Positions 1 to 64,000 of a DNA stretch of 64,000 nucleotides are shown here, one piece after another. Positions within the stretch are counted from its first letter, which is position 1. Every line of letters starts with the position of its first letter. The stretch lies in assembly GCA_020350825.1 (NCBI GenBank), contig CP070724.1, positions 2,213,095 to 2,277,094 on the forward strand, written 5' to 3'. This stretch comes from Thermoplasmatales archaeon. GTDB taxonomy: Archaea > Thermoplasmatota > E2 > DHVEG-1. The notes under the pieces were generated by a model that was not told the DNA's origin, made no database searches, and saw only the letters and a program-made list of their open reading frames with translations. The translations under genes were made by a program, and so were the position numbers.

Positions 1-2302
1 TATAATCAGCATTACGGATAGCTACCTTGCAATCCTCTTTTATATCTGGTTTTTCTATCTCATCCTGTATCATAGGCAACACATTCATAAGTACTGACAG
101 AGGAGTCTTTAAATCATGACCAAGTTGACCGATAAACTCATTTTTCTGTTTAAGAAGTTTTTGTACGTCAGCGGTTCTCGCTTCGACTTTTTGCTCAAGT
201 TCTTGATTTAATTTTGCAATGTTCCTATTGGCTTTCCTCAGAGATTCTTCGGTCTTCTTTTGCTCGGTGATGACAGTTACTATTCCAAGGATGGCGTTGT
301 CTTCCTCATATTTTATCAATTTTGTTGTAATTATCGCCTCAATTTTTTTCCCATCTTTGGTTATAAGTTTATATTCATATGGAGCATTTTCCTCATCATT
401 CATATGTTTTCTGAAAGCCGTCTTTACTAGCTCTTTACATTCTTGTGCTATCAAAGTCAAGAAGTCGAAATTAGGAGAGTAAAACTCCTCTCTTTTGTAT
501 CCCATGATCTCTTGGCATTTCCTATTGGCGTACACCACTTTCCCTTTCTTATTGATAAAAATCATATTTGGCGAATATTCTGCAAGGTTCCTGAATTTGT
601 CCTCGCTCTTCTTCAGTAATTCTTCCGCTTGTTTGCGGTCGGTTATATCTCTAAATATCCCACGGGTCGCAATAAATTCCCCGTCTTTAAACCGAGGATT
701 TACATTTCCTTCAACATATATTTCTTTTCCATTTTTAGATACAAGCACGACTTCAATATTTTCAAAAGCTTTACCCTCACAAACTTTCTTAAAAATTTCC
801 ATAAAATGAGGTATATGGTCTTTTCGAAGAATGTCAGTTATCTTTAATTTCTTTAATTCATTTTTTGAGTACCCTAACGTCTTCAACCATTTCTTGTTTA
901 CATAAACGAAACTTCCACTGTTATCAACACTCTGTATTAAATCATTTGCATTTTCAAAGAGATCTCTAAATTTTTCTTCACTTTCTCTGAGTTCTCCCTC
1001 TATCTTTTTGCGTTCGGTGATTTCTTCCATTATAGTTTGGACAGATGAGATCTTATCATCTTTATCATAAGAAAAAAAATCATGTATCACAAATATTTTT
1101 TCCTTTTCATTTTTAGCGATAAATGTTCTCTCGTTACCGCCAGTGTATGATTTTTTATCTTGGATTTTATTGTTAAATGAAGATTTAGCAACTTCTCTCT
1201 CATTTTCCTTTACAAAATCAAAAATTAACCTCCCCACGACTTTTTCTTTGGTATAGCCCAATATCTGACACCATTTCTTATTAACATCTGTTATAATCCC
1301 TGCCGGTGATAAGGTATGATAGGGTACCGGAGCTTGTTCGTAAAGCTGTTTAAATTTCTTTTCAGATATTTCTAATGCTCTTCCTATCTTTTTACGTTCA
1401 GTAATATCCCTCGTCACACCAATGGATCCAATAACCTTTCCTTCATGATTTTTTAAAACACTTAACGATAAACTTACGTTTATAATCTCATTATTTTTAT
1501 TAACCATCCTTGTTTCAAGGTGATGCTGCAAACCTTTTTTCCGAATATTCTCTGCACGTATTTTCTGCCATTCATCAGCAGGATACAGTAATTCAACTGG
1601 TTTCAAATAAAGATCCTCTTTATCCATCCCTAGAAGATCCTCAGTGAATTTATTCCATGAGATAATCCGCTCATTTTCATCAGTAAGTGTTATGGCAACT
1701 GCAGAGTTTTCAAATATCGTTCGGTATCTCTCCTCAGATTTTTTTAGTTCTCTATCCGTTTCTTTCAGCTTTGTAATATCTTTGATAATACCAATAGATC
1801 CTACCGTTTTTCCTCCTTTTCCTTTTAAAACACACAAAAATAACTCGACATTCAAACATCCTTGATTTTTTCTAATCATCCTTGTTTCAATGCTGTATTT
1901 GATTCCTTTTTGCCGAACATTTTCAGTCCTAATTTTCTGCCATTCCTCAGGTGGATACAAAGAACTCACTGGTTTTAAATACAACTCGTTTTGAGTCTTA
2001 TTAAGAAGTTCTTCGGTATATTTATTCCAAGAAACAATATGCTCCTTATCATCTGCTAATGTTATGCCGATAGCATAATTTTCAAAGATCGATCGATATT
2101 TTTCTTCAAGATCACCTAGTTCACAGTCATCTCTTGTTCTTTTATTTGAATCTTCAGTAATATAGATTGATTTATCAGGCGTCTCATTTAATGATTCTTC
2201 TTGCATATCCAACTTTTCATAAGTACTCTGTACCTTGCTCTGAAGTATTCCAAGTCTTTCTGCTTCTCTCAGCTCTTTTACAATCTCAGATTCATCCGTC
2301 AT
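1..2302 (-). CDS. Multi-PAS sensor histidine kinase, C-terminal part beyond window
   Basis: Reading the minus strand from ATG at 2302 gives about 767 uninterrupted residues that run off the left edge. Five PAS domains follow each other, beginning near residues 62, 190, 305, 440 and 566, each opening with an S-E-x-K-F-R type motif and linked by I-T-E-R-K-K type linkers. A short coiled coil then leads into a HisKA dimerisation domain with the H-box GHDLKTPLSV, the phospho-accepting His being near residue 729. The ATPase domain is outside the window. No membrane segment is visible, so it is probably a cytoplasmic sensor of redox state, light or a small ligand. PAS 1 and PAS 2 are very alike (both contain LYLKPV..LYP..EWQKIR), which points to internal duplication. 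Its response-regulator partner is not visible here. Confidence 0.92.
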   Translation of the reverse strand, partial: MTDESEIVKELREAERLGILQSKVQSTYEKLDMQEESLNETPDKSIYITEDSNKRTRDDCELGDLEEKYRSIFENYAIGITLADDKEHIVSWNKYTEELLNKTQNELYLKPVSSLYPPEEWQKIRTENVRQKGIKYSIETRMIRKNQGCLNVELFLCVLKGKGGKTVGSIGIIKDITKLKETDRELKKSEERYRTIFENSAVAITLTDENERIISWNKFTEDLLGMDKEDLYLKPVELLYPADEWQKIRAENIRKKGLQHHLETRMVNKNNEIINVSLSLSVLKNHEGKVIGSIGVTRDITERKKIGRALEISEKKFKQLYEQAPVPYHTLSPAGIITDVNKKWCQILGYTKEKVVGRLIFDFVKENEREVAKSSFNNKIQDKKSYTGGNERTFIAKNEKEKIFVIHDFFSYDKDDKISSVQTIMEEITERKKIEGELRESEEKFRDLFENANDLIQSVDNSGSFVYVNKKWLKTLGYSKNELKKLKITDILRKDHIPHFMEIFKKVCEGKAFENIEVVLVSKNGKEIYVEGNVNPRFKDGEFIATRGIFRDITDRKQAEELLKKSEDKFRNLAEYSPNMIFINKKGKVVYANRKCQEIMGYKREEFYSPNFDFLTLIAQECKELVKTAFRKHMNDEENAPYEYKLITKDGKKIEAIITTKLIKYEEDNAILGIVTVITEQKKTEESLRKANRNIAKLNQELEQKVEARTADVQKLLKQKNEFIGQLGHDLKTPLSVLMNVLPMIQDEIEKPDIKEDCKVAIRNADY

Positions 2303-2737
2303 ACGAAACCATCCATAAAACAATTTACAAAAATTACCTTCAAATTTTTTAAAATAGCGACGGATTCTAAATTATTGTAGATTGCTAGTGCATTACCCAT
2401 CCTTTTATCCCATCCAATCTAATTATCAAACGAATAGAAATATGTTTCTTATATAAAGTTATAACGGTGGTACTGTGTAACGTGAGTTTGGGAATTTTAG
2501 TTTGTGAAATTTAGGTTGGTAATAGAATATCACTAGTTTATTTTTAGGGATTTTCCTCCTGTTTCTTTAAATAAATCCATAATAATGAGACTCACTTCTT
2601 TATCAAGTTGAATAAAATTTTCATACTCTTGAACTTTTCCCTTCAGGCTAAGCATTTATATGTTTCCCAATTGAATGGACTAAACCGATTGTTTTATTAA
2701 CACGAAACACTATTCCTTTTGAAACTAAGTGGATGGG
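2303..2737. other. Intergenic region between divergent kinase and wHTH genes
   Basis: This gap separates the histidine kinase (minus) from the winged-helix gene (plus). Besides the short minus reading frame listed separately (2533-2655), it is AT-rich with TATA-like runs such as the one near 2447-2456. I see no tRNA, repeat or clear terminator. Confidence 0.5.
2533..2655 (-). CDS. Possible 40-residue small protein
   Basis: An ATG-to-TAG frame on the minus strand encodes 40 residues with a protein-like composition: mixed charged and hydrophobic residues and a segment reading SLIIMDLFKETGG. Its stop lies about 230 bp upstream of the kinase start on the same strand. A TATA-like ATATAAA sits immediately before the ATG, too close to serve as a normal promoter, and there is no good ribosome site. 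It may be a real small protein, a gene remnant or chance. No family is recognised. Confidence 0.25.
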   Translation of the reverse strand: MLSLKGKVQEYENFIQLDKEVSLIIMDLFKETGGKSLKIN

Positions 2738-3088
2738 ATGCGAGATGGAGATGAAACAGTTGCTTCTCCAAACATATTGAAAACTCTAGTTAAACGGTCA
2801 TTAAGGAGAAGTAACGTTAGGAGAAAGATTGCAGATTATCTTTTCGATATTAGTCCAAGTGGGAGCTATACTTCTGAGATTGCATATAACATTAAAACAA
2901 CCCCAACAAATGTAATAGGTGCAATAAGAGGAATGAATTCGAGATATAGGAGTGATGAGTCACTTATCAGTCTTAATATAGTTGAACAAATCAACAGTGG
3001 AAAAAATAATGATATTAAGTTATACAAACTTACAGACTTTGGAAAAGAAATTGTAGAATCCCTCAGGGACAATACACGGCGATTTTAA
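2738..3088 (+). CDS. Small winged-helix transcriptional regulator
   Basis: Encodes about 116 residues. An Arg-rich N-terminus (LVKRSLRRSNVRRKIADYL) is followed by a helix-turn-helix reading GSYTSEIAYNIKTTPTNVIGAI and a C-terminal wing/dimerisation part ending KLYKLTDFGKEIVESL. That layout is typical of archaeal winged-helix regulators of the ArsR/PadR-like superfamily, in which the KLTDFGKE strand-helix is common. A GTG nine bases upstream (2729) is an alternative start, but the ATG at 2738 sits better behind a GTGGAT ribosome-site-like stretch. The gene stands alone, divergent from the kinase, and its targets cannot be deduced. The specific family is uncertain. Confidence 0.75.
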   Translation: MRDGDETVASPNILKTLVKRSLRRSNVRRKIADYLFDISPSGSYTSEIAYNIKTTPTNVIGAIRGMNSRYRSDESLISLNIVEQINSGKNNDIKLYKLTDFGKEIVESLRDNTRRF

Positions 3089-3136
3089 TTTTTTAATAAT
3101 AATGTATCGTTAATATTGGTATGTCGTATCAGAACT

Positions 3137-3349
3137 TTAATAAAAAATCCTTCTATTTTTTTCAAACATTGTTGTAACTTGGCTTTCTTCTATCTGTTCC
3201 ATGTCACCATTTTCATATTTTACAACTAACCATCTGCTAGGAGGAGGATAGGTGTTAACAACTATTGCTTTTCTGTCAGGCAAATCTGGATCAATTTTAC
3301 TTTTCACAAAAATTTCTATACCTCTCCTTATACCTCTATCTCTTAGCAT
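3137..3349 (-). CDS. Small SH3-like hypothetical protein
   Basis: The start was set at the ATG at 3349 because a strong GGGGTGA ribosome site lies four bases upstream; the longer frame to 3409 would place that site inside the gene. The 70-residue product begins MLRDRGIRRGIEIFVKSK and has alternating beta-strand-like segments (KAIVVNTYPPPSRWLVVKYENG), suggesting a small beta-barrel of SH3/KOW type. It has no signal peptide or membrane segment. No named family is recognised. It is convergent with the upstream winged-helix gene, with under 50 bp between their ends. Confidence 0.6.
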   Translation of the reverse strand: MLRDRGIRRGIEIFVKSKIDPDLPDRKAIVVNTYPPPSRWLVVKYENGDMEQIEESQVTTMFEKNRRIFY

Positions 3350-3458
3350 ATCTTCACCCCACTCTAGTGTAATGTATATGATATGATCCGCAAATATAAA
3401 TTTTGTCACAGAATATCATAAAATCATGAAAATGGATTATTTTTTCGAAACGATGAGA

Positions 3459-3470
3459 TTTAAATATATT
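3459..3470 (+). promoter_or_regulatory. Archaeal TATA promoter for 3503 gene
   Basis: A TTTAAATATATT box lies in the divergent gap, preceded by a purine-rich stretch (CGAAACGATGAGA) that could be the TFB-recognition element. A GAGGTGG ribosome site follows at about 3491-3497, six bases before the ATG at 3503. Confidence 0.55.
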
Positions 3471-3502
3471 ATTATAAATTCAGGGTCCAGAGGTGGATTT
3501 GT

Positions 3503-4045
3503 ATGAAATTAAAAATTTTACAACCGATATCTATAGGTATCTTATTATTAGGTTTTTTTTCCATCATTTTATTTGAGGAATGTGATGCCGGAGATGAAAA
3601 TCACGAAATTTCTATAGAAAACAAATCTTATGAGGTTGTTAAAACCGAGAAACTTGGAACACAAACCGTTACTTATTTTAAAATCAGCATAATTTTACAT
3701 AATTCTGATAACATCATATCAGAGGATATTACTGTTACTATCTGGGATGAAAACGATGGTCACCAGACACATAGAAATGGGACCATACCTCCAGGTAAAT
3801 CATTACCATTTGTTTTTGGTGAAAGCAACGATTGGATGGTAGTTGGTTTGGGGGAACATAATGTAAACATTATCTTTTCTCATACTAATGAAAGTAGAAA
3901 GACTCAGTATAACTCTGGCTCTAGCACACTTGTTATTAGAACAAATGATGCAATTAGTGACAACTCCTCACCGGGATTTGAAATAATTTTAGTAGTGATT
4001 TCAATTGTCGCTTTGATGTTTTTCAAAAGAAAAAACAAAAGATAA
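3503..4045 (+). CDS. Exported protein with PGF-CTERM-like sorting signal
   Basis: The 180-residue product has an N-terminal signal peptide (residues 1-29, hydrophobic ISIGILLLGFFSIILF) and an extracellular beta-rich domain of about 120 residues that looks like a CARDB/Ig-type sandwich (phrases such as ISIILHNSDNIISEDITVTIWDEND). It ends in SSPGF, a hydrophobic helix (EIILVVISIVALMFF) and basic KRKNKR. That tripartite end matches PGF-CTERM signals, which in other archaea are removed by archaeosortase A with lipid attachment. Several N-x-S/T sequons are present. No archaeosortase is encoded in the window. The start has a GAGGTGG ribosome site and an upstream TATA box. Confidence 0.75.
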   Translation: MKLKILQPISIGILLLGFFSIILFEECDAGDENHEISIENKSYEVVKTEKLGTQTVTYFKISIILHNSDNIISEDITVTIWDENDGHQTHRNGTIPPGKSLPFVFGESNDWMVVGLGEHNVNIIFSHTNESRKTQYNSGSSTLVIRTNDAISDNSSPGFEIILVVISIVALMFFKRKNKR

Positions 4046-4196
4046 TTGTCTAAGTTTTTCCAATTAAACAAGATGTAAACTCCTCTGTCAATTGAGAAAC
4101 TCTCGAATGATTTAAAAGCTCCCTGTTAGAAGGAGGATATCCGCTAGGCCAAAGAATATTCATATTTTTTAGCAGGATGTTAAGACCATTAAAAGT

Positions 4197-4622
4197 TTAA
4201 GCTTCTATAGCAATAATCTTCACATGGTCAACCTCTGCTACCCTTTCTCCACTATAGGAAACAATATTTGCCATGTTCTCTGTATAATCTTTAAATAAAT
4301 TACTAGTTTTTTGTTGGGCTGCAGATCCTAATAAGTTATTATCCTTATCATAAAAATTCACAGTAACAGTTATATTTACATCCCTATCCGCAATATTATG
4401 AAAAAGATATTTAACGTCAACTTTCTCAACTATATCTTTTTCATGCTCGAAATCATATATGGTATGAAATTCTAAAGTGGCATAGGCTAGCTCTACTACA
4501 CTAGATTCCAAATATATCCCTTCAAAATTTTCGTCTGTAGTGACTCCTTGTTCTAGACAACCGCTAAGTGCAACTAATGCTATACATATAACAAATCCTA
4601 TTATAAATAGACTTTTTTTCAT
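4197..4622 (-). CDS. Predicted lipoprotein, beta-sandwich domain
   Basis: The start was placed at the ATG at 4622 because GGAGGG lies just upstream; the in-frame ATG at 4664 would add 14 hydrophilic residues before the signal peptide. The 141-residue product begins MKKSLFIIGFVICIALVALSGC, a typical lipoprotein signal with an L-S-G-C lipobox, the Cys being residue 22. The rest is beta-rich (VDVKYLFHNIADRDVNITVTVNFYDKD), similar in feel to FxLyD-type domains of archaeal lipoproteins. It probably sits on the outer face of the membrane. Function is unknown. It is monocistronic and convergent with the PGF-CTERM-like gene. Confidence 0.7.
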   Translation of the reverse strand: MKKSLFIIGFVICIALVALSGCLEQGVTTDENFEGIYLESSVVELAYATLEFHTIYDFEHEKDIVEKVDVKYLFHNIADRDVNITVTVNFYDKDNNLLGSAAQQKTSNLFKDYTENMANIVSYSGERVAEVDHVKIIAIEA

Positions 4623-4918
4623 CTCTTCTTTTCCCTCCTGTTCATAGTGGATGTCTTTAATCATTCTATAGTAATATATAGTTTTCTAATATTTCTTCTG
4701 AGTTTGGTGGTTTTTGAGGGTACGTATTACAATTTCTTAGTTTTTTCAACTATTGTACATATGATTTTTTTATTAATCTTCTAAAATCATTTAGTTTTAA
4801 ATTGATAGATGCATTCTGTCTATTTTATTAGTTACAAAAATATTAATTAGAAAAAGTTTAATAATAAAGTTTTGTTTTGATAAAAATATATTTAATTTAT
4901 CAAAATTTGGGGCCTACT

Positions 4919-5368
4919 ATGAAAGTTCAGAACAAAAACTCAGATGTCATTAGACATGTTTTAAGAACATTAGTTAATATTTCCGGAAGGAAAACTACAG
5001 AAGGATATGCCGTTTCAATCATGGATTTATTAATAAAAAAACTTGAAAAGGAATATAATTTTCTAAAGCATGTAGAAATAAGAGATACGCGATTTTTAGA
5101 AGATGATTATTCTGTTAGTGTTATGTCTGATGTGGATTTTGTACCTCCCACTGAGGTTGGTAAAGCAATTCATGATATTATTATTTCAATGAATAAATCA
5201 TTGGGAAAGAATGCAGGCCATTTTTTAATTAAGGAGCTATCCCTTAGTATTGGAGACAATTATCATTCATCAATGAATGATATGGGTATAGATTTAGGTC
5301 TAATGCAACTGGAATATGAAGTATCTAAACTAGAAAAAAGGGTAATGAATACACGGAAAACCGAGTAG
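4919..5368 (+). CDS. Conserved-looking hypothetical protein upstream of archaellins
   Basis: The start at the ATG at 4919 is preferred over an in-frame TTG at 4877, because a TATA-like stretch (AAAAATATATTTAATTT, near 4882-4898) lies about 30 bases before it, leaving a very short leader. The 149-residue product is soluble with no signal peptide: an N-terminal helical part (VIRHVLRTLVNISGRKTTEGYAVSIMDLLIKKLE), a central acidic part (DDYSVSVMSDVDFVPPTEVG) and a helical C-terminus. I do not recognise the family. Its position just ahead of the archaellin genes on the same strand could mean a role in archaellum expression or assembly, but this is only context. Confidence 0.65.
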   Translation: MKVQNKNSDVIRHVLRTLVNISGRKTTEGYAVSIMDLLIKKLEKEYNFLKHVEIRDTRFLEDDYSVSVMSDVDFVPPTEVGKAIHDIIISMNKSLGKNAGHFLIKELSLSIGDNYHSSMNDMGIDLGLMQLEYEVSKLEKRVMNTRKTE

Positions 5369-5530
5369 TATATAATTGACATTTTTTAAAATTGTAGTAG
5401 AGATCTTTAAGATACAAACAATTATTAAAAAGTTGTATAATCTGCATTTTTTAGAATGGCTAAGACTTATTTAAAGGATATTCCTCTGCATACATACGTG
5501 CATATATAAATGATTATTCATCTGCAAATA

Positions 5531-5540
5531 AAGTATAAAA
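5531..5540 (+). promoter_or_regulatory. Candidate TATA box for archaellin genes
   Basis: AAGTATAAAA lies about 75 bases before the first archaellin ATG. Transcription starting roughly 25 bases downstream would give a leader of about 50 bases that carries the AAGGAGG ribosome site at 5598-5604. A second TATA-like run (ATATATAAATG) lies at about 5502-5512. Confidence 0.45.
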
Positions 5541-5614
5541 GGAATCTATTATTTTCTTTCACTTAGCACTCTCTTAATGTTGTATTAAACAACAAAAAAA
5601 GGAGGAAAGTATCA

Positions 5615-6268
5615 ATGATGGGAACAAAAATATTTGAAAAAATAAGAAAAGAAGATGTAGGAGCTATTGGTATCGGTGCAATGATTGTTTTCATTGCTAT
5701 GGTTCTTGTCGCTGGTATCGCGGCATCGGTACTGATACAAACTAGTTCGAATCTTCAAATGCAGGCGCTAAGTACTGGACAGGAAACCATTGCTGAGGTT
5801 GCAAGCGGCTTAAAAGTTGAGGGAATCTCAGGACATAATAGTTCGGGATTAATTGACAAGTTAGCAATAGAAATTACTCCGTTAGCTGGAGCACCGGATA
5901 TTGATTTGTCTCAGGGAGTAGTTGAGATTTCAGATTCAGACGGTAAGTACATTTTAAGATATGGAGATGCACTCACTAATATAAGTTCTGTAAATGGGAG
6001 TATCTTTGATGTCAGCGACTTTGGTGATGCTACAACATTTGATATTATTGTGCTCCAAGATGCTGATGAATCGTGTCTTGTAGCTACACCTGTGATTAAT
6101 TATGGAGATCATGTTATACTTGCAATTAACACAACATTAGCTTTTAACAGTAGCTTACCTCCAAGACAGGACGTTTTTGGTTTGGTTATTCCAGAGGAAG
6201 GATCATTCGGTGTAATCGGATTTACTGTGCCACCAGCTGTTACTGAAGCAGTAGTGAGTTTACAATAA
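5615..6268 (+). CDS. arlB: Archaellin (filament subunit) 1
   Basis: The 217-residue product is a pre-archaellin. A short basic class III signal (FEKIRKEDVG) precedes the hydrophobic helix AIGIGAMIVFIAMVLVAGIA, the segment that packs into the filament core after removal of the leader by the ArlK/PibD-type peptidase, with the likely cut after Gly in DVG. The remaining beta-rich domain carries several N-x-S/T sequons and ends with the archaellin-like FGVIGFTVPPAVT. Length matches typical archaellins. A GGAGG site lies nine bases before tandem ATG codons. The next archaellin starts 15 bp downstream, so the two are cotranscribed. The peptidase gene is not in the window. Confidence 0.95.
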   Translation: MMGTKIFEKIRKEDVGAIGIGAMIVFIAMVLVAGIAASVLIQTSSNLQMQALSTGQETIAEVASGLKVEGISGHNSSGLIDKLAIEITPLAGAPDIDLSQGVVEISDSDGKYILRYGDALTNISSVNGSIFDVSDFGDATTFDIIVLQDADESCLVATPVINYGDHVILAINTTLAFNSSLPPRQDVFGLVIPEEGSFGVIGFTVPPAVTEAVVSLQ

Positions 6269-6283
6269 GGAGGATGAAAAGAC

Positions 6284-6982
6284 ATGAATAAAATTTGTAA
6301 AATCTTTAGGGAGAAAGATGTTGGCGCTATCGGTATTGGAGCAATGATTGTTTTCATAGCTATGATCCTTGTTGCAGGAATTGCTGCAAGTGTTCTGATA
6401 CAGACTTCTAGCACCATAGAATTGCAAGCTATGAAAACCGGGCAACAAACCACACGAGAGGTGTCTGGTGGTATTCAAGTCTATGACATCGAAGGGAAAA
6501 TAAACGTGTCCGGTGGAACTAAATATGATTTGAAATATTTGGCTATTGGTGTGAAGGCAAGAGCAGGGTCAGGTGGTATGGATCTCAACAACTCTTTTGT
6601 GATTATTAGTGACGGAAGCCAAAAAGCACTGTTGAGATATGGCGGTTATAATGATGCAGATCTTTACCAAGCCAATCCAAGTGGAGACGTTTTTGATATC
6701 CTAAATAGTGCTCAATGGAATAAAACCGATCGCGAAACATTTGGAATAGCCGTTATTCAGGACTACGATGGTTCTATCAAACAAACGTCACCAACGATGA
6801 ATAGGGGAGATAAGGCTATCATATTTATCCGCTGCGAGGCGTCACTTAATGGCGCCTTTGGTCGAGAGATTCCAGAGCGGACACCAGTGTTTGGCCAGGT
6901 CATACCAGAAGTAGGATCACCAGGTGTGATAAAATTCACAACACCAATGTCATACTTTGATGAAATTTATGACCTACAATAA
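6284..6982 (+). CDS. arlB: Archaellin (filament subunit) 2
   Basis: The 232-residue product is a paralogue of the preceding archaellin with an almost identical N-terminus (REKDVG then AIGIGAMIVFIAMILVAGIA), so the same leader peptidase and filament core packing are expected. The outer domain differs (for example GGMDLNNSFVIISDGSQ) and the C-terminus reads GSPGVIKFTTPMSYFDE, the conserved end of the family. The start is an ATG ten bases after GGAGG. It is cotranscribed with archaellin 1, and a hairpin plus T-run directly downstream probably ends the transcript. Having several subunits usually means major and minor filament components, but which is which cannot be read from sequence. Confidence 0.95.
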   Translation: MNKICKIFREKDVGAIGIGAMIVFIAMILVAGIAASVLIQTSSTIELQAMKTGQQTTREVSGGIQVYDIEGKINVSGGTKYDLKYLAIGVKARAGSGGMDLNNSFVIISDGSQKALLRYGGYNDADLYQANPSGDVFDILNSAQWNKTDRETFGIAVIQDYDGSIKQTSPTMNRGDKAIIFIRCEASLNGAFGREIPERTPVFGQVIPEVGSPGVIKFTTPMSYFDEIYDLQ

Positions 6983-7010
6983 ACTAAAAAATTAAAAAAT
7001 GTATAAGGTT

Positions 7011-7048
7011 TTGTGTGGCATATTCCACACAATTCTTTCTAATTTTTT
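7011..7048 (+). terminator. Hairpin/T-tract terminator after archaellin 2
   Basis: TTGTGTGG pairs perfectly with CCACACAA across a six-base loop (CATATT), giving an 8-bp stem at 7011-7032. It is followed closely by the T-rich run AATTTTTTTT at about 7041-7050. It lies some 30 bases after the archaellin 2 stop and separates it from archaellin 3. Confidence 0.75.
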
Positions 7049-7233
7049 TTATTAATTTTCTCCTTATATAATTAACACTGTTATCAATTCATCAACCAAT
7101 CGAAGTTTCCATTATATGCACAATTACAATTGAAAACCATAAATTTTTATTCTCTTTTGTATTTCTGATTATTAATTAATCTTTCTTGAACTTGTTTATG
7201 GAAACAAGATGAAGAAGGAGGTGAGGGGATAAA

Positions 7234-7881
7234 ATAATATCTATCAAGACAATAAGTAAAGATGAGAATGCTGATATAGGCGTGGGCTCTTTAATAATAT
7301 TTATTGCCATGATACTTGTGGCTGGTATAACAGCGTCTGTTCTGATTCAAACTATGAGTAGCCTACAAGAACAAGCAATGCAAACTGGCCTAGAAACCAT
7401 TAGAGACGTTTCGGCTGGGCTAAAAGTTACACACATTAGTGGATATGCTAATGTATCACAAATTGGACAACTTGCTATATTTGTAGCACCAAGTGCTGCA
7501 TCAGCTGATTTAGATCTTATGCAGGGATATATCTCCCTATCTGATTCGACTAAAAGTGTTATTCTAATTTACAATAGCAGCTGTTTTAGTAGCAGCATTT
7601 CAAATGGTTTATTCAATACATTGAATTCGAGCCATCTAAACTCTAATGAATTTGGTCTTATAGTAATTAGGGATATTGACACTTCTTGTAATTCTACTAC
7701 ACCTGTTATAAATAATGGGGATTTGGTTGTTTTATTAATAAATACCACAAAATGTTTTTCAGGAATTGGTACAAGAACCGAAGTATTAGGAAATGTTATT
7801 CCAGAATATGGTATCAGTGGGGTAATAGGTTTTACAACACCAAGTACTTTTGCCAATACGATAGTCGATTTGCAACCTTAA
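7234..7881 (+). CDS. arlB: Archaellin (filament subunit) 3, apparent ATA start
   Basis: The mature region VGSLIIFIAMILVAGITASV, together with the preceding SIKTISKDENADIG, aligns with the leader and core helix of the two upstream archaellins, and the end reads YGISGVIGFTTPSTF. The first conventional start codon is GTG at 7282, but that would remove the whole leader peptide. Between the upstream stop (TGA at 7222) and that GTG the only reasonable initiators are two tandem ATA codons at 7234 and 7237, placed behind a strong AGGAGGTGAGGGG ribosome site at 7216-7228. From ATA the product is 215 residues with a normal class III leader. The alternative is a start-codon mutation or a sequencing error. 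It is transcribed separately from archaellins 1 and 2. Confidence 0.88.
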   Translation: MISIKTISKDENADIGVGSLIIFIAMILVAGITASVLIQTMSSLQEQAMQTGLETIRDVSAGLKVTHISGYANVSQIGQLAIFVAPSAASADLDLMQGYISLSDSTKSVILIYNSSCFSSSISNGLFNTLNSSHLNSNEFGLIVIRDIDTSCNSTTPVINNGDLVVLLINTTKCFSGIGTRTEVLGNVIPEYGISGVIGFTTPSTFANTIVDLQP

Positions 7882-7916
7882 AAAATAGTAAATTTTGTAC
7901 TACTTATATTATTTGT

Positions 7917-9012
7917 TTATCTCCCGAAGAATAGTTTAGCGATTTCATATAAGTCCATGTCAACTGTTTTTAGGTTGGAAACCACTTCTTCAAGTTCAAC
8001 TGGGACAATTTTATTTCCTTGCAGAGCAACCATTTTCCCATAATTATTTTCATTTATCAATTCAACAGCAGCAACACCAAATCGTGTTGCTAAAACCCGA
8101 TTATACGCAGGAGGGGATCCTCCTCTTTGTACATGACCAAGAACAGTAACCCTAGTATCTACTCCCAGGTGTTTTTTGATTTCTCTTGCTAGAAAATATT
8201 CGATTCATCTAAGTTTTACATGGCCAAATTCATCTTTTTCATCGGTCTGAGCTATTAATGTGCTTTCTCCCGAATATGACCAAGTTCACCTTCTTCACCA
8301 GTTTGTGCAACTGATAAATCTTCTTTTAAGGGTTGAGCACCCTCAACTACTACAACTATACTGAATTTTTTGCTACAATCATAACGTGCCTTCAGATGAT
8401 TACAAACAAATTCAATATCAAATTGTTCCTCAGGAATTAATATCTCATCAGCTCCACCAGCAATACCTGCCACTGTCGCAATCCATCCTGCATGTCTACC
8501 CATTACCTCCACGACTATTACTCTATGATGAGACTCAGCAGTTGTATGAAGCCTATCTATAGCCTCAGTAACGATAGAAACCGCGGTATCAAATCCAAAT
8601 GTATAGTCAGTGCCAGAGAGATCATTATCAATTGTTTTTGGGATACCCACTACAGGAACACCAATTTGATGAAATTTAATGCAACACCAAGAGTATCCTC
8701 ACCGCCGATAGCTGCAATACCATCAATTCCAAAATTTCTAATATTCTCAGTAAGCTTTTGTACATCCTCCTCATGTTTAAACGGATTTGTTCGTGATGTC
8801 CCAATGATAGTTCCACCCTTTGGAAGGATGCCAGAGACAGTGTAATCTGTAAGTGGTTCCACATCGCCTTCTATTAGACCTTTCCCTCCATTTCTTATAC
8901 CTAAAATTACCCAGTCAAATTTAATAGATTTTTTAACTACAGCTCGAATGACCACGTTCAAACCTGGACAATCTCCCCCACCTGTTAAAACTCCAATTTT
9001 TTCATACACCAT
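7917..9012 (-). pseudogene. Disrupted 6-phosphofructokinase gene
   Basis: Pieces of one PfkA-family protein lie in order on the minus strand but in different frames. The N-terminal part starts near 9012 (IGVLTGGGDCPGLN) and contains GGEDTLG. A one-base loss near 8671-8680 shifts the frame before [21 protein letters not shown] and [10 protein letters not shown] second break around 8210-8320 contains an imperfect tandem copy of the segment [13 protein letters not shown], followed by a stop, and an in-frame TGA sits at 8205-8207. The tail (VTVLGHVQRGGSPPAYNRVLATRFG) runs to 7917. The Asp after GG(D/E) and the Lys in PKTIDND are the residues usual in PPi-dependent enzymes. With at least three lesions it is almost certainly not functional as a single protein. 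Confidence 0.9.
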
Positions 9013-9125
9013 CCCTTTAATCAATATATTCTTTATCATGCAAATATTTTAACAAGTTATGGTTTCTATTTTCACCTAGTGTCTTACTACAATTGAAATA
9101 CAATATAATAAAGGCGAGAAAACTG

Positions 9126-9275
9126 TTACAGCCATAACTTATAAATTACAATTATTAGGGTGACGAATAACCCTATAGGTAAATACCAGACTGAATTATC
9201 AACAGCAATGCTGTATGCAAGCGATAGAATAAAAAGAACTGATATTAACAAGGTTATAATATCTCTGTATTTCAT
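9126..9275 (-). CDS. 49-residue single- or two-helix membrane protein
   Basis: A GAGGAGA ribosome site lies directly before ATG at 9275, and the frame ends at TAA 9126. The product has a basic start (MKYRDI) followed by the hydrophobic segments ITLLISVLFILSLAYSIA and WYLPIGLFVTLIIVIYKLW, that is, two membrane helices joined by a short polar loop. It sits 85 bp downstream of arlJ on the same strand and could be the last gene of the archaellum operon. No family is recognised, and it is easily missed by length cut-offs. Confidence 0.6.
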   Translation of the reverse strand: MKYRDIITLLISVLFILSLAYSIAVDNSVWYLPIGLFVTLIIVIYKLWL

Positions 9276-9360
9276 TCTCCTCAAGTCAATATGTTTTATA
9301 CAGTTAAATTATTTATTATCATAGGAATTCAACAATTATAATAACCTTTGAAAGGATGTT

Positions 9361-11142
9361 TTACATGCCAAGATATCCACCTAAACTAATATCGATAAAA
9401 GCCCCAGTTATCGCAACAACCCATACGAAAGGAACAAAGTAAAAGAGCGTCATCAGCATATGGCTCCCTTTTAGAGTCCGGATAGTGATAGCCAACATAA
9501 AACAGTGTATAACTAATACGATGAATACAATAATAAAATTATTGGTAAAAACCTCTGGGGGAACAGTACTAAGTATTGCTCCTACGTCAATAGTTGTACC
9601 TGCAAAAGGATCTCCCCCCATTCCCTCGATTAATATAGTATTAAGATGTCTTGCTATCACAAGCGAAGTATAGACGCTAAAGGCTATACCAAATGTGATC
9701 CCTCCAAAAAGGGCTGCCGTAGTATTAACAATGGTTAATTTTTTTATTCTTAAATCCCTAATTTTTCTAATATTTTCAGATATCATTCTCGAAACTCTTC
9801 GCGGATTGGCAGCCGCAGCGGTAGATTGCCTAAACATCTCACATGAGCGTTGAATATAGTTACTCCCAGTGTCAATACCAAACCATTCCCATGAATCATT
9901 ATCACTTATTCTTGTTCTTAACCTTCTATAGAGATCGCGAATATGTTTTGTTAAAACTCCATAATCTTTCTCACTTAGATAATATACCGAAGCATTTATT
10001 TTTCCTCCTCTCATAGTAGCTATTGACCCTAAAGATGGTAGAAAACCAAGAAAGTTTTTTTCTTTCCTTGAAATATCTTCCTCAGCTTTAAGGACTTTAA
10101 CACCAGGAATTATTAACGGAGTAAGTAACGCTGCTACTACAATCTCAAATGGAAACATCTCTAACATAGGGATCTTTAAACTATACTTCCCAAAAAATAG
10201 AATCGAACCTACCAATATACACGCTAAAACTGAGATTTTAAAAAGCTTTTCTAAACCTAATTCTAACTTCCCTTTTTCACCAGTAAGATGCCATATCTCA
10301 TCGGCTGGAACCATTGCCCGTAAAAGATAAAGGAGCAAACCTTCGGAAACTATTAAAAGGAAGGATGATAGAAAAATAAAGGTGTTCATATCCTCAGCGC
10401 CTATTATCATAGGTAAAACTATTCCAAGAGCCATTACAAAAATAATTGCAATGAGTAAGCTTACGTAAACCTCATTAAGAATTGTAATATTTTCATTTGC
10501 AGATTCATACATGGTTTTATATTCCTCTAAAACAGCATCTTGTTCCGTTTCGATAAACTCCCTATGTTCAACACCGCTATCAAGACTTTGTGAAAATCTG
10601 TCTAAGAAATCTCTGAGAATTTTGCTAGGCGTTCTCTTAGATATGAACATAAAACTTCTTGAAAGCGGAACACGCCATTGATCAGAAAGGACACTTATCT
10701 TTCTAAGTTCTTCCCCAAGACTTCCATATGCCTTGTTTCCCCCAAGCATGCCAATTATATCCTTCAAAGATGTATCAGATATTGCTAAAACTCTAATATG
10801 GGTAATATAAAAATGCATTTTCCCATTTATATCAGATTCTTTGTTTTTCCAGGATATATAAGGATAAAAAATTCCTAGAAATATCGGGACTATCCCTCCA
10901 ATAATAAACATGATGGGATTTAACTCAAGCGGAACAGGAATGATTATCTGCAATATAAAAGGCATACAAAAGACCAATATTCCTATAACAATCAAAGGAA
11001 ACAAAATTGTTTTATAAAATTTCTTAGTGTCCTCAAGGCTCCTATAGGCAATTTTCAGTTCTTTTAGTGATTTTTTTTTATCCTTAACTTTTCGATTTTT
11101 TCTTCTCAATTTTTTTGACTTAACCTTTTTTTCTTCTGCCAT
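9361..11142 (-). CDS. arlJ: ArlJ archaellum membrane platform protein
   Basis: The 593-residue product is the polytopic membrane core of the archaellum motor, related to TadC/GspF. After a Lys/Arg-rich cytoplasmic N-terminus come groups of membrane helices near residues 42-95, 225-275 and 300-345, and a C-terminal set (about 490-590), separated by two cytoplasmic T2SF-type domains. The second contains LGFLPSLGSIATMRGG, a conserved feature of this family. ArlJ docks the ArlI ATPase at the base of the filament. It is the last core gene of the operon, starting eight bases after arlI. Its length fits archaeal ArlJ. Confidence 0.95.
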   Translation of the reverse strand: MAEEKKVKSKKLRRKNRKVKDKKKSLKELKIAYRSLEDTKKFYKTILFPLIVIGILVFCMPFILQIIIPVPLELNPIMFIIGGIVPIFLGIFYPYISWKNKESDINGKMHFYITHIRVLAISDTSLKDIIGMLGGNKAYGSLGEELRKISVLSDQWRVPLSRSFMFISKRTPSKILRDFLDRFSQSLDSGVEHREFIETEQDAVLEEYKTMYESANENITILNEVYVSLLIAIIFVMALGIVLPMIIGAEDMNTFIFLSSFLLIVSEGLLLYLLRAMVPADEIWHLTGEKGKLELGLEKLFKISVLACILVGSILFFGKYSLKIPMLEMFPFEIVVAALLTPLIIPGVKVLKAEEDISRKEKNFLGFLPSLGSIATMRGGKINASVYYLSEKDYGVLTKHIRDLYRRLRTRISDNDSWEWFGIDTGSNYIQRSCEMFRQSTAAAANPRRVSRMISENIRKIRDLRIKKLTIVNTTAALFGGITFGIAFSVYTSLVIARHLNTILIEGMGGDPFAGTTIDVGAILSTVPPEVFTNNFIIVFIVLVIHCFMLAITIRTLKGSHMLMTLFYFVPFVWVVAITGAFIDISLGGYLGM

Positions 11143-11149
11143 TTTACCA

Positions 11150-12793
11150 CTATAAAGTAAAAGGTATTCCTTTATCTCCCTCTCTATAAAATCCCCATAT
11201 GCATTGGACTACTTCATAATAATCAAATACATCCTCTTCAACCATTCTTTCAAGTATATGCTTTCTATGTTCATATTCATCATAAATTTCAGCAGTATCC
11301 TTATATCCTGCGTTTTTTGCAATTTTTTGCTCAAGGATATAACTATTTTTGTTTGAAGTAAAAATATGCCTATCTTCGTTAGGGTTCCATTCAAACGCTT
11401 TTCTTGCCATTATGCCATCTACTGCTCTATTGTATCCTTCGATTTCATCTATTGAAGTGACTCTCCTCATCATTTTCCCGTCTCGTTCTAAAGCAAGTTG
11501 TATTACAACAAAATCAAGGTTGTCCATAAATGTCTTTGGTACATTGATTGGATCTCCAGTAAATCTTTGAATAACTTTTGTTACATTTCCAGCGTGAAAT
11601 GTAGTCATACATGGATGTCCAGTTTGCATAGCCTGAAATACAATGTTTCCTTCTGCACCTCTTACCTCTCCAGGAATGATATAATCAGGTCTTGATCGTA
11701 ATGCTGCTCTCAGGAGATCAAACATATCCACTTGTCCCTCTTTAGGTCCAGATGTCTTTGTAAGTAATCGCTGCCATACAGTATGGGGCACTTGTAGCTC
11801 AGGAGTTCCTTCAGTAGTATAGATCTTTTTCTCAGGTGGGATGAAGGGAATTATTGCGTTCATAGTTGTTGTTTTTCCACATGCTGTACCCCCACATAAG
11901 AAAAAACTCCTACCATATTGCAAGCAAATCCACAGATAAGAAGCAAGTCCAGCGTTAAGCGTGCCCCAGTTTATTAATTGAGTTATACTAATCGGAGTTT
12001 CAGTAAACCTTCTGATTGTCATGCTGGGTCCTTTTAAACTTACGGCAGAACTATAAATGATATTTCCTCTACTTCCATCTGCAAGCACGCCATCAACGAT
12101 AGGCCGCCCTTCGCTAACCGGGACGCCCATTTTTTCACTTATCATTTTAGCAAATACAGGGGCTTCCTTGTTATCAATCACTACATTGGTTTTAATCATC
12201 TCAAAAACCTTATGGATAAGATGAACGTTCTGTCCAGCAATTAGATGAATATCTTCAATATATGGATCTCTCATAAAACACTCAATCGGCCCGCTACCGA
12301 CTAATTCCTTAATTATGAAATATTCTATATTCTTTTTTTGAGTCGAAGTAACTTTCACCTTGTCACCAATTGATTTACCTTTTTTTTTGATTTCAGCTTT
12401 TATTGCTTTTTCATCTATAACTATAATTTCATCAATAAGCTCAGTGAGGACTACATTCAAATCGCTATCTGTTATCACGCTTCTCTTCTCAGGTGCTTTT
12501 TTTACAATCAATTTTAGTATTTGTTTATGTTTTTCCTTCTCAACATCATTTAATATAGGTTCTATTGCTTTATATTCAGGTGCTTCCATATCTTGTGTTC
12601 TATAGATGTGAATAAAAATCATTCCTTTTGTAGGATATATTAAGTTAGGATACTTTTCGTCCCTAACTTTCCGAGGTAAGGGACTATAAAAATCAGGATC
12701 TCCTATTTTTTTCTTTATGTCTTCAACATATTTTACAAGATGCGGATTTTTTTCAAGAAGGTTTTGTATCTCTTCTTTTCCCATTTTTGTCAT
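11150..12793 (-). CDS. arlI: Second ArlI archaellum ATPase
   Basis: The start was set at ATG 12793, nine bases after GGTGA and matching the MTKM start of its neighbour. The 547-residue product is a full-length type II/IV secretion ATPase of the ArlI class: helical N-terminal domain, Walker A GGTACGKTT (near residue 306), TTEGTPE in place of the usual E-D-T-P-E box, a Walker B region DYIIPGEVRG, and the His box TGHPCMTTFHAG. All nucleotide-binding motifs are intact, but the P-loop differs from the copy upstream (GETASGKTT). It is similar along its whole length to the preceding ArlI, implying tandem duplication. The two might form mixed hexamers or serve different states of the motor. Confidence 0.93.
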   Translation of the reverse strand: MTKMGKEEIQNLLEKNPHLVKYVEDIKKKIGDPDFYSPLPRKVRDEKYPNLIYPTKGMIFIHIYRTQDMEAPEYKAIEPILNDVEKEKHKQILKLIVKKAPEKRSVITDSDLNVVLTELIDEIIVIDEKAIKAEIKKKGKSIGDKVKVTSTQKKNIEYFIIKELVGSGPIECFMRDPYIEDIHLIAGQNVHLIHKVFEMIKTNVVIDNKEAPVFAKMISEKMGVPVSEGRPIVDGVLADGSRGNIIYSSAVSLKGPSMTIRRFTETPISITQLINWGTLNAGLASYLWICLQYGRSFFLCGGTACGKTTTMNAIIPFIPPEKKIYTTEGTPELQVPHTVWQRLLTKTSGPKEGQVDMFDLLRAALRSRPDYIIPGEVRGAEGNIVFQAMQTGHPCMTTFHAGNVTKVIQRFTGDPINVPKTFMDNLDFVVIQLALERDGKMMRRVTSIDEIEGYNRAVDGIMARKAFEWNPNEDRHIFTSNKNSYILEQKIAKNAGYKDTAEIYDEYEHRKHILERMVEEDVFDYYEVVQCIWGFYREGDKGIPFTL

Positions 12794-12809
12794 ATTTTCC
12801 AATCACCAT

Positions 12810-14441
12810 TTACAATGAGATTGGTAGTCCCTTTATACCCTCTCTGTAAAAAGTCCAAATAAACTGAACCACCTCATAATAATCAAATATTTCTTCCTCT
12901 ACCATCCTTTCAATGATGTGTTTCCTATGATCAAATTCATCATAAATCCGGGATAAATCTGCATATCCAGCATTTTTTGCGCATCTTTGTTCCAAGATGT
13001 AACTATTTCTATTTGCTTTAAAGATATGTGTATCATCCACTGGATTCCATTCAAATGCCTTCCTCGACATAATGCCATCCACTTCTTTGTTATATCCTTC
13101 GATTTCATCTACTGATAGTACACGCCTAAGCCTCTTTCCTTTTCTTTCCACTGCCATCTGAATTAAAACCACGTCGAGGTTATCCATGAATGTTTTAGGA
13201 ATGTTGATAGGGTGTCCAGTAAAACGTTGTATAACCTTAGTTACAGACCCGGCATGAAAGGTTGTTACAACTGGATGTCCTGTCTGCATAGCCTGAAAAA
13301 CAACACGCCCCTCTATCCCTCTCGTCTCTCCTGGAATTATATAATCAGGCCTGGATCGAAGTCCAGCTCTTAGGAGGGTTCCTTCATCAATATGTCCCTC
13401 TTTAGGTCCTGATGTCTTAGTAAGTAACTGTTGCCACACAGCATGAGGGACCTGTACCTCGGGCGTATTTTCAACAGAATATATTTTTTTCTCAGGAGAA
13501 ATAAAAACAAACATCGCATTTGCTGTAGTTGTTTTTCCAGATGCTGTTTCGCCACAAACAAAAATACTGCGACCGTATTGCAGACAAAGCCACAGATACG
13601 CAGCAATCCCCGCATCAAAAGTTCCCCAGTTGACAAGCTGGGTTATACTAATAGGAGTCTCACTAAATTTTCTAACAGTCATTGTAGGTCCTTTTAAACT
13701 TACATCTTTACTATGTATGATATTGACTCGACTACCATCAGGCAAAGTGCCATCTGCAATAGGTTGACCTTCGCTAACAGGACTTCCTATCTTCTCTGCG
13801 AACTCCTGTGAAAATCTACTTGCCCATTTCTTGTCAATATTAATATTGGTTTTGACCATATCAAAAACCTTATGGATAAGATGGACGCAATCTCCTGTTA
13901 TTATATGAATATCTTCGATATAAGGATCTCTCATAAAACACTCAAGAGGCCCACCACCAACAATATTTTTTAGTATATCATATTCAATGTTCATCTTTTC
14001 AATAGAAGAAATTCTCAACTTACTCCCTTTTGATTTCTCTAATTTCCCACCTGCTTTTTTATCTAAAACAGTAAAATTATCAAAGAATTTTTTTATTGCA
14101 TTTTTTATTTCTTCATCAGTTTTAACCCTGTCCCTATAAGGGGCTTTTTCGTATATTCGGTCTAGAATTATGTCACGTTTTTGTTTTTCAACCTCATTTA
14201 ATTCTGGCTCAATCGAATGATAGTTAGTAAATTCCTCTCCCTCAGTTTTATAAATATGTATAAAGACAACTCCTTTTGTAGGATAAATTATGTTAGGATT
14301 TTCTTCTCCTTTTAAATCACGGGGCACCTTACTATAAAAAACAGGTCTAATCATTTTTTTTTCAATTTCCTGAAGATGTTTCCTAAGGTGAGGATTTTCT
14401 TTGATTAGTTTTTCCTCCTCATCCTTACTCATTTTTGTCAA
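12810..14441 (-). CDS. arlI: First ArlI archaellum ATPase
   Basis: The 543-residue product is the hexameric ATPase that powers archaellum assembly and rotation at the inner face of the membrane. Motifs in order are the helical N-terminal domain, the FMRDPYIEDIHII segment, Walker A GETASGKTT, VENTPEVQVPH, Walker B DYIIPGETRG, and the His box TGHPVVTTFHAG. The TTG at 14441 is taken as start because a GGGGGG stretch lies about five bases upstream and because TTG-ACA-AAA-ATG matches the ATG-ACA-AAA-ATG start of the second copy. It is followed after only 16 bp by the second arlI, an unusual arrangement, since archaellum operons normally carry one. Confidence 0.95.
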   Translation of the reverse strand: MTKMSKDEEEKLIKENPHLRKHLQEIEKKMIRPVFYSKVPRDLKGEENPNIIYPTKGVVFIHIYKTEGEEFTNYHSIEPELNEVEKQKRDIILDRIYEKAPYRDRVKTDEEIKNAIKKFFDNFTVLDKKAGGKLEKSKGSKLRISSIEKMNIEYDILKNIVGGGPLECFMRDPYIEDIHIITGDCVHLIHKVFDMVKTNINIDKKWASRFSQEFAEKIGSPVSEGQPIADGTLPDGSRVNIIHSKDVSLKGPTMTVRKFSETPISITQLVNWGTFDAGIAAYLWLCLQYGRSIFVCGETASGKTTTANAMFVFISPEKKIYSVENTPEVQVPHAVWQQLLTKTSGPKEGHIDEGTLLRAGLRSRPDYIIPGETRGIEGRVVFQAMQTGHPVVTTFHAGSVTKVIQRFTGHPINIPKTFMDNLDVVLIQMAVERKGKRLRRVLSVDEIEGYNKEVDGIMSRKAFEWNPVDDTHIFKANRNSYILEQRCAKNAGYADLSRIYDEFDHRKHIIERMVEEEIFDYYEVVQFIWTFYREGIKGLPISL

Positions 14442-14453
14442 TATTGCCCCCCT

Positions 14454-15167
14454 CTAGAATGCCACACCACTGGATTCAATACTAAGTCCTGTACCAGGTT
14501 TTACAGAAAATGTAGTCATAGGTTCAAATTTCTTCTTTGCACCATTAAATTTCTCAATATATATATTATGGACTACACCAACTCCTGGCATAGATTCACG
14601 AGTAATCCTATAATGAACGTCTGTAATCATCTTAAAAGCATTATGAATTTCTTCGGACCATTCGTTAGGATTGGCTGTTAAAAAAATAATTTTTCCTGTA
14701 CCTAATATTCTATTTAAAAAACTAGTTAGTTCAACTAAATTATCCTCTGTCAGGCTCTTTTTCAATAAAGTAGAAAGCGTATCAATGAATATTACATCAG
14801 GATCAAAGAGCTTCCTGCAAGTAAGTAAACCTTCAAGAAAGGTGTTTTTCGGAAGAGTTTCAGCAAGTGTTACTTCTGTTGATATGAAAAAAAATTTACC
14901 GCTCATCAAATAATGTCTTATGTTATAACCAACAGAGGCTGTTTGCCTCAGAAATCTTTTTATTGTAAATTGAGTGGAGACATAAGAACAAGTATGTCCA
15001 TTTTGCAATAAACTAATACAAAACCTCTGGCAAAAAATACTCTTTCCCGTACCTTCTTTACCCTCTATAAATATCAGGGATCCGTTAGGTATATCAGTTC
15101 CAAATCTCTCAGCGAAACCGTCAGTTTCCCCTTTTCTTTTCAATACTAAAGATTTAGCTTCATGCAT
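14454..15167 (-). CDS. arlH: ArlH RecA-like archaellum motor protein
   Basis: The 237-residue product is a KaiC/RecA-fold protein that binds ATP and regulates ArlI at the base of the motor. Walker A reads EGKEGTGKSIF (about residue 35), the Walker B strand is DVIFIDTLS, and length and order fit ArlH. As in other members, catalytic elements for fast hydrolysis are not obvious. It lies between arlG and arlI as in other euryarchaeal operons, with 17 bp to the preceding gene and 12 bp to the next. A GGGATGA ribosome site precedes the ATG. Confidence 0.94.
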   Translation of the reverse strand: MHEAKSLVLKRKGETDGFAERFGTDIPNGSLIFIEGKEGTGKSIFCQRFCISLLQNGHTCSYVSTQFTIKRFLRQTASVGYNIRHYLMSGKFFFISTEVTLAETLPKNTFLEGLLTCRKLFDPDVIFIDTLSTLLKKSLTEDNLVELTSFLNRILGTGKIIFLTANPNEWSEEIHNAFKMITDVHYRITRESMPGVGVVHNIYIEKFNGAKKKFEPMTTFSVKPGTGLSIESSGVAF

Positions 15168-15184
15168 AGTTCATCCCATTTTTA

Positions 15185-15631
15185 TCATGTAATATTAAAG
15201 GTAAATTCATCTTCGACGGCAAGTGGTCCAACCGCCCTAAGAGTGTGATCCCCTGAAGATATGGTGCTTTGAGCCACATATATTTTTGTATATTTCGATG
15301 GCTGAATCGATTCATTTGAAAAATTGTAATTCGCAATAGCAATAATTTCTCCATCTACAAAAAGTTGGATGGTTTCATTTGTTGTTAACAATTTTTTACC
15401 ACCAATATTTTTTAGATAGAATACATAATCACTACCTGAAGTTGGAATATTTTCAGGATCGTTAATGATCTTAAAATCTGTATCAAGTTGTTCTTGAATT
15501 CTATCTCCTCTATCTGAAAGTGACGTACTAACATTCATAGTAATAGCTATAAAAACTCCAGAAACTGCGCCAGCTGCAATTACAGCTGCTACAAAGAATA
15601 TGACGTGTGCTCCAGTAAGACTAAATCCCAT
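15185..15631 (-). CDS. arlG: ArlG archaellum stator-type protein
   Basis: The 148-residue product starts MGFSLTGAHVIFFVAAVIAAGAV, the single N-terminal membrane helix of ArlG, followed by the signature DFKIINDPENIP and YVFYLKNIGG of its extracytoplasmic beta-sandwich. ArlG with ArlF is thought to form filaments that tether the motor to the S-layer. It begins nine bases after arlF, with a GAGGGAAT ribosome site. No cleavable class III leader is expected. Confidence 0.92.
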   Translation of the reverse strand: MGFSLTGAHVIFFVAAVIAAGAVSGVFIAITMNVSTSLSDRGDRIQEQLDTDFKIINDPENIPTSGSDYVFYLKNIGGKKLLTTNETIQLFVDGEIIAIANYNFSNESIQPSKYTKIYVAQSTISSGDHTLRAVGPLAVEDEFTFNIT

Positions 15632-15640
15632 ATTCCCTCT

Positions 15641-16066
15641 TTATACGCTATACTCATAATAATCTGAAATACCATTATCAGTTACAACTTTCAACCTTTT
15701 AATTCCACTTCCCGTTAGATTATAGATATTAAAGTATGTTTCTTTTTCTGGATATAGATATGTATCTGAACAGCTAAATTGTTGATATGTTCCATTTATC
15801 AAAATGGTAAAATCATCTGTATCTAGGGTAATACTTCCTGTGTTCTCCAAAGTAATGTTATGATCATAATTTGAACCGTTAACAGAGACAGAGACCCCTG
15901 TTATATTGATATCAGTTTGGACCCTATCCACATTTCTATCAATCATATCATCATATGAATCATCAATATCTGTTATCACAGGAAGCGAGCTACCTATAAA
16001 AATTTCAATAGCTATCAGAATAGAAACGCCAATAACTGCAAATGCAGCTACAAGCGAAAATCCCAC
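15641..16066 (-). CDS. arlF: ArlF archaellum S-layer-binding stator protein
   Basis: The 141-residue product begins MGFSLVAAFAVIGVSILIAIEIF, a membrane helix typical of ArlF, followed by a soluble beta-sandwich containing NITLENTGSITLDTDDFTIL, a phrase characteristic of the family. In other archaea this domain binds S-layer protein and holds the stator. The start is GTG at 16066, nine bases after GGAGG. It is the partner of arlG directly downstream. The 86-bp gap to the upstream arlD/E gene still fits one operon. Confidence 0.9.
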   Translation of the reverse strand: MGFSLVAAFAVIGVSILIAIEIFIGSSLPVITDIDDSYDDMIDRNVDRVQTDINITGVSVSVNGSNYDHNITLENTGSITLDTDDFTILINGTYQQFSCSDTYLYPEKETYFNIYNLTGSGIKRLKVVTDNGISDYYEYSV

Positions 16067-16152
16067 TTCACATTACCTCCAAATTTACAGAGTGCATACT
16101 TACCCCTCTAACTAGTGTATTATGTATGAATTTATCCGTAATTTAAATAATA

Positions 16153-16965
16153 TTAATTAAACTGATAATCTTCAATACTTTTCCCTATTTTTTCCATTTC
16201 ACGATCTATTTTCCATATGAAACGTTCATCCAATTGATTTCCCTTTAGTTTCTGAATAAATAGTAATGATTGAATATGATCTTTTGTCGAAAGATTGGCT
16301 GCTCCATTTTCAGCCTTTTTTATTTTATTTTCATCAGTAATTCCTTTGGAATATTTTATAATATCCAATCTAACATCATCTGAAATCCAATCTATATCAA
16401 CATAATAACCAAGAACATCTGGAAGATGGTTCTTTCCCAATTTATCTACAAGATATTGAAGCCATTTCATCAAAACAACAACACTTTCAGGGTCGTTAGG
16501 AATTTCAGTTAAAGGCTCTATTTCTTCTTGTAAAAGCAAGTCTGTTTTTTCCCCGGTCTTTACATCTTTTATTTTAACAATTTTACCTTTTACTCCTCTA
16601 ACTCCTTCCAAATTATTTTTCTCAATAGTTTTTATTCTATCTTCAAGTTTTTCGATGGATTCAACAAGTTTTTGCATATCTTCGTTTGAAACGCTCTCGA
16701 TATTTCTATTCTCTTTCCAAGAGTCATCTTCCTTTTTAATTTCAGTTTGGCTTGATTTTGTATATGTTTGCATTACCACTTGTATCTTTTCAACTAATTC
16801 GTACAGTTGTTCTTTGGTAATTTTTATATCATTTTCTTTTAATTTCTCTCCGATTTTTTTTGCAATTCCTGGAAGAAGCAGGTTTTTTTCAACTATGGTG
16901 GAGAGTTCGCTATCTATATCGAACTCTTCGATAAGCTTTTCATCTCCATCTCCTTGATCGCTCAC
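16153..16965 (-). CDS. ArlD/E-type archaellum accessory protein
   Basis: The GTG start at 16965 is preferred over the ATG at 16974 because the GGATGAT ribosome site would overlap that ATG. The roughly 270-residue product has an acidic helical N-terminus, a coiled coil near residues 80-120 (MQKLVESIEKLEDRIKTIEK), and the FlaD/E domain: PNDPESVVVLMKWLQYLVDKLG, then LGYYVDIDWISDDVRLDIIKYSKG. ArlC/D/E proteins form the cytoplasmic ring around the motor and connect it to chemotaxis signalling through CheF. No CheF or other Che protein is in the window. It follows arlC in the operon. Confidence 0.88.
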   Translation of the reverse strand: MSDQGDGDEKLIEEFDIDSELSTIVEKNLLLPGIAKKIGEKLKENDIKITKEQLYELVEKIQVVMQTYTKSSQTEIKKEDDSWKENRNIESVSNEDMQKLVESIEKLEDRIKTIEKNNLEGVRGVKGKIVKIKDVKTGEKTDLLLQEEIEPLTEIPNDPESVVVLMKWLQYLVDKLGKNHLPDVLGYYVDIDWISDDVRLDIIKYSKGITDENKIKKAENGAANLSTKDHIQSLLFIQKLKGNQLDERFIWKIDREMEKIGKSIEDYQFN

Positions 16966-17004
16966 TTTTATCATCCTTCTTTCCTATATGTAAACAGATT
17001 TCAT

Positions 17005-17925
17005 TTATTTTAAACTTAGTAAAAATTCATTTATCATATTATCGATATTTTGTTTAACAAGTAAATCCTCTAAAGATTTACTTAATATCTTTTCCAAGTC
17101 ATCATCGGATAAATCCCCTGCAGCAAATTGTATAGTATCCAGTGGCGATGATGTACTAATCACCTCTTCAGTTGGAACCGCTGGTTTTTCTAATTCCGAT
17201 TCTGGTTTGTTATCTACGTTATTAGGTTCAGGATCAGTATCTTTTTTTTCTAATTTTTTCTTTATTACCCTTATACCCCCTATACCTTTTTCTAATTCCG
17301 ATTCTACATCGCCCATTCTAGTTTTGATTTCTTCTATCTCTTGTGTAAAATTTTCCAAAGCGTCAATTCTTTTTTTGGTTACCTTTGAAAGCCCAACAAA
17401 TGGATTCATTTGCTCTGAGACAATTTCATATAAACTAACAAGATCATCAATATCTTTTGTTAAACCACCAATTTTTTCGCCTATTTTACCAATATCCTCT
17501 TGGTTTTTCTTAATTTGAAAATCAAAATCTTTTATGCTTTGAAGAATATCTCGTCTTTGTTCCAACTCCGCTTTAGAGTCACTAGATGGTGCTGGAGCGG
17601 GATCTGAGATTTTAGGAGTAATAATTTTATCTGTTTTTTCCTCTTCAGTGGGAGCTTCTTTTATATTCTCCTCAGTCTGATCTTCTTTTTCGTTGACTTT
17701 GATAACTGTTCTTAAATTTTCTACGTCTTCCTTCTTATCTCCAGTTGCTTGGGCTGTTGCAGTTTCGGTATCGCTGGCTTTTTCAGGGCCATGCTGTTCT
17801 GCAGTTTCAGCAGTAGGTTCTGTGACAGATTGTTTTTTATCTTCAACAGTAGTTTCAGTAGTAGAAATATCAGAACCAGCTTCAGCTCCTTCAGCAGATT
17901 CTCCTTTTCCCAACTTTAGCTTTAT
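17005..17925 (-). CDS. ArlC-type motor protein with long acidic N-terminus, apparent ATA start
   Basis: The C-terminal half carries the FlaC signature (DDLVSLYEIVSEQMNPFVGLS) inside a predicted coiled coil (residues about 115-225), so this is an ArlC/ArlD-type motor ring protein. It is preceded by about 110 low-complexity residues rich in Glu, Thr, Ala and Lys, longer than usual. The nearest conventional start, TTG at 17913, lies 17 bases from the strong GGAGGGG site at 17931-17937. ATA at 17925 is five bases from it and adds MKLK-type residues, giving 306 residues. It is the first gene of the archaellum motor operon, with a TATA box about 60 bases upstream. Confidence 0.85.
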   Translation of the reverse strand: MKLKLGKGESAEGAEAGSDISTTETTVEDKKQSVTEPTAETAEQHGPEKASDTETATAQATGDKKEDVENLRTVIKVNEKEDQTEENIKEAPTEEEKTDKIITPKISDPAPAPSSDSKAELEQRRDILQSIKDFDFQIKKNQEDIGKIGEKIGGLTKDIDDLVSLYEIVSEQMNPFVGLSKVTKKRIDALENFTQEIEEIKTRMGDVESELEKGIGGIRVIKKKLEKKDTDPEPNNVDNKPESELEKPAVPTEEVISTSSPLDTIQFAAGDLSDDDLEKILSKSLEDLLVKQNIDNMINEFLLSLK

Positions 17926-17984
17926 TTATACCCCTCCTGCATCACCAAGTTTATTGTTAGATTCAATGGATAATAACTATAACA

Positions 17985-17994
17985 TTATAAATAC
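17985..17994 (-). promoter_or_regulatory. Promoter of the archaellum motor operon
   Basis: On the minus strand the sequence GTATTTATAA lies about 60 bases before the arlC start, preceded by ACGTAAAA, a plausible TFB element. Transcription about 25 bases further on leaves a short leader carrying the GGAGGGG ribosome site. Confidence 0.55.
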
Positions 17995-18194
17995 TTTTAC
18001 GTGATTTCTCTATATTGGACTATTTACCTAAATTATTAAGAATGAACTAATATTACTAATGCTGCATTGTATTATTGCTATTTCCTAGTCATCAACTCAA
18101 TTATTGACATCAATGAGTTAAAAGAAAAATTAACCATGACATATCAAGTTAAATATCGGTACTTTAATTTGAATTAAATTAGGTTGATAAGAGA

Positions 18195-18611
18195 ATGCTT
18201 GTTAAAGAGATTATGACCAAAGAAGTAGTTACAATAGAGCCCAATGACACAGTTTTTGATGCTAGTATAAAATATCGGGATAAGAAGGTTGGTTGTTTGG
18301 TTGTAGTAGATAAAGAGATTTGTGTTGGAATTGTAACGGAACGTGACCTTATTGAAAGAACAATATGCATGAGCAAAGATCCTGAAAAAACGAGGATAGC
18401 CGAGATTATGTCTTCCAATATTAAAACAATTTATGCTCTGGAGAAATTAGAAACGGCAATAGAGATTATGAAAAAATATAAAATTAAAAAACTTCCAGTG
18501 ATTTTAGGTGAAAATATAGTAGGAATTATTACAATTACAGATATATCTATGGCAAGATCAGATATCTCAAAAAGGTTTATTGAATCCTGGATAAAACCTC
18601 GATGGAGATAG
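18195..18611 (+). CDS. Stand-alone CBS-pair protein
   Basis: The 138-residue product is two CBS domains and nothing else: first VKEIMTKEVVTIEPNDTVFDAS ending GIVTERDLI, second IAEIMSSNIKTIYALEKLETA ending VGIITITDIS. Such pairs bind adenine nucleotides or S-adenosyl-methionine and usually regulate a partner enzyme or channel. The short basic C-terminus (ESWIKPRWR) is typical of archaeal stand-alone members. A GGTTGAT site precedes the ATG. It is divergent from the archaellum operon, so it might report energy status in that context, but its partner is unknown. Confidence 0.9.
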   Translation: MLVKEIMTKEVVTIEPNDTVFDASIKYRDKKVGCLVVVDKEICVGIVTERDLIERTICMSKDPEKTRIAEIMSSNIKTIYALEKLETAIEIMKKYKIKKLPVILGENIVGIITITDISMARSDISKRFIESWIKPRWR

Positions 18612-18718
18612 TAAAAAAATATAACTTAGCATATAAATATTTATTTACTCCTGTTAACCAGTCTATAAGAATAGGTCTAGGTTTGTATCCTCGACAAATA
18701 AAATATTCGCTAATCATA

Positions 18719-18747
18719 GGAGAAGAGTTACCTCCTTACTCTTCTTC
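18719..18747 (+). terminator. Candidate terminator after the CBS gene
   Basis: AGAAGAGT (18721-18728) pairs with ACTCTTCT (18738-18745) across a nine-base loop, and the stem can extend two more pairs. A T-rich tract (ACTTATTTAATTTTT) follows. It lies about 110 bases after the CBS stop codon. Confidence 0.5.
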
Positions 18748-18869
18748 ACTTATTTAATTTTTAGGATTTTACTATCAGTGTCTATTTTCAAGCGTTGTTA
18801 ATAGCAAGTTCTTATATTAAAGCAAACGCTTTTTATGAGCTATCAACTCATTAATATAGCAGGTAAAAA

Positions 18870-18959
18870 ATGAATCAATCTGAAATATCGTTTAGCAAAA
18901 TATCAAAAGATTTTAAAATAGTTAACGAATTGAGTAGAGCAATAGCTAAAGCATATTGA
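18870..18959 (+). CDS. Possible 29-residue leader or truncated peptide
   Basis: ATG at 18870 follows AGGTAAAA and opens a 29-codon frame of balanced composition (SKISKDFKIVNELSRAIAKAY) ending in TGA, 27 bases before the PAS protein start on the same strand. It might be a small cotranscribed protein, a leader peptide or the stump of a lost gene. No family is recognised. Confidence 0.3.
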   Translation: MNQSEISFSKISKDFKIVNELSRAIAKAY

Positions 18960-18986
18960 CGTAATGTTTTGCATAAGGTATAGGAG

Positions 18987-20564
18987 ATGGAGAAAGAAAA
19001 TCGTTCAATTTCCAGCAATCGTAAAGATACTCTGGTATTAGGGTTAAACAAAGTTGGAGAAATTATCCAATTTGATAAAGAATGTCAAAAAATAACAGGT
19101 TATACTAGAGATAAGGTATTAAACAGGAAAATATGGGATTTTTTAATACCTGAGTTTTATATCAAACAATGGAGGGAATTGTTTGATGCAGCTATAAAGA
19201 ATGAAGGTATTGATGGTTTCAAAATTCCATTGAAAACATGTGATGGAAAAGAAGTTTTGATATCATGGAGTACCATTCCCCTCGAGAACGAGAAGGGTTT
19301 GAAAAAAAATATTTGTTTTATAGGAAAAAATCTTGAAATACATAATCTTAAAAAGATTGAACCCAAAAAAAATGGAGAGAGCGCGAAAAGAATCAACAAT
19401 AAAAATAAATATAAGATGACATTTAAAACGGGTGATGAACGGACAATATTTGAAAAAAAGACTTCTACAGAATCCGATAAAATCTTTAACACTAAAAAAA
19501 ATATTGATATTTCAAAAGTTAAAAAATCAACTGAAAAAATGAAAGAAATAATTATAGATTTATCAAAGAAGTATGAAAAGCTCAATAAGAAACTTATTGA
19601 CTTGGAAAATCCAGATAGAAAATTAGATAGAAAAAATGAAGTTTTAGATGAAAATTTGGAAGATCTAAATTTATATATAGAAAAAAGCAACGAGTTTAAT
19701 AAAGAATCGGAATATGAAAAAACACCATTTCAGAAAATTAAGGATAACGATTCATCCAAAAAAGGGTTAGACTTTCTAGTTAACCCTTTTGGAATAAAAA
19801 AGAAACGAGATAAATCTTATTTTAGAAGGTATGCTTTAGTAGAACACCAAAAAGAACTTGATTTACTTGAAGCACAATTATTAAAAGATAAAAAAAATCT
19901 TGATAAAAGACTAGCTGAACTTAGTAATTGGAAGGAAAAATTACTAAATTTAGAATCAGAAATTGAAAAGAGAAGGACAGATCTAATTGAACAAGAAGCA
20001 GCTTTTAGAGAAAATTTGATTTCATTTACAGATAATAAATTGAACTCAGATTTTAATCCTCTTTCAACAAAAGATAGCCCAACAACTGAAGAAAATATTG
20101 TTAAGGATGATCATCATGATATTTTTGATAAAATACCAGAGTGTGCTGTTATTGTTCAGCGTGGTATTTTAAAACAGGTAAATCACCCCTTTGTTGAGTT
20201 GCTAGGTTATGATATAAATGAAGTTATTGGTAAAAGCTTGTTTGATTTTTTTACTCCTGATAGTTGTCTTGAGATTGAGAAGTATTATCTGGATAGATTA
20301 AAAGGCGTCAGCTCTTCTGGTTATAAGGCTGTGTTTTTGACTAAAGATAACAATAAATTGGCTGTAGAGGTTAGTACTAGGCCAACTATTTTTAATGGTG
20401 AGAAGGCTGAGATTGCTGTGTTTAACAAGGGTGCAAGTACGAAAAAAGGTTCAGCTGCTGCTGAGATAGAGGATTGGGTAGAAGATAAAGCAGTTGATAA
20501 TAAAATGGAAGATACAAAAGAGGATGTTGTAACTACCAATGACGTGGAAGATAAACCAGAATAA
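18987..20564 (+). CDS. PAS-coiled coil-PAS protein without output domain
   Basis: The 525-residue soluble product has an N-terminal PAS domain (about 15-115: GLNKVGEIIQFDKECQKITGY), a long charged coiled coil (about 165-345), a second PAS domain (about 380-478: CAVIVQRGILKQVNHPFVEL) and an acidic tail rich in Glu, Asp and Val. No kinase, cyclase, phosphatase or DNA-binding output is visible, so it may work as a scaffold or by protein contact. The second PAS is nearly identical, at DNA level, to that of the membrane protein at 32388-33530, and the coil before it is related too. It directly precedes the first giant surface protein gene. A TAGGAG site precedes the ATG closely. Confidence 0.85.
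   Translation: MEKENRSISSNRKDTLVLGLNKVGEIIQFDKECQKITGYTRDKVLNRKIWDFLIPEFYIKQWRELFDAAIKNEGIDGFKIPLKTCDGKEVLISWSTIPLENEKGLKKNICFIGKNLEIHNLKKIEPKKNGESAKRINNKNKYKMTFKTGDERTIFEKKTSTESDKIFNTKKNIDISKVKKSTEKMKEIIIDLSKKYEKLNKKLIDLENPDRKLDRKNEVLDENLEDLNLYIEKSNEFNKESEYEKTPFQKIKDNDSSKKGLDFLVNPFGIKKKRDKSYFRRYALVEHQKELDLLEAQLLKDKKNLDKRLAELSNWKEKLLNLESEIEKRRTDLIEQEAAFRENLISFTDNKLNSDFNPLSTKDSPTTEENIVKDDHHDIFDKIPECAVIVQRGILKQVNHPFVELLGYDINEVIGKSLFDFFTPDSCLEIEKYYLDRLKGVSSSGYKAVFLTKDNNKLAVEVSTRPTIFNGEKAEIAVFNKGASTKKGSAAAEIEDWVEDKAVDNKMEDTKEDVVTTNDVEDKPE
20143..20413 (+). repeat. PAS-encoding DNA block, copy 1
   Basis: This stretch of roughly 270 bp matches 33228-33498 with only about 15-20 differences by hand count, including a perfectly shared run of more than 50 bases around 20265-20320. 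The similarity includes silent third positions, so it reflects recent duplication or gene conversion rather than protein-level constraint. Confidence 0.85.
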
Positions 20565-20784
20565 ACTGCATCCTCCAATGAATAAAAAAAGTCAGAAAGA
20601 TATGGAAAAAATTTTTAAAAATAAAAGATAAACAATAATTATTAATAAAAAAGTGAATAATTTTTTCCTATATTCTTGTCAAAATGAATAGCTAATATAG
20701 AGGATTACCTTAATTTTAAAGATATATTGAAGAGCAAATGAATTAGACAAGATATATATACAAATAGTATATATCTACTTTAAA

Positions 20785-23700
20785 ATGCACATAAGGGATG
20801 GGATGCTAGCTAGGGCTATTTTGCTAAAAACAGTGTTATTAATAATTATAGTGCTGATGCCCTTAGCATTTTCTGGTCTTTCGTTTTCCAAATCTATTAC
20901 TACTAAAAATGCTAATTGTAATGAACTTACAGCATCTTCTGTTAACTCTGTTCTTGTTGCTGGAGACTTTCAATATTTTAATGTCACGCTGACTTTTAAA
21001 GCTAAAAAAATCTGTATTATTGCTTATCATAGTGATGAAATACCTAAATTGAAAGATCAATCTGTCAGCAACTACTACAAATGGGAATATAATAATGGTG
21101 TCTGGAGAGATATAAGTGGCCATGATTCAGTATATATAAAAAACTCTCTGTGTGTAAAAGATAATTATACTTATTCTTTTTACCTAGGTATTGATCGTAA
21201 GGCAAACCCTGGTCATTGGTCCGTTAAGGTTCTTGTCGATGATAAAGAAGCAGCATCTTTCAATCCCTCATTTATGGTAGTAGTTGGCTTCAACTTCTTT
21301 TTGTCAGCAATAATTGGGATCTTTGAACCGGATCTCAGAGATAAAAAGTTCCTAGTTAACATAGATTTTATCTATTCTAAACGGAAGAGAATAATAGTAG
21401 AATCAGAAAAGAACATTGATATACTTGTAGATAAGGCTTTAAGGAAGCATGCTGTTTCTGATGGACAAGAGGATCTTGAAGAAATTAATGAGTCGTGTTT
21501 TTTTGAGGATACACCACCATTTAAAAATGAATCTGTAAAATCAACTATTACCACTTACCCGCGGAGTAAGTTAAAAAACGAACAAACAAATGAAGCATTT
21601 ACTTTGATTTTTAATAAAAAATGGGGTGAAGGTAATAGTTTTTCAGTAACTAAAATCGGTAATCATAGGAGATTTCTAGCAATAATATTAATAATTATTT
21701 TGTTCTCCGCCATTTTTATTCCAATTATTAACCCTCAGGATACTAAATCATCCTCTTATCCAATTATTTCTTCATTTAATGTGCATCCTGATAAGTTAAA
21801 ATTAGGTGAATCACTTTTGTTAAACGTTTCTGTCTCAGATTCAGTAGGTATTGTTTCTGTTTTTGCAGATATTGGTGGTTTAGAAACTTTTAACATGTCA
21901 TTTGTTGAGGGAACTATTGTGAATGATACGATTTATTCTGGCTTTTGGCAAAGTGCATGGTTTGTGCAGAATGTTAATCCTGGGAGTTATTCAGTTGAAA
22001 TTACTGCATTTAACAAGGACAATAGAAGTGTTACTCAGCAACGTGTTTTCACAGTGTTGCCGATAGCTAATGATGTAAATGTTTCCATTAATGATACTTT
22101 AGAACCTGAATTTAATGAATCGAGTAATATTACTCAGAATGAGGAACAAAACAATATAGTTACTCAAAATACCACAAATGGGACTATTAATAATACGACT
22201 TTTCCTGAATCAAATGCTTCTAACTTAAACGAAAACTTTTCCACCGATATAACAACAGATGATATCACACGTGTGAATCAAACAAGTTCTCAAATGGAAG
22301 ATGAAAACACTGTTTTTATTGTAGATAAACGGCATGAGGAAGTGTCAGTGCTTCCCGGTACAAGGTTTTACGTGGAAAGAACAATTGATGGGCCTCAGGG
22401 GACAAATGTAATTTTTGTTCCAATGTTTTCTAATTCTTTGACTCTGGAGTCGATAGAGGTTGTTGATAACATAGTTGAAAATCTCGAATGGGATATGCCC
22501 TTTATCATCAGCGGCAGCCCTCATGTCTTCGATGTCGGTAAAGCAGATAGCTCAAAAGAAAAAAAGATAGAGCAGCTCAGAGAGAAATTACCACCTGAAA
22601 TTATAGCATTAAATAAGGTAGCGTATACTGATCATGTTGAATTACAAAGCCCTAGAACCATAAGACTGTGGTTTCGTGCACCATCCTGGGAGGAAATGCA
22701 AAAAGGAATGATCCCATCTTCTGGGGAGATAAGCTATCTTATTTTTTCTGATGATGAGAATGGCAGCTTTGATTTTGAAGGAAGTACTTGGTGGAGTTCA
22801 GATTGGAGTTATCGAAAGTTAATCACTATAAATTCTTCTCAGGTTGAAGCTGATCTTGTAAACTTCCCCATTTTGGTGAGTGTTATAGATAGCGATCTAG
22901 CCAGTAAAGCGCAGGACGATGGCGATGATATAGCATTTGTTCTCGATAGTGATAGTACCCAACTGAATCATGAAATTGAGAGTTTTAATGGTACAACTGG
23001 TGAACTTGTTGTTTGGGTTAATGTCACCAGTTTAAGTTCTTCTGTTGATACTTTGATTTGGATGTATTATAACAATAGTGTTTGTAGTAGTCAGGAGAAT
23101 GTGACTAATACGTGGGATTCAAATTATGTTGCTGTTTGGCATTTTCATAATAATTCTCTAAATGATTCGACATCTAGTGGATATAACGGAGTCAATTCTG
23201 GTACTTCATATAATTCCAGCTGTAAGATAGCAGGTGGGCGAGAGTACAACGGAGATGAATGGATAAACATTAACAATTTTGCTACTTTATCCACAAGTTT
23301 GACAGCAGAAACCTGGGTGTATAGAGATTCAAGTGATACCCAAAATTTTATTAGATTTTTCACTGAAGGACTTGATTGGAATGACAACGATTGGTGTTTA
23401 TATTGGAGAATTGGAGCCTCAAATTTAAGATTTGTTATCAATAATAATGATTATTCAACAGGTGGTTTATTTGCTTTTTCTGGTACATGGTTTCACACTG
23501 CCATCACATATGATTCTGGTGATGCTTATTTGTATAAAAATGGCGGTTTAGAAGCTGATTGGTCAGGCGACTACGGTGCTTCAATAAATAATGTCTATGA
23601 TACATTAACTATTGGAAATCAGAACAATGGTGGGAGGGACTGGATAGGAAGAATGGATGAAGTTCGAATTTCAAATATCAGACGGTCAACAGCCTGGTTA

Positions 23701-26700
23701 GGCACCACCTATAATACTACGAACTCACCAGATACATTTCTTAGTTTCGCTGGCGAAGAAAATGTTACTGATACATCAGTAGATCCAATTTCTCCTTATA
23801 ACATTACATATTCACCGCTTACTATTACCGCAACAGCAGTTACTGGTTTAGACAATGTTACACTATGGTACAGATTTTCAACGGATAATAGCAGTTGGGG
23901 CAGCTGGGTTGAAGACGTAATTGATATATATTCACCATGGGAATGGAGCTTCAGTTTCCCTAACAGTATCGGATATTATGAATTTTACAGCATAGGAAAA
24001 AAATCTGGTTTTTCCGATGAAATCGCTCCAAGTAACGCAGATGCAATTTGCTTTTTCAATTCCAGCCTTAATACTCCACCTACAATCTCTCTAATAAATC
24101 CGGCTCCAAATGGTACAACTGGTGTGAATCAGCAACCAATATGTCGGGTTTGGACAAATGATAGTGATGGCGACACGCTAACTGTTTACTGGTATGAAAA
24201 TACGACAGGCCTATGGGTTCTACAGCAAACTAATAATAATGTAACTGCAAACTCTATTATTAATTGGACGCTTATCCAAGCAAGCGAATATGAGACCACT
24301 TATTGGTGGAAGGTGGCGGTCAATGATAGCACTGACAATACCACCGTTATTTATTATTTCACAACCAAAACCATCGAAACATCAGTTGATACTATTTCTC
24401 CGTATATTATAACTTCTTCGCCACTCGTTATCACGACTACTGGTGCTTCTGATTTAGACAATGTTACGTTGTACTACCGCTGGAGTGACTATAATTTCAC
24501 CGAGTGGGATATCCTAACTTATGATGATTTTGAAGGAGCAACATTTAACTGGGGTAACTATACCGATGGAGGTGCTGATTGTTTAGAGTATACTGGTGGC
24601 ACCCACGCTCATCAAGGGAGCAATGCAGCTGATATTCAAGATAATAGTGGCGTTGCATCATCATTTTACCATACTAGTGGTATAGATGTTGACACACCTG
24701 AATACAAATACATTAAGGTTGATTTCTGGTTCAGAGGAGAGGAAATGGAAGATGGCGAGGATTTCTGGGTGGGATATTATAATGGTACTAGTTGGACAAC
24801 AGTAGCAACATATGTCTCTGGAACAGATTTTGTAAACGGTCAATTCTATCACGAGACGGTTTGGATCAACGAATCAATCTATAACTATCCATCTAATATG
24901 CAGATTAGATTTCAGTGTGATGCATCTACTGATGCCGATGATATCTACATAGATGAAATATATGTCAATGCTACAACAACCATAGGTGATAGTACAGAGT
25001 GGGCAATATGGTCTGACACTACCAATCCAGATGATACTTATCCATGGAATTGGAGTTTCGACTTTCCTGATGGAATTGGCTACTACGAATTTTATAGTAT
25101 AGGTAATAAGAGCGGATCCCCCAATGAAACTCATCCAGCTATAGCTGATACAAAATGCTATTACAATCCGAATCCAGCACCGACTATAGAGCTTATCTAC
25201 CCAGATAATGGCAGTACAAATATAAGCCTCCAACCAATCTGTCAAATAAAAGCAAATGACGGCAACGGAGATCCCCTAACTGTTTACTGGTATGAAAATA
25301 CGGGAGGACCCTGGTTACTTAGGCAGACTAATAGTAGTGTCCCTGCAAACTCTACAGTTAACTGGCCATATATTCAAGCAGATGGAAACGGTATTACTTA
25401 TTGGTGGAAAGTTGCGGTCAATGATAGCGTAAGCAATACTACTGCCATATTTTATTTTACAACTAAGCCAATGAATACTTCAGTTAATCCGATTTCTCCA
25501 TATATAGTAACATATTCACCGTATAACATTTCAGCAACGGGCAGTTCTGATTTAGACAACGTTACGTTGTACTATCGCTGGAGTGATAATAATTTTACTT
25601 GGACCACGTTAACTTATGACGATTTTGAAGGAGCAGCATTCGAATGGGGCAACTATACCGATGGAGGCGCTGACTGTCTCGAATATACTGGAGGTACATA
25701 TGCCCACCAAGGAAACAATGCTGCGGATATTCAGGATGATAATAGTGTTGCGTCATCGTTTTATTATTCATTTGGGAGTGATGTCGATTCACCGGGATAT
25801 AAATATATCAGGGTTGATTTCTGGTTTAGAGGAGAGGAAATGGAGGGCGGGGAGGATTTCTGGGTGCGGTATTTTGATGGCTCTGATTGGAATGATGTTA
25901 CAACATATGTCGCAGGAGTAGATTTCATAAATGGGCAATTTTATCATGAAATAGTTTGGATTAATGAAACAGATTTAAATTTCCCAAATAACATGAATAT
26001 TCGATTTCAGTGCGATGCATCTACTGATGCCGATGATATTTACATTGACGAAATTTATGTCAATGCTACAACCACATTAGGAAATTACACAGGATGGAAA
26101 GCTTGGAATGATAACAGTAATCCAGATGATACTTATCCATGGAATTGGAGCTTCAACTTTCCTGATGGAACAGGATACTATGAATTCTATAGCATTGGAA
26201 AAAAATCTGGTTCCACAGACGAATCCGCCCCAACTACTGCTGATGCAAAATGCTACTACTATCTGGGTCTCAATCCTATCATCAATAGTTATGATCTATT
26301 GAACAATACAGGTTCAAAGCTCAATAATGCAACAGGTTTACTTGATGTTAATAGTGAATATTATATCTCCATAAATGTTACAGAGCCTAACGGATGGGAT
26401 GAAATTTATTATATTAACATAACTGCATGGTACGATAACGGAAGTGATGCCGCCATTTATAATCAGACACAAGGGGGAAACCTCAACATGTTACTGCAAT
26501 ATGAAAACACTACAGGAACTGCCAACTTTAGAATGTTATGGCCGGATGAAGAAGCACAGCTTATTCCCGCCAACTGTACTGAGACCATTATAGATAGCAC
26601 CACCCGACTTATCAATTTCAGTTTCAAATCTTTAAGTCAAGTGCGCTGGGCAAGCAGTAATAACACCTGGAATTCTACTGAAGATGTTTACAATGATAAA

Positions 26701-27186
26701 TATTCATGGAACTTCAATATAACAGTTGTTGATGCAACAAATAGAAAAGACTGGAAAATCAACGAATATGGTGTATACAAGTTTACTTCTATTTCATCTT
26801 CTCAGGATTGGGTAGATATAATTGCTGCACCTGGGTTCAATGACACTTCTAGTGTTGTCACTATAATGTATTCATCAAACTACAACTTTAACATGACCTT
26901 ATATTTCGAAGAAAATCTTACTAACATAACATGGAATGATTTCATTCCTATTACCAATAACGTCTACATACTAGAAGGAGCTGATCCAAACGATGATATT
27001 ATTCAAAACATGATATTCAAAGGAATCAATGAAGAAAATTCAGTGGATATATTTAACATCTCAGGAATATTCCATAATAATAATATTACCCAAATTGTTA
27101 ACGTACAATTCGAAGTTTACATACCTTTTGGTACAAAGGGAGGAAGATATACTGCACGAGTAGCAACTAAAATTATACAAAAATAA
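20785..27186 (+). CDS. Giant modular surface protein (DUF2341/LamG-like, 2133 aa)
   Basis: An adhesin-like protein. The N-terminus has a membrane helix or signal (8-30), an external domain like that of the 30362 protein (31-160), a hydrophobic segment (163-180), a cytoplasmic stretch with KNIDILVDKALRKHAVS, and a strong membrane helix (297-315). The outside part holds an Ig-like domain, a conserved PGTRFYVERTIDGP domain, DUF2341 (from about 669, TWWSSDWSYRKLITIN), a LamG-like lectin fold (about 770-990), three copies of a module containing GYYEFYSIG, Fn3-like domains, and two near-identical inserts of about 150 residues (DDFEGA...CDASTDADDIYIDEIYVNAT). The C-terminal domain is shared with the next two genes. 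N-x-S/T sites are very frequent. A TATA-like ATATATATA at about 20751-20759 just upstream suggests a leaderless transcript. Confidence 0.88.
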   Translation: MHIRDGMLARAILLKTVLLIIIVLMPLAFSGLSFSKSITTKNANCNELTASSVNSVLVAGDFQYFNVTLTFKAKKICIIAYHSDEIPKLKDQSVSNYYKWEYNNGVWRDISGHDSVYIKNSLCVKDNYTYSFYLGIDRKANPGHWSVKVLVDDKEAASFNPSFMVVVGFNFFLSAIIGIFEPDLRDKKFLVNIDFIYSKRKRIIVESEKNIDILVDKALRKHAVSDGQEDLEEINESCFFEDTPPFKNESVKSTITTYPRSKLKNEQTNEAFTLIFNKKWGEGNSFSVTKIGNHRRFLAIILIIILFSAIFIPIINPQDTKSSSYPIISSFNVHPDKLKLGESLLLNVSVSDSVGIVSVFADIGGLETFNMSFVEGTIVNDTIYSGFWQSAWFVQNVNPGSYSVEITAFNKDNRSVTQQRVFTVLPIANDVNVSINDTLEPEFNESSNITQNEEQNNIVTQNTTNGTINNTTFPESNASNLNENFSTDITTDDITRVNQTSSQMEDENTVFIVDKRHEEVSVLPGTRFYVERTIDGPQGTNVIFVPMFSNSLTLESIEVVDNIVENLEWDMPFIISGSPHVFDVGKADSSKEKKIEQLREKLPPEIIALNKVAYTDHVELQSPRTIRLWFRAPSWEEMQKGMIPSSGEISYLIFSDDENGSFDFEGSTWWSSDWSYRKLITINSSQVEADLVNFPILVSVIDSDLASKAQDDGDDIAFVLDSDSTQLNHEIESFNGTTGELVVWVNVTSLSSSVDTLIWMYYNNSVCSSQENVTNTWDSNYVAVWHFHNNSLNDSTSSGYNGVNSGTSYNSSCKIAGGREYNGDEWININNFATLSTSLTAETWVYRDSSDTQNFIRFFTEGLDWNDNDWCLYWRIGASNLRFVINNNDYSTGGLFAFSGTWFHTAITYDSGDAYLYKNGGLEADWSGDYGASINNVYDTLTIGNQNNGGRDWIGRMDEVRISNIRRSTAWLGTTYNTTNSPDTFLSFAGEENVTDTSVDPISPYNITYSPLTITATAVTGLDNVTLWYRFSTDNSSWGSWVEDVIDIYSPWEWSFSFPNSIGYYEFYSIGKKSGFSDEIAPSNADAICFFNSSLNTPPTISLINPAPNGTTGVNQQPICRVWTNDSDGDTLTVYWYENTTGLWVLQQTNNNVTANSIINWTLIQASEYETTYWWKVAVNDSTDNTTVIYYFTTKTIETSVDTISPYIITSSPLVITTTGASDLDNVTLYYRWSDYNFTEWDILTYDDFEGATFNWGNYTDGGADCLEYTGGTHAHQGSNAADIQDNSGVASSFYHTSGIDVDTPEYKYIKVDFWFRGEEMEDGEDFWVGYYNGTSWTTVATYVSGTDFVNGQFYHETVWINESIYNYPSNMQIRFQCDASTDADDIYIDEIYVNATTTIGDSTEWAIWSDTTNPDDTYPWNWSFDFPDGIGYYEFYSIGNKSGSPNETHPAIADTKCYYNPNPAPTIELIYPDNGSTNISLQPICQIKANDGNGDPLTVYWYENTGGPWLLRQTNSSVPANSTVNWPYIQADGNGITYWWKVAVNDSVSNTTAIFYFTTKPMNTSVNPISPYIVTYSPYNISATGSSDLDNVTLYYRWSDNNFTWTTLTYDDFEGAAFEWGNYTDGGADCLEYTGGTYAHQGNNAADIQDDNSVASSFYYSFGSDVDSPGYKYIRVDFWFRGEEMEGGEDFWVRYFDGSDWNDVTTYVAGVDFINGQFYHEIVWINETDLNFPNNMNIRFQCDASTDADDIYIDEIYVNATTTLGNYTGWKAWNDNSNPDDTYPWNWSFNFPDGTGYYEFYSIGKKSGSTDESAPTTADAKCYYYLGLNPIINSYDLLNNTGSKLNNATGLLDVNSEYYISINVTEPNGWDEIYYINITAWYDNGSDAAIYNQTQGGNLNMLLQYENTTGTANFRMLWPDEEAQLIPANCTETIIDSTTRLINFSFKSLSQVRWASSNNTWNSTEDVYNDKYSWNFNITVVDATNRKDWKINEYGVYKFTSISSSQDWVDIIAAPGFNDTSSVVTIMYSSNYNFNMTLYFEENLTNITWNDFIPITNNVYILEGADPNDDIIQNMIFKGINEENSVDIFNISGIFHNNNITQIVNVQFEVYIPFGTKGGRYTARVATKIIQK
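24519..26070 (+). repeat. Duplicated insert module inside the 2133-aa gene
   Basis: The block at about 24519-24975 is repeated at about 25612-26068, with long stretches of matching bases (for example GATGCATCTACTGATGCCGA near 24918 and 26018). It encodes the jelly-roll-like insert beginning LTYDDFEGA. Between the two copies lies one Fn3-like module, so the duplicated unit is about 1.1 kb. Confidence 0.8.
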
Positions 27187-27368
27187 AAAACCAAAAAATT
27201 GAAAATAAATTTCAGAGGAAAATATATCCAAATGTTTTACCTAATGTAAATAAACGAAAATGTAATAAGTTAGAAATTGTATTCTTCCTTAATAAAATTT
27301 GGATGCGCTCTTTAGGATTTGCACTATAAAGATTAAAAATAATATATACTAGGAGTGGGCTGATAAAG

Positions 27369-28499
27369 ATGCTGAGTAAAAGAAGAATATTATCGATAAT
27401 GATTATAATCGTACTCATTATTTCTATGTTTACAAATCCTTCCATATTTATACCAATAATTCAGATTGGTAAGGCTGACCCAGGGAATATAAATGAAAGC
27501 TGGTTTAATGAGACCACTTTAAACGTAACCGTATTACAATTAGAACCAAGGATTAACTGGTATGATTTTCAGTATAATCAATCTGGTACATGGGTAACGA
27601 GATTGAATGCTCAGATTGACGTAAATAATAGTGCAGAATATAGGTTCATCGTAAATATCAGTAGTGACCAAGGATGGGATGACATTGAGTATATGAATAT
27701 TACAGCATGGTTTGACAATGGAAGCGAGGCCACGACGTATAATCAGACAGAAGGTGGAAATATAAACCTCTTTTTACAATATGAAAACACTACTGGAAAC
27801 GCGAATTGGACCCTACATTGGCCAGATAATGAAGTATCTTTCAATTCAGGAAACTGCATTGATACAATTGAAACAGATCCAGATGGCAGTCCTGGTAACA
27901 CAGAATGTCATAATCTATCGATTCCGTTTATTCCTAGTTTTCAGTTTAGGTATGCTCCCGGGGATGGTGCTTGGGATACCACTGCTGGTTTTAATGATAC
28001 AAGGTCTTGGAATTTCAACATTACAGTAGAGGATCAATCAGGTTACGCATCTTACAATAATCCTATTTTAGGTGAAACAATTGATGAGTTTGGAGTTTAT
28101 AGTTACACTGAAATAGTAAGTGCAGGATGGCCAACCATTACTGGTAATCCTGGATCAACTGCAATAGCAGACAGCAATATAACCATTGAAACTAGATCAA
28201 ATAATAATTACTCTCTTTCTGCAGACTTGGATCAACTAAATCATACATCTAATCCTACAGCTAATATGCCTAATACAACTGTATCATTGAGGGGTGGTAA
28301 CTTAACTTCAGTAACTCCATTCCCAGGAACTGGACCATTATATCTCTGGGGTACTAATGGACCATCATATCAGGTAGCAGAAAATAATGGTACGAGCTTA
28401 ATAACAAATAACGTGGAATATCGAATAGCTATTCCACTTGCCCAGTTACCAGGAGATTACAATGCTACGATTTATTACCGTCTTATAACACAAACATAA
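27369..28499 (+). CDS. Secreted beta-sandwich protein (376 aa), paralogue 1
   Basis: The product has a signal peptide (about 1-35, hydrophobic SIMIIIVLIISMF) and then one large beta-rich region without a membrane anchor at the end. Key phrases are INWYDFQYNQSG, SDQGWDDIEYMNITAWFDNGS, LFLQYENTTGNANW and, at the end, YRIAIPLAQLPGDYNATIYY. All recur in the next gene, and related ones occur in the C-terminal domain of the giant protein just upstream. It could be a secreted or non-covalently bound cell-wall or fibre component. Many N-glycosylation sites are present. The ATG follows GCTGATAAAG and, further up, AGGAG. Function is unknown. Confidence 0.8.
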   Translation: MLSKRRILSIMIIIVLIISMFTNPSIFIPIIQIGKADPGNINESWFNETTLNVTVLQLEPRINWYDFQYNQSGTWVTRLNAQIDVNNSAEYRFIVNISSDQGWDDIEYMNITAWFDNGSEATTYNQTEGGNINLFLQYENTTGNANWTLHWPDNEVSFNSGNCIDTIETDPDGSPGNTECHNLSIPFIPSFQFRYAPGDGAWDTTAGFNDTRSWNFNITVEDQSGYASYNNPILGETIDEFGVYSYTEIVSAGWPTITGNPGSTAIADSNITIETRSNNNYSLSADLDQLNHTSNPTANMPNTTVSLRGGNLTSVTPFPGTGPLYLWGTNGPSYQVAENNGTSLITNNVEYRIAIPLAQLPGDYNATIYYRLITQT

Positions 28500-28625
28500 A
28501 TGAAACAATAAAAATCCTAGAAATTACTACAAGAATTTTATCTTTTTTTGGTGTGATTTTGTTTTGTCATAGGACATTTTTCTGATTTTAGTGTTAATTT
28601 GTTGTTTTGTTATTTTTACAGTCTG

Positions 28626-28667
28626 TTTTTTTACCACCAAAGATTTATATATTGTCACTTGAGAACA
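28626..28667 (+). promoter_or_regulatory. Promoter module shared with archaellin-fusion gene, copy 1
   Basis: A 24-base block (28644-28667) beginning TTTATATATT and ending CTTGAGAACA is identical to a block on the minus strand at 34519-34542, and the 18 bases upstream are also mostly conserved (TTTTTTACC shared). It contains the TATA box. The distance to the ATG is 86 bases here and 87 in the other copy. Confidence 0.8.
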
Positions 28668-28729
28668 ATATACACGATAATAATTGTCATATCTAATAAA
28701 CCGCGGTAAATGAAGAGATGTGAAAAACA

Positions 28730-29878
28730 ATGGTAAAGAGAAAAATTTGTACTATTTTTTTATTAGGATTACTATTGTTTACGACAGGTCTGATAGCTGT
28801 GATCCCTATAGTAAAAATCGCAAACGCAGGAGATATAACGTCATACTATGACAGCAGTTCATACCTTAGCATAACAACTCCAATACCTGAACCAGAACCC
28901 CCAGGACCCGGACCAGGGCCAGGACCAACAGTTTTGGAAACTAAACCAATAATTAATTGGTATGATTTTCAAACCACTAGAGGTACCTCTAAGTTGAATT
29001 CACAAATCGACGTTAATCAGAAATATAAATTTTGCATCAGCATCAGAAGTGATCAAGGATGGGACGATATAGAATATATAGATATCATTGCCTGGTTTGA
29101 CAATGGCGACGATAGTACAACATACAATAATAGCGGGAATCTAGGTGGAAATTTAAACATGTTTTTACGTTATGAGAATACCACAGGAACTGCAAAGTAC
29201 CTTATGTTGTTTCCTGATGATGAAGTAACAAAGGGAAGCTTTACCGAAACAGATGTAACAGTTCCAGATGATTATCCTAATTCCACTGAATGTCATAACC
29301 TAACATTTTCGTTTATACCAGGTTATCAATTCAGATATGCCCCTGGAGATGGCACCTGGGACAATACAACCAATACTATCGATGACATTTGGTCCTGGAA
29401 TTTCAAAATATCAGTAACTGACAGTGGAGAAGACGCATCAGAACCAAGTACAGTATCAATAAGCGATGAGTTTGGAGTAAATTCTTATACAGAAATAGTA
29501 AGTGCAGGAATGCTAACTATCCAAGGATTCCCTGGTGAAAATGCAACAGCGGACTCTAACATTACTATTAATACACGGTCAAATGTAAAATACTCTCTAT
29601 CAATCGATGTGGGCACATTATCTCATAAAACACATCCTACTACAAATATTTCTAATCAAACAATATGGGTACGAGGTGGAAACCTTGAAAAATTCACCAA
29701 TTTCACGGATATGGAACCGATATACCTTTATGGCTCTTCAACAAATTATGTTGATGCAGACGATAATAACACAACTAAAACAACAAATAATGTAGATTAC
29801 AGATGTAATATTCCACTTGCTCAATTACCAGGGAATTATACAGCAAGGGCTTATTACTATATGAGAACACAAACATAA
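28730..29878 (+). CDS. Secreted beta-sandwich protein (382 aa), paralogue 2
   Basis: The product has a signal peptide (about 1-32, IFLLGLLLFTTGLIAVIPIV), a Pro-Gly-rich linker (PEPEPPGPGPGPGP near residues 58-71) and the same beta-rich region as the preceding gene, with matching phrases INWYDF, SDQGWDDIEYIDIIAWFDNG, YENTTGTA and the ending IPLAQLPGNYTARAYYY. There is no C-terminal anchor. It looks like a duplicate of the 27369 gene plus a linker. Its promoter is shared with the archaellin fusion at 33559-34455, so the two may be expressed together. Function is unknown; a structural surface role is likely. Confidence 0.8.
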   Translation: MVKRKICTIFLLGLLLFTTGLIAVIPIVKIANAGDITSYYDSSSYLSITTPIPEPEPPGPGPGPGPTVLETKPIINWYDFQTTRGTSKLNSQIDVNQKYKFCISIRSDQGWDDIEYIDIIAWFDNGDDSTTYNNSGNLGGNLNMFLRYENTTGTAKYLMLFPDDEVTKGSFTETDVTVPDDYPNSTECHNLTFSFIPGYQFRYAPGDGTWDNTTNTIDDIWSWNFKISVTDSGEDASEPSTVSISDEFGVNSYTEIVSAGMLTIQGFPGENATADSNITINTRSNVKYSLSIDVGTLSHKTHPTTNISNQTIWVRGGNLEKFTNFTDMEPIYLYGSSTNYVDADDNNTTKTTNNVDYRCNIPLAQLPGNYTARAYYYMRTQT

Positions 29879-30361
29879 ATAGAGCATAAAAAAATCCTAG
29901 GGATAAGTATTCTTTTTATCATTTTTATGGTAAAATTCTCCCAGTCATAAATGACGTATTTTCCTGTGGCTGGCAAGAGCGGAGATGGAAAGTCACAGCT
30001 ATTTCTCTCAAAAATTTCTTCACAAAAGGTTTTATTTTCCCCCAGACTAAATATTGTACTAATACTTGGGACACCATTCCATGTGATACAAACTCTGACA
30101 AACACAATAGCTACTGCTAATTAATTTTATAATTTTTGCTCCAAGGCCGATGCTCTTCGACTCTCGCTGAGAGCTGGTGCGCCTATCTAAAGATAAAACG
30201 ATTGATTGAACAAAAATAAGCGAGATTAATCCCACAAACTAAAGTTTGGAGATTTCTTGCTTAAAAGGTGTTAAAACTCCTTAATACAAAAACTTTAATA
30301 GACTTTAAAAGATAAGAGATACAATTAAATATAATCTATAATTATACTATGAGGTGACGGG
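29879..30361. other. Intergenic region with inverted repeats and possible gene remnant
   Basis: This 483-bp gap contains short inverted repeats (CTCTCGCTGAGAG near 30159-30171 and CAAACTAAAGTTTG near 30236-30249). Its minus strand also holds an 82-codon open frame (30105-29857) with protein-like phrases such as SLGENKTFCEEIFERNS and PLLPATGKYVIYDWENFT. That frame overlaps the end of the upstream gene and has no ribosome site, so it reads as a possible remnant rather than a gene. Promoter elements for the 30362 gene occupy the right end. Confidence 0.4.
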
Positions 30362-31702
30362 ATGGGTATTAAAAATTGTTTGTTAATTTTTGCAGTGTTT
30401 ATGATTAGTTTCTTACCAATTTATTCAAGTGTTATTGCTAATAACGATATTACTGTTGAGATACATATGATTGGAGAATTAGCACGGACACGATTTGACA
30501 ACCCAGTGACTGTTACTGGTGTTTGGCATTACATAAACGTAACAACTGATGATCAGTTTTTCCAAGAATTAATCCTGAAATTTTACAAAGGGAATTCCAT
30601 ACTTTCTATAGGAGATAGAAATGAATCTAATTATTATGAATGGAGATATAATACAAACAGCCAGGAATGGATTGATATAAATAAATATGGAGGATATTCT
30701 TATATTAATGATACGAACTGTCAAAAGACTGGTAATACCTATTCTTTTTGCATCGGCGTAAAGGATACTTTCCCTGAAATTACAAATTATTATGAAAACT
30801 GGACATTAGAGATCTATGAAGATGTAAATCAACGATATTCTGAAAATGTGGTATTGGAAAAACCTATGGTAGGTCTTGCAAGAAGTCATGCCGATGTAAT
30901 TAAATTTAATGTAAATCCTTTTACTATTAGGAGCATAGAAGGTAATGATTATTTCATAATTGAGAACGTGGGTAATATCCCATTATCAATAACCATTGAT
31001 TATGGAACATTTAATGATTATATTGAAGTAACAAATTTTGGAAATACACTTTCTCCATATACTTCTTCAAATCTAGACATTACACTACAATCAGGATCCT
31101 GGAAGCCGGGTATATTAAAAATAACAGGAAACGTAAGAGGATTTATTCCAAGTTCTCTAATAATAACTACCTCAGTTATTACTTTTCAAACATCTATCGA
31201 AATAAATGCTGCAGAATTAGAAATATCTATCGGACATAGTAACTATATAATACAGGAAATACCAGGATCTCATATTGTCTTTCAGTACGAAAAAAACCTA
31301 GAAATGAATGAAGGTCAAATACGCGATACAATTGTATATATCTCTGGAGATGGTGAAGTAAAATTAGACATCTGGAGTGATGAAAAAAACATAACAATCT
31401 TGGAAATTTCGAGCAAAGATCAAACAGGAACACCGTTGACTATAACCTCAACAAACACTTCAGAATATGCTGTAACTATCAGAGTAGAAGCTTTAAGAGA
31501 AAATAAAGTAGGTGTGATTAACTATAAGTTAGAAGAAAATGAGAAAATCCAGACATTCTCCACACAAATAACCATTGGTCAACCTTTACAGGAAAAAACA
31601 GAAGATACTAATATGTCCATTACCTCAATCATTGTAGCTCTATGTATTATTTTTGTCATAGGTTACATAATTTCTGCCCAGATCCGAAAAAAAAGGAGGT
31701 AA
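30362..31702 (+). CDS. Membrane-anchored surface protein (446 aa)
   Basis: The product has a signal peptide (1-26), an extracellular domain with SNYYEWRYN, EWIDINKYGGYSYIND and YSFCIGVKD, which matches the N-terminal domain of the 2133-residue protein, then Ig-like domains (about 185-400), and a C-terminal helix IIVALCIIFVIGYIISAQIRKKRR that anchors it. The GAGGTGA site four bases before the ATG is one of the clearest in the window. The next gene starts nine bases later, so it heads a three-gene operon with another anchored protein and a membrane PAS protein. Specific function is not recognised. Confidence 0.82.
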   Translation: MGIKNCLLIFAVFMISFLPIYSSVIANNDITVEIHMIGELARTRFDNPVTVTGVWHYINVTTDDQFFQELILKFYKGNSILSIGDRNESNYYEWRYNTNSQEWIDINKYGGYSYINDTNCQKTGNTYSFCIGVKDTFPEITNYYENWTLEIYEDVNQRYSENVVLEKPMVGLARSHADVIKFNVNPFTIRSIEGNDYFIIENVGNIPLSITIDYGTFNDYIEVTNFGNTLSPYTSSNLDITLQSGSWKPGILKITGNVRGFIPSSLIITTSVITFQTSIEINAAELEISIGHSNYIIQEIPGSHIVFQYEKNLEMNEGQIRDTIVYISGDGEVKLDIWSDEKNITILEISSKDQTGTPLTITSTNTSEYAVTIRVEALRENKVGVINYKLEENEKIQTFSTQITIGQPLQEKTEDTNMSITSIIVALCIIFVIGYIISAQIRKKRR

Positions 31703-31711
31703 CAAACCATA

Positions 31712-32401
31712 ATGAAGAAAAGATGGGCAATTTTCCCACTGACGATTTCAATTATTCTCTTATTTAATATATTTTTTTCTATCGATGCAGAAGCAGGTGA
31801 GGCAGGAGTAGGAGTGATGAACGTCCCACCGCAGTACAGCATGATACGTTTAGTACAGCAGAATAATTCTTTCAGGGTATATCTCACAATATCAGATTAT
31901 AACTCATGGGAGGACATATATTCAGTTAGCGTTATTTTAGAAGATTCCGGTGTGGAAAAAGCTGAATTTCTTTATAAGCAATATGCAGATTTGACATCTT
32001 ATGAAAAAATAAATGAATTTAGCGAAATACCGGAAGAAAATAAGTTACTAGTGATAAAAAAATGTTCCTATGATCATTCATATGAAAGGGAGACGGTAGA
32101 GGATAAATGTAACCTTGAAATAATATTTGTTTTTCATACAACCTGGTTTTCAAGCTTGCATGTTATCGCTATTGATAGGGAGGGATCAACAGCAACATTA
32201 CAATTAGATTACACCTCTGAAGATATAATCAGAAGTGACAACATTATTATAATACCTGGATTAGATAGCTCAATGTCTTTTAAAATACCTCCATATCTTT
32301 TAGATTTTATAGCGTTGTTAGTGGCAGCAATCGGAACCTTGTATTTTGTAAAAAAAACAGATATTGGAAAAATTATGAGAGCAATCTATGAAAAGAATTA
32401 A
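31712..32401 (+). CDS. Membrane-anchored surface protein (229 aa)
   Basis: The product has a signal peptide (1-28, WAIFPLTISIILLFNIFFSI), an external beta-sandwich with SDYNSWEDIYSVSVILEDSG, recognisably the same motif as the WDDIEY...FDNG phrase of the 27369 and 28730 proteins, and a C-terminal helix (LLDFIALLVAAIGTLYFV) with a short basic tail. It lies second in the operon, following GGAGGTAAC, and overlaps the next gene by 14 bases, which implies coupled translation with the membrane PAS protein. It may be the external partner of that sensor. No known family. Confidence 0.78.
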   Translation: MKKRWAIFPLTISIILLFNIFFSIDAEAGEAGVGVMNVPPQYSMIRLVQQNNSFRVYLTISDYNSWEDIYSVSVILEDSGVEKAEFLYKQYADLTSYEKINEFSEIPEENKLLVIKKCSYDHSYERETVEDKCNLEIIFVFHTTWFSSLHVIAIDREGSTATLQLDYTSEDIIRSDNIIIIPGLDSSMSFKIPPYLLDFIALLVAAIGTLYFVKKTDIGKIMRAIYEKN

Positions 32402-33530
32402 CTATATTCTCTGGTATTTCCCGTTTTGTTTTTTCGTATTTCTCGCCATATACATCTTTATTAAATTTCTTTTTATTTTCTTTTTTAGAGCAGCTTATGA
32501 ACCAGAGTTTATGTTTGATTTAACTCCTTATTACATTCTTTCTGGAGTAAATAATTTGCATTTATTGTTTTTATCTTTAATTGCGATCATTTTTGATGCT
32601 TATCTTCATGCTAATGTAAGTAAGAGGTATCTTTTGTTTTCTTTTTTCCCAACAGGAGTTATGTTGTCTGGTTTAGGATTAAAAATTGCTAGTGGGGAGA
32701 TGGTTCTCTCTAATTTTTTTCATTACCTAACATTTGGTTGTTTATTAGTTATCATGCTTATAGATCATAAACATATTTTAATTTTTCCAGAGATTATTGG
32801 ATCCACTAAAAAAGAGTCGATGGTGACCGAAACCGCGTGGCGTAAACCTGCGATGGTTAAGGTAAAACCTCAACCTCCCAAGGTCTCGGTTGTCGATAGT
32901 TCTCTTAGGTTAGAGGATATTGATAAAATATTAACCTGTAATAAAAAGACTATGTCTGGACTTAGGATATTGATCAAAGACGATTTACAAAGAGCAGAAG
33001 CTATAATTGAAGATCTTGAAAGAAAAACTAGAAAAATAGACCGTCTAGGGGAAGAGCTCGAAGAAAGAAGGAATATTTTAGTTAAGCAGGAGAGGATGTT
33101 CAATCAGAGCCTTATCTCTTCAAAGATTCATGTTAAATCTCCGAGGAGCAATAATAGAGTGGATTTGGATGCCAATACGCAAAAAGAAACTAGTGAAGAT
33201 CATACATTTATTGATAATGTTCTAGATTGTGCTGTTATTGTTCAGCGTGGTATTTTAAAACAGGTAAATAACCCCTTTATTGAGTTGCTAGGTTATGATA
33301 TAAATGAAGTTATTGGCAAAAGTTTATTTAATTTTATTACTCCTGAATGTTGTCTTGAGATTGAGAAGTATTATCTGGATAGATTAAAAGGCGTCAGCTC
33401 TTCTGATTATAAGGCTGTGTTTTTGACTAAAGATAACAATAAATTGGCTGTAAAGGTTAGTACTAGGCCAACTATTTTTAACGGTAAAAAAGCTGAGATT
33501 GTAATTATTAAAGAATTAAAAAATATATAA
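32388..33530 (+). CDS. Four-helix membrane PAS protein without output domain
   Basis: The 380-residue product has about four membrane helices (near 6-30, 48-72, 76-98 and 104-123), a cytoplasmic coiled coil (about 185-240, DLERKTRKIDRLGEELEERRN) and a C-terminal PAS domain (262-375, CAVIVQRGILKQVNNPFIEL). There is no kinase or other output. Coil and PAS are related to the soluble 525-residue protein at 18987, with the PAS nearly identical at DNA level. Overlap with the preceding secreted-protein gene suggests the membrane part senses or binds that protein and the PAS passes the signal to an unknown partner. Confidence 0.82.
   Translation: MKRINYILWYFPFCFFVFLAIYIFIKFLFIFFFRAAYEPEFMFDLTPYYILSGVNNLHLLFLSLIAIIFDAYLHANVSKRYLLFSFFPTGVMLSGLGLKIASGEMVLSNFFHYLTFGCLLVIMLIDHKHILIFPEIIGSTKKESMVTETAWRKPAMVKVKPQPPKVSVVDSSLRLEDIDKILTCNKKTMSGLRILIKDDLQRAEAIIEDLERKTRKIDRLGEELEERRNILVKQERMFNQSLISSKIHVKSPRSNNRVDLDANTQKETSEDHTFIDNVLDCAVIVQRGILKQVNNPFIELLGYDINEVIGKSLFNFITPECCLEIEKYYLDRLKGVSSSDYKAVFLTKDNNKLAVKVSTRPTIFNGKKAEIVIIKELKNI
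33228..33498 (+). repeat. PAS-encoding DNA block, copy 2
   Basis: Matches 20143-20413 nearly base for base. Differences cluster in the stretch encoding the loop around SLFNFITPEC (33316-33352), while the flanks, especially 33352-33405, are identical. Confidence 0.85.
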
Positions 33531-33558
33531 AAAAAGAAAAAGAGATTTCGCGGTCTTT

Positions 33559-34455
33559 TTACGAGAGATTTACAATTCTCTTTGAGAATACTGCAGGTGC
33601 GGTTGTATCGTATTGCGCCTTTATCCCTATTTCTGGTGTTAGCATCCCTGATACGGTTTCTCTTGGTGGTAATCCCCCTTCCAAAGTAAGGATGGCACTA
33701 AGGTTTACAATTATAATTATTCGATCTCCGCTGTTCATACCATATGTGGTAGTAACTGACAAATCTGGATCATGAATTGAGATGACACCAAATTTTATTG
33801 AGCTTACGTTATCTAATATAGTATAACTTGATCCTGATGTTATCGGTACCTCGAATACACTTTTGTTATCAGTGTTTACTTGTTGTACGAGTGATTCATT
33901 TAAGGTGAGAATTGATAGATTATTATATAAGACGGATAAAGTACATAAGCCAATATCGATATCTTTTGAACCTGCTCGGGGTCTTACAGTGAGTGCGAGG
34001 TATTCAATTTTTGTTTTATTTATATTTGTGTATCCTGTTATTGACTCTATTGCTACTCCTGCTGAAACTTCTCGAATAGTTGCTGTCCCTACGGTTTTTG
34101 CTCTTGATTGTAATGTTTCGCTAGTATTAATCAGTACTGCTGCAGCAACAGCTGCGATCAACACCATCGCAATGAAAACGATAAGTGTTCCAATTCCAAC
34201 CATTGCTTCTTCTTTTTTTATTAGAGATTTTTTATGTTTAATTTGTGTTTTTACTTTTGATTTTGGTTTTATGGCTATTATTGTATCAATTCTTAGACAT
34301 CCCAGTCCGCGGCTAGAATCAATTAATACAAAACCATCTTTATAGTCAACATCTTCAAGGGTACCCGTAACTACACTTGCTTTCTCCTCGCCGGGTTCTT
34401 TTGTTACGATCTTACAATATTTTCCTACCAGCCTTTCCATATACTTCTTTTCCAT
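33559..34455 (-). CDS. Archaellin with N-terminal Sm/SH3-like domain
   Basis: The 298-residue product has two parts. Residues 1-70 form a small beta domain (VGKYCKIVTKEPGEEKASVV, GTLEDVDYKDGFVLIDSS, IDTIIAIKP) resembling Sm/SH3-like folds. Residues 71-298 are a complete pre-archaellin: basic leader IKKEEA, core helix MVGIGTLIVFIAMVLIAAVA, beta domain, and an end region starting GMLTPEIG. A good GGTG ribosome site and the shared promoter module precede the ATG at 34455. No ribosome site precedes the archaellin part, although an ATA at residue 79 would give a normal six-residue leader. If translated whole, leader cleavage would release the N-terminal domain into the cytoplasm. A lost stop codon fusing two genes is the main alternative. 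Confidence 0.88.
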   Translation of the reverse strand: MEKKYMERLVGKYCKIVTKEPGEEKASVVTGTLEDVDYKDGFVLIDSSRGLGCLRIDTIIAIKPKSKVKTQIKHKKSLIKKEEAMVGIGTLIVFIAMVLIAAVAAAVLINTSETLQSRAKTVGTATIREVSAGVAIESITGYTNINKTKIEYLALTVRPRAGSKDIDIGLCTLSVLYNNLSILTLNESLVQQVNTDNKSVFEVPITSGSSYTILDNVSSIKFGVISIHDPDLSVTTTYGMNSGDRIIIIVNLSAILTLEGGLPPRETVSGMLTPEIGIKAQYDTTAPAVFSKRIVNLS

Positions 34456-34772
34456 TCATTACACCTTCTTTTCATTCCTCGTGCAATATTCAGGCACGAT
34501 ATTAGTTGACACGGGTAATGTTCTCAAGTGACAATATATAAAGCTATGCCGGTAAAAAACCACAATGAGAAATTCGCAAATTGACAATTATACACTCAAA
34601 AATTTGTTGAATTTGTAAATATCAAAAATTAGTTATTGTGTTGATCAGTAAAATTTTATATAAAAATAAACCGACGCGAACCACCCAAATTTATATTTTC
34701 TAGGTAACAATTGTATAATAAGATTTATATAATATTCTAAATGAAGTAACTATTGAGCGTAATAGTGATAAA
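34456..34772. other. Divergent promoter region between two archaellin-like genes
   Basis: The left part carries the minus-strand promoter module for the fusion archaellin. The right part carries TTTATATAAT at about 34724-34733, a TATA box some 40 bases before the plus-strand archaellin-like gene. The middle is AT-rich without other recognisable content. Confidence 0.6.
34519..34560 (-). promoter_or_regulatory. Promoter module shared with 28730 gene, copy 2
   Basis: Positions 34542-34519 on the minus strand are identical over 24 bases to 28644-28667 on the plus strand (TATA box followed by a block ending CTTGAGAACA). The adjoining upstream bases, with TTTTTTACC, are also largely kept. It drives the Sm-like/archaellin fusion gene. 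Confidence 0.8.
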
Positions 34773-35396
34773 ATGAATAATGAAGGAGCTACTGGAATTA
34801 CAACTGTTATACTACTTGTTAGCTTTTTATTAATAGGTGCGACTACTGCATCTGTTTTAACAGGCAATTCAAATAATATATCAGAACAGGATTTAGAAGA
34901 GATGGTGGATAATATTGTAGATGAGATATCCACATACATACAAATAAAAGATGTAATGGGTAAATTTTATTTTACCGGAGGAGAACCACAAATACAAAAA
35001 ATTGCTGTATTGATAAAACCTCTTTTTTCTATAGATATGAATGTATCAGAGATAATGATAAAACTTTGTAACGGAGAACAAATAAAAATGCTATATTACG
35101 GCGGACAAGCAGAATTTTTTCACTCAAATTCATTATTTGAACATCCAATATGGGATAATAATAGAGATAATAACTTTAATTTTATTGTCACCCTTGATAA
35201 AGATAGATCTCTAGTGAATTACAATACTATAAACGAAAATACTGATATGGCATATATCACAATCAAATTATCAGAAGATTTTACTATGACAAAAGGAGAT
35301 ACTATGACAATTACTTATTTCCTATCTAAAGGAGCGACTAGAACAATAACTGTGGAGGCTCCATTACCAACTAAACAAATAGTTACTCTTGGATAG
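34773..35396 (+). CDS. Divergent archaellin-like protein
   Basis: The 207-residue product begins NNEGATGITTVILLVSFLLIGATTASVL. The N-N-E-G then A-T-G-I start, hydrophobic core helix and following polar region fit a pre-archaellin with an extremely short leader that lacks the usual Lys/Arg. The rest is beta-rich with IQKIAVLIKPLFSIDMNVSEIMI, which parallels the LAIEITPLAGAPDIDLSQG region of the main archaellins, but it ends in TVEAPLPTKQIVTLG instead of the GVIGFTTP-type end. GTGATAAA lies just before the ATG. It may be a minor filament subunit or a pilin; processing by the usual peptidase is uncertain because of the missing positive charges. Confidence 0.75.
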   Translation: MNNEGATGITTVILLVSFLLIGATTASVLTGNSNNISEQDLEEMVDNIVDEISTYIQIKDVMGKFYFTGGEPQIQKIAVLIKPLFSIDMNVSEIMIKLCNGEQIKMLYYGGQAEFFHSNSLFEHPIWDNNRDNNFNFIVTLDKDRSLVNYNTINENTDMAYITIKLSEDFTMTKGDTMTITYFLSKGATRTITVEAPLPTKQIVTLG

Positions 35397-35402
35397 TATC
35401 GC

Positions 35403-36758
35403 TTATTCTGATTCTCCGTCTTTTAATTTTTTTATTTTAAGACCCTCCTCCACTATTTCTAATTTTTTATCAATTTCGTTGCAAATTCCCAGATTATCCC
35501 CCCAATTTGTATTCTCCTCACCTGTTTCTTGTCTAAACTCTGATTTTATCTGATTTTTTCTAGTGAGCATGCTAGAAGTAGATTCTAGACTTTCGCTATC
35601 CTGTTCTAATTTTTGTTGTAATTGTGATATGACGTTTATCCTTTGAATCACTTCTTGATTACTTTGATCAAGCTCCTTCTGCAATCTCTCCGCAGTTTTT
35701 GTATTTTCTAGTATAACGTTTTGTCTCTCTTCTAATTGTCCATTAATATTTTCGATTATATTGTTTCTTATCTTCAGGGATTCATTCAAAGTACTGATTT
35801 CATTTTCTTTTTCTTCAATTTCCAAATTTTTTAACCTTATTTCTTCATTTTTAGCCATCAGTTCTTTTCGGTCTTTCTCAAATAGCCTAGTTTTCTCATC
35901 TAAGCTTATTCTATTTTTTGTTAATTGATCTCTAATTTCACTAATTTCAAGATTTTTTCTCTGGATATCTTCTTCTTTTAATCTTAACTCCTTTCGTTTT
36001 GTTTCTAACTCTGCATTAAACCAATTTAACGCAGATTTATTTGCTTTTAGTTCTTTCTCTAATTCCTCATGTCCAATTTCTCGTGATCCAGTATCCATAT
36101 TATTTATGTCAATGTCTTCAAGTATTGTTTTAAGTTCAGTTTGTAATCGAGCCGTTTCATTTTGTATGTCTCTAAACTGTTGTTTTATAAGCATTATTTC
36201 TTCGATTCTCTCTAAATCTTCTTTACTTTTATTTAGATTATTTGGTAACTGAGATCTTGAAAATGCTTCATTTTCAGATTGTTGATTAATCAAACTCAAT
36301 TCTTTATGGTTACTTTCTAGATCTTCTTTTAATCTTTTTATTTCTTCTTCTTTATTGTGCAGGTCATCCTCCGTCATTTGTAACCTATGCTGTACTTCTT
36401 CAAATTCATTTTCTTTTCCAGATAAACTGGATTTTGTCCATTCAATCTCGTTGTTTTTCTCTTCCATCTCTTTTTGTAATCTCTCGACAGTTCCTGTTGT
36501 TTCTACAAGCACTATTTGTCTCTCTGCTAACTGTCCTTTAAGATCTTCGATTAACCTGTTCCGTGTCTCTAGATCCATATTCAATGATTCAATTTCCTCC
36601 TGTTTATTATTCATCTCTAAATGTAACTGGCCAATCTCCTGTATTTTATTCTCCAACTCTGATTCTTTATTTTTTAATTCAACAATTTTTTTTCCAAGTT
36701 CATCATTTCTAAACTCTTTCATTTTACGACCTTCTTTATTATAAGAACTACTTATCAT
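35403..36758 (-). CDS. Long coiled-coil protein
   Basis: The ATG at 36758 was chosen because GAGGAGG lies five bases upstream. The roughly 451-residue product is almost entirely coiled coil, with heptad patterns rich in Glu, Lys, Asn and Leu and repeated phrases such as NRLIEDLKGQLAERQIVLVETTGTVERLQKE (in part) and its later variant NNIIENINGQLEERQNVILENTKTAERLQKE (in part), showing internal duplication of about 265-residue spacing. No signal peptide or membrane segment is seen. It could be a structural or scaffold protein near the archaellum base or an SMC-like filament, but no family is assigned. It is convergent with the archaellin-like gene, six bases apart. Confidence 0.8.
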   Translation of the reverse strand: MISSSYNKEGRKMKEFRNDELGKKIVELKNKESELENKIQEIGQLHLEMNNKQEEIESLNMDLETRNRLIEDLKGQLAERQIVLVETTGTVERLQKEMEEKNNEIEWTKSSLSGKENEFEEVQHRLQMTEDDLHNKEEEIKRLKEDLESNHKELSLINQQSENEAFSRSQLPNNLNKSKEDLERIEEIMLIKQQFRDIQNETARLQTELKTILEDIDINNMDTGSREIGHEELEKELKANKSALNWFNAELETKRKELRLKEEDIQRKNLEISEIRDQLTKNRISLDEKTRLFEKDRKELMAKNEEIRLKNLEIEEKENEISTLNESLKIRNNIIENINGQLEERQNVILENTKTAERLQKELDQSNQEVIQRINVISQLQQKLEQDSESLESTSSMLTRKNQIKSEFRQETGEENTNWGDNLGICNEIDKKLEIVEEGLKIKKLKDGESE

Positions 36759-36967
36759 GTAATCCTCCTCAACCCAGGTATACATGATAATTTTATTAGA
36801 GAAGTGTATGATAATAATATGTAAACATACTATTAATCTTTTTTAACTTTTCGTCTATCCAACCATTCAGTAGCAATTATTAGTTGTTAATTTTCTAGAT
36901 TTTATTCTTGTAGATAAAGGAACATTTATAAACAAACTTTTTATTATAACCACCATCTGGAGGGTAG

Positions 36968-39900
36968 ATGGGGATTATTTCAGCATTCTCAGGGAAATTT
37001 ATAACAAGTAATAAGAGACATAAAAAAGAAAAATCAGATAGTCATATCTATCAAAATTTAGATTATATTTTATCTGACAAAAATACCTTAGTTCATATAG
37101 ACGACATTGATTATCTTGTTGATAGTGCTATAATTAAAAAGAGGGCTTCTTCTTATGTTGGAGGAGTTAAAAATAATTGCTCTTCAGGATGGTTGTTTAG
37201 ACGGGGAGGAAATAGAAAAGCTCACGATATTGTCAACAAATTAATTGTACGAAAGGTAATCTCTGTATTGTTATCGGTTCTCTTGGTCTTTGTTGCTATT
37301 ACCTCTGCATCTATACTCTCTTCCCAAAGCGGTTCTAGTATAGATGTTCTTTCTATTTCTATTAGCCCTGAAAATGTTTATAATAATGATTCTGTGTTTG
37401 TGAATGTGACTATACCTAATGCGTATAATATTACATCTGTATCTGCTGATATGGCAGATGTTGAGATTATTGATTTGTTGCTTGTTGATAATACTACGTC
37501 GTTGCATTTGTGGCAGAGTGTTTGGTTTGTTCATGATGTTACACCTGGTGAGCATATTGTAACGATTACAGGTTTAGATATGAATAATACGCCTTACTCT
37601 GCTAGGGTGAGATGGAGTGTTCTACCTGAAGATAGTCCTATTGATAACCAGTCCTCTGAGCTAGAGATAAATGAAACAATTGTTTCTGTAGGTTTGAATC
37701 TTACATTAGGAGTTGATAAGAACTCTTATGTTATTAATGAAACAGTTACTATCTTTGGTGTAGTTACTTATAATGATTCATTGATAAATACACCTGTTGA
37801 TCTATTGATAGTTGGTCCAGATTTGAATTTGTCTGCTGGTTTAAATGCTTTGGATAATAGATTTGATTATGAGTTTGTTCCAGTGGTTGTCGGTAGTTAT
37901 ACGGTTCGGGCTACGGTATCTTATTTAAATGAGACAGTTCAAGAAGAGGTTTTATTTGATGTTCTGGATATAACTGTTGAGAATGTTTCTGTTGAGTTAA
38001 GTCTTACATTGCAGAGTGATAAGGATGTTTATGCTGTTAATGAAACTGTGTTGATTAATGGGATTATTTCGTATAATAATTCTTTTATAAATACATCTGT
38101 TAGTCTTTTGGTAGATGGTCTTGACTATAATTTAAGTGAAAATTTAAATGCAACTTACGGAGAATTTAGTTATCAATTTATACCGTCCGAAATAGGTAAT
38201 TATATCGTTCAAGTTAAAGTGTCATATGAGAATGAGACTGTAACAGAAGAGGTAGATTTTTATGTTTGGATTACGCCTCCAAATATTACAGTAGAAGCTT
38301 CTGAGTTATATATTTGGGATGATACAGATAATGAGACTAAGTATGTGGGTGATATGGTTACGTTCTATACTAACTATACTAACGATAATTTGAGTATTTT
38401 GAATGCATCATGTCTGATATCATTTAATGTCGGAGAATGGACTGAATCAACAGTAATGAATTATACTAATGGGTTGTATGTTTACAGCAGGACTTTTGAT
38501 ATAGTTGGAATCCATCAGTTTAGGGTGTGGTGTTCTGCTGCGGGGTATGAGAATAAGACTGCGGTTGATGAGATTGTTGTATCTGAGGTTGTTAGTAATG
38601 TTTCTGAGGTTTCTATTATTGATCTGAAGGAAGATGAATATGTTTATGTGGTACCTGGTACTAGTTTCTATGTGGAAAGAACTATCAATGGACCAAATGG
38701 GATAAGTGCTGTTTTTGCTCCTCTGTTCTCTGATGGCTTAACCATTGAGAAATTTGAGATTATTAAAGGTGGTCTTGCTACTGGTCAGGCTTTAGAAATT
38801 GTGAGAGATGTTACCCCTCAGGTGTTTGCTGCTGATAAGGGTGTGTCTATTGTTGAGAGAAGGATTGATAATTTACGTGATAGTTTGCCAGCAAATGTTA
38901 AACAGTTGAATCGTGTTTCTTATTCTGAGTCATTTGGTTTAAATGGACCAGTAACTGTTAGAGTTTGGTTTAAAACTCCTAGTTGGGAAGAGATTAAATC
39001 TGGTGTTGTACCTTCTTCTGGCCACATTAGTTACCTAACTTTTACTGGTAATAGTTTTGATTTTGAAGATAGTACATGGTGGAATGCAAACTGGGGCAAC
39101 CGTAAGCTTATCACTATTAATTCTTCTCAGGTTAATACTGATCTCACCAACTTTCCGATACTTGTCTATAATTCTTCCGATAGCGATCTCGCGACTCATG
39201 CACAATCAGATGGTGATGATATCGCATTCGTCTTGTATAGTGATAATACTACGCAGCTCAATCATGAGATTGAGAACTATACTGCGAGTGGTCAAATTGT
39301 AGCATGGGTGAACGTCACCAGACTCAGCAGCAGTAGTGATACGAAGATCTGGATGTACTATAACAACAGTGGTTGCAGTAGTCAGGAGAATGTAATAGGA
39401 ACCTGGAATAGCGGTTATAAGGGTGTATGGCATCTAGCTGAGACCCCATCAGGAGCTGATGATATTAAGGACAGTACTGGAACCTACAACGGCACGAGTC
39501 AAGATATGGAGTCTACTGACCAGGTGACTGGTCAAGTCAATGGGTGCTTGCTTTTTGATGGAAATGGTGAATATGTTCTTATGCCTGATAGTTCCGATTG
39601 GACTTTATCATCTAATTTAAATTGGACGTTAGAGGGTTGGTTTAACCTTAGTGTATTGCCAGGTGGTAGCGATTGGGATAATATGATAGGAACCCCCAGT
39701 GATGTTTATTGTTTTGAATTTAATGAAGACGGTGGTGACACAACTTTGAATTGGTGGGATGGTATTTCGGACCATGAGTCATCTGGGCAAAGTAGCATAT
39801 CAACAAATGAATTTCATTATGGCGTATTAGTTCTAGATTTTGGCGTCACCAGCGGTTCGAGATGGTACTTAGACGGTTCCTCGTTAGGAACTTTCACAGC

Positions 39901-42900
39901 AGAAAATAGAGATGTAAATCCCACTGGACTGACAATAAGTGGAGAGTCTGCTTCTACTTATTTCACAGGAAATCTAGATGAAATTCGTTTCTCAAACGTA
40001 CTTAGGAATGCCAGTTGGATTAACACAGCTTATAATACTGTGAATAACTGTTCAAGCACGTTCCTTAGTTTTGAAAGCGAAGAAACATTCGAGATAAACA
40101 CATCAGTTGATACAATTATACCTTACAATGTAATTGTTTCTCCAAAAACCATTACTGCTGCTGGTTCCACCGGATTAGATAACGTTACACTATGGTACAG
40201 ATACACTTCTAATAATTCTACATGGTGGAACAATAACTGGGATAAACGAAAACTAATTAATATCACTAGCGTGAACGCGTCGACAACTCTAACATATTTC
40301 CCTGTGCTGATTAATATTACAAAAGAGACATCTATGCAGCCTGATTATGATGATCTAAGATTCATAGACTATAGCGATAATACTACAATGCTGAATTATG
40401 AAATCGAGAATACTACCGGGAGTTATGTTTTAGTATGGGTGAATTGCACATTATATGGTTCCATTATAAAAATCTGGATGTATTATGGAAATGATGCTTC
40501 AACATCTGGAGAAAATCCAAATAGTGTTTGGAATAGCGACTATGTGGGAGTTTGGCACCTTAAGGAAAATCCTGGTCCTGGTGGGACAGGAGATATTAAG
40601 GATTCTACAGCTAATAGCAATAATGGTACAGCTGCTGCTGAAATGACTTCTGATGATCAAGTACCTGGTCAGATTGATGGTAGTGTAGATTTTGATGGTA
40701 GTAACGACTATATATCTATATCAGATCCTGGGACAGGAAGTGTTTTAGACTTTGATACAAGTGATAACATAACTCTTTCCGTCTGGATTAAACCTACTAG
40801 TTTGCCTAGTTTTGGGGTAATTTTTAATAAAAACCCATATGGAAATATGAATTATGGATTACAAACTGAAGGACAGAAATTAAACTTCTATTATCGAAAC
40901 TCTGGTGACACCTCTTGGCACATCTATCAAACAGATAGTAATGTATTCTCTGCTGGAAATTGGTATTATTTAACATTTATTTATACATTCGGCACTGGAA
41001 ACTCCGCGAAAATTTATGTTAACAGTAACGAAGAAGCATCGAGTTGGACCAGTGGCAATGGTAACGATGATCCTCTCTTAGCTAACGATCCTTTGTGGTT
41101 TGGAGCTGATGATAATTCACCACCTGGTTCACCTGATGAGGAGTGGAATGGCATTATTGATGAGATTCGAATATCAAATAATATAAGAAGTGAAGATTGG
41201 ATTAATCAAAGCTATCAGCTTATAATAAATCAAGTAAGCTATATCGAGTTTGACAGTGAAGAAGCAGTAGGATGGCAAAAATGGATTGATATCAGTAATC
41301 CTGATACGGCAATCCCTTGGAATTGGACCTACGACTTCCCAAATGGTACTGGTTATTATGAATTCTATAGTATAGGAAATAAATCAGGAACATCTACCGA
41401 AACATCTCCAGATAATGCTGATGCAATATGTTATTATAATCCACTAGGGAGCTCACCTTCAATATCACTCATAAATCCCACTCCTAATGGCACAACCGAT
41501 GTAAGTCAGCAGCCTAATTGTAAGATATGGGCTAATGATAGCAACGGGGATACACTTAACGTTTATTGGTATGAAAATACAACTGGAAGCTGGATTCTAA
41601 GAAATATTAATAGTAGTGTGAGCGCAGATTCTATTGTTAGCTATACATTTACAGAATTCAATAACTATTCTACTACTTATTGGTGGAAGATTGCAGTCAA
41701 TGACAGCATATGGAACACTACCGCCGTGTATCATTTTACAACTGAACCAATACTTACCTCAGTTGATAAAATTGCTCCATATAATCAATCAACTTTTTCA
41801 TTAACTATTAATTCAACTGGGAATACAGATTTAGATAACGTATCATTATATTATCGCTGGAGTAATGATAATAGTAGTTGGGATGTATCATTCAAAAATT
41901 GGTGGAATAGCAACTGGGGTAAAAGAAAGCTGATAACCGTTAACTCAAGCCAAATTAGTACAGATTTAACAAACTTTCCAATGTTAGTCTATAGATCATC
42001 TGATAGTGACTTATCTAACTCTGCACAATCTGATGGTGATGACATTATATTTGTACTATATTCAGATAACACCACATATCTTAACCATGAAATTGGTTTA
42101 TATAATAATTCAACCGGAGAACTAGCAGCATGGGTAAATGTAACAAGTTTAAGTAGCAGTGTTGATACTAAAATATGGATGTACTACAATAACAGTGCAT
42201 GTAGTAGTCAAGAAAATGTCTCAGGCACCTGGGATTCCAATTACGAAATCATATGGCATTTACAAGATGAGGGAAATGGCACTACTGATGAATATAAAGA
42301 TAGTTCGAGTAATTCTTGTCATGGAACAGGTGGAAAAGATGATGATAGTGGTGGAGTTGGTAATGCATCTGAGACACCTGATAGAGTGACTGGTAAATTT
42401 GGTTATGCTCAAGATTTCAATGTCGATGGTGCTACTGGTGATAGGATCTCTTCTCAGAATCTTAGTAGTGTTTGGAGTGCTGTCACAGGTTCTATCTGGA
42501 TTTATGGTAATGCTGCTGGTGATGACAGGATTTGGGGTAAATCATGGGGTGGAGGTTTAACAGATAATACAATCTTAATGAGATGTATTGGAACTGGTGC
42601 AAGCACATTAGGTGCCCGTTTCAGAACAGATACATCTAGTACAACTGGTTATCAGCCAGCTTCGATGGAAAATAACCAATGGATTTACATGGTTTTAACG
42701 TGGGATGGCTCAGATGACGATACAGTAAGAATTTATAAGAATGGAGTTTTACAGGGATCAGGTCTTACTGTCTCCGGTAGTACTTTATATGGCAGTCCAC
42801 CTCATGAGTTTTTCACATTAGGTAATGTTGGAGATGGTGCTGAAAATCGTTGTTTCGATGGTTATATTCAAGAGGCAAGGATGTCTTCTATTCGCAGAAA

Positions 42901-45900
42901 TATTAGTTGGATTAATACAGAGTATAATAATCAGAATAATCCTACAACCTTCCTTGATTTTGATAATGAAGAATCATATACAAAAGAAGATACATGGAAT
43001 TTTTACGAAACTGATCTAGCAAGCCCATGGAATTGGAGTTTTAATTTCCCAAATGGTACTGGTTATTATGAATTCTATAGTATAGGAAATAAATCAGGAA
43101 CACCGAACGAAACAGCTCCAGATAATGCTGATGCACGATGTTATAATAACCTAACTACTATGGTTGATCCAATAACTCCCTACAATCGAACTACATCACC
43201 TTTAACGATAACAGCAAATGGAAATAGTGATTTTGATAATGTTACATTATATTACAGATGGAGCCAAGACAATATCACATGGAAGATGGGATCAGAAAAA
43301 ATAAATTGGTCGTCTGAACTATTAACTAATTCAAACTTTGAAACAGGGAATACAACAGGATGGACAAATTGGGGAGGAGGTACAATGACAGTTGGTACAG
43401 ATTGTCCATACGGTTCTCAGGGTCCTGATGGTACTTATTATGCATACTGGTTACAAAACAATTGGGATTTAAATTCTTACGCCTACCAGAATGTAAGCTT
43501 AGATAGTTACGCGGCACGTATTGATGCTGGCCAGGCGAAAATTAATGTAACTGGTTGGTTTGTCTCTGATGAATATAACGCAGGTCCACCTCCTTATGAC
43601 GAATCATTCATGAATGTCAGGTTTTATAATGCAACTAATGAAAATATGAGTGGTTGTTGGTATGAATCCGGTGGGACAAACCCCGTATCCCAAGGAAGCG
43701 GAAACAATCTTAACTCCTGGACTCAATATGGGATTACAAATTATACAATACCTGTCGGAGCACGAAAAGTACAGATTAGATTCCTTTGTTGGGAATACGA
43801 CCCATCAGGTCCAACTTTTTGGGATTCTGGTTCAGCAGAAAATTTTTCTGTAACAGTTGGAATTGAAGATTATAATTGGACTGAGTTTGGAATAGATTCG
43901 AGTTACCCTTGGAGCTGGAACTTTAACTTCCCAAATGGTACTGGATATTATGAATTCTACAGTATAGGAAATAAATCAGGTTGGCCAAATGAAACAAAAC
44001 CAGATAATTCTGATGCTTTATGTAAATACAACAGACAGTCAACAATTACCAATGAAGGCCCTACTAACCAAAGTATAGGGATACCACTTACACCACAGAT
44101 GAATATAACTGTGATCGACATAGATGGGTGGACTATGAATGTCACATGGTACAGTAATAGTAGTGGTACTTGGCAGGTTTTTGGAACTAATTCCAGTGTT
44201 GTCAACGGAACTTACCACCAAACAAACACAAACTTTAGCAAGACTGGAAAAACTTACTGGTGGTATGTCACTGTTAATGACGGACTAGATATTAATACCA
44301 GTGCAATCTTCCATTTCACTACAACAGAAACTGCACCACCACAAGTAACCACCAATTCATCAACTGGTGTTGAAGAAAACAACGCAACATTATGGGGATA
44401 TCTTTACGATGAGGGAGGAGAATCTTGTACTGGAAGATTTGAATATGGAACAACTACAAGTTATGGAACCAACACAACAAATCAAACGATATCAGAAGGA
44501 GAAGAATTCTCTGTAGGGATTAGTGGACTGAGTAATGGTACATTATATTACTATCGAGCATATGCCAACAATACTATTGGCTCAGATACTGGTAGTAATA
44601 TGACGTTTTTGACGAAACCACAACCACCAACAAGCCTCACGGCTCAAATGAACAACAGCAACACCATTTACCTAAAATGGACCGCTGGAAACGGAGCAAA
44701 CATTACCTACATAGAACGAAATACTACAAGCAATTGGGCTCGTGGAGAGGGTACCATGGTGTATAACAGTACCACCTCTTTATATGAAAATTCAGGGTTA
44801 ACTGAGGGAACCACATATTATTACCAAGCATGGAGCTATACTAACTGGACTGCTGGAGGTTCTACACTTCATCAATGGTCAGATGATAATGCCAGTGCAA
44901 GCAATAAAACCAATAATAATCCAACAATAGAGGTTATATCTCCAGCTAACGAATCAACTGGTATAAGCCTGCAACCAACTTGTCAGATCTGGGTAAATGA
45001 TACCGATAGTGATACACTAGATGTTTATTGGTATGAGAACTCAACAGAGTCTTGGGTACTTAATCAGATCAATAATAGTGTAACAGCAAATTCTACATTA
45101 AGCTGGACGTTTTCCCAGGCAAGTAACTATGGTATTATATACTGGTGGAAGGTTGCAATCAACGACAGCATAGACAACACCACTGCTTGGTTTTATTTTA
45201 CCACTGAATCCTTGAATACTTCAGTTAATACAATAACTCCCTATGAAGTTATAACAGCGCCATTAACTATAACTGCAACTAACAACACACCAACAGATAA
45301 TGTAACTTTATATTATCGATGGAGCAAAGATAATATTACCTGGAGTCCAACCTATGATACAATAACAATTGATAATACTGCTTCTGAAACAGATAATACA
45401 GGTGCTACTTCAATGAATTGGACACACACAGTAAGTAGTGGCCTTAACAACAGTATATTAATTGTTTGTGCAAATATAGAAGATGATGATGCAGGCAATA
45501 ATTATTTTGTAGAAAGTGCTGATTTCAACGGTGATGCCCTTACCCGTGCGGTAAGAGTAGCAGCAGATGAAGGATACACAGCTATAAGTGAAATATGGTA
45601 TTTACTCAGTCCAGATGCAGGTAGCCATACAATTACAGTAAATTTTTCAATAGCAGTAAATAATGCATTAGGTGGATCAGTAAGCTTCTCAAATGTAAAT
45701 CAATCAACACCAGTTTACACAAACACAAGTACAGATACTGGTAATCCAACAGGTCTAGCAACTGGTATAACCACCGATGTTGCCAATTCATTGATTATAG
45801 ATGTCGCAACAGATGGACAAGGCACCCATGCATACAGCTATGGAAATGGTCAAAACCAGTTTTATAATGTTCCAGGAAACACGCATGAGGGTGCAGGCAG

Positions 45901-46585
45901 CTATAGAATACCTAGTGGCACTGGAGGTTTTACTATGTATACAAATCTAAGTAGTGCCTCTAATCGAATGAGCCAGGTTGTTGCCACTTGGATACCATCA
46001 AGTACAATGATTAATTGTACAAATTGGGCTGTATGGAATGATGCAACTAATCCCGATACAGTAAGTCCTTGGAGCTGGAATTTTAATTTCCCTAACAGCA
46101 CTGGTTATTATGAGTTTTACAGCATGGGGAAAAAAACAGGGTCATCTGATGAAACACCATCAGGAACTGCTGATGCAATATGTCATTGGATTGAGAACAC
46201 AACAATAAATGTCAAACCTTCAGAGTGGAACCAAGGAGATGTACTAATGGGTAGCTCTAATGCCACCACAGGTTTTTATTTCAATCTTTCACACGAAGGG
46301 AACCTTCAACTCAATGTTTTAATCAAAGCAAGCAACGCTACAAATACCACTACTGGGGCTGAATGGAAACTCAACCTAACCCCTGGACATGATGACTTTA
46401 GCGTTCAATATAACAAAAGCGGTGGTGGCACCTGGACGAATATTAACACTACATTTGACACGTTTGTCATAAACCTAAATATTGATGCTTGGAAGACTTT
46501 TGATTTAAACTTGATTATGGCTACCTCAACATCTAAAAATGACCCATTATCCTTTACTATCACATTTAAATCTATAGTATCATAA
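36968..46585 (+). CDS. Giant modular surface protein (DUF2341/LamG-like, 3205 aa)
   Basis: One of the largest genes to be expected in such a genome. A cytoplasmic N-terminus of about 97 residues (including DDIDYLVDSAIIKKRASS) is followed by a membrane helix (VISVLLSVLLVFVAITSASI). Outside come Ig-like domains, the PGTSFYVERTINGP domain, then three DUF2341 + LamG-like pairs (starting near residues 702, 1084 and 1644), four modules with GYYEFYSIG or GYYEFYSMG, a CBM-like domain near 2113, Fn3-like domains (about 2360-2650) and a C-terminal beta domain (NVKPSEWNQGDVLMGSS). N-glycosylation sites are dense. GGAGG lies four bases before the ATG. It is a paralogue of the 2133-residue protein. A role in adhesion or polysaccharide binding is likely from LamG folds but unproven. 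Confidence 0.88.
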   Translation: MGIISAFSGKFITSNKRHKKEKSDSHIYQNLDYILSDKNTLVHIDDIDYLVDSAIIKKRASSYVGGVKNNCSSGWLFRRGGNRKAHDIVNKLIVRKVISVLLSVLLVFVAITSASILSSQSGSSIDVLSISISPENVYNNDSVFVNVTIPNAYNITSVSADMADVEIIDLLLVDNTTSLHLWQSVWFVHDVTPGEHIVTITGLDMNNTPYSARVRWSVLPEDSPIDNQSSELEINETIVSVGLNLTLGVDKNSYVINETVTIFGVVTYNDSLINTPVDLLIVGPDLNLSAGLNALDNRFDYEFVPVVVGSYTVRATVSYLNETVQEEVLFDVLDITVENVSVELSLTLQSDKDVYAVNETVLINGIISYNNSFINTSVSLLVDGLDYNLSENLNATYGEFSYQFIPSEIGNYIVQVKVSYENETVTEEVDFYVWITPPNITVEASELYIWDDTDNETKYVGDMVTFYTNYTNDNLSILNASCLISFNVGEWTESTVMNYTNGLYVYSRTFDIVGIHQFRVWCSAAGYENKTAVDEIVVSEVVSNVSEVSIIDLKEDEYVYVVPGTSFYVERTINGPNGISAVFAPLFSDGLTIEKFEIIKGGLATGQALEIVRDVTPQVFAADKGVSIVERRIDNLRDSLPANVKQLNRVSYSESFGLNGPVTVRVWFKTPSWEEIKSGVVPSSGHISYLTFTGNSFDFEDSTWWNANWGNRKLITINSSQVNTDLTNFPILVYNSSDSDLATHAQSDGDDIAFVLYSDNTTQLNHEIENYTASGQIVAWVNVTRLSSSSDTKIWMYYNNSGCSSQENVIGTWNSGYKGVWHLAETPSGADDIKDSTGTYNGTSQDMESTDQVTGQVNGCLLFDGNGEYVLMPDSSDWTLSSNLNWTLEGWFNLSVLPGGSDWDNMIGTPSDVYCFEFNEDGGDTTLNWWDGISDHESSGQSSISTNEFHYGVLVLDFGVTSGSRWYLDGSSLGTFTAENRDVNPTGLTISGESASTYFTGNLDEIRFSNVLRNASWINTAYNTVNNCSSTFLSFESEETFEINTSVDTIIPYNVIVSPKTITAAGSTGLDNVTLWYRYTSNNSTWWNNNWDKRKLINITSVNASTTLTYFPVLINITKETSMQPDYDDLRFIDYSDNTTMLNYEIENTTGSYVLVWVNCTLYGSIIKIWMYYGNDASTSGENPNSVWNSDYVGVWHLKENPGPGGTGDIKDSTANSNNGTAAAEMTSDDQVPGQIDGSVDFDGSNDYISISDPGTGSVLDFDTSDNITLSVWIKPTSLPSFGVIFNKNPYGNMNYGLQTEGQKLNFYYRNSGDTSWHIYQTDSNVFSAGNWYYLTFIYTFGTGNSAKIYVNSNEEASSWTSGNGNDDPLLANDPLWFGADDNSPPGSPDEEWNGIIDEIRISNNIRSEDWINQSYQLIINQVSYIEFDSEEAVGWQKWIDISNPDTAIPWNWTYDFPNGTGYYEFYSIGNKSGTSTETSPDNADAICYYNPLGSSPSISLINPTPNGTTDVSQQPNCKIWANDSNGDTLNVYWYENTTGSWILRNINSSVSADSIVSYTFTEFNNYSTTYWWKIAVNDSIWNTTAVYHFTTEPILTSVDKIAPYNQSTFSLTINSTGNTDLDNVSLYYRWSNDNSSWDVSFKNWWNSNWGKRKLITVNSSQISTDLTNFPMLVYRSSDSDLSNSAQSDGDDIIFVLYSDNTTYLNHEIGLYNNSTGELAAWVNVTSLSSSVDTKIWMYYNNSACSSQENVSGTWDSNYEIIWHLQDEGNGTTDEYKDSSSNSCHGTGGKDDDSGGVGNASETPDRVTGKFGYAQDFNVDGATGDRISSQNLSSVWSAVTGSIWIYGNAAGDDRIWGKSWGGGLTDNTILMRCIGTGASTLGARFRTDTSSTTGYQPASMENNQWIYMVLTWDGSDDDTVRIYKNGVLQGSGLTVSGSTLYGSPPHEFFTLGNVGDGAENRCFDGYIQEARMSSIRRNISWINTEYNNQNNPTTFLDFDNEESYTKEDTWNFYETDLASPWNWSFNFPNGTGYYEFYSIGNKSGTPNETAPDNADARCYNNLTTMVDPITPYNRTTSPLTITANGNSDFDNVTLYYRWSQDNITWKMGSEKINWSSELLTNSNFETGNTTGWTNWGGGTMTVGTDCPYGSQGPDGTYYAYWLQNNWDLNSYAYQNVSLDSYAARIDAGQAKINVTGWFVSDEYNAGPPPYDESFMNVRFYNATNENMSGCWYESGGTNPVSQGSGNNLNSWTQYGITNYTIPVGARKVQIRFLCWEYDPSGPTFWDSGSAENFSVTVGIEDYNWTEFGIDSSYPWSWNFNFPNGTGYYEFYSIGNKSGWPNETKPDNSDALCKYNRQSTITNEGPTNQSIGIPLTPQMNITVIDIDGWTMNVTWYSNSSGTWQVFGTNSSVVNGTYHQTNTNFSKTGKTYWWYVTVNDGLDINTSAIFHFTTTETAPPQVTTNSSTGVEENNATLWGYLYDEGGESCTGRFEYGTTTSYGTNTTNQTISEGEEFSVGISGLSNGTLYYYRAYANNTIGSDTGSNMTFLTKPQPPTSLTAQMNNSNTIYLKWTAGNGANITYIERNTTSNWARGEGTMVYNSTTSLYENSGLTEGTTYYYQAWSYTNWTAGGSTLHQWSDDNASASNKTNNNPTIEVISPANESTGISLQPTCQIWVNDTDSDTLDVYWYENSTESWVLNQINNSVTANSTLSWTFSQASNYGIIYWWKVAINDSIDNTTAWFYFTTESLNTSVNTITPYEVITAPLTITATNNTPTDNVTLYYRWSKDNITWSPTYDTITIDNTASETDNTGATSMNWTHTVSSGLNNSILIVCANIEDDDAGNNYFVESADFNGDALTRAVRVAADEGYTAISEIWYLLSPDAGSHTITVNFSIAVNNALGGSVSFSNVNQSTPVYTNTSTDTGNPTGLATGITTDVANSLIIDVATDGQGTHAYSYGNGQNQFYNVPGNTHEGAGSYRIPSGTGGFTMYTNLSSASNRMSQVVATWIPSSTMINCTNWAVWNDATNPDTVSPWSWNFNFPNSTGYYEFYSMGKKTGSSDETPSGTADAICHWIENTTINVKPSEWNQGDVLMGSSNATTGFYFNLSHEGNLQLNVLIKASNATNTTTGAEWKLNLTPGHDDFSVQYNKSGGGTWTNINTTFDTFVINLNIDAWKTFDLNLIMATSTSKNDPLSFTITFKSIVS
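41336..43102 (+). repeat. Identical 57-bp segments within the 3205-aa gene
   Basis: Positions 41336-41392 and 43046-43102 are the same 57 bases, encoding the FPNGTGYYEFYSIGNKSGT core of the repeated module. A third, slightly diverged copy starts near 43929. Such identity at silent sites indicates recent duplication or ongoing conversion. Confidence 0.85.
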
Positions 46586-46637
46586 ACATATGATTTGTAA
46601 TTATATAAAAAGAGAAATGATATCAGATAAATAAAAA

Positions 46638-47033
46638 TTAAAAATTTGGTTTTGATGTTTTCAGTATTTTCGGCCATTTCTTTACGAACGCTGTATGTGT
46701 TTTTGAAATAATTATACAAGTTATTATAATTTGGATGCAGATGCATATTATTTCTTGAATTGGATCCATCCATTGGGGTCTATCCTTAAAAGAGCCGGGG
46801 TAGATTTCTTTTACAACGATGTATCCAAAAGCTGATGAGAGGATATGCTGTTCATTTTGGAAGGATAAATCGTGAAAAAAATGGAATTCAACTGGTTCAC
46901 TGTAAGGATCAATATCTGACATGATCCAATGAATGGCCTCGTGTAATGGTGTGGTTGCAATGATAACGATGCAGGAAAATAAAAAACTGGTAAATACTAT
47001 GTGTAATCTTATTTTTTGTTTTTTTATTTTCAT
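46638..47033 (-). CDS. Small membrane protein with HExxH motif
   Basis: The 131-residue product has a membrane helix (about 10-29) ending directly in TTPLHEAIHW: an HExxH zinc-protease motif (His31, Glu32, His35) at the membrane edge. A central loop of about 55 residues contains several more His and Glu residues, and a second membrane helix (about 95-112) precedes a basic tail. This resembles minimal integral-membrane zincins, though it is much shorter than classical site-2 proteases. There is no ribosome site, and a TATA box (AAATATTTATATCATAAT) about 25-40 bases before the ATG suggests a leaderless gene. It is convergent with the giant surface protein gene. Whether it is an active protease cannot be told. 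Confidence 0.65.
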   Translation of the reverse strand: MKIKKQKIRLHIVFTSFLFSCIVIIATTPLHEAIHWIMSDIDPYSEPVEFHFFHDLSFQNEQHILSSAFGYIVVKEIYPGSFKDRPQWMDPIQEIICICIQIIITCIIISKTHTAFVKKWPKILKTSKPNF

Positions 47034-47259
47034 TTAATTAATAGAATATTATTATGATATAAATATTTTTATATATATTTATGATTGCTTAGGTGATTTT
47101 ACACTTTGCCATTTTACCATAACGCAAATTCCTCCATTTTGCAATTTTAACGGATTAGCTTTAAATACAATTAGTGATAGAATGCATCGTGCTATCAATT
47201 ACCAATATATATATTTGAGGAATCTAAAAACCCAAACAAAAAAACCGAACGGAAACGAA

Positions 47260-48552
47260 ATGAAAGGAAAAAAAATAGAAAAACAAAAAGTTTTTTTATC
47301 CATTATTTCATTTATTATATTTATCTCACTTCTGTTTTTCATACCAGCAACATTGGCCAGCGATCAGATCATAGTCTCATTTAACCCTATTTTAAACGAA
47401 CCACCTTCCCGACCTATTAACCCTTATCCACCAAATAGTACTATGAATGTTGAAATCCCTATCACCCTCAGCGTAAGCGTCTACGATGAAACTGGCAACA
47501 CTGTGGATGTATATTTCTATGATGCATCAGATGACTCACTCATAGGAACAGATTATAATGTAACATCAGATTGGTCAACTGCCTCAGTCACTTGGAGTGG
47601 ATTACAACAAAGCACAATATATCGTTGGTATACAATAGTTAATGATTCAGAATATGAAAATAGAACTGAGACATGGACATTTACTACAAGATCCTATGGC
47701 GGAGGAGGTGGAGGTTACATTCCTCCAATAAATCAAATACCTATCGCTAACATAACCGGCCCACTTATAGGATATGTTAACCAAACTTTGATTTTTTCTG
47801 CCCATTATAGCTATGATCCCGATGGAATAATCACTCATTATCGATGGGATTTCGAAAACGATGGGTTATTTGATATCGACTGGATAGAAGATATCCTCGT
47901 AACTCATACTTATTCTCATCCTGACAATTTTACCATAAAACTACACGTAAAGGACAATGACGGCACCACCTCGACGGATTCTCAAATTATCATTATTAAA
48001 CAATTAGAGCCACCTCTTCATTTACCAATTGCAAAAGCCAATGGCCCTTATATGAGCATTACGAATAAAAACATCACCTTCAACAGTACAGGTAGCTACG
48101 ATCCTGATGGAACAATAGTCAATTATACCTGGGATTTCGGCGATAAAAATATCTCACATATGGAAAACCCTAAACATTCATATATAAAACAGGGGGTTTA
48201 TGTCGTCTTTCTTACTGTTGTCGATAATGACAACCTAAGTAATACTGCTATTGCATCACTTTATATCCGCGACCCGGAGGAACCTGAGGAAGAGAGAGAA
48301 CAACCTCTACCGATACTATTAGGTTTACTCATGATTATTATAGCAACATTAATAAATTACCTCCTAGTATCTAAACGCCTCCGAAATAATAAAAAAGTAA
48401 AAAAATCAGAAACAATAAAGAAAAACAAAGTAACATTAAAAGATATCCAAAACATGACAGCGGAGGTAGATGGGGCCTTATTAGAAGCAAAAATAGCAGA
48501 AACAGAGATGGATAAACTACTGTCTGCATTAGAAGATAAGGATAAAAACTAG
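47260..48552 (+). CDS. Anchored surface protein with two PKD domains
   Basis: The start at ATG 47260 gives a standard signal peptide (KVFLSIISFIIFISLLFFI); an in-frame ATG at 47182 would add 26 polar residues. The product has an Fn3-like domain, a Gly-rich linker (YGGGGGGY), two PKD domains with the typical GPYMSITNKNITFNSTGSYD and YTWDFGD phrases, a membrane helix (LPILLGLLMIIIATLINYLLV) and a cytoplasmic tail with TLKDIQNMTAEVDGAL. The tail resembles that of the NosD-type protein at 51041. PKD domains commonly support protein or sugar binding on archaeal surfaces. It stands alone after the divergent HExxH gene. Confidence 0.85.
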   Translation: MKGKKIEKQKVFLSIISFIIFISLLFFIPATLASDQIIVSFNPILNEPPSRPINPYPPNSTMNVEIPITLSVSVYDETGNTVDVYFYDASDDSLIGTDYNVTSDWSTASVTWSGLQQSTIYRWYTIVNDSEYENRTETWTFTTRSYGGGGGGYIPPINQIPIANITGPLIGYVNQTLIFSAHYSYDPDGIITHYRWDFENDGLFDIDWIEDILVTHTYSHPDNFTIKLHVKDNDGTTSTDSQIIIIKQLEPPLHLPIAKANGPYMSITNKNITFNSTGSYDPDGTIVNYTWDFGDKNISHMENPKHSYIKQGVYVVFLTVVDNDNLSNTAIASLYIRDPEEPEEEREQPLPILLGLLMIIIATLINYLLVSKRLRNNKKVKKSETIKKNKVTLKDIQNMTAEVDGALLEAKIAETEMDKLLSALEDKDKN

Positions 48553-49013
48553 GCAAACATATTACAATATTTCTGGAATAGGGAAATAGCAAATTAAAGC
48601 CAATACTAGATAGTAAACACTTGCTTTAGCTCTGATATTATTGTTTCTTCCGGTTGTTTCGACGATATGCAAAAATGGTCATTGTTTGACCTGTGGAACT
48701 ATCAAATATGATGGACAAAGATTTCTCAATTGGATATTTTAATAAAAATAACAATTAAAATATCCAAACTAGAAAAAAACTTCTATTATAAAATAAAAAA
48801 AGAGTTCTTTAACACCTGACTAGAAATCTAAACTCAAACGCAAGAAAAAAAGGAAAAAACCTAAGAATTAAACATTTTTGAATATTTGGTTGTTGATAAA
48901 CGAAAGATATAAAAACCCCCATCTCCATTTTATCTCTGCACTCGAGGACGGATTTATATTTTACCGTAGGAGAGAACGGTAATATGGGATGCAAAAAAGG
49001 ATGGGATAGAAAC
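48553..49013. other. Intergenic region with a perfect hairpin
   Basis: About 460 bp without a convincing gene. It contains the 14-bp perfect inverted repeat listed separately. At its right end are a TATA-like TTTATATTTTA at about 48953-48963 and an AGGATGG ribosome site for the 49014 gene. Confidence 0.5.
48730..48767 (+). repeat. 14-bp perfect inverted repeat
   Basis: TTGGATATTTTAAT (48730-48743) and ATTAAAATATCCAA (48754-48767) are exact reverse complements separated by ten A-rich bases. It lies about 180 bases after the PKD gene stop. It might be a terminator-like hairpin, a protein-binding site or the trace of a small mobile element. Confidence 0.7.
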
Positions 49014-49526
49014 ATGGAGATTAAGAAAATATATGTTTTAATAATTGTAGCTATAATGATCACGGCTATGACACCAGTCGTTCTTGGTGTACATCAGGAT
49101 TATATTACAGTAACTTTTAATCCTTCAGGGGATATAGACTTAGATGTAACTCCAGCTACAGCCAATTTTAGCACAGTCGTTTTCAGCTCCGAAATTAATT
49201 GGCCTATCGAAGGAGGTACGGACACCTCTTATACGCTTTACAACAATGGTACTGTAGCAGCTGATGTATTTATCTTTAGTAACACTACTACAGATACCAA
49301 AGAACTGACCCTTGAAAATACAGGTAATCCTACTATAGATCAGTTTTGCCTAAATGTTACAGGAAGCAATGCTCAACAGATCACCAACACTAATACCTCT
49401 TGGACCAATGACTTAGTCGGCGGTGGCGGTACACTAACGTTTGGTATTAATTTAGAATTAGGTTCCGGATCTTCAGATTTTGGTTGGCAGAAAACCAGAA
49501 TAAATATAACAGGAGTAATATCATAA
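49014..49526 (+). CDS. Secreted beta-sandwich protein (170 aa)
   Basis: The ATG at 49014 is preferred over one at 48984 because AGGATGG lies nine bases upstream and the protein then opens directly with a signal peptide (MEIKKIYVLIIVAIMITAM). The mature part begins near HQDYITVTFNPSGDIDLDVTP and forms a beta-sandwich with GTVAADVFIFSNTTTDTKEL and LTFGINLELGSG. It resembles the C-terminal domain of the 3205-residue protein and WxL-like cell-surface domains. It has no anchor of its own and may bind a partner such as the Ig-type anchored protein encoded next. Confidence 0.75.
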   Translation: MEIKKIYVLIIVAIMITAMTPVVLGVHQDYITVTFNPSGDIDLDVTPATANFSTVVFSSEINWPIEGGTDTSYTLYNNGTVAADVFIFSNTTTDTKELTLENTGNPTIDQFCLNVTGSNAQQITNTNTSWTNDLVGGGGTLTFGINLELGSGSSDFGWQKTRINITGVIS

Positions 49527-49889
49527 GCAATATGATAAGCGATGGAATTTTAAAAAGGTAGCTTTCATCCTTAAATCATATTTTTCCTTTTTTATAACAA
49601 GGTTTATACCTTTCAAATATTCTAAATATGTTTTTTTGAACCAAAATACATTCAAGAAACAATTGATGATGTTGTAGACGCAAATAATAACGAATCCTTA
49701 AGTGAGAATCAAAAACTTCAACAAAACCATATGATACCCCTTTTGTTTTTCTAATTAAACTCAATATCATATACGATTTGCATATTCACAGAAGGGAGAA
49801 TAACATAAGAATGCATACTTAAGAAAATTTTAAAAACAAATAATCATTCATATTATAAGATAATTGATACTTTGAAAAGGAGGATGGAT
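49527..49889. other. Intergenic region with a probable gene remnant
   Basis: Positions 49638-49754 hold an open stretch reading EPKYIQETIDDVVDANNNES, then LSENQKLQQNHMIPLLFF and a stop. An ATG at 49628 is in frame with it only if one T of the seven-T run is removed. The composition is protein-like, so this may be the remainder of a short gene. A TATA-like element and the AGGAGG site of the next gene are at the right end. Confidence 0.35.
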
Positions 49890-50597
49890 GTGAAAAGACA
49901 AACACTGATTTTTCTAATTTTCCTTTTTTTAGCTGGAAACATTATTCTATTGAGTTCTCCATGTGTAAAAAGCGGAGTAAAGGTGTCTCCAGCGGAATTA
50001 ATAATCACCATTGATGATTACCCTAAAAAAGAAATTCAGTATAAAATTAAGGTTACAAATCCATTTGCTTGGGATATCAGGGTTTACTCAAAAGCAATAC
50101 ACCCATATGGTAAAAAAGAGAATTATACGACGATACCAGATTTATCATGGATTAAAATATTGCCTGTTACTTTAAATATCCCTGCCAACTCTTATAAAGA
50201 ATTTGAAGTGTTTATAAATATACCTGAAGATAAAAAAATGTTGCATTATAACGAAAACTGGGAGGTATGGGTAGTCGTAACACCAAGGCTCACTTCTTTT
50301 TCTGGGGGAGGTGCATTAATCCAATTGCAGCTTGCTGTAAGACTCCTTATTCATACTCCAACAGACACAATGATATCGTGGACACCACTAGCACCATATA
50401 TCCTGTATCCAATATTAGGTATTATCATAAGCTTGATGATATTATCTGCGGTTTTTTTGTATGTTAAAAAGAAAAGAAATATTAAGGATGATAAATCAGC
50501 CATTTTTTTTGTTAAAAAGAAAAAAGAGAGTAGCGTTGAGAAAGAAAAACTTGAATCTAAAAAAAACAATCTTTTCCCACCTCACTATAAATTTTGA
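49890..50597 (+). CDS. Anchored Ig-like surface protein, DUF916-like
   Basis: The GTG at 49890 was chosen because AGGAGG lies six bases upstream; the in-frame TTG at 49872 would precede the ribosome site. The roughly 235-residue product has a signal peptide, an Ig-like domain with VSPAELIITIDDYPKKEIQY and LPVTLNIPANSYKEFEVFINIP, a membrane helix (IISLMILSAVFLYV) and a basic cytoplasmic tail. The phrase order resembles DUF916 domains that accompany WxL proteins in Gram-positive bacteria. It is paralogous to the 53238 gene (both contain PDLSW and a W-E-x-W motif). The gene directly upstream encodes a small beta-sandwich protein, a plausible partner. Confidence 0.75.
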   Translation: MKRQTLIFLIFLFLAGNIILLSSPCVKSGVKVSPAELIITIDDYPKKEIQYKIKVTNPFAWDIRVYSKAIHPYGKKENYTTIPDLSWIKILPVTLNIPANSYKEFEVFINIPEDKKMLHYNENWEVWVVVTPRLTSFSGGGALIQLQLAVRLLIHTPTDTMISWTPLAPYILYPILGIIISLMILSAVFLYVKKKRNIKDDKSAIFFVKKKKESSVEKEKLESKKNNLFPPHYKF

Positions 50598-50787
50598 ACA
50601 AAATAGTCTTAGTGACTCCATGTGATAAAATCTTTTATTTGTCTTGGTATATATCTTTTTTTTAATATTATGTAATCCTTTATCAAATTCTATCGTTCCT
50701 ACAATATAATGCAGAAGATTATTGTGATTTTGATTGAAATTTACCCTATAGTATTTTTTAGCTCAATATCTTAAATTTTTCTCCTTA

Positions 50788-50853
50788 TGTGAATCATATA
50801 TGAATCATATATGATAAAAAAATATTTAAATAAGTGATTCATATGTGATTCAC
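50788..50853. promoter_or_regulatory. Operator-like repeats around the RHH gene promoter
   Basis: The left element (50788-50814) has two direct repeats of TGAATCATATATG. The right element (50834-50853), GTGATTCATATGTGATTCAC, is its near-exact inverse. Between them lies the TATA box ATATTTAAATA (50822-50831). The right element ends two bases before the ATG of the ribbon-helix-helix gene, so a bound protein would block both TATA and start site. Auto-repression is the obvious model. Confidence 0.75.
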
Positions 50854-50855
50854 AC

Positions 50856-51044
50856 ATGGGCAAGATTCAGAGATTTCCTGTCGGTTTCCCCCCTATTATC
50901 CGGGAGATAATAAAACAACAAGTAGGTGAACTAGGAAACTCTGAGGCTGAAGTAGTCAAAAACATGGTCCTAATCTACCTAACTGAAAAAGGACTCCTAA
51001 AGACTATGGAAACAAAAAAGAAAAAAGAGGGGGAGAAGAAATGA
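50856..51044 (+). CDS. Ribbon-helix-helix regulator (62 aa)
   Basis: The product starts MGKIQRFPVGFPPIIREIIK, a short beta-strand followed by two helices (EIIKQQVGELG and SEAEVVKNMVLIYLTEKGLL), the arrangement of archaeal ribbon-helix-helix DNA-binding proteins. The tail is Lys/Glu-rich. No ribosome site precedes the ATG, and the TATA box is about 25-30 bases upstream, so it is probably leaderless. Inverted repeats flank the TATA box. Its stop overlaps the next start (ATGA), so it is cotranscribed with the NosD-type surface protein gene and probably controls it together with itself. Confidence 0.85.
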   Translation: MGKIQRFPVGFPPIIREIIKQQVGELGNSEAEVVKNMVLIYLTEKGLLKTMETKKKKEGEKK

Positions 51045-53212
51045 ATAGGAAACTAGGAGTCCAAATAATCACTCTCTTAGTAACGTTCTTATTCATATTC
51101 ACAACTCTTTCATCCACAGTACAATCTACACCTCCCATACCTCAAGAAACTTTAATAGTTGACATCAATGGAAATGGAGATTACACCAGCATTCAGGATG
51201 CTATCGACAACGCCAACCCAAATGACATTATTGGAATAAAAGAAGGCGTCTATCGAGAAAACAATTTAGAGGTACATAAAAAATTAACAATAGTTGGAAA
51301 TAACCAAGCCAATACTATAATCGATTGTGGAGGCAATAACGGCTTCATCTTAGATAGTTCGAATGTGGATATCCGTAATCTTAAATTAACCAATCCAGGT
51401 GAATATGCGATATATGTTAAACCGGACGGTGATTGGTGTAATATCTCACAGGTAATTATCGAAGCCGCCCAGAAAAATATTGGAATTCGTATAAGAGCAT
51501 CCTCGGTCGTTGTTTCCAATTGTGACATTGTCGGAATTGGTTTAACTGGTACTGGCATCGAATTGCAGGAACAAAACAATATAATCCAGGATTGTAACAT
51601 ATATGGATTCACTGTTGGCGTTTTAGTTCTTATAGGATCTCATCACCATGAGATAAATAACTGTAACATATTTAACAACGAAATTGCTGTTGACATTCGC
51701 ATTGAATCACATGACAATCTAGTATCTAATTGTAATATTTATGTTAATGATTTAGGTATCTATATCTGGCAAAACTCAAATAATAATCTTGTCTATCTTA
51801 ACAACTTCTGGAAAAACGATGTAGACGCAAACGCTCAAGGTAACAACACATGGGATAATAGATCCCAAGGTAACTATTGGGATAAATATAATGGTGTAGA
51901 TAAAGATGGGGATGGACTTGGAGACACACCGTATAAAATATCTGAGGAAAATACTGATAGATACCCGCTAACCTCTATGATACTCCCAGATGAAATAACA
52001 ATACCTACCGATGTAAGACATGTTACTACAACATGGGATAACACACCTTCATTTGCCTGGAGCCCCTCAGTATATAGCAAAGGTGTAGAAGGATACTACG
52101 TCAAAATAGACAATAATTCAGAAACATATGTCGGTGACACAACAAGTTGGTCATCACCAAATAATATTTCAGATGGCGTTCACACATTCTATGTAAGAGC
52201 AATAGGCACTGACGACAAAACGAGCGGATACGTCACAGTTATATTCTCAATTGACACCATGTTTATAGACACAGATGGAGATGGATGGTCAGATGAAGAG
52301 GAACAACAATATGATACTGACCCATATGACCTAGATAACTATCCATTAGACATAGATAACGATCGCATACCTGATTCTTCGGATACCGATGATGACAATG
52401 ACGGTTATAACGACGACATGGAAATATCCTATAAAACGGATACAAAGAACCCGAATAATTACCCAACTGATACAGATGGCGATAAAATACCAGATGAGGA
52501 TGCAACATCAGGATCATACACAGGAGATGTAGACGACGATGATGACAGTCTAATAGATACAATTGAAACCAGCCTTGGATCAAATCCAAAGAATGGATCG
52601 GATACAAAGAAAGTTTACATCACTGGAAAACCATACTATCTCGTTGATGTAACCCAAGATGGTGTATACGACATCCTCTACGAACCCGTAGGCGAAACCA
52701 CAACAGCAGTAGAAAAACACAATGAACACTATCTCATCGATCAAAACGGAGATAGCACATGGGATTACATCTACAACACACCAGATGGATCCGTGTCTCC
52801 ATACGAAGAAGAAATATCCCCCCTTATTATCTGGATACCAATAACCTTAATGATACTGTTAATCATATTGATTATTACCCTATACTTTAAAAGATTTAAA
52901 TGTTGGAAATATAAGGAATTGAAAAAACGTGAGGAAATTATTAAACCTCCATCGATTAGGGAACCTTCAAGAACACATGTCAGTGATAAAGATACAGTAG
53001 AAATGATCAGTCAAACAAAGAACCTACTACAACATATACATCAAGATGTAGAGGTTTACATGGAACAACTCCGTCAACTAGAAAATAAAATCGAATACAC
53101 CACAATTGAGGAAGAGAAGGAAACAACAACATCCGAAGAAAAAACGAGTAAATTAAAAGACATAAGCAACATAGAAGAAGAGGTAGACGAACTCCTCTCT
53201 GGACAAGGATAA
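51041..53212 (+). CDS. NosD-type beta-helix surface protein with calcium repeats
   Basis: The 723-residue product has a signal peptide (about 1-29), a right-handed parallel beta-helix of NosD/CASH type (about 35-300, DYTSIQDAIDNANPNDIIGI, repeated NNLVYLNN-like turns, ending GNYWDKYNGVDKDGDGLGDT), an Fn3-like domain (about 325-405), thrombospondin type-3-like calcium repeats (DTDGDGWSDEEE, DIDNDRIPDSSDTDDDNDGY) and a membrane helix (about 590-615), followed by a cytoplasmic coiled tail ending KLKDISNIEEEVDELLSGQG. Beta-helices of this sort often bind or cleave polysaccharides. GGGGGAG lies five bases before the ATG. It is translationally coupled to the RHH regulator. Confidence 0.87.
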   Translation: MNRKLGVQIITLLVTFLFIFTTLSSTVQSTPPIPQETLIVDINGNGDYTSIQDAIDNANPNDIIGIKEGVYRENNLEVHKKLTIVGNNQANTIIDCGGNNGFILDSSNVDIRNLKLTNPGEYAIYVKPDGDWCNISQVIIEAAQKNIGIRIRASSVVVSNCDIVGIGLTGTGIELQEQNNIIQDCNIYGFTVGVLVLIGSHHHEINNCNIFNNEIAVDIRIESHDNLVSNCNIYVNDLGIYIWQNSNNNLVYLNNFWKNDVDANAQGNNTWDNRSQGNYWDKYNGVDKDGDGLGDTPYKISEENTDRYPLTSMILPDEITIPTDVRHVTTTWDNTPSFAWSPSVYSKGVEGYYVKIDNNSETYVGDTTSWSSPNNISDGVHTFYVRAIGTDDKTSGYVTVIFSIDTMFIDTDGDGWSDEEEQQYDTDPYDLDNYPLDIDNDRIPDSSDTDDDNDGYNDDMEISYKTDTKNPNNYPTDTDGDKIPDEDATSGSYTGDVDDDDDSLIDTIETSLGSNPKNGSDTKKVYITGKPYYLVDVTQDGVYDILYEPVGETTTAVEKHNEHYLIDQNGDSTWDYIYNTPDGSVSPYEEEISPLIIWIPITLMILLIILIITLYFKRFKCWKYKELKKREEIIKPPSIREPSRTHVSDKDTVEMISQTKNLLQHIHQDVEVYMEQLRQLENKIEYTTIEEEKETTTSEEKTSKLKDISNIEEEVDELLSGQG

Positions 53213-53237
53213 AAACTGAAACGTGGAGACATGGTAT

Positions 53238-53837
53238 ATGAAAAAAACACCTGTTTTACTCATACTATTATTACTCTCCCTATTTTCTTCTGCGTTTGCC
53301 AATGCAACTATAGTTGTTGATCCGTTAGAACTAATGATAAGGTTGGATAACGAGTTCATACATGGTAACACTTCAAAAAATATAACGATAATAAACAAAA
53401 ACGACTACAGCATTAATGTAACATGGTATCTCGAACATCCAAATCCTATATCCTATCTAAGACCTAATAGAACATTCATACCAGATTTATCCTGGGTTAA
53501 TGTAGAACCAAAATGGCTAGTAATTCCACCAGCAAGTGCTGCATTGTTTTATATCCAACTAAACATCCCCGAAATAGAAGAACTATTAGATCAACATTGG
53601 GAGACATGGGTTACCTTTCAACTAGACGAAAATAATGGCGGCGGAGGCGTCTTTGAATACGAATATGCAATTCGAGTGTATATAGACACCCCCTATAAAA
53701 CGACAATTAATAACTCCCCTAATAATAACTCCAACTCAAATTATTATAACATATATTACATTTTTATAGCAGGAACGGTAATAACATTAACAATTCTGGT
53801 AGTACTATTTTATAAGAAGAAAATGAAAAAAAAATGA
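53238..53837 (+). CDS. Anchored Ig-like surface protein, DUF916-like paralogue
   Basis: The ATG at 53238 lies nine bases after GGAG; a GTG at 53223 is less likely. The 199-residue product has a signal peptide (KKTPVLLILLLLSLFSSAFA), an Ig-like domain with TIVVDPLELMIRLDN, FIPDLSWVNVEPKWLVIPP and HWETWVTFQLD, an Asn/Ser-rich linker, and a C-terminal membrane helix (YYIFIAGTVITLTILVVLFY) with a basic tail. It is a paralogue of the 49890 protein. It follows the NosD-type gene by 25 bases and is probably in the same operon. Confidence 0.78.
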   Translation: MKKTPVLLILLLLSLFSSAFANATIVVDPLELMIRLDNEFIHGNTSKNITIINKNDYSINVTWYLEHPNPISYLRPNRTFIPDLSWVNVEPKWLVIPPASAALFYIQLNIPEIEELLDQHWETWVTFQLDENNGGGGVFEYEYAIRVYIDTPYKTTINNSPNNNSNSNYYNIYYIFIAGTVITLTILVVLFYKKKMKKK

Positions 53838-53882
53838 CGTATTTATAGAAACCTAACAATTAGTTTATATCTTTAAAAGATG

Positions 53883-56783
53883 TTAACTACCCTCATTGAT
53901 TGGTTCATAAGGATTGAAGGCTGGATCCCCAAGGAGATTTATCTGATAAACCGTACAATATTTTTCCACCGGATGATGATCCAATCCTCCGCTTGCTGTT
54001 GTTTTCATTCTGTTTTGTATATCCTCTCTTAAATACCCTGGTAAATTGGAAGGAATTGATAGAACGGGTTTCCATCTGAACTCATCATAAAACGTTTCTG
54101 GTAGAAAAATATTTTTTGCATCTCGTAGAGCTGTCCCAATACTTACATCGTCGTTGAACATTTCTAATATCGCATGTTCAAAAATAACCTGGTTAAAGCA
54201 TACTTTTGGGTATTCTCCTTTAAATCTCCAATCAGACCAGGCTTTGAGATAACCAATTATTCCAAATCCTACTCCACCATTGAAGTTTGGACGTGGCTCT
54301 AGAGCTCCATAAAACGCTGAAAAGGTTGTTGGAGAGATATAAGCATTTACACCCGCATGAAGATAAGCATTAGCAAGAGAGTTAATTGGTAGGAATCCAT
54401 CAATTTTTCCAGATCCACATCCTTCGATAAGCATTACTGATGGTCCCATATCCATATTAGGTACATCTCTTACGGTATATGCTCCAAGACCATCAAGGGT
54501 TGATCTAAGAGGTAATATTGGAATATAACGAGTGAAAATTTCATAAAATGGCCCTCCAAGACTGTGCATCAAAATATCACCTGATTCTTTTTCAAACCAT
54601 ATAGCATGAGAATCTGAGATGATTAAATTACTGCCCTGCTCTAACTCTCCGCCAATTACTAATTCTGAACTATCTCCAAATATTGTTTTTATCCACCATT
54701 CAGGATCTCTGAATGATTCTATATTTTCTATACCTTGTCGGAATTTTACACGTAGCCATGGGAAGAAAAGACGATTTGCAATCCCGTCTTTATTAAGTTC
54801 TCTTATTGCATCCATGCTAAAACCTACTCTCTGTGCTGCCCCACGCTCGGCGCTTTGTGCATTAAAACCACCTTTTTCAAAATTATTTTTTATTCGTTTC
54901 ACTAGGAAACGTTTTTCTCCCGTTGGAAACTTCATTGGATCGGTCCGACCTAGTATTTTATGAATAGTGTTAAAAATTGGTAATCTCTGCACCTCGGTGC
55001 CAGCACCAACAAGAACCGCAGCATTATCTTTCCAAGTGTCTAACTCATCGATTACTTTATCGTAAAAAATCGTTCTTGCTATCAAAGCACTGGCATCTTG
55101 TACATCCCAACCAGTTATTCGTCCGACTATGTTTTCTACCTCAGGGTACTCTGAATAAAGATCATTTTCTAAATGATCTGAATCATAAGGCAAAAGAGAA
55201 TATGTATCAGGATCTATGTTTCCATAAATAAAATCACTCGGGCAATTAGTACCATATGCTCCATTTGCAGGACGTTCAAATGGATCATTATGTGGGCTCC
55301 GATAATAATACTGCGGTAGCATAATTGTATCGCCAACAAGTGCGATATAGAAGGGGTCCTGATAGCAGTCTTTTTTCAGAGATTCAACAGATTCAGTGGT
55401 ATCGATATCTGTGATTTTTGCCAGAAGTTTGTTAAGTGGTATATGTATGTTTTCGTAAACATGCTGATTTATAACAGGTATTAACATCGGATTATAGAAT
55501 GGCTGTGTGTTTCCCGGTAATTTTTTACCATTGAGTTTCACATCATCTGATGGTGCAAAAGCAAACTCTGGCTCAGCAAAAACAATGCCTTTGTGATAAG
55601 CAGTAAGATAAGGTGCAATTGAGGAAAATTGTTTCATCATCGGATAATATGGATTGCTAAGTTCTTCAATAGTGACAGTTAATTCAAATTCCGCAGAATC
55701 AAGGATATTATAAACACCTGTAAGACTTATTTCGTATTCCTCTCCTCCCATATCATAGATTATTGTTTCAAAGTACAATCTGTCTTCTTCTACATTTCCA
55801 TTTGCATCTCTTTTTGCAGGATAAGCTGTTGTACGCATATAACCTGTTAACTTGCCACCAAACAAGACATTGTCACCAAATTTTTCAATGTGTTCAGGAT
55901 TCTCAAGGTTTCTGAAATCCAATTTGACTAAGGCATATTTGTAATCCTCAGGAATTTTAACAGAAAAACTTGTTGGGTTCATTATTCCTTTTATTAAGTT
56001 TAGAAAATTAGATGGAAAAGGAGCAATTGATGTTAGTTTTCCTTTTTCAGAAAGGACAATTTCTTCATTAAGAACCTCCGGCGTACGAGCATCCATTGGG
56101 TTTGTGAGAGTTATATATTCAACATCACCAAATTTTTGCATAACTAAATCAATGGAAGTGTTAAGGATATCATCAAAATCATTAAATTTTAAAGTTTTTC
56201 TATGTCCCTTTATATCTCCACAAACAAGCGAATATTTAACACCAAGATCTTCAAGAACTTCTTTTACATCAAGGTCAAGTTCATCAACAACAATAACAGG
56301 TATGCTTAAGTATGAGGCAATTGGACTAGCTGCAATCCCAAGGTTATACCCAGATTCATTGTTTTCTATTAGAAGAACTGCATCACTACTTTCCCAGTAC
56401 TCTTGTGCAATTTCTAAGGACCATTCTTCTGCAGATTTGGAAGTATCAATAATTTCAGTAACGCTTCCAATTCGATCTACTGCCTTCTCAATAGCTTGGG
56501 AAGGGTTACTAAAATTTTGGATATAAAGTGGAATAATACTTTGATTCCCATCCTGATCATAATTAACTGCTAGTGGAGTTGCTATCAATGCATAAAACGG
56601 ATCTGAATCTGAAACAGCTATTGCATTAGGTACATAAGAAAGGCTACTAGAAATACTAAAAAATTCATCAGTGGACAAGGCACTTACCGTTGTTTCCATG
56701 GGTTTCCATGTATATATCCCAATCAATGCAATAACTAATACTAATACTCCAATTACTACTATTAATTTGTCATTTTTATTCAT
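53883..56783 (-). CDS. Secreted/anchored C25-like (clan CD) cysteine protease
   Basis: The 966-residue product has an N-terminal membrane helix or uncleaved signal (LIVVIGVLVLVIALIGIYTW). It is followed by a region like cell-wall-binding repeat 2 domains (about 60-190: IATPLAVNYD, LGIAASPIASYLSIPVIVVD), a beta-rich middle and a C-terminal caspase/gingipain-like domain. There GDILMHSLGG gives a candidate catalytic His740, and VMLIEGCGSG gives candidate Cys789. Both are preceded by four hydrophobic residues, as in clan CD peptidases. Secreted peptidases of this class have been reported from sediment archaea that degrade proteins. The ATG follows GGGG by seven bases. It is convergent with the upstream surface gene. 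Confidence 0.75.
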   Translation of the reverse strand: MNKNDKLIVVIGVLVLVIALIGIYTWKPMETTVSALSTDEFFSISSSLSYVPNAIAVSDSDPFYALIATPLAVNYDQDGNQSIIPLYIQNFSNPSQAIEKAVDRIGSVTEIIDTSKSAEEWSLEIAQEYWESSDAVLLIENNESGYNLGIAASPIASYLSIPVIVVDELDLDVKEVLEDLGVKYSLVCGDIKGHRKTLKFNDFDDILNTSIDLVMQKFGDVEYITLTNPMDARTPEVLNEEIVLSEKGKLTSIAPFPSNFLNLIKGIMNPTSFSVKIPEDYKYALVKLDFRNLENPEHIEKFGDNVLFGGKLTGYMRTTAYPAKRDANGNVEEDRLYFETIIYDMGGEEYEISLTGVYNILDSAEFELTVTIEELSNPYYPMMKQFSSIAPYLTAYHKGIVFAEPEFAFAPSDDVKLNGKKLPGNTQPFYNPMLIPVINQHVYENIHIPLNKLLAKITDIDTTESVESLKKDCYQDPFYIALVGDTIMLPQYYYRSPHNDPFERPANGAYGTNCPSDFIYGNIDPDTYSLLPYDSDHLENDLYSEYPEVENIVGRITGWDVQDASALIARTIFYDKVIDELDTWKDNAAVLVGAGTEVQRLPIFNTIHKILGRTDPMKFPTGEKRFLVKRIKNNFEKGGFNAQSAERGAAQRVGFSMDAIRELNKDGIANRLFFPWLRVKFRQGIENIESFRDPEWWIKTIFGDSSELVIGGELEQGSNLIISDSHAIWFEKESGDILMHSLGGPFYEIFTRYIPILPLRSTLDGLGAYTVRDVPNMDMGPSVMLIEGCGSGKIDGFLPINSLANAYLHAGVNAYISPTTFSAFYGALEPRPNFNGGVGFGIIGYLKAWSDWRFKGEYPKVCFNQVIFEHAILEMFNDDVSIGTALRDAKNIFLPETFYDEFRWKPVLSIPSNLPGYLREDIQNRMKTTASGGLDHHPVEKYCTVYQINLLGDPAFNPYEPINEGS

Positions 56784-57014
56784 AATTTATCCCCAGATAA
56801 ATGCAGTTGCCTCTATTCAATTCTAGTATATTTGTATCTTTCTATATAATATTTTCTATTAATCTTATAGTTAAATCTCTATTACTTTTCCTTATTGTAT
56901 GTACCAAAAAACAAACATTATAATATCAATGAAAATTCCACAAAAAATTAAAAAGATTAGGAATACTTTTAAAAGGTAAACCTTGCATTACAACAAAAAA
57001 AGGAGAAAACAAAT

Positions 57015-57380
57015 ATGGTTGGAGAAGAAATGTCCCCACAACTTCAGGATCAAATTAACAGATTCCAACAGTTAAAAGCACAAGTCCAAATGATTGCACA
57101 ACAACGTCAACAAATTGAATTGCAATTAAGAGAAACTGAAGAAGCATTGAACGAATTGGAAAAAACTGCTGCCGGAACACCTATCTATAAAAGCGTAGGT
57201 GCGATACTTATAAAAACAAAAGCAAAAAACGATATTAAAAAAGAGTTGATTACAAACAAAGAATCTCTAGAATTGAGAAAAACTACATTGGAAAAACAGG
57301 AAAGTAGGAGCCAGGAAAAATTAAACGAATTACAAAGTAAAATTCAAAATGCTCTTAATCTTGCGGGCAAGGAAGCCTGA
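57015..57380 (+). CDS. pfdB: Prefoldin beta subunit
   Basis: The 121-residue product has the two long helices of a prefoldin beta subunit (LQDQINRFQQLKAQVQMIAQQ and LRKTTLEKQESRSQEKLNEL) joined by a beta-hairpin region with GTPIYKSVGAILIKTK, the classic family signature. Prefoldin hands unfolded proteins to the thermosome chaperonin. Length is normal. AGGAG lies nine bases before the ATG. Its stop overlaps the next start (TGATG), so the two genes are translationally coupled. Confidence 0.96.
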   Translation: MVGEEMSPQLQDQINRFQQLKAQVQMIAQQRQQIELQLRETEEALNELEKTAAGTPIYKSVGAILIKTKAKNDIKKELITNKESLELRKTTLEKQESRSQEKLNELQSKIQNALNLAGKEA

Positions 57381-57685
57381 TGTTAAAAAAGAGGAATATA
57401 TCTGTATACTCTGATTTCAAAACAGGTTTTTTTTGTAAATTCTTTTTAATTTTAGGATTAATCCTTCTAATATTTTATATTATCCTATGGATAATACCTT
57501 TAATTGTTATAAACGAAAATATATTAGGAATTATTCTTGCTTTCTCAATATTATTTTTAGGAATTGGAATTATTGTATATTTTTTTAATTGCCAAATTGC
57601 AAAGTTAGCAAAAATTGCAAATGAAGTTGAACGCGGAGATAAATCAGAAAATCATAAAAAAGTAATAAGTAAAGAAAAAAGATAA
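57380..57685 (+). CDS. Small two-helix membrane protein coupled to prefoldin
   Basis: The 101-residue product has a basic N-terminus, two membrane helices (about 23-45, FFLILGLILLIFYIILWIIP, and 50-70, GIILAFSILFLGIGIIVYFF) and a charged cytoplasmic tail ending SKEKR. It overlaps pfdB by one base, so it is produced with it. The family is not recognised. It ends one base before the end of the convergent cis-prenyltransferase gene. Confidence 0.75.
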   Translation: MLKKRNISVYSDFKTGFFCKFFLILGLILLIFYIILWIIPLIVINENILGIILAFSILFLGIGIIVYFFNCQIAKLAKIANEVERGDKSENHKKVISKEKR

Positions 57686-57686
57686 T

Positions 57687-58598
57687 TTATTTTCCAAATC
57701 TTCTTTTCCTATTCTGATAAGTTCGTATTGCCTTGAGAAAATCTCTTTTTTGAAATGCTGGCCAATAAACATCTGAGAAATAGAGTTCTGAGTATGCAAG
57801 TTGCCAGAGGAGAAAGTTAGATATCCGTTCTTCTCCAGAAGTTCTCAGTACGAGATCAGGATCTGGTATGCCATCTGTGTAAAGGTATGATGATACTGTT
57901 GATTGGGAGATATCCTTTAACTCTAGTGTGCCTTTTTTAACGTCATCAACAATTTGTTGTATTGCCTCAACAATTTCTTCTCTTCCACCATATGCGAGTG
58001 CAATATTAAAAAAATAGTTGTCATATTCTTTAGTCGAGTCAACGATTTCATTTGCAGATCGCCTAATGTCTTCCGGTAGAGATTCAAGATCACCTATTAC
58101 CCGTACTCTTACCTTGTTTTTATGAATTCGCGAATCTTTTGAAGCCCTATCTAATTCATTTTTACATAGATCCATCAATGTTGTGACTTCATCTGTGCTC
58201 CTATTAAAATTTTCTGTAGAAAATGCATATATTGTAAGTACGTTTATTTCTAATTCAAAACACCAATCTAGAACATCTTCTATCTTATCTCTACCAAAAA
58301 GATGACCAGCTTTTGGAGATAAGCCAAAACTTTTTGCGAAACGGCGATTTCCATCCATTATCACAGCAACATGTTCTGGAACAGGATACTGTTTTATCTC
58401 TTCGATGAGTTTATAATCTCTAAATGCGCTTATCTTTTTTGTAAAAAATTTGTAAATGTTAGATTGATATAACGCCGTTAATATTTTTTGTCCTGCATTG
58501 CTTTTAATCGCATATTTTTCAATCTCATCAAATTTTTTTCTTGCAATGGTTTTTAAGGATGGTTTTTTGGAATTTATTGTACAACCCCATTTAATCAA
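57687..58598 (-). CDS. uppS: Cis-prenyltransferase (undecaprenyl-diphosphate synthase family)
   Basis: The product makes long-chain polyprenyl diphosphate from isopentenyl diphosphate, in archaea the precursor of the dolichol-type lipid that carries N-glycans. Motifs are EHVAVIMDGNRRFAK (catalytic Asp), AFSTENFNRS, and PDLVLRTSGEERISNFLLWQ followed by SELYFSDVYW. Core residues are all present. The 303 residues include an N-terminal extension of about 70 residues beyond the usual length. The TTG at 58598 is a weak start; an ATA at 58577 lies six bases after a GGGGT and could be the true one. The gene fits the heavily glycosylated surface proteins encoded around it. Confidence 0.94.
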   Translation of the reverse strand: MIKWGCTINSKKPSLKTIARKKFDEIEKYAIKSNAGQKILTALYQSNIYKFFTKKISAFRDYKLIEEIKQYPVPEHVAVIMDGNRRFAKSFGLSPKAGHLFGRDKIEDVLDWCFELEINVLTIYAFSTENFNRSTDEVTTLMDLCKNELDRASKDSRIHKNKVRVRVIGDLESLPEDIRRSANEIVDSTKEYDNYFFNIALAYGGREEIVEAIQQIVDDVKKGTLELKDISQSTVSSYLYTDGIPDPDLVLRTSGEERISNFLLWQLAYSELYFSDVYWPAFQKRDFLKAIRTYQNRKRRFGK

Positions 58599-58771
58599 AT
58601 ACTTCTTTAGGTATAAATAAATTAAGATTGGCTATAGGAGTATGATGATTTTATATTTTTTAAAGTATAACTAATGATTTTTGAGACATACAAAAAGATG
58701 AAAATAACCTATTTACTTAGCTTAAAATATCTATTTGTGGTTTTTACCAAATTCTCTTTCTAGTTCACTTT

Positions 58772-61700
58772 TTATTCTCTTTCGATATAAAGATATCCAT
58801 TTTTAAAAAGAAAAATCACTAATACAATTATTGCCAGTATAACAAATATTGTGATTAGTAATGCTGTAATCCCCTGATCATCTTCACTAGATTTTTCCAC
58901 TTCCACAGTGTATGAAGCAATATCATTTCTTATATTGCTTACATTATCTTTAACAGTTACACTCAAAACATAGTTATTATTTGTCAGATTGCTATCTGGA
59001 GTATATGTAAATACTCGGTCATCTAGTGTTGTTAGAATTATTGTTTCATCGTTTAATGTAGCTTCAATAACTGTCACATTTTCATTATAGGCTATTGTTA
59101 TTGTTGGTTTCAAGGTTTTAAATGCGGTTCCACTAACTGGATCGAATGTCGGTGATAATATAGTATAATGATAATCGAACATATAGGTCGTATCAGGATC
59201 ATCAAGAACAAAAACTTTACCATTTTCTCTAAAGATCATGTCTGATGCAATAATTCTGTTATCTAAAGTTTTAACGACTAAATTGGAAATATCAGGATAT
59301 TCATCATTTATTTCTATATATATCCAGTTACTTTTATTTACACTCACAGTAACTGTTATTATGTCATTTTCTGTATCTATTGTAGAGGATGTAATGGTCC
59401 CCGCCACGTATGTTACTTCAGTTATTGTATCTGCTGATGCATCCCATATAAAAATGTCTTCCATAGATCCATAAACCGATATTAAGAACGTAGAATTACC
59501 GCTTATATTTACAAGACGTTCTGCACTCAATATACCATTGGGATCATCGAAGTCATTCAATTCCAATATTCCATCACCATTGGTGTCATTAGCATAGAAG
59601 CTCTGAGTTAAATTCACACCAAACATGTTTTCAATTTCATCATTGGTAGTATTTGCTGCTTCGATATCTGTAGTTGTGGTATTATCTTCTGTAGTTGTTG
59701 TAGTTGGTGTTGTACCCCCCCCTGGTGGACCACCGCCGCTTGTATCTGTTGTGGCACTACTAGTAGCATATGATGTACTCCATAATTTTTCAGTATTGTT
59801 CCAGCTCCATGCGCTGTAATAATAAGTAGTACCAGCAGATAAACTAGTATCAGATTTAGAGGTACCAGTGCTATTGTACACATTGGTTCCATCGCTAATA
59901 TTGATAGGATAACTATCAGTTTTTTTCTGGATTCGTATGTAATCTGCTTTATTACCCATAGTCCATGTAAGACCAATCTGACTTGTACCACTTTTTGTAG
60001 CAGTAAAGCTACTTGGTAGATCTGGTACATATTCACCTCCTATCTTAGGTCCAACACCAGAGAAATGTGGTATTTTTATCCAGATTGTTTGATTTACCGT
60101 ATCTATATAACCAAGTCCAGAACTAAGATTTCTATCTGATTCATTGCAGATAACACCAGATCCATTAAGATATGCTTCATATGGTGTATTTAAATAATCT
60201 CGATAACCACTTAAAGCATCATTTGTTAAAATATCTGATGTAGTATTCGTACTTGCGTTCCAGATTACGTTAAACTCGTTATCATATAAAACCGGGATGG
60301 AAACATTTATTGTTTTATTTACAAGACTATCTGGATATGGCATCATTATTAATACTTCATCATAAATATCAGGTCCCTGACTTCCAAACTGCCATGCAGC
60401 CTCAAATCCACCTGCAGTTTCAGTAGCATTTTGTGAAAAAGCTGCATCAGGTGGACCGGAGGCAAGTAAATCAACGTTGATATAATATACAGAGATATTT
60501 CCGCTTGAAATCATCATACTAACATCTCCCTTCAATATAGCATTAAATGGTGAAAACTCGGTTTTGTTCATCCCTTCGCACAAACTGCAATATGATGGAG
60601 GATTTGGAACATTACAGGTATTATTTGACTTATACATCTCCATCGAGAAGCTCGCGTTTTCTCCTAAAGGATCATAATTACCAAATGATCTCATTGTGAT
60701 GTTGCAGATGCCATTAGAGGAACTAATTGTAGTTGTATTTTCAATACCGCTTAATATGTTTGAACTGACATAAGTGGAAACTGGTGCATATTGTTGAGAG
60801 TAAATTGTCAATTTTTTAAGACTAGAGCCCTGTGTTATTGATATATTAAATTGTCCACTCTGAGCATCTACCATGTACATATATTCAACTCCATCTAGTT
60901 CTCTTTTTATATCAATAAAAGCATTTTCATTACTAAGCAAACTTCCAGTACTATTAACTAAGTTAAATAAGACAGCTGTAGTGTTAGCAATAACTGTTTG
61001 ATTCCACTGGGCAGAAACATTATTTGAAGTAATTAATCTAGTTATGCCGTTAATTAAAGGAGACATAGTGAAATTATAGGTCGATTCATTCAAATTCCCA
61101 CCAGAGGAACTCAAAATATGGGACCCCATGTAATAAACTCCTGATGAGTTCTTTGAATATGCCCTCAACATTATATAGGATGGAGCCATTGTTGCAGGTA
61201 GTGAGATATTGTATACCCCCGTTGTTGTGTTGTAAGAATCGTCGCTTCCACCTGACTCATTCGCTAAATTAAACGGCAAAGCCCAGTTTTCAAAAATCAT
61301 ATCTTGATCTTCCATTATGTATGCAACTACTTTCATGTCCTCAATGTCTGTAATACCGTTAAAGGATCCATTTAGCCATCTATGATTATAGCTTACATTT
61401 ACAGAAACATTAACAAGATATGTCCCATTGTAAGGCATGCAAGTTGTATTTACTCCAGTAATATTGAAATCTCCACTAGCTTCACATGTGGATGTAATAT
61501 TGTAGAATCTAATACTTACTGGAAATGACTGATCTGGGAATATACTTAATGAGTAATTTCTGGCTGCTGGAACTGAAAATACCTTTTCATAACTATTTGT
61601 AAATTGTTCTTTTACTGAGAATCCCAATCTAAGATCTTTTACCATTATCTGAAATCTGTTAGCTGAATAATTATCTATTTGCTTGCTACTCCAGTTATAG

Positions 61701-63337
61701 TTCGGCCCCGTGGTATTAACTCTAAATGATATAGCAGGTTTTAGGTAAATCTCAGGATTATTTAACATAGTTACAAATTCTCCTATTGGCAAGGAGGGTA
61801 AACTTGTGGAAATATTTATAGCATAGGTGCTTGTAGGTTCATATTCTGTAGCAGAAAGTGAATAAAATAAATCTCCCCCTCCACCAGGCCCCATTGGTCC
61901 AGATTGCAAACCAGATATATTTTCCTCGGTTGTCGGTATTCCGGTTACATTAAAATGACCAGTTGCGTTTGTATTAGCTGTGAAATATCCAAGTGTTACT
62001 GGTGGACCACCTGGTGTAAAACTAGAAACTGTTACATTTGCGATTGCTCCTTGAATTGTATTACCGTTAATATTCATAACTGATCCAGTGAATGAAAAAT
62101 TCGTGGTAATGAAAACACCCATGTAAAAACTTTGGAATTCACTATAGTTGTTATATGCAATTATTTGAAACTGTAAAGATTCTAAAGGCCCTAAAGCACT
62201 TGCATTAAACCAGAAATACTTGGTTCCATCACAAAGGAAGCCATTGGCATAATCTGTAGCGTTCCACACAATCATAGTCGATGTGTTATACACTGTGTAG
62301 TCCGCTTGATTTTGAACTGTTGTGCCATTATTTCCAATATAGGTTAGATTTTGTGGTAAGATTATTGTTAGGTTATGTAGACGTGAGGTTGGCCCTGCTG
62401 TTTCTGAAACAAATGAAAAGTTAAATTTCTGTTCTGTTCCATTTTCTATATGTCTAGGAGTTACATCTGAGTAATGCTCCTGTAAAAACCAACCGGATCC
62501 ACCTTGATATGTGTTTATCCCTGTAGCATCATACATTAGACTGTTAAGATTTTCTGTAGAATTCCAACCCCATGCTGAATATGAATAAGTAGTCCCTGGA
62601 ATAAGATTTGAATCGACATAACTAGTGCCAGTTACATTACATACAAAAGTTCCATCTGTGATATTCATTGGAGGCGTCATACCTTGCATTCTTTGAATGT
62701 GGATCCTATCAGCACCGATTCCATGAGTGAAGTTAAGTCGTATTTGTGTATCGGTTAATGTGGTTGCACTAAAGCTAGTAGTTCCCTGTGGATATACACA
62801 TATTGTTACATTTTGATTATTTGTTGTATGATTGACCCCTGTGTTATTCTTTGTTGTGCCCGTTAGGTTAATGTTAACTGTCCCAATATTGTTGGTATAC
62901 CATGTAATATTAGCTACATCAGCAGAAGTTCCATTAGTACCAATATCGTTAATCCATGTTAAATTATACGCGTAACCGGAAGCATTTACAATAGTTCCAT
63001 TACTGTCTGGTGTCCACCATGAACCTCCAGAGAATACATCACCTATTGTAGTAGATGTATAGTTAAGAATACCTGCGGGTTCAAACGTAATATTACTTAT
63101 AGTTATATTGTTAATCTCCCAGTTTATGCTCACGTTTATGAGTGTATAAATAGTATCACCAATAGTTACATTTTGGGATGAGGGAAAAACAGTTAAAACA
63201 TTGGGACTGCCCTGTGCCGTTACGTTATCTATAAAAATTATTGATAACGATGCAATCACCATTAATATTATAATAAAGGAGCTTAGAAATTTATTATAAT
63301 ACCTATCTTTAATTAAAAATTCTTTTTTGAATCGCAT
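58772..63337 (-). CDS. S-layer-like surface glycoprotein (1521 aa)
   Basis: The ATG at 63337 lies five bases after GGTGG; a GTG at 63346 overlaps that site. Features in order: signal peptide (about 18-42), beta domains with very many N-x-S/T sequons, an Fn3-like domain (about 181-263), a long central region of Ig/S-layer type, a second related Fn3-like domain (about 1106-1183), a Thr-rich linker (TTPTTTTTEDNTTTTD), an EF-hand/dockerin-like loop (NDTNGDGILELNDFDD), further beta domains and a C-terminal membrane helix (ITALLITIFVILAIIVLVIFLF) with a short tail. This is the organisation expected of a major archaeal surface-layer glycoprotein anchored by its C-terminus. The Thr-rich part is probably O-glycosylated. 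Confidence 0.82.
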   Translation of the reverse strand: MRFKKEFLIKDRYYNKFLSSFIIILMVIASLSIIFIDNVTAQGSPNVLTVFPSSQNVTIGDTIYTLINVSINWEINNITISNITFEPAGILNYTSTTIGDVFSGGSWWTPDSNGTIVNASGYAYNLTWINDIGTNGTSADVANITWYTNNIGTVNINLTGTTKNNTGVNHTTNNQNVTICVYPQGTTSFSATTLTDTQIRLNFTHGIGADRIHIQRMQGMTPPMNITDGTFVCNVTGTSYVDSNLIPGTTYSYSAWGWNSTENLNSLMYDATGINTYQGGSGWFLQEHYSDVTPRHIENGTEQKFNFSFVSETAGPTSRLHNLTIILPQNLTYIGNNGTTVQNQADYTVYNTSTMIVWNATDYANGFLCDGTKYFWFNASALGPLESLQFQIIAYNNYSEFQSFYMGVFITTNFSFTGSVMNINGNTIQGAIANVTVSSFTPGGPPVTLGYFTANTNATGHFNVTGIPTTEENISGLQSGPMGPGGGGDLFYSLSATEYEPTSTYAINISTSLPSLPIGEFVTMLNNPEIYLKPAISFRVNTTGPNYNWSSKQIDNYSANRFQIMVKDLRLGFSVKEQFTNSYEKVFSVPAARNYSLSIFPDQSFPVSIRFYNITSTCEASGDFNITGVNTTCMPYNGTYLVNVSVNVSYNHRWLNGSFNGITDIEDMKVVAYIMEDQDMIFENWALPFNLANESGGSDDSYNTTTGVYNISLPATMAPSYIMLRAYSKNSSGVYYMGSHILSSSGGNLNESTYNFTMSPLINGITRLITSNNVSAQWNQTVIANTTAVLFNLVNSTGSLLSNENAFIDIKRELDGVEYMYMVDAQSGQFNISITQGSSLKKLTIYSQQYAPVSTYVSSNILSGIENTTTISSSNGICNITMRSFGNYDPLGENASFSMEMYKSNNTCNVPNPPSYCSLCEGMNKTEFSPFNAILKGDVSMMISSGNISVYYINVDLLASGPPDAAFSQNATETAGGFEAAWQFGSQGPDIYDEVLIMMPYPDSLVNKTINVSIPVLYDNEFNVIWNASTNTTSDILTNDALSGYRDYLNTPYEAYLNGSGVICNESDRNLSSGLGYIDTVNQTIWIKIPHFSGVGPKIGGEYVPDLPSSFTATKSGTSQIGLTWTMGNKADYIRIQKKTDSYPINISDGTNVYNSTGTSKSDTSLSAGTTYYYSAWSWNNTEKLWSTSYATSSATTDTSGGGPPGGGTTPTTTTTEDNTTTTDIEAANTTNDEIENMFGVNLTQSFYANDTNGDGILELNDFDDPNGILSAERLVNISGNSTFLISVYGSMEDIFIWDASADTITEVTYVAGTITSSTIDTENDIITVTVSVNKSNWIYIEINDEYPDISNLVVKTLDNRIIASDMIFRENGKVFVLDDPDTTYMFDYHYTILSPTFDPVSGTAFKTLKPTITIAYNENVTVIEATLNDETIILTTLDDRVFTYTPDSNLTNNNYVLSVTVKDNVSNIRNDIASYTVEVEKSSEDDQGITALLITIFVILAIIVLVIFLFKNGYLYIERE

Positions 63338-63516
63338 CTCATCCACCTTTTCCTATCCGTTATTAATCAAAGTAAAATGTGCATTATACACACTTTACTT
63401 ATCTCAATTCAATTAAAAATAGATTTTGTGATTATATAATTTTCCCATGATGTCTACTACTAAAACCTTTAAATAGAAAAACCCTATTTCGACTTCCTAC
63501 GATTAAAGGTGATAAT

Positions 63517-63738
63517 CTGGGGAACATTAAACAAACTCACATAAAAAACATTGCAATAAATTTGGTGAAAGAACATCCGGATCAGTTTAAACATGATGAT
63601 TTTCAACATAATAAAGAATCAGTTGAAAAACTGGCTGAGATTAGCAGCAAATTGATGAGAAATAAGATAGCTGGATATATTACTAGACATTTAGCTTCTC
63701 GGTCCAAAGGGAGAAACAATCGACCTATTTCTGAGTAA
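63517..63738 (+). CDS. rps17e: Ribosomal protein S17e, apparent CTG start
   Basis: The 73-residue product begins GNIKQTHIKNIAINLVKEHP and contains LMRNKIAGYITRHL, the conserved core of S17e, an archaeal/eukaryotic small-subunit protein. From the upstream in-frame stop (TGA at 63448) to the conserved region there is no ATG, GTG or TTG. The codon exactly where family members have their initiator Met (before G-N-I) is CTG, and AAAGGTGAT ends three bases before it. A TATA box (CTTTAAATA, near 63467-63475) lies upstream. Either CTG initiates, or the base is a mutation or error. Confidence 0.9.
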   Translation: MGNIKQTHIKNIAINLVKEHPDQFKHDDFQHNKESVEKLAEISSKLMRNKIAGYITRHLASRSKGRNNRPISE

Positions 63739-63787
63739 TAACCCAAAATTTATTTTATGAAGGTAAATCTTTGATTAGGGTGAGTTT

Positions 63788-64000
63788 ATAGAAAAAATCA
63801 ATAAAGCCTTGATTGATCTGCAACATGGTAAGTTTGTTTTAGTGTATGACAGTGAAAATAGAGAAGGTGAAACAGATTTTGTTATGGCATCTCAATTTAT
63901 CACACCTGAATCAATAAAAAGAATGAGACAAGATGGCGGTGGATTAATATTTCTCATGATTTCAAAAGAAGTCGCAGATCAATTACAAATGCCATTTTTA
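63788..64000 (+). CDS. ribB: RibB, 3,4-dihydroxy-2-butanone 4-phosphate synthase, partial, apparent ATA start
   Basis: The 71 residues in the window read EKINKALIDLQHGKFVLVYD, then REGETDFVMASQFITPESI and RQDGGGLIF, the N-terminal part of archaeal RibB, which converts ribulose 5-phosphate to the four-carbon precursor of riboflavin. The acidic active-site loop (SENREGE) is present. The gene runs off the right edge. In-frame TAG at 63776 is followed by GGT-GAG-TTT-ATA, and ATA at 63788 is the only codon near the expected N-terminus, with GGGTGAG just upstream. The first conventional candidate is TTG at 63809, which lacks a ribosome site. It starts 49 bases after S17e. Confidence 0.9.
   Translation, partial: MEKINKALIDLQHGKFVLVYDSENREGETDFVMASQFITPESIKRMRQDGGGLIFLMISKEVADQLQMPFL

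What the first reader, a model, noticed from the sequence alone, without database searches (positions are those of the whole stretch)
7205..7290. Third archaellin uses tandem ATA codons as its likely start
All conventional starts would delete the class III leader that the filament subunit needs for membrane insertion and cleavage, yet a perfect ribosome site stands in front of ATA-ATA. Either initiation occurs on ATA, or this archaellin is a silent gene kept in reserve, for instance for antigenic or phase variation by mutation of ATA to ATG.
Basis: partly seen in the sequence, partly recalled or inferred. Interest (0 to 1): 0.6.

Follow-up and report, generated by a model that had tools for sequence, protein, structure and literature searches.

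The report
Archaellin family lacking standard start codons
A gene for a subunit of the archaeal swimming filament has no ATG, GTG or TTG start codon, and neither do many of its relatives in other species, which keep a strong ribosome-binding site followed by ATA, ATC or ATT instead; this suggests deliberate weak protein starts, something not shown before in Archaea.

Summary
In detail: archaellin C (mature part 7273-7878) has no in-frame ATG/GTG/TTG between the stop at 7222-7224 and the predicted leader cleavage site, and an 8-nt Shine-Dalgarno GGAGGTGA (7217-7224) stands before ATA-ATA (7234-7239). It is not an error or a one-off. Two separately assembled genomes (95-96% protein identity) keep ATA-ATA. 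Across 31 orthologs of this paralog, only about 9 have a canonical start coupled to an SD, against 48 of 53 sister archaellins (p=8e-9). Eight have no canonical codon at all. At a fixed place, 14 nt after GGAGG, five orthologs have ATG and ten others ATC, ATT or ATA (15 of 18; background 8%). dN/dS is 0.07-0.24, so the gene is not silent. Best explanation: initiation on near-cognate AUH codons, rescued by a strong SD and perhaps gated by a leader hairpin overlapping the SD, giving low or regulated amounts of a minor filament subunit. A second archaellin paralog in related genomes carries an invariant ACG at the same kind of place. The nearest known cases are bacterial (infC, sigR). Initiation itself is inferred; no protein data exist here.

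The parts
7133..7152 (+). Conserved promoter-like element AAAACCATAAATTTTTATTC (TATA box region) of the separate archaellin C transcript
   Evidence: Same element upstream of most C orthologs; promoter role and start site inferred
7180..7221 (+). Predicted leader hairpin: P1 7180-7187/7214-7221 (covers GGAGG) enclosing P2 7191-7197/7202-7208 with loop 7198-7201
   Evidence: 44 of 45 cells pair in window/L039/L041 with 3 two-sided changes; slid controls 64-78%; only 3 distinct sequences; weak model hits at the same place in L023 and L070
7217..7224 (+). Shine-Dalgarno GGAGGTGA; its TGA is also the in-frame stop just upstream
   Evidence: Sequence; one of two GGAGGTGA in the window
7234..7239 (+). 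Tandem ATA-ATA, likely start codon(s), 12 and 15 nt after GGAGG
   Evidence: kept in L039 and L040
7234..7272 (+). Leader (class III signal) peptide IISIKTISKDENA, 13 or 12 residues depending on which ATA is used
   Evidence: Translation; no non-synonymous and one synonymous change against L039/L040; cleavage site by alignment (A1)
7273..7878 (+). Mature archaellin C, 202 residues
   Evidence: PF01917; ortholog alignment A1
5615..6268 (+). Archaellin A, normal ATG with SD (control)
6284..6982 (+). Archaellin B, normal ATG with SD (control)

Best explanation
Archaellin C is a functional gene translated from a near-cognate AUH codon. In this genome that is ATA at 7234 or 7237, read by initiator Met-tRNA. 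A perfect 8-nt SD places the ribosome and compensates for the weak codon-anticodon match. A leader hairpin that overlaps the SD probably lowers or gates initiation further. The result would be a small or regulated amount of one filament subunit compared with archaellins A and B, for instance a minor hook or adaptor-like subunit. Shown from sequence: no canonical start, conservation of the state, the strong SD, purifying selection. Inferred: initiation at AUH, the regulatory purpose, the minor-subunit role.
For: No canonical codon between upstream stop and cleavage site in 8 of 31 orthologs (window, L039, L040, L041, L108, L023, L058, L060). 22 of 31 lack a canonical start at SD distance, against 5 of 53 sister archaellins. 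Where the frame lies 14 nt after GGAGG, the codon is ATG in 5 and ATC/ATT/ATA in 10 of 18 genes; ATH background in the leader is 5%, binomial 4e-11, or 6e-7 with the closest clade collapsed. L049 and L058 have an in-frame TGA between the GTG inside the SD and the ATH, so that GTG cannot serve there. The phase between SD and frame differs among lineages, so the SD region is not coding. dN/dS 0.07-0.24. A second paralog carries an invariant ACG 9 nt after its SD in 8 of 8 genes; two intact ones (L122, L128) have no canonical start. Bacterial precedent: sigR GTC/GTT behind a conserved AGGAGGTG, infC ATT/ATC (PMC5472188).
Against: No protein, ribosome-profiling or reporter data. Archaeal aIF1 is reported to destabilise non-AUG complexes, and an aIF1 gene is present here. 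The spacing (12-15 nt from GGAGG) is at or beyond the 5-12 nt of the sister archaellins. Three genes of the +14 class (L062, L046, L065) have no ATN at that place, and a GTG inside the SD remains formally possible in several species. Genome-wide, GGAGGTGA followed by ATH is not enriched (28 vs 30 in the reversed control), so this is a property of these genes, not of the organism.
Confidence: 0.66

Rival explanations
1. The start is canonical but elsewhere: the GTG inside GGAGGTGA, or ATG 7209 of the mini-ORF ATG AAG AAG GAG GTG AGG GGA TAA followed by a +1 frameshift into the archaellin frame.
For: An in-frame GTG inside the SD exists in several orthologs such as L054, L055, L059, L062, L070. 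In the window the shifted product would have a plausible charged leader.
Against: In the window GTG 7221 is out of frame. In L049 and L058 a TGA follows the GTG in frame. L041, L108 and L023 have no GTG there, and L041 has no nearby upstream ATG. The SD-to-frame phase is not conserved.
Confidence: 0.13
2. Silent or decaying gene kept in reserve, switched on by ATA-to-ATG mutation (phase or antigenic variation).
For: No canonical start; several archaellin paralogs lie side by side.
Against: Purifying selection, intact frames across the ortholog set, long persistence of ATH in three third-position forms. ATG orthologs sit in a few places of the tree and not as scattered revertants.
Confidence: 0.07
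3. A different near-cognate codon is used, for example GTT/GTA 8 nt after GGAGG in several orthologs, like the GTC/GTT start of sigR.
For: GTH stands at +8 in L048, L049, L051, L053, L054, L055, L059, L062, L065, L070 and L046, a spacing inside the range of the sister archaellins.
Against: Not available in the window (GAT, AAA, ATA, ATA), L058, L041, L108 or L060. The ATG clade has AGT or GAT there and ATG at +14.
Confidence: 0.12
4. Sequencing or assembly error hid an ATG.
For: The neighbouring phosphofructokinase gene carries three indels against two close relatives, so this assembly may hold indel errors or a pseudogene.
Against: ATA-ATA is identical in two other MAG assemblies, with no indel in the region.
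Confidence: 0.02

Closest known systems
Streptomyces sigR GTC (GTT) start, repressed by IF3 (PMC5472188)
   Same: Non-canonical start conserved across species behind an extended, conserved SD (AGGAGGTG there, GGAGGTGA here); third position varies among species
   Different: Bacterial, GTC/GTT not AUH, proven by mutation and N-terminal data; the sensor is IF3, which Archaea lack (aIF1 is the fidelity factor)
Bacterial infC (IF3) with ATT or ATC start (cited in PMC5472188)
   Same: AUH start codon with third-position variation between taxa
   Different: Autoregulates an initiation factor; here a filament subunit with no evident feedback
Archaellins with unequal roles, for example Methanococcus maripaludis FlaB3 (minor, hook) beside FlaB1 and FlaB2 (PMC4336324)
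   Same: Several archaellin paralogs with one possibly minor subunit; about 12-residue class III signal peptide
   Different: No non-canonical start was seen described for the minor subunit in the passages read

Membership tests
Archaellin (PF01917) | Profile match over the domain | tested here: met
   4.1e-25, 89 bits over cut-off 29.5
Archaellin (PF01917) | Class III leader, Gly at +3 after the cleavage site, hydrophobic N-terminus | tested here: met
   ...KDENA|DIGVGSLIIFIAM with Gly at +3; Gly 3 and Gly 5 invariant in 25 orthologs; cleavage itself not shown
Genes with non-canonical (near-cognate) start codons | No canonical in-frame start that would keep the conserved N-terminus | tested here: met
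Genes with non-canonical (near-cognate) start codons | Near-cognate codon conserved at SD distance across species | tested here: met
   15 of 18 ATN at +14; ATA-ATA in three genomes
Genes with non-canonical (near-cognate) start codons | Protein N-terminus or codon mutation proves initiation there | not testable with these tools
   Uncultured archaeon, no proteome or reporter data
Genes with non-canonical (near-cognate) start codons | Repression by the initiation fidelity factor (IF3; aIF1 in Archaea) | not testable with these tools
   Only presence of an aIF1 (SUI1) gene shown
Phase-variable surface gene | Hypermutable tract, invertible element, or on/off alleles among relatives | tested here: inconclusive
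   No tract seen at the codon; relatives keep ATH; population reads not available
Pseudogene | Relaxed selection or disrupted frame | tested here: not met
   dN/dS 0.20-0.24, open frame

The most novel reading that the evidence does not exclude
In one order of Thermoplasmatota, archaellin paralogs have evolved dedicated near-cognate initiation: AUH in paralog C and ACG in paralog D, each behind a strong SD and (for C) a leader hairpin overlapping the SD. Weak, possibly aIF1-sensitive initiation would set the amount or timing of minor filament subunits. It would be the first conserved non-canonical initiation system in Archaea.
Probability: 0.5. Interest if true: 0.78.

Novelty: new variant of a known kind. 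Interest (0 to 1): 0.66.

Why it matters
[quoted passage not shown] a later Ribo-seq study reports some CTG-started small ORFs (PMC11456600). A paralog family that keeps AUH in place of AUG gives natural test leaders for how aIF1 and SD strength set start-codon choice in Archaea. Gene finders that allow only ATG/GTG/TTG will truncate or miss these subunits.

Tried and rejected
Rfam search of the window: nothing. A covariance model from three leaders found only weak hits in other orthologs (E 5.9 in L023, 7.3 in L070, at the right place), so one common RNA element over the whole family is not shown. A hairpin presenting the ATH codon in its loop (GAGTTAAA-ATTAA-TTTAACTC) is striking in L049/L051/L054/L055 but has no covariation and is not general. 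Upstream mini-ORFs ending at the SD (coupling) occur in some orthologs only. A genome-wide relaxed start rule is not supported: no enrichment of SD+ATH; the longest ORFs at such sites (L142, L167) carry the SD inside a longer frame. SD accessibility in single folds is on average lower for C than for A/B (0.27 vs 0.41) but overlaps widely.

Full report
What is there. The window holds three archaellin genes in a row: A (5615-6268), B (6284-6982) and C. All match PF01917. A and B have ATG 9-12 nt after GGAGG. C is open from just after TGA 7222-7224 and reads GGG GAT AAA ATA ATA TCT ATC AAG ACA ATA AGT AAA GAT GAG AAT GCT | GAT ATA GGC GTG. By alignment with 24 orthologs (A1) the mature protein starts at GAT 7273. 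The first canonical codon, GTG 7282, lies inside the mature part. GGAGGTGA stands at 7217-7224, giving ATA at +12 and +15 from GGAGG.

It is a family property. The window is part of a single 2.32-Mb contig. Searching relatives gave 31 distinct orthologs of C, separated by a clear score gap (301-349 bits) from sister archaellins (176-239 bits). Records bearing them are uncultured Thermoplasmatota MAGs. Two close relatives (L039, L040; 95-96% protein identity) keep ATA-ATA exactly. Eight genes (window, L039, L040, L041, L108, L023, L058, L060) have no ATG, GTG or TTG between the upstream stop and the cleavage site. Counting canonical codons at SD distance by script gave 6 of 31 in C; reading the leaders by eye adds L042, L052 and L061, giving 9. 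Sister archaellins score 48 of 53 and always with ATG. Fisher p is 8e-9 with the larger C count.

The codon pattern. Anchored on the SD, 18 C genes have the frame at +14 from GGAGG. There five have ATG (L042, L043, L044, L047, L052) and ten have ATC, ATT or ATA (L048, L049, L051, L053, L054, L055, L058, L059, L063, L070); three differ (L046 CAC, L062 AAT, L065 CAT). ATH makes up 5% of leader codons. The binomial probability is 4e-11, or 6e-7 after collapsing the closest clade; relatedness beyond that is not fully corrected. The protein tree puts ATG orthologs in three places (deep forks weakly supported). So a start codon, where it can be recognised as ATG, lies at the place where the others carry its third-base near-cognates.

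Why not a canonical start elsewhere. Several orthologs have a GTG inside GGAGGTGA in frame. In L049 and L058 a TGA follows it in frame, L041, L108 and L023 lack it, and in the window it is out of frame. The phase between SD and reading frame takes all three values across the family, which argues that translation starts after the SD. A +1 frameshift from ATG 7209 is possible in the window but L041 has no nearby ATG.

Why not silent. dN/dS for the mature part is 0.20-0.24 against L039/L040 and 0.07-0.19 in other pairs, and the leader shows one synonymous and no non-synonymous change.

Leader RNA. In window, L039 and L041 the 43 nt ending in GGAGG fold alike: an 8-bp stem covering GGAGG around a 7-bp hairpin. 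44 of 45 cells pair, with three two-sided changes, against 64-78% when slid. With three sequences this is suggestive only; column shuffles reach the covariation score in 33 of 500. I read it as a possible SD gate (inference).

A second case. A different paralog, D (L122-L129), has ACG exactly 9 nt after its GAGG/GGGG in eight of eight genes, while neighbouring codons vary. ACG makes up 25% of Thr codons in the mature parts. L122 and L124 have a TAA between SD and ACG, and L128 has no canonical codon; L124 also has an internal stop and is less reliable. In L123 and L125-L127 an upstream ATG or TTG (and in two a GTG two codons later) stays possible. This supports the idea that archaellin paralogs in these archaea use near-cognate starts.

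Mechanism and standing. Inference: Met-tRNAi initiates on AUH (and ACG), the long SD compensates, and output is low or sensitive to aIF1. aIF1 is reported to discriminate against non-AUG complexes (PMC6237735; PMC8211752) and is encoded here. A minor-subunit role is suggested by analogy with FlaB3 of M. maripaludis (PMC4336324), not tested. The nearest known genes are bacterial infC and sigR (PMC5472188). I file it as a new variant of a known kind: it works like those genes, with AUH in Archaea and in a structural gene, pending proof of initiation.

Noticed in passing
L122-L129 (about 20-45 nt upstream of the mature archaellin start): A second archaellin paralog with an invariant ACG 9 nt after its SD; L122, L124 and L128 have no canonical in-frame start.
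   Followed up: partly
window 7930-9039, minus strand: Phosphofructokinase gene split by indels (three gaps) compared with intact 368-aa frames in L039 and L040: pseudogene or assembly indels.
   Followed up: partly
window 11150-14441, minus strand: Two tandem FlaI-like ATPase genes (550 and 543 aa) between the FlaJ-like gene (9361-11142) and the FlaH-like gene; the downstream copy (11150-12802) reads GGTACGKTTT where the other reads GETASGKTTT. Named by eye, no profile run.
   Followed up: no
window 33559-34455 (minus) and 34773-35396 (plus): Two further archaellin-domain proteins in divergent orientation; the first has an N-terminal extension of about 84 residues, also seen in relatives.
   Followed up: no
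L049, L051, L054, L055 (about 24-50 nt upstream of the cleavage site): Perfect hairpin GAGTTAAA-(ATTAA/ATTAC/ATTGC/ATCTC)-TTTAACTC with the ATH codon in its loop; no covariation because the sequence hardly varies.
   Followed up: partly
L049, L051, L054, L055, L059, L062, L070 leaders: Conserved GGATGGGCTCT near the expected transcript start, which opens a short ORF (MGSL...) ending at or before the SD.
   Followed up: partly
L149, G000:C1:643900: Another G000 site GGAGGTGATATCTATA before an ORF of about 90 aa whose only early canonical codon is the GTG inside the SD.
   Followed up: no
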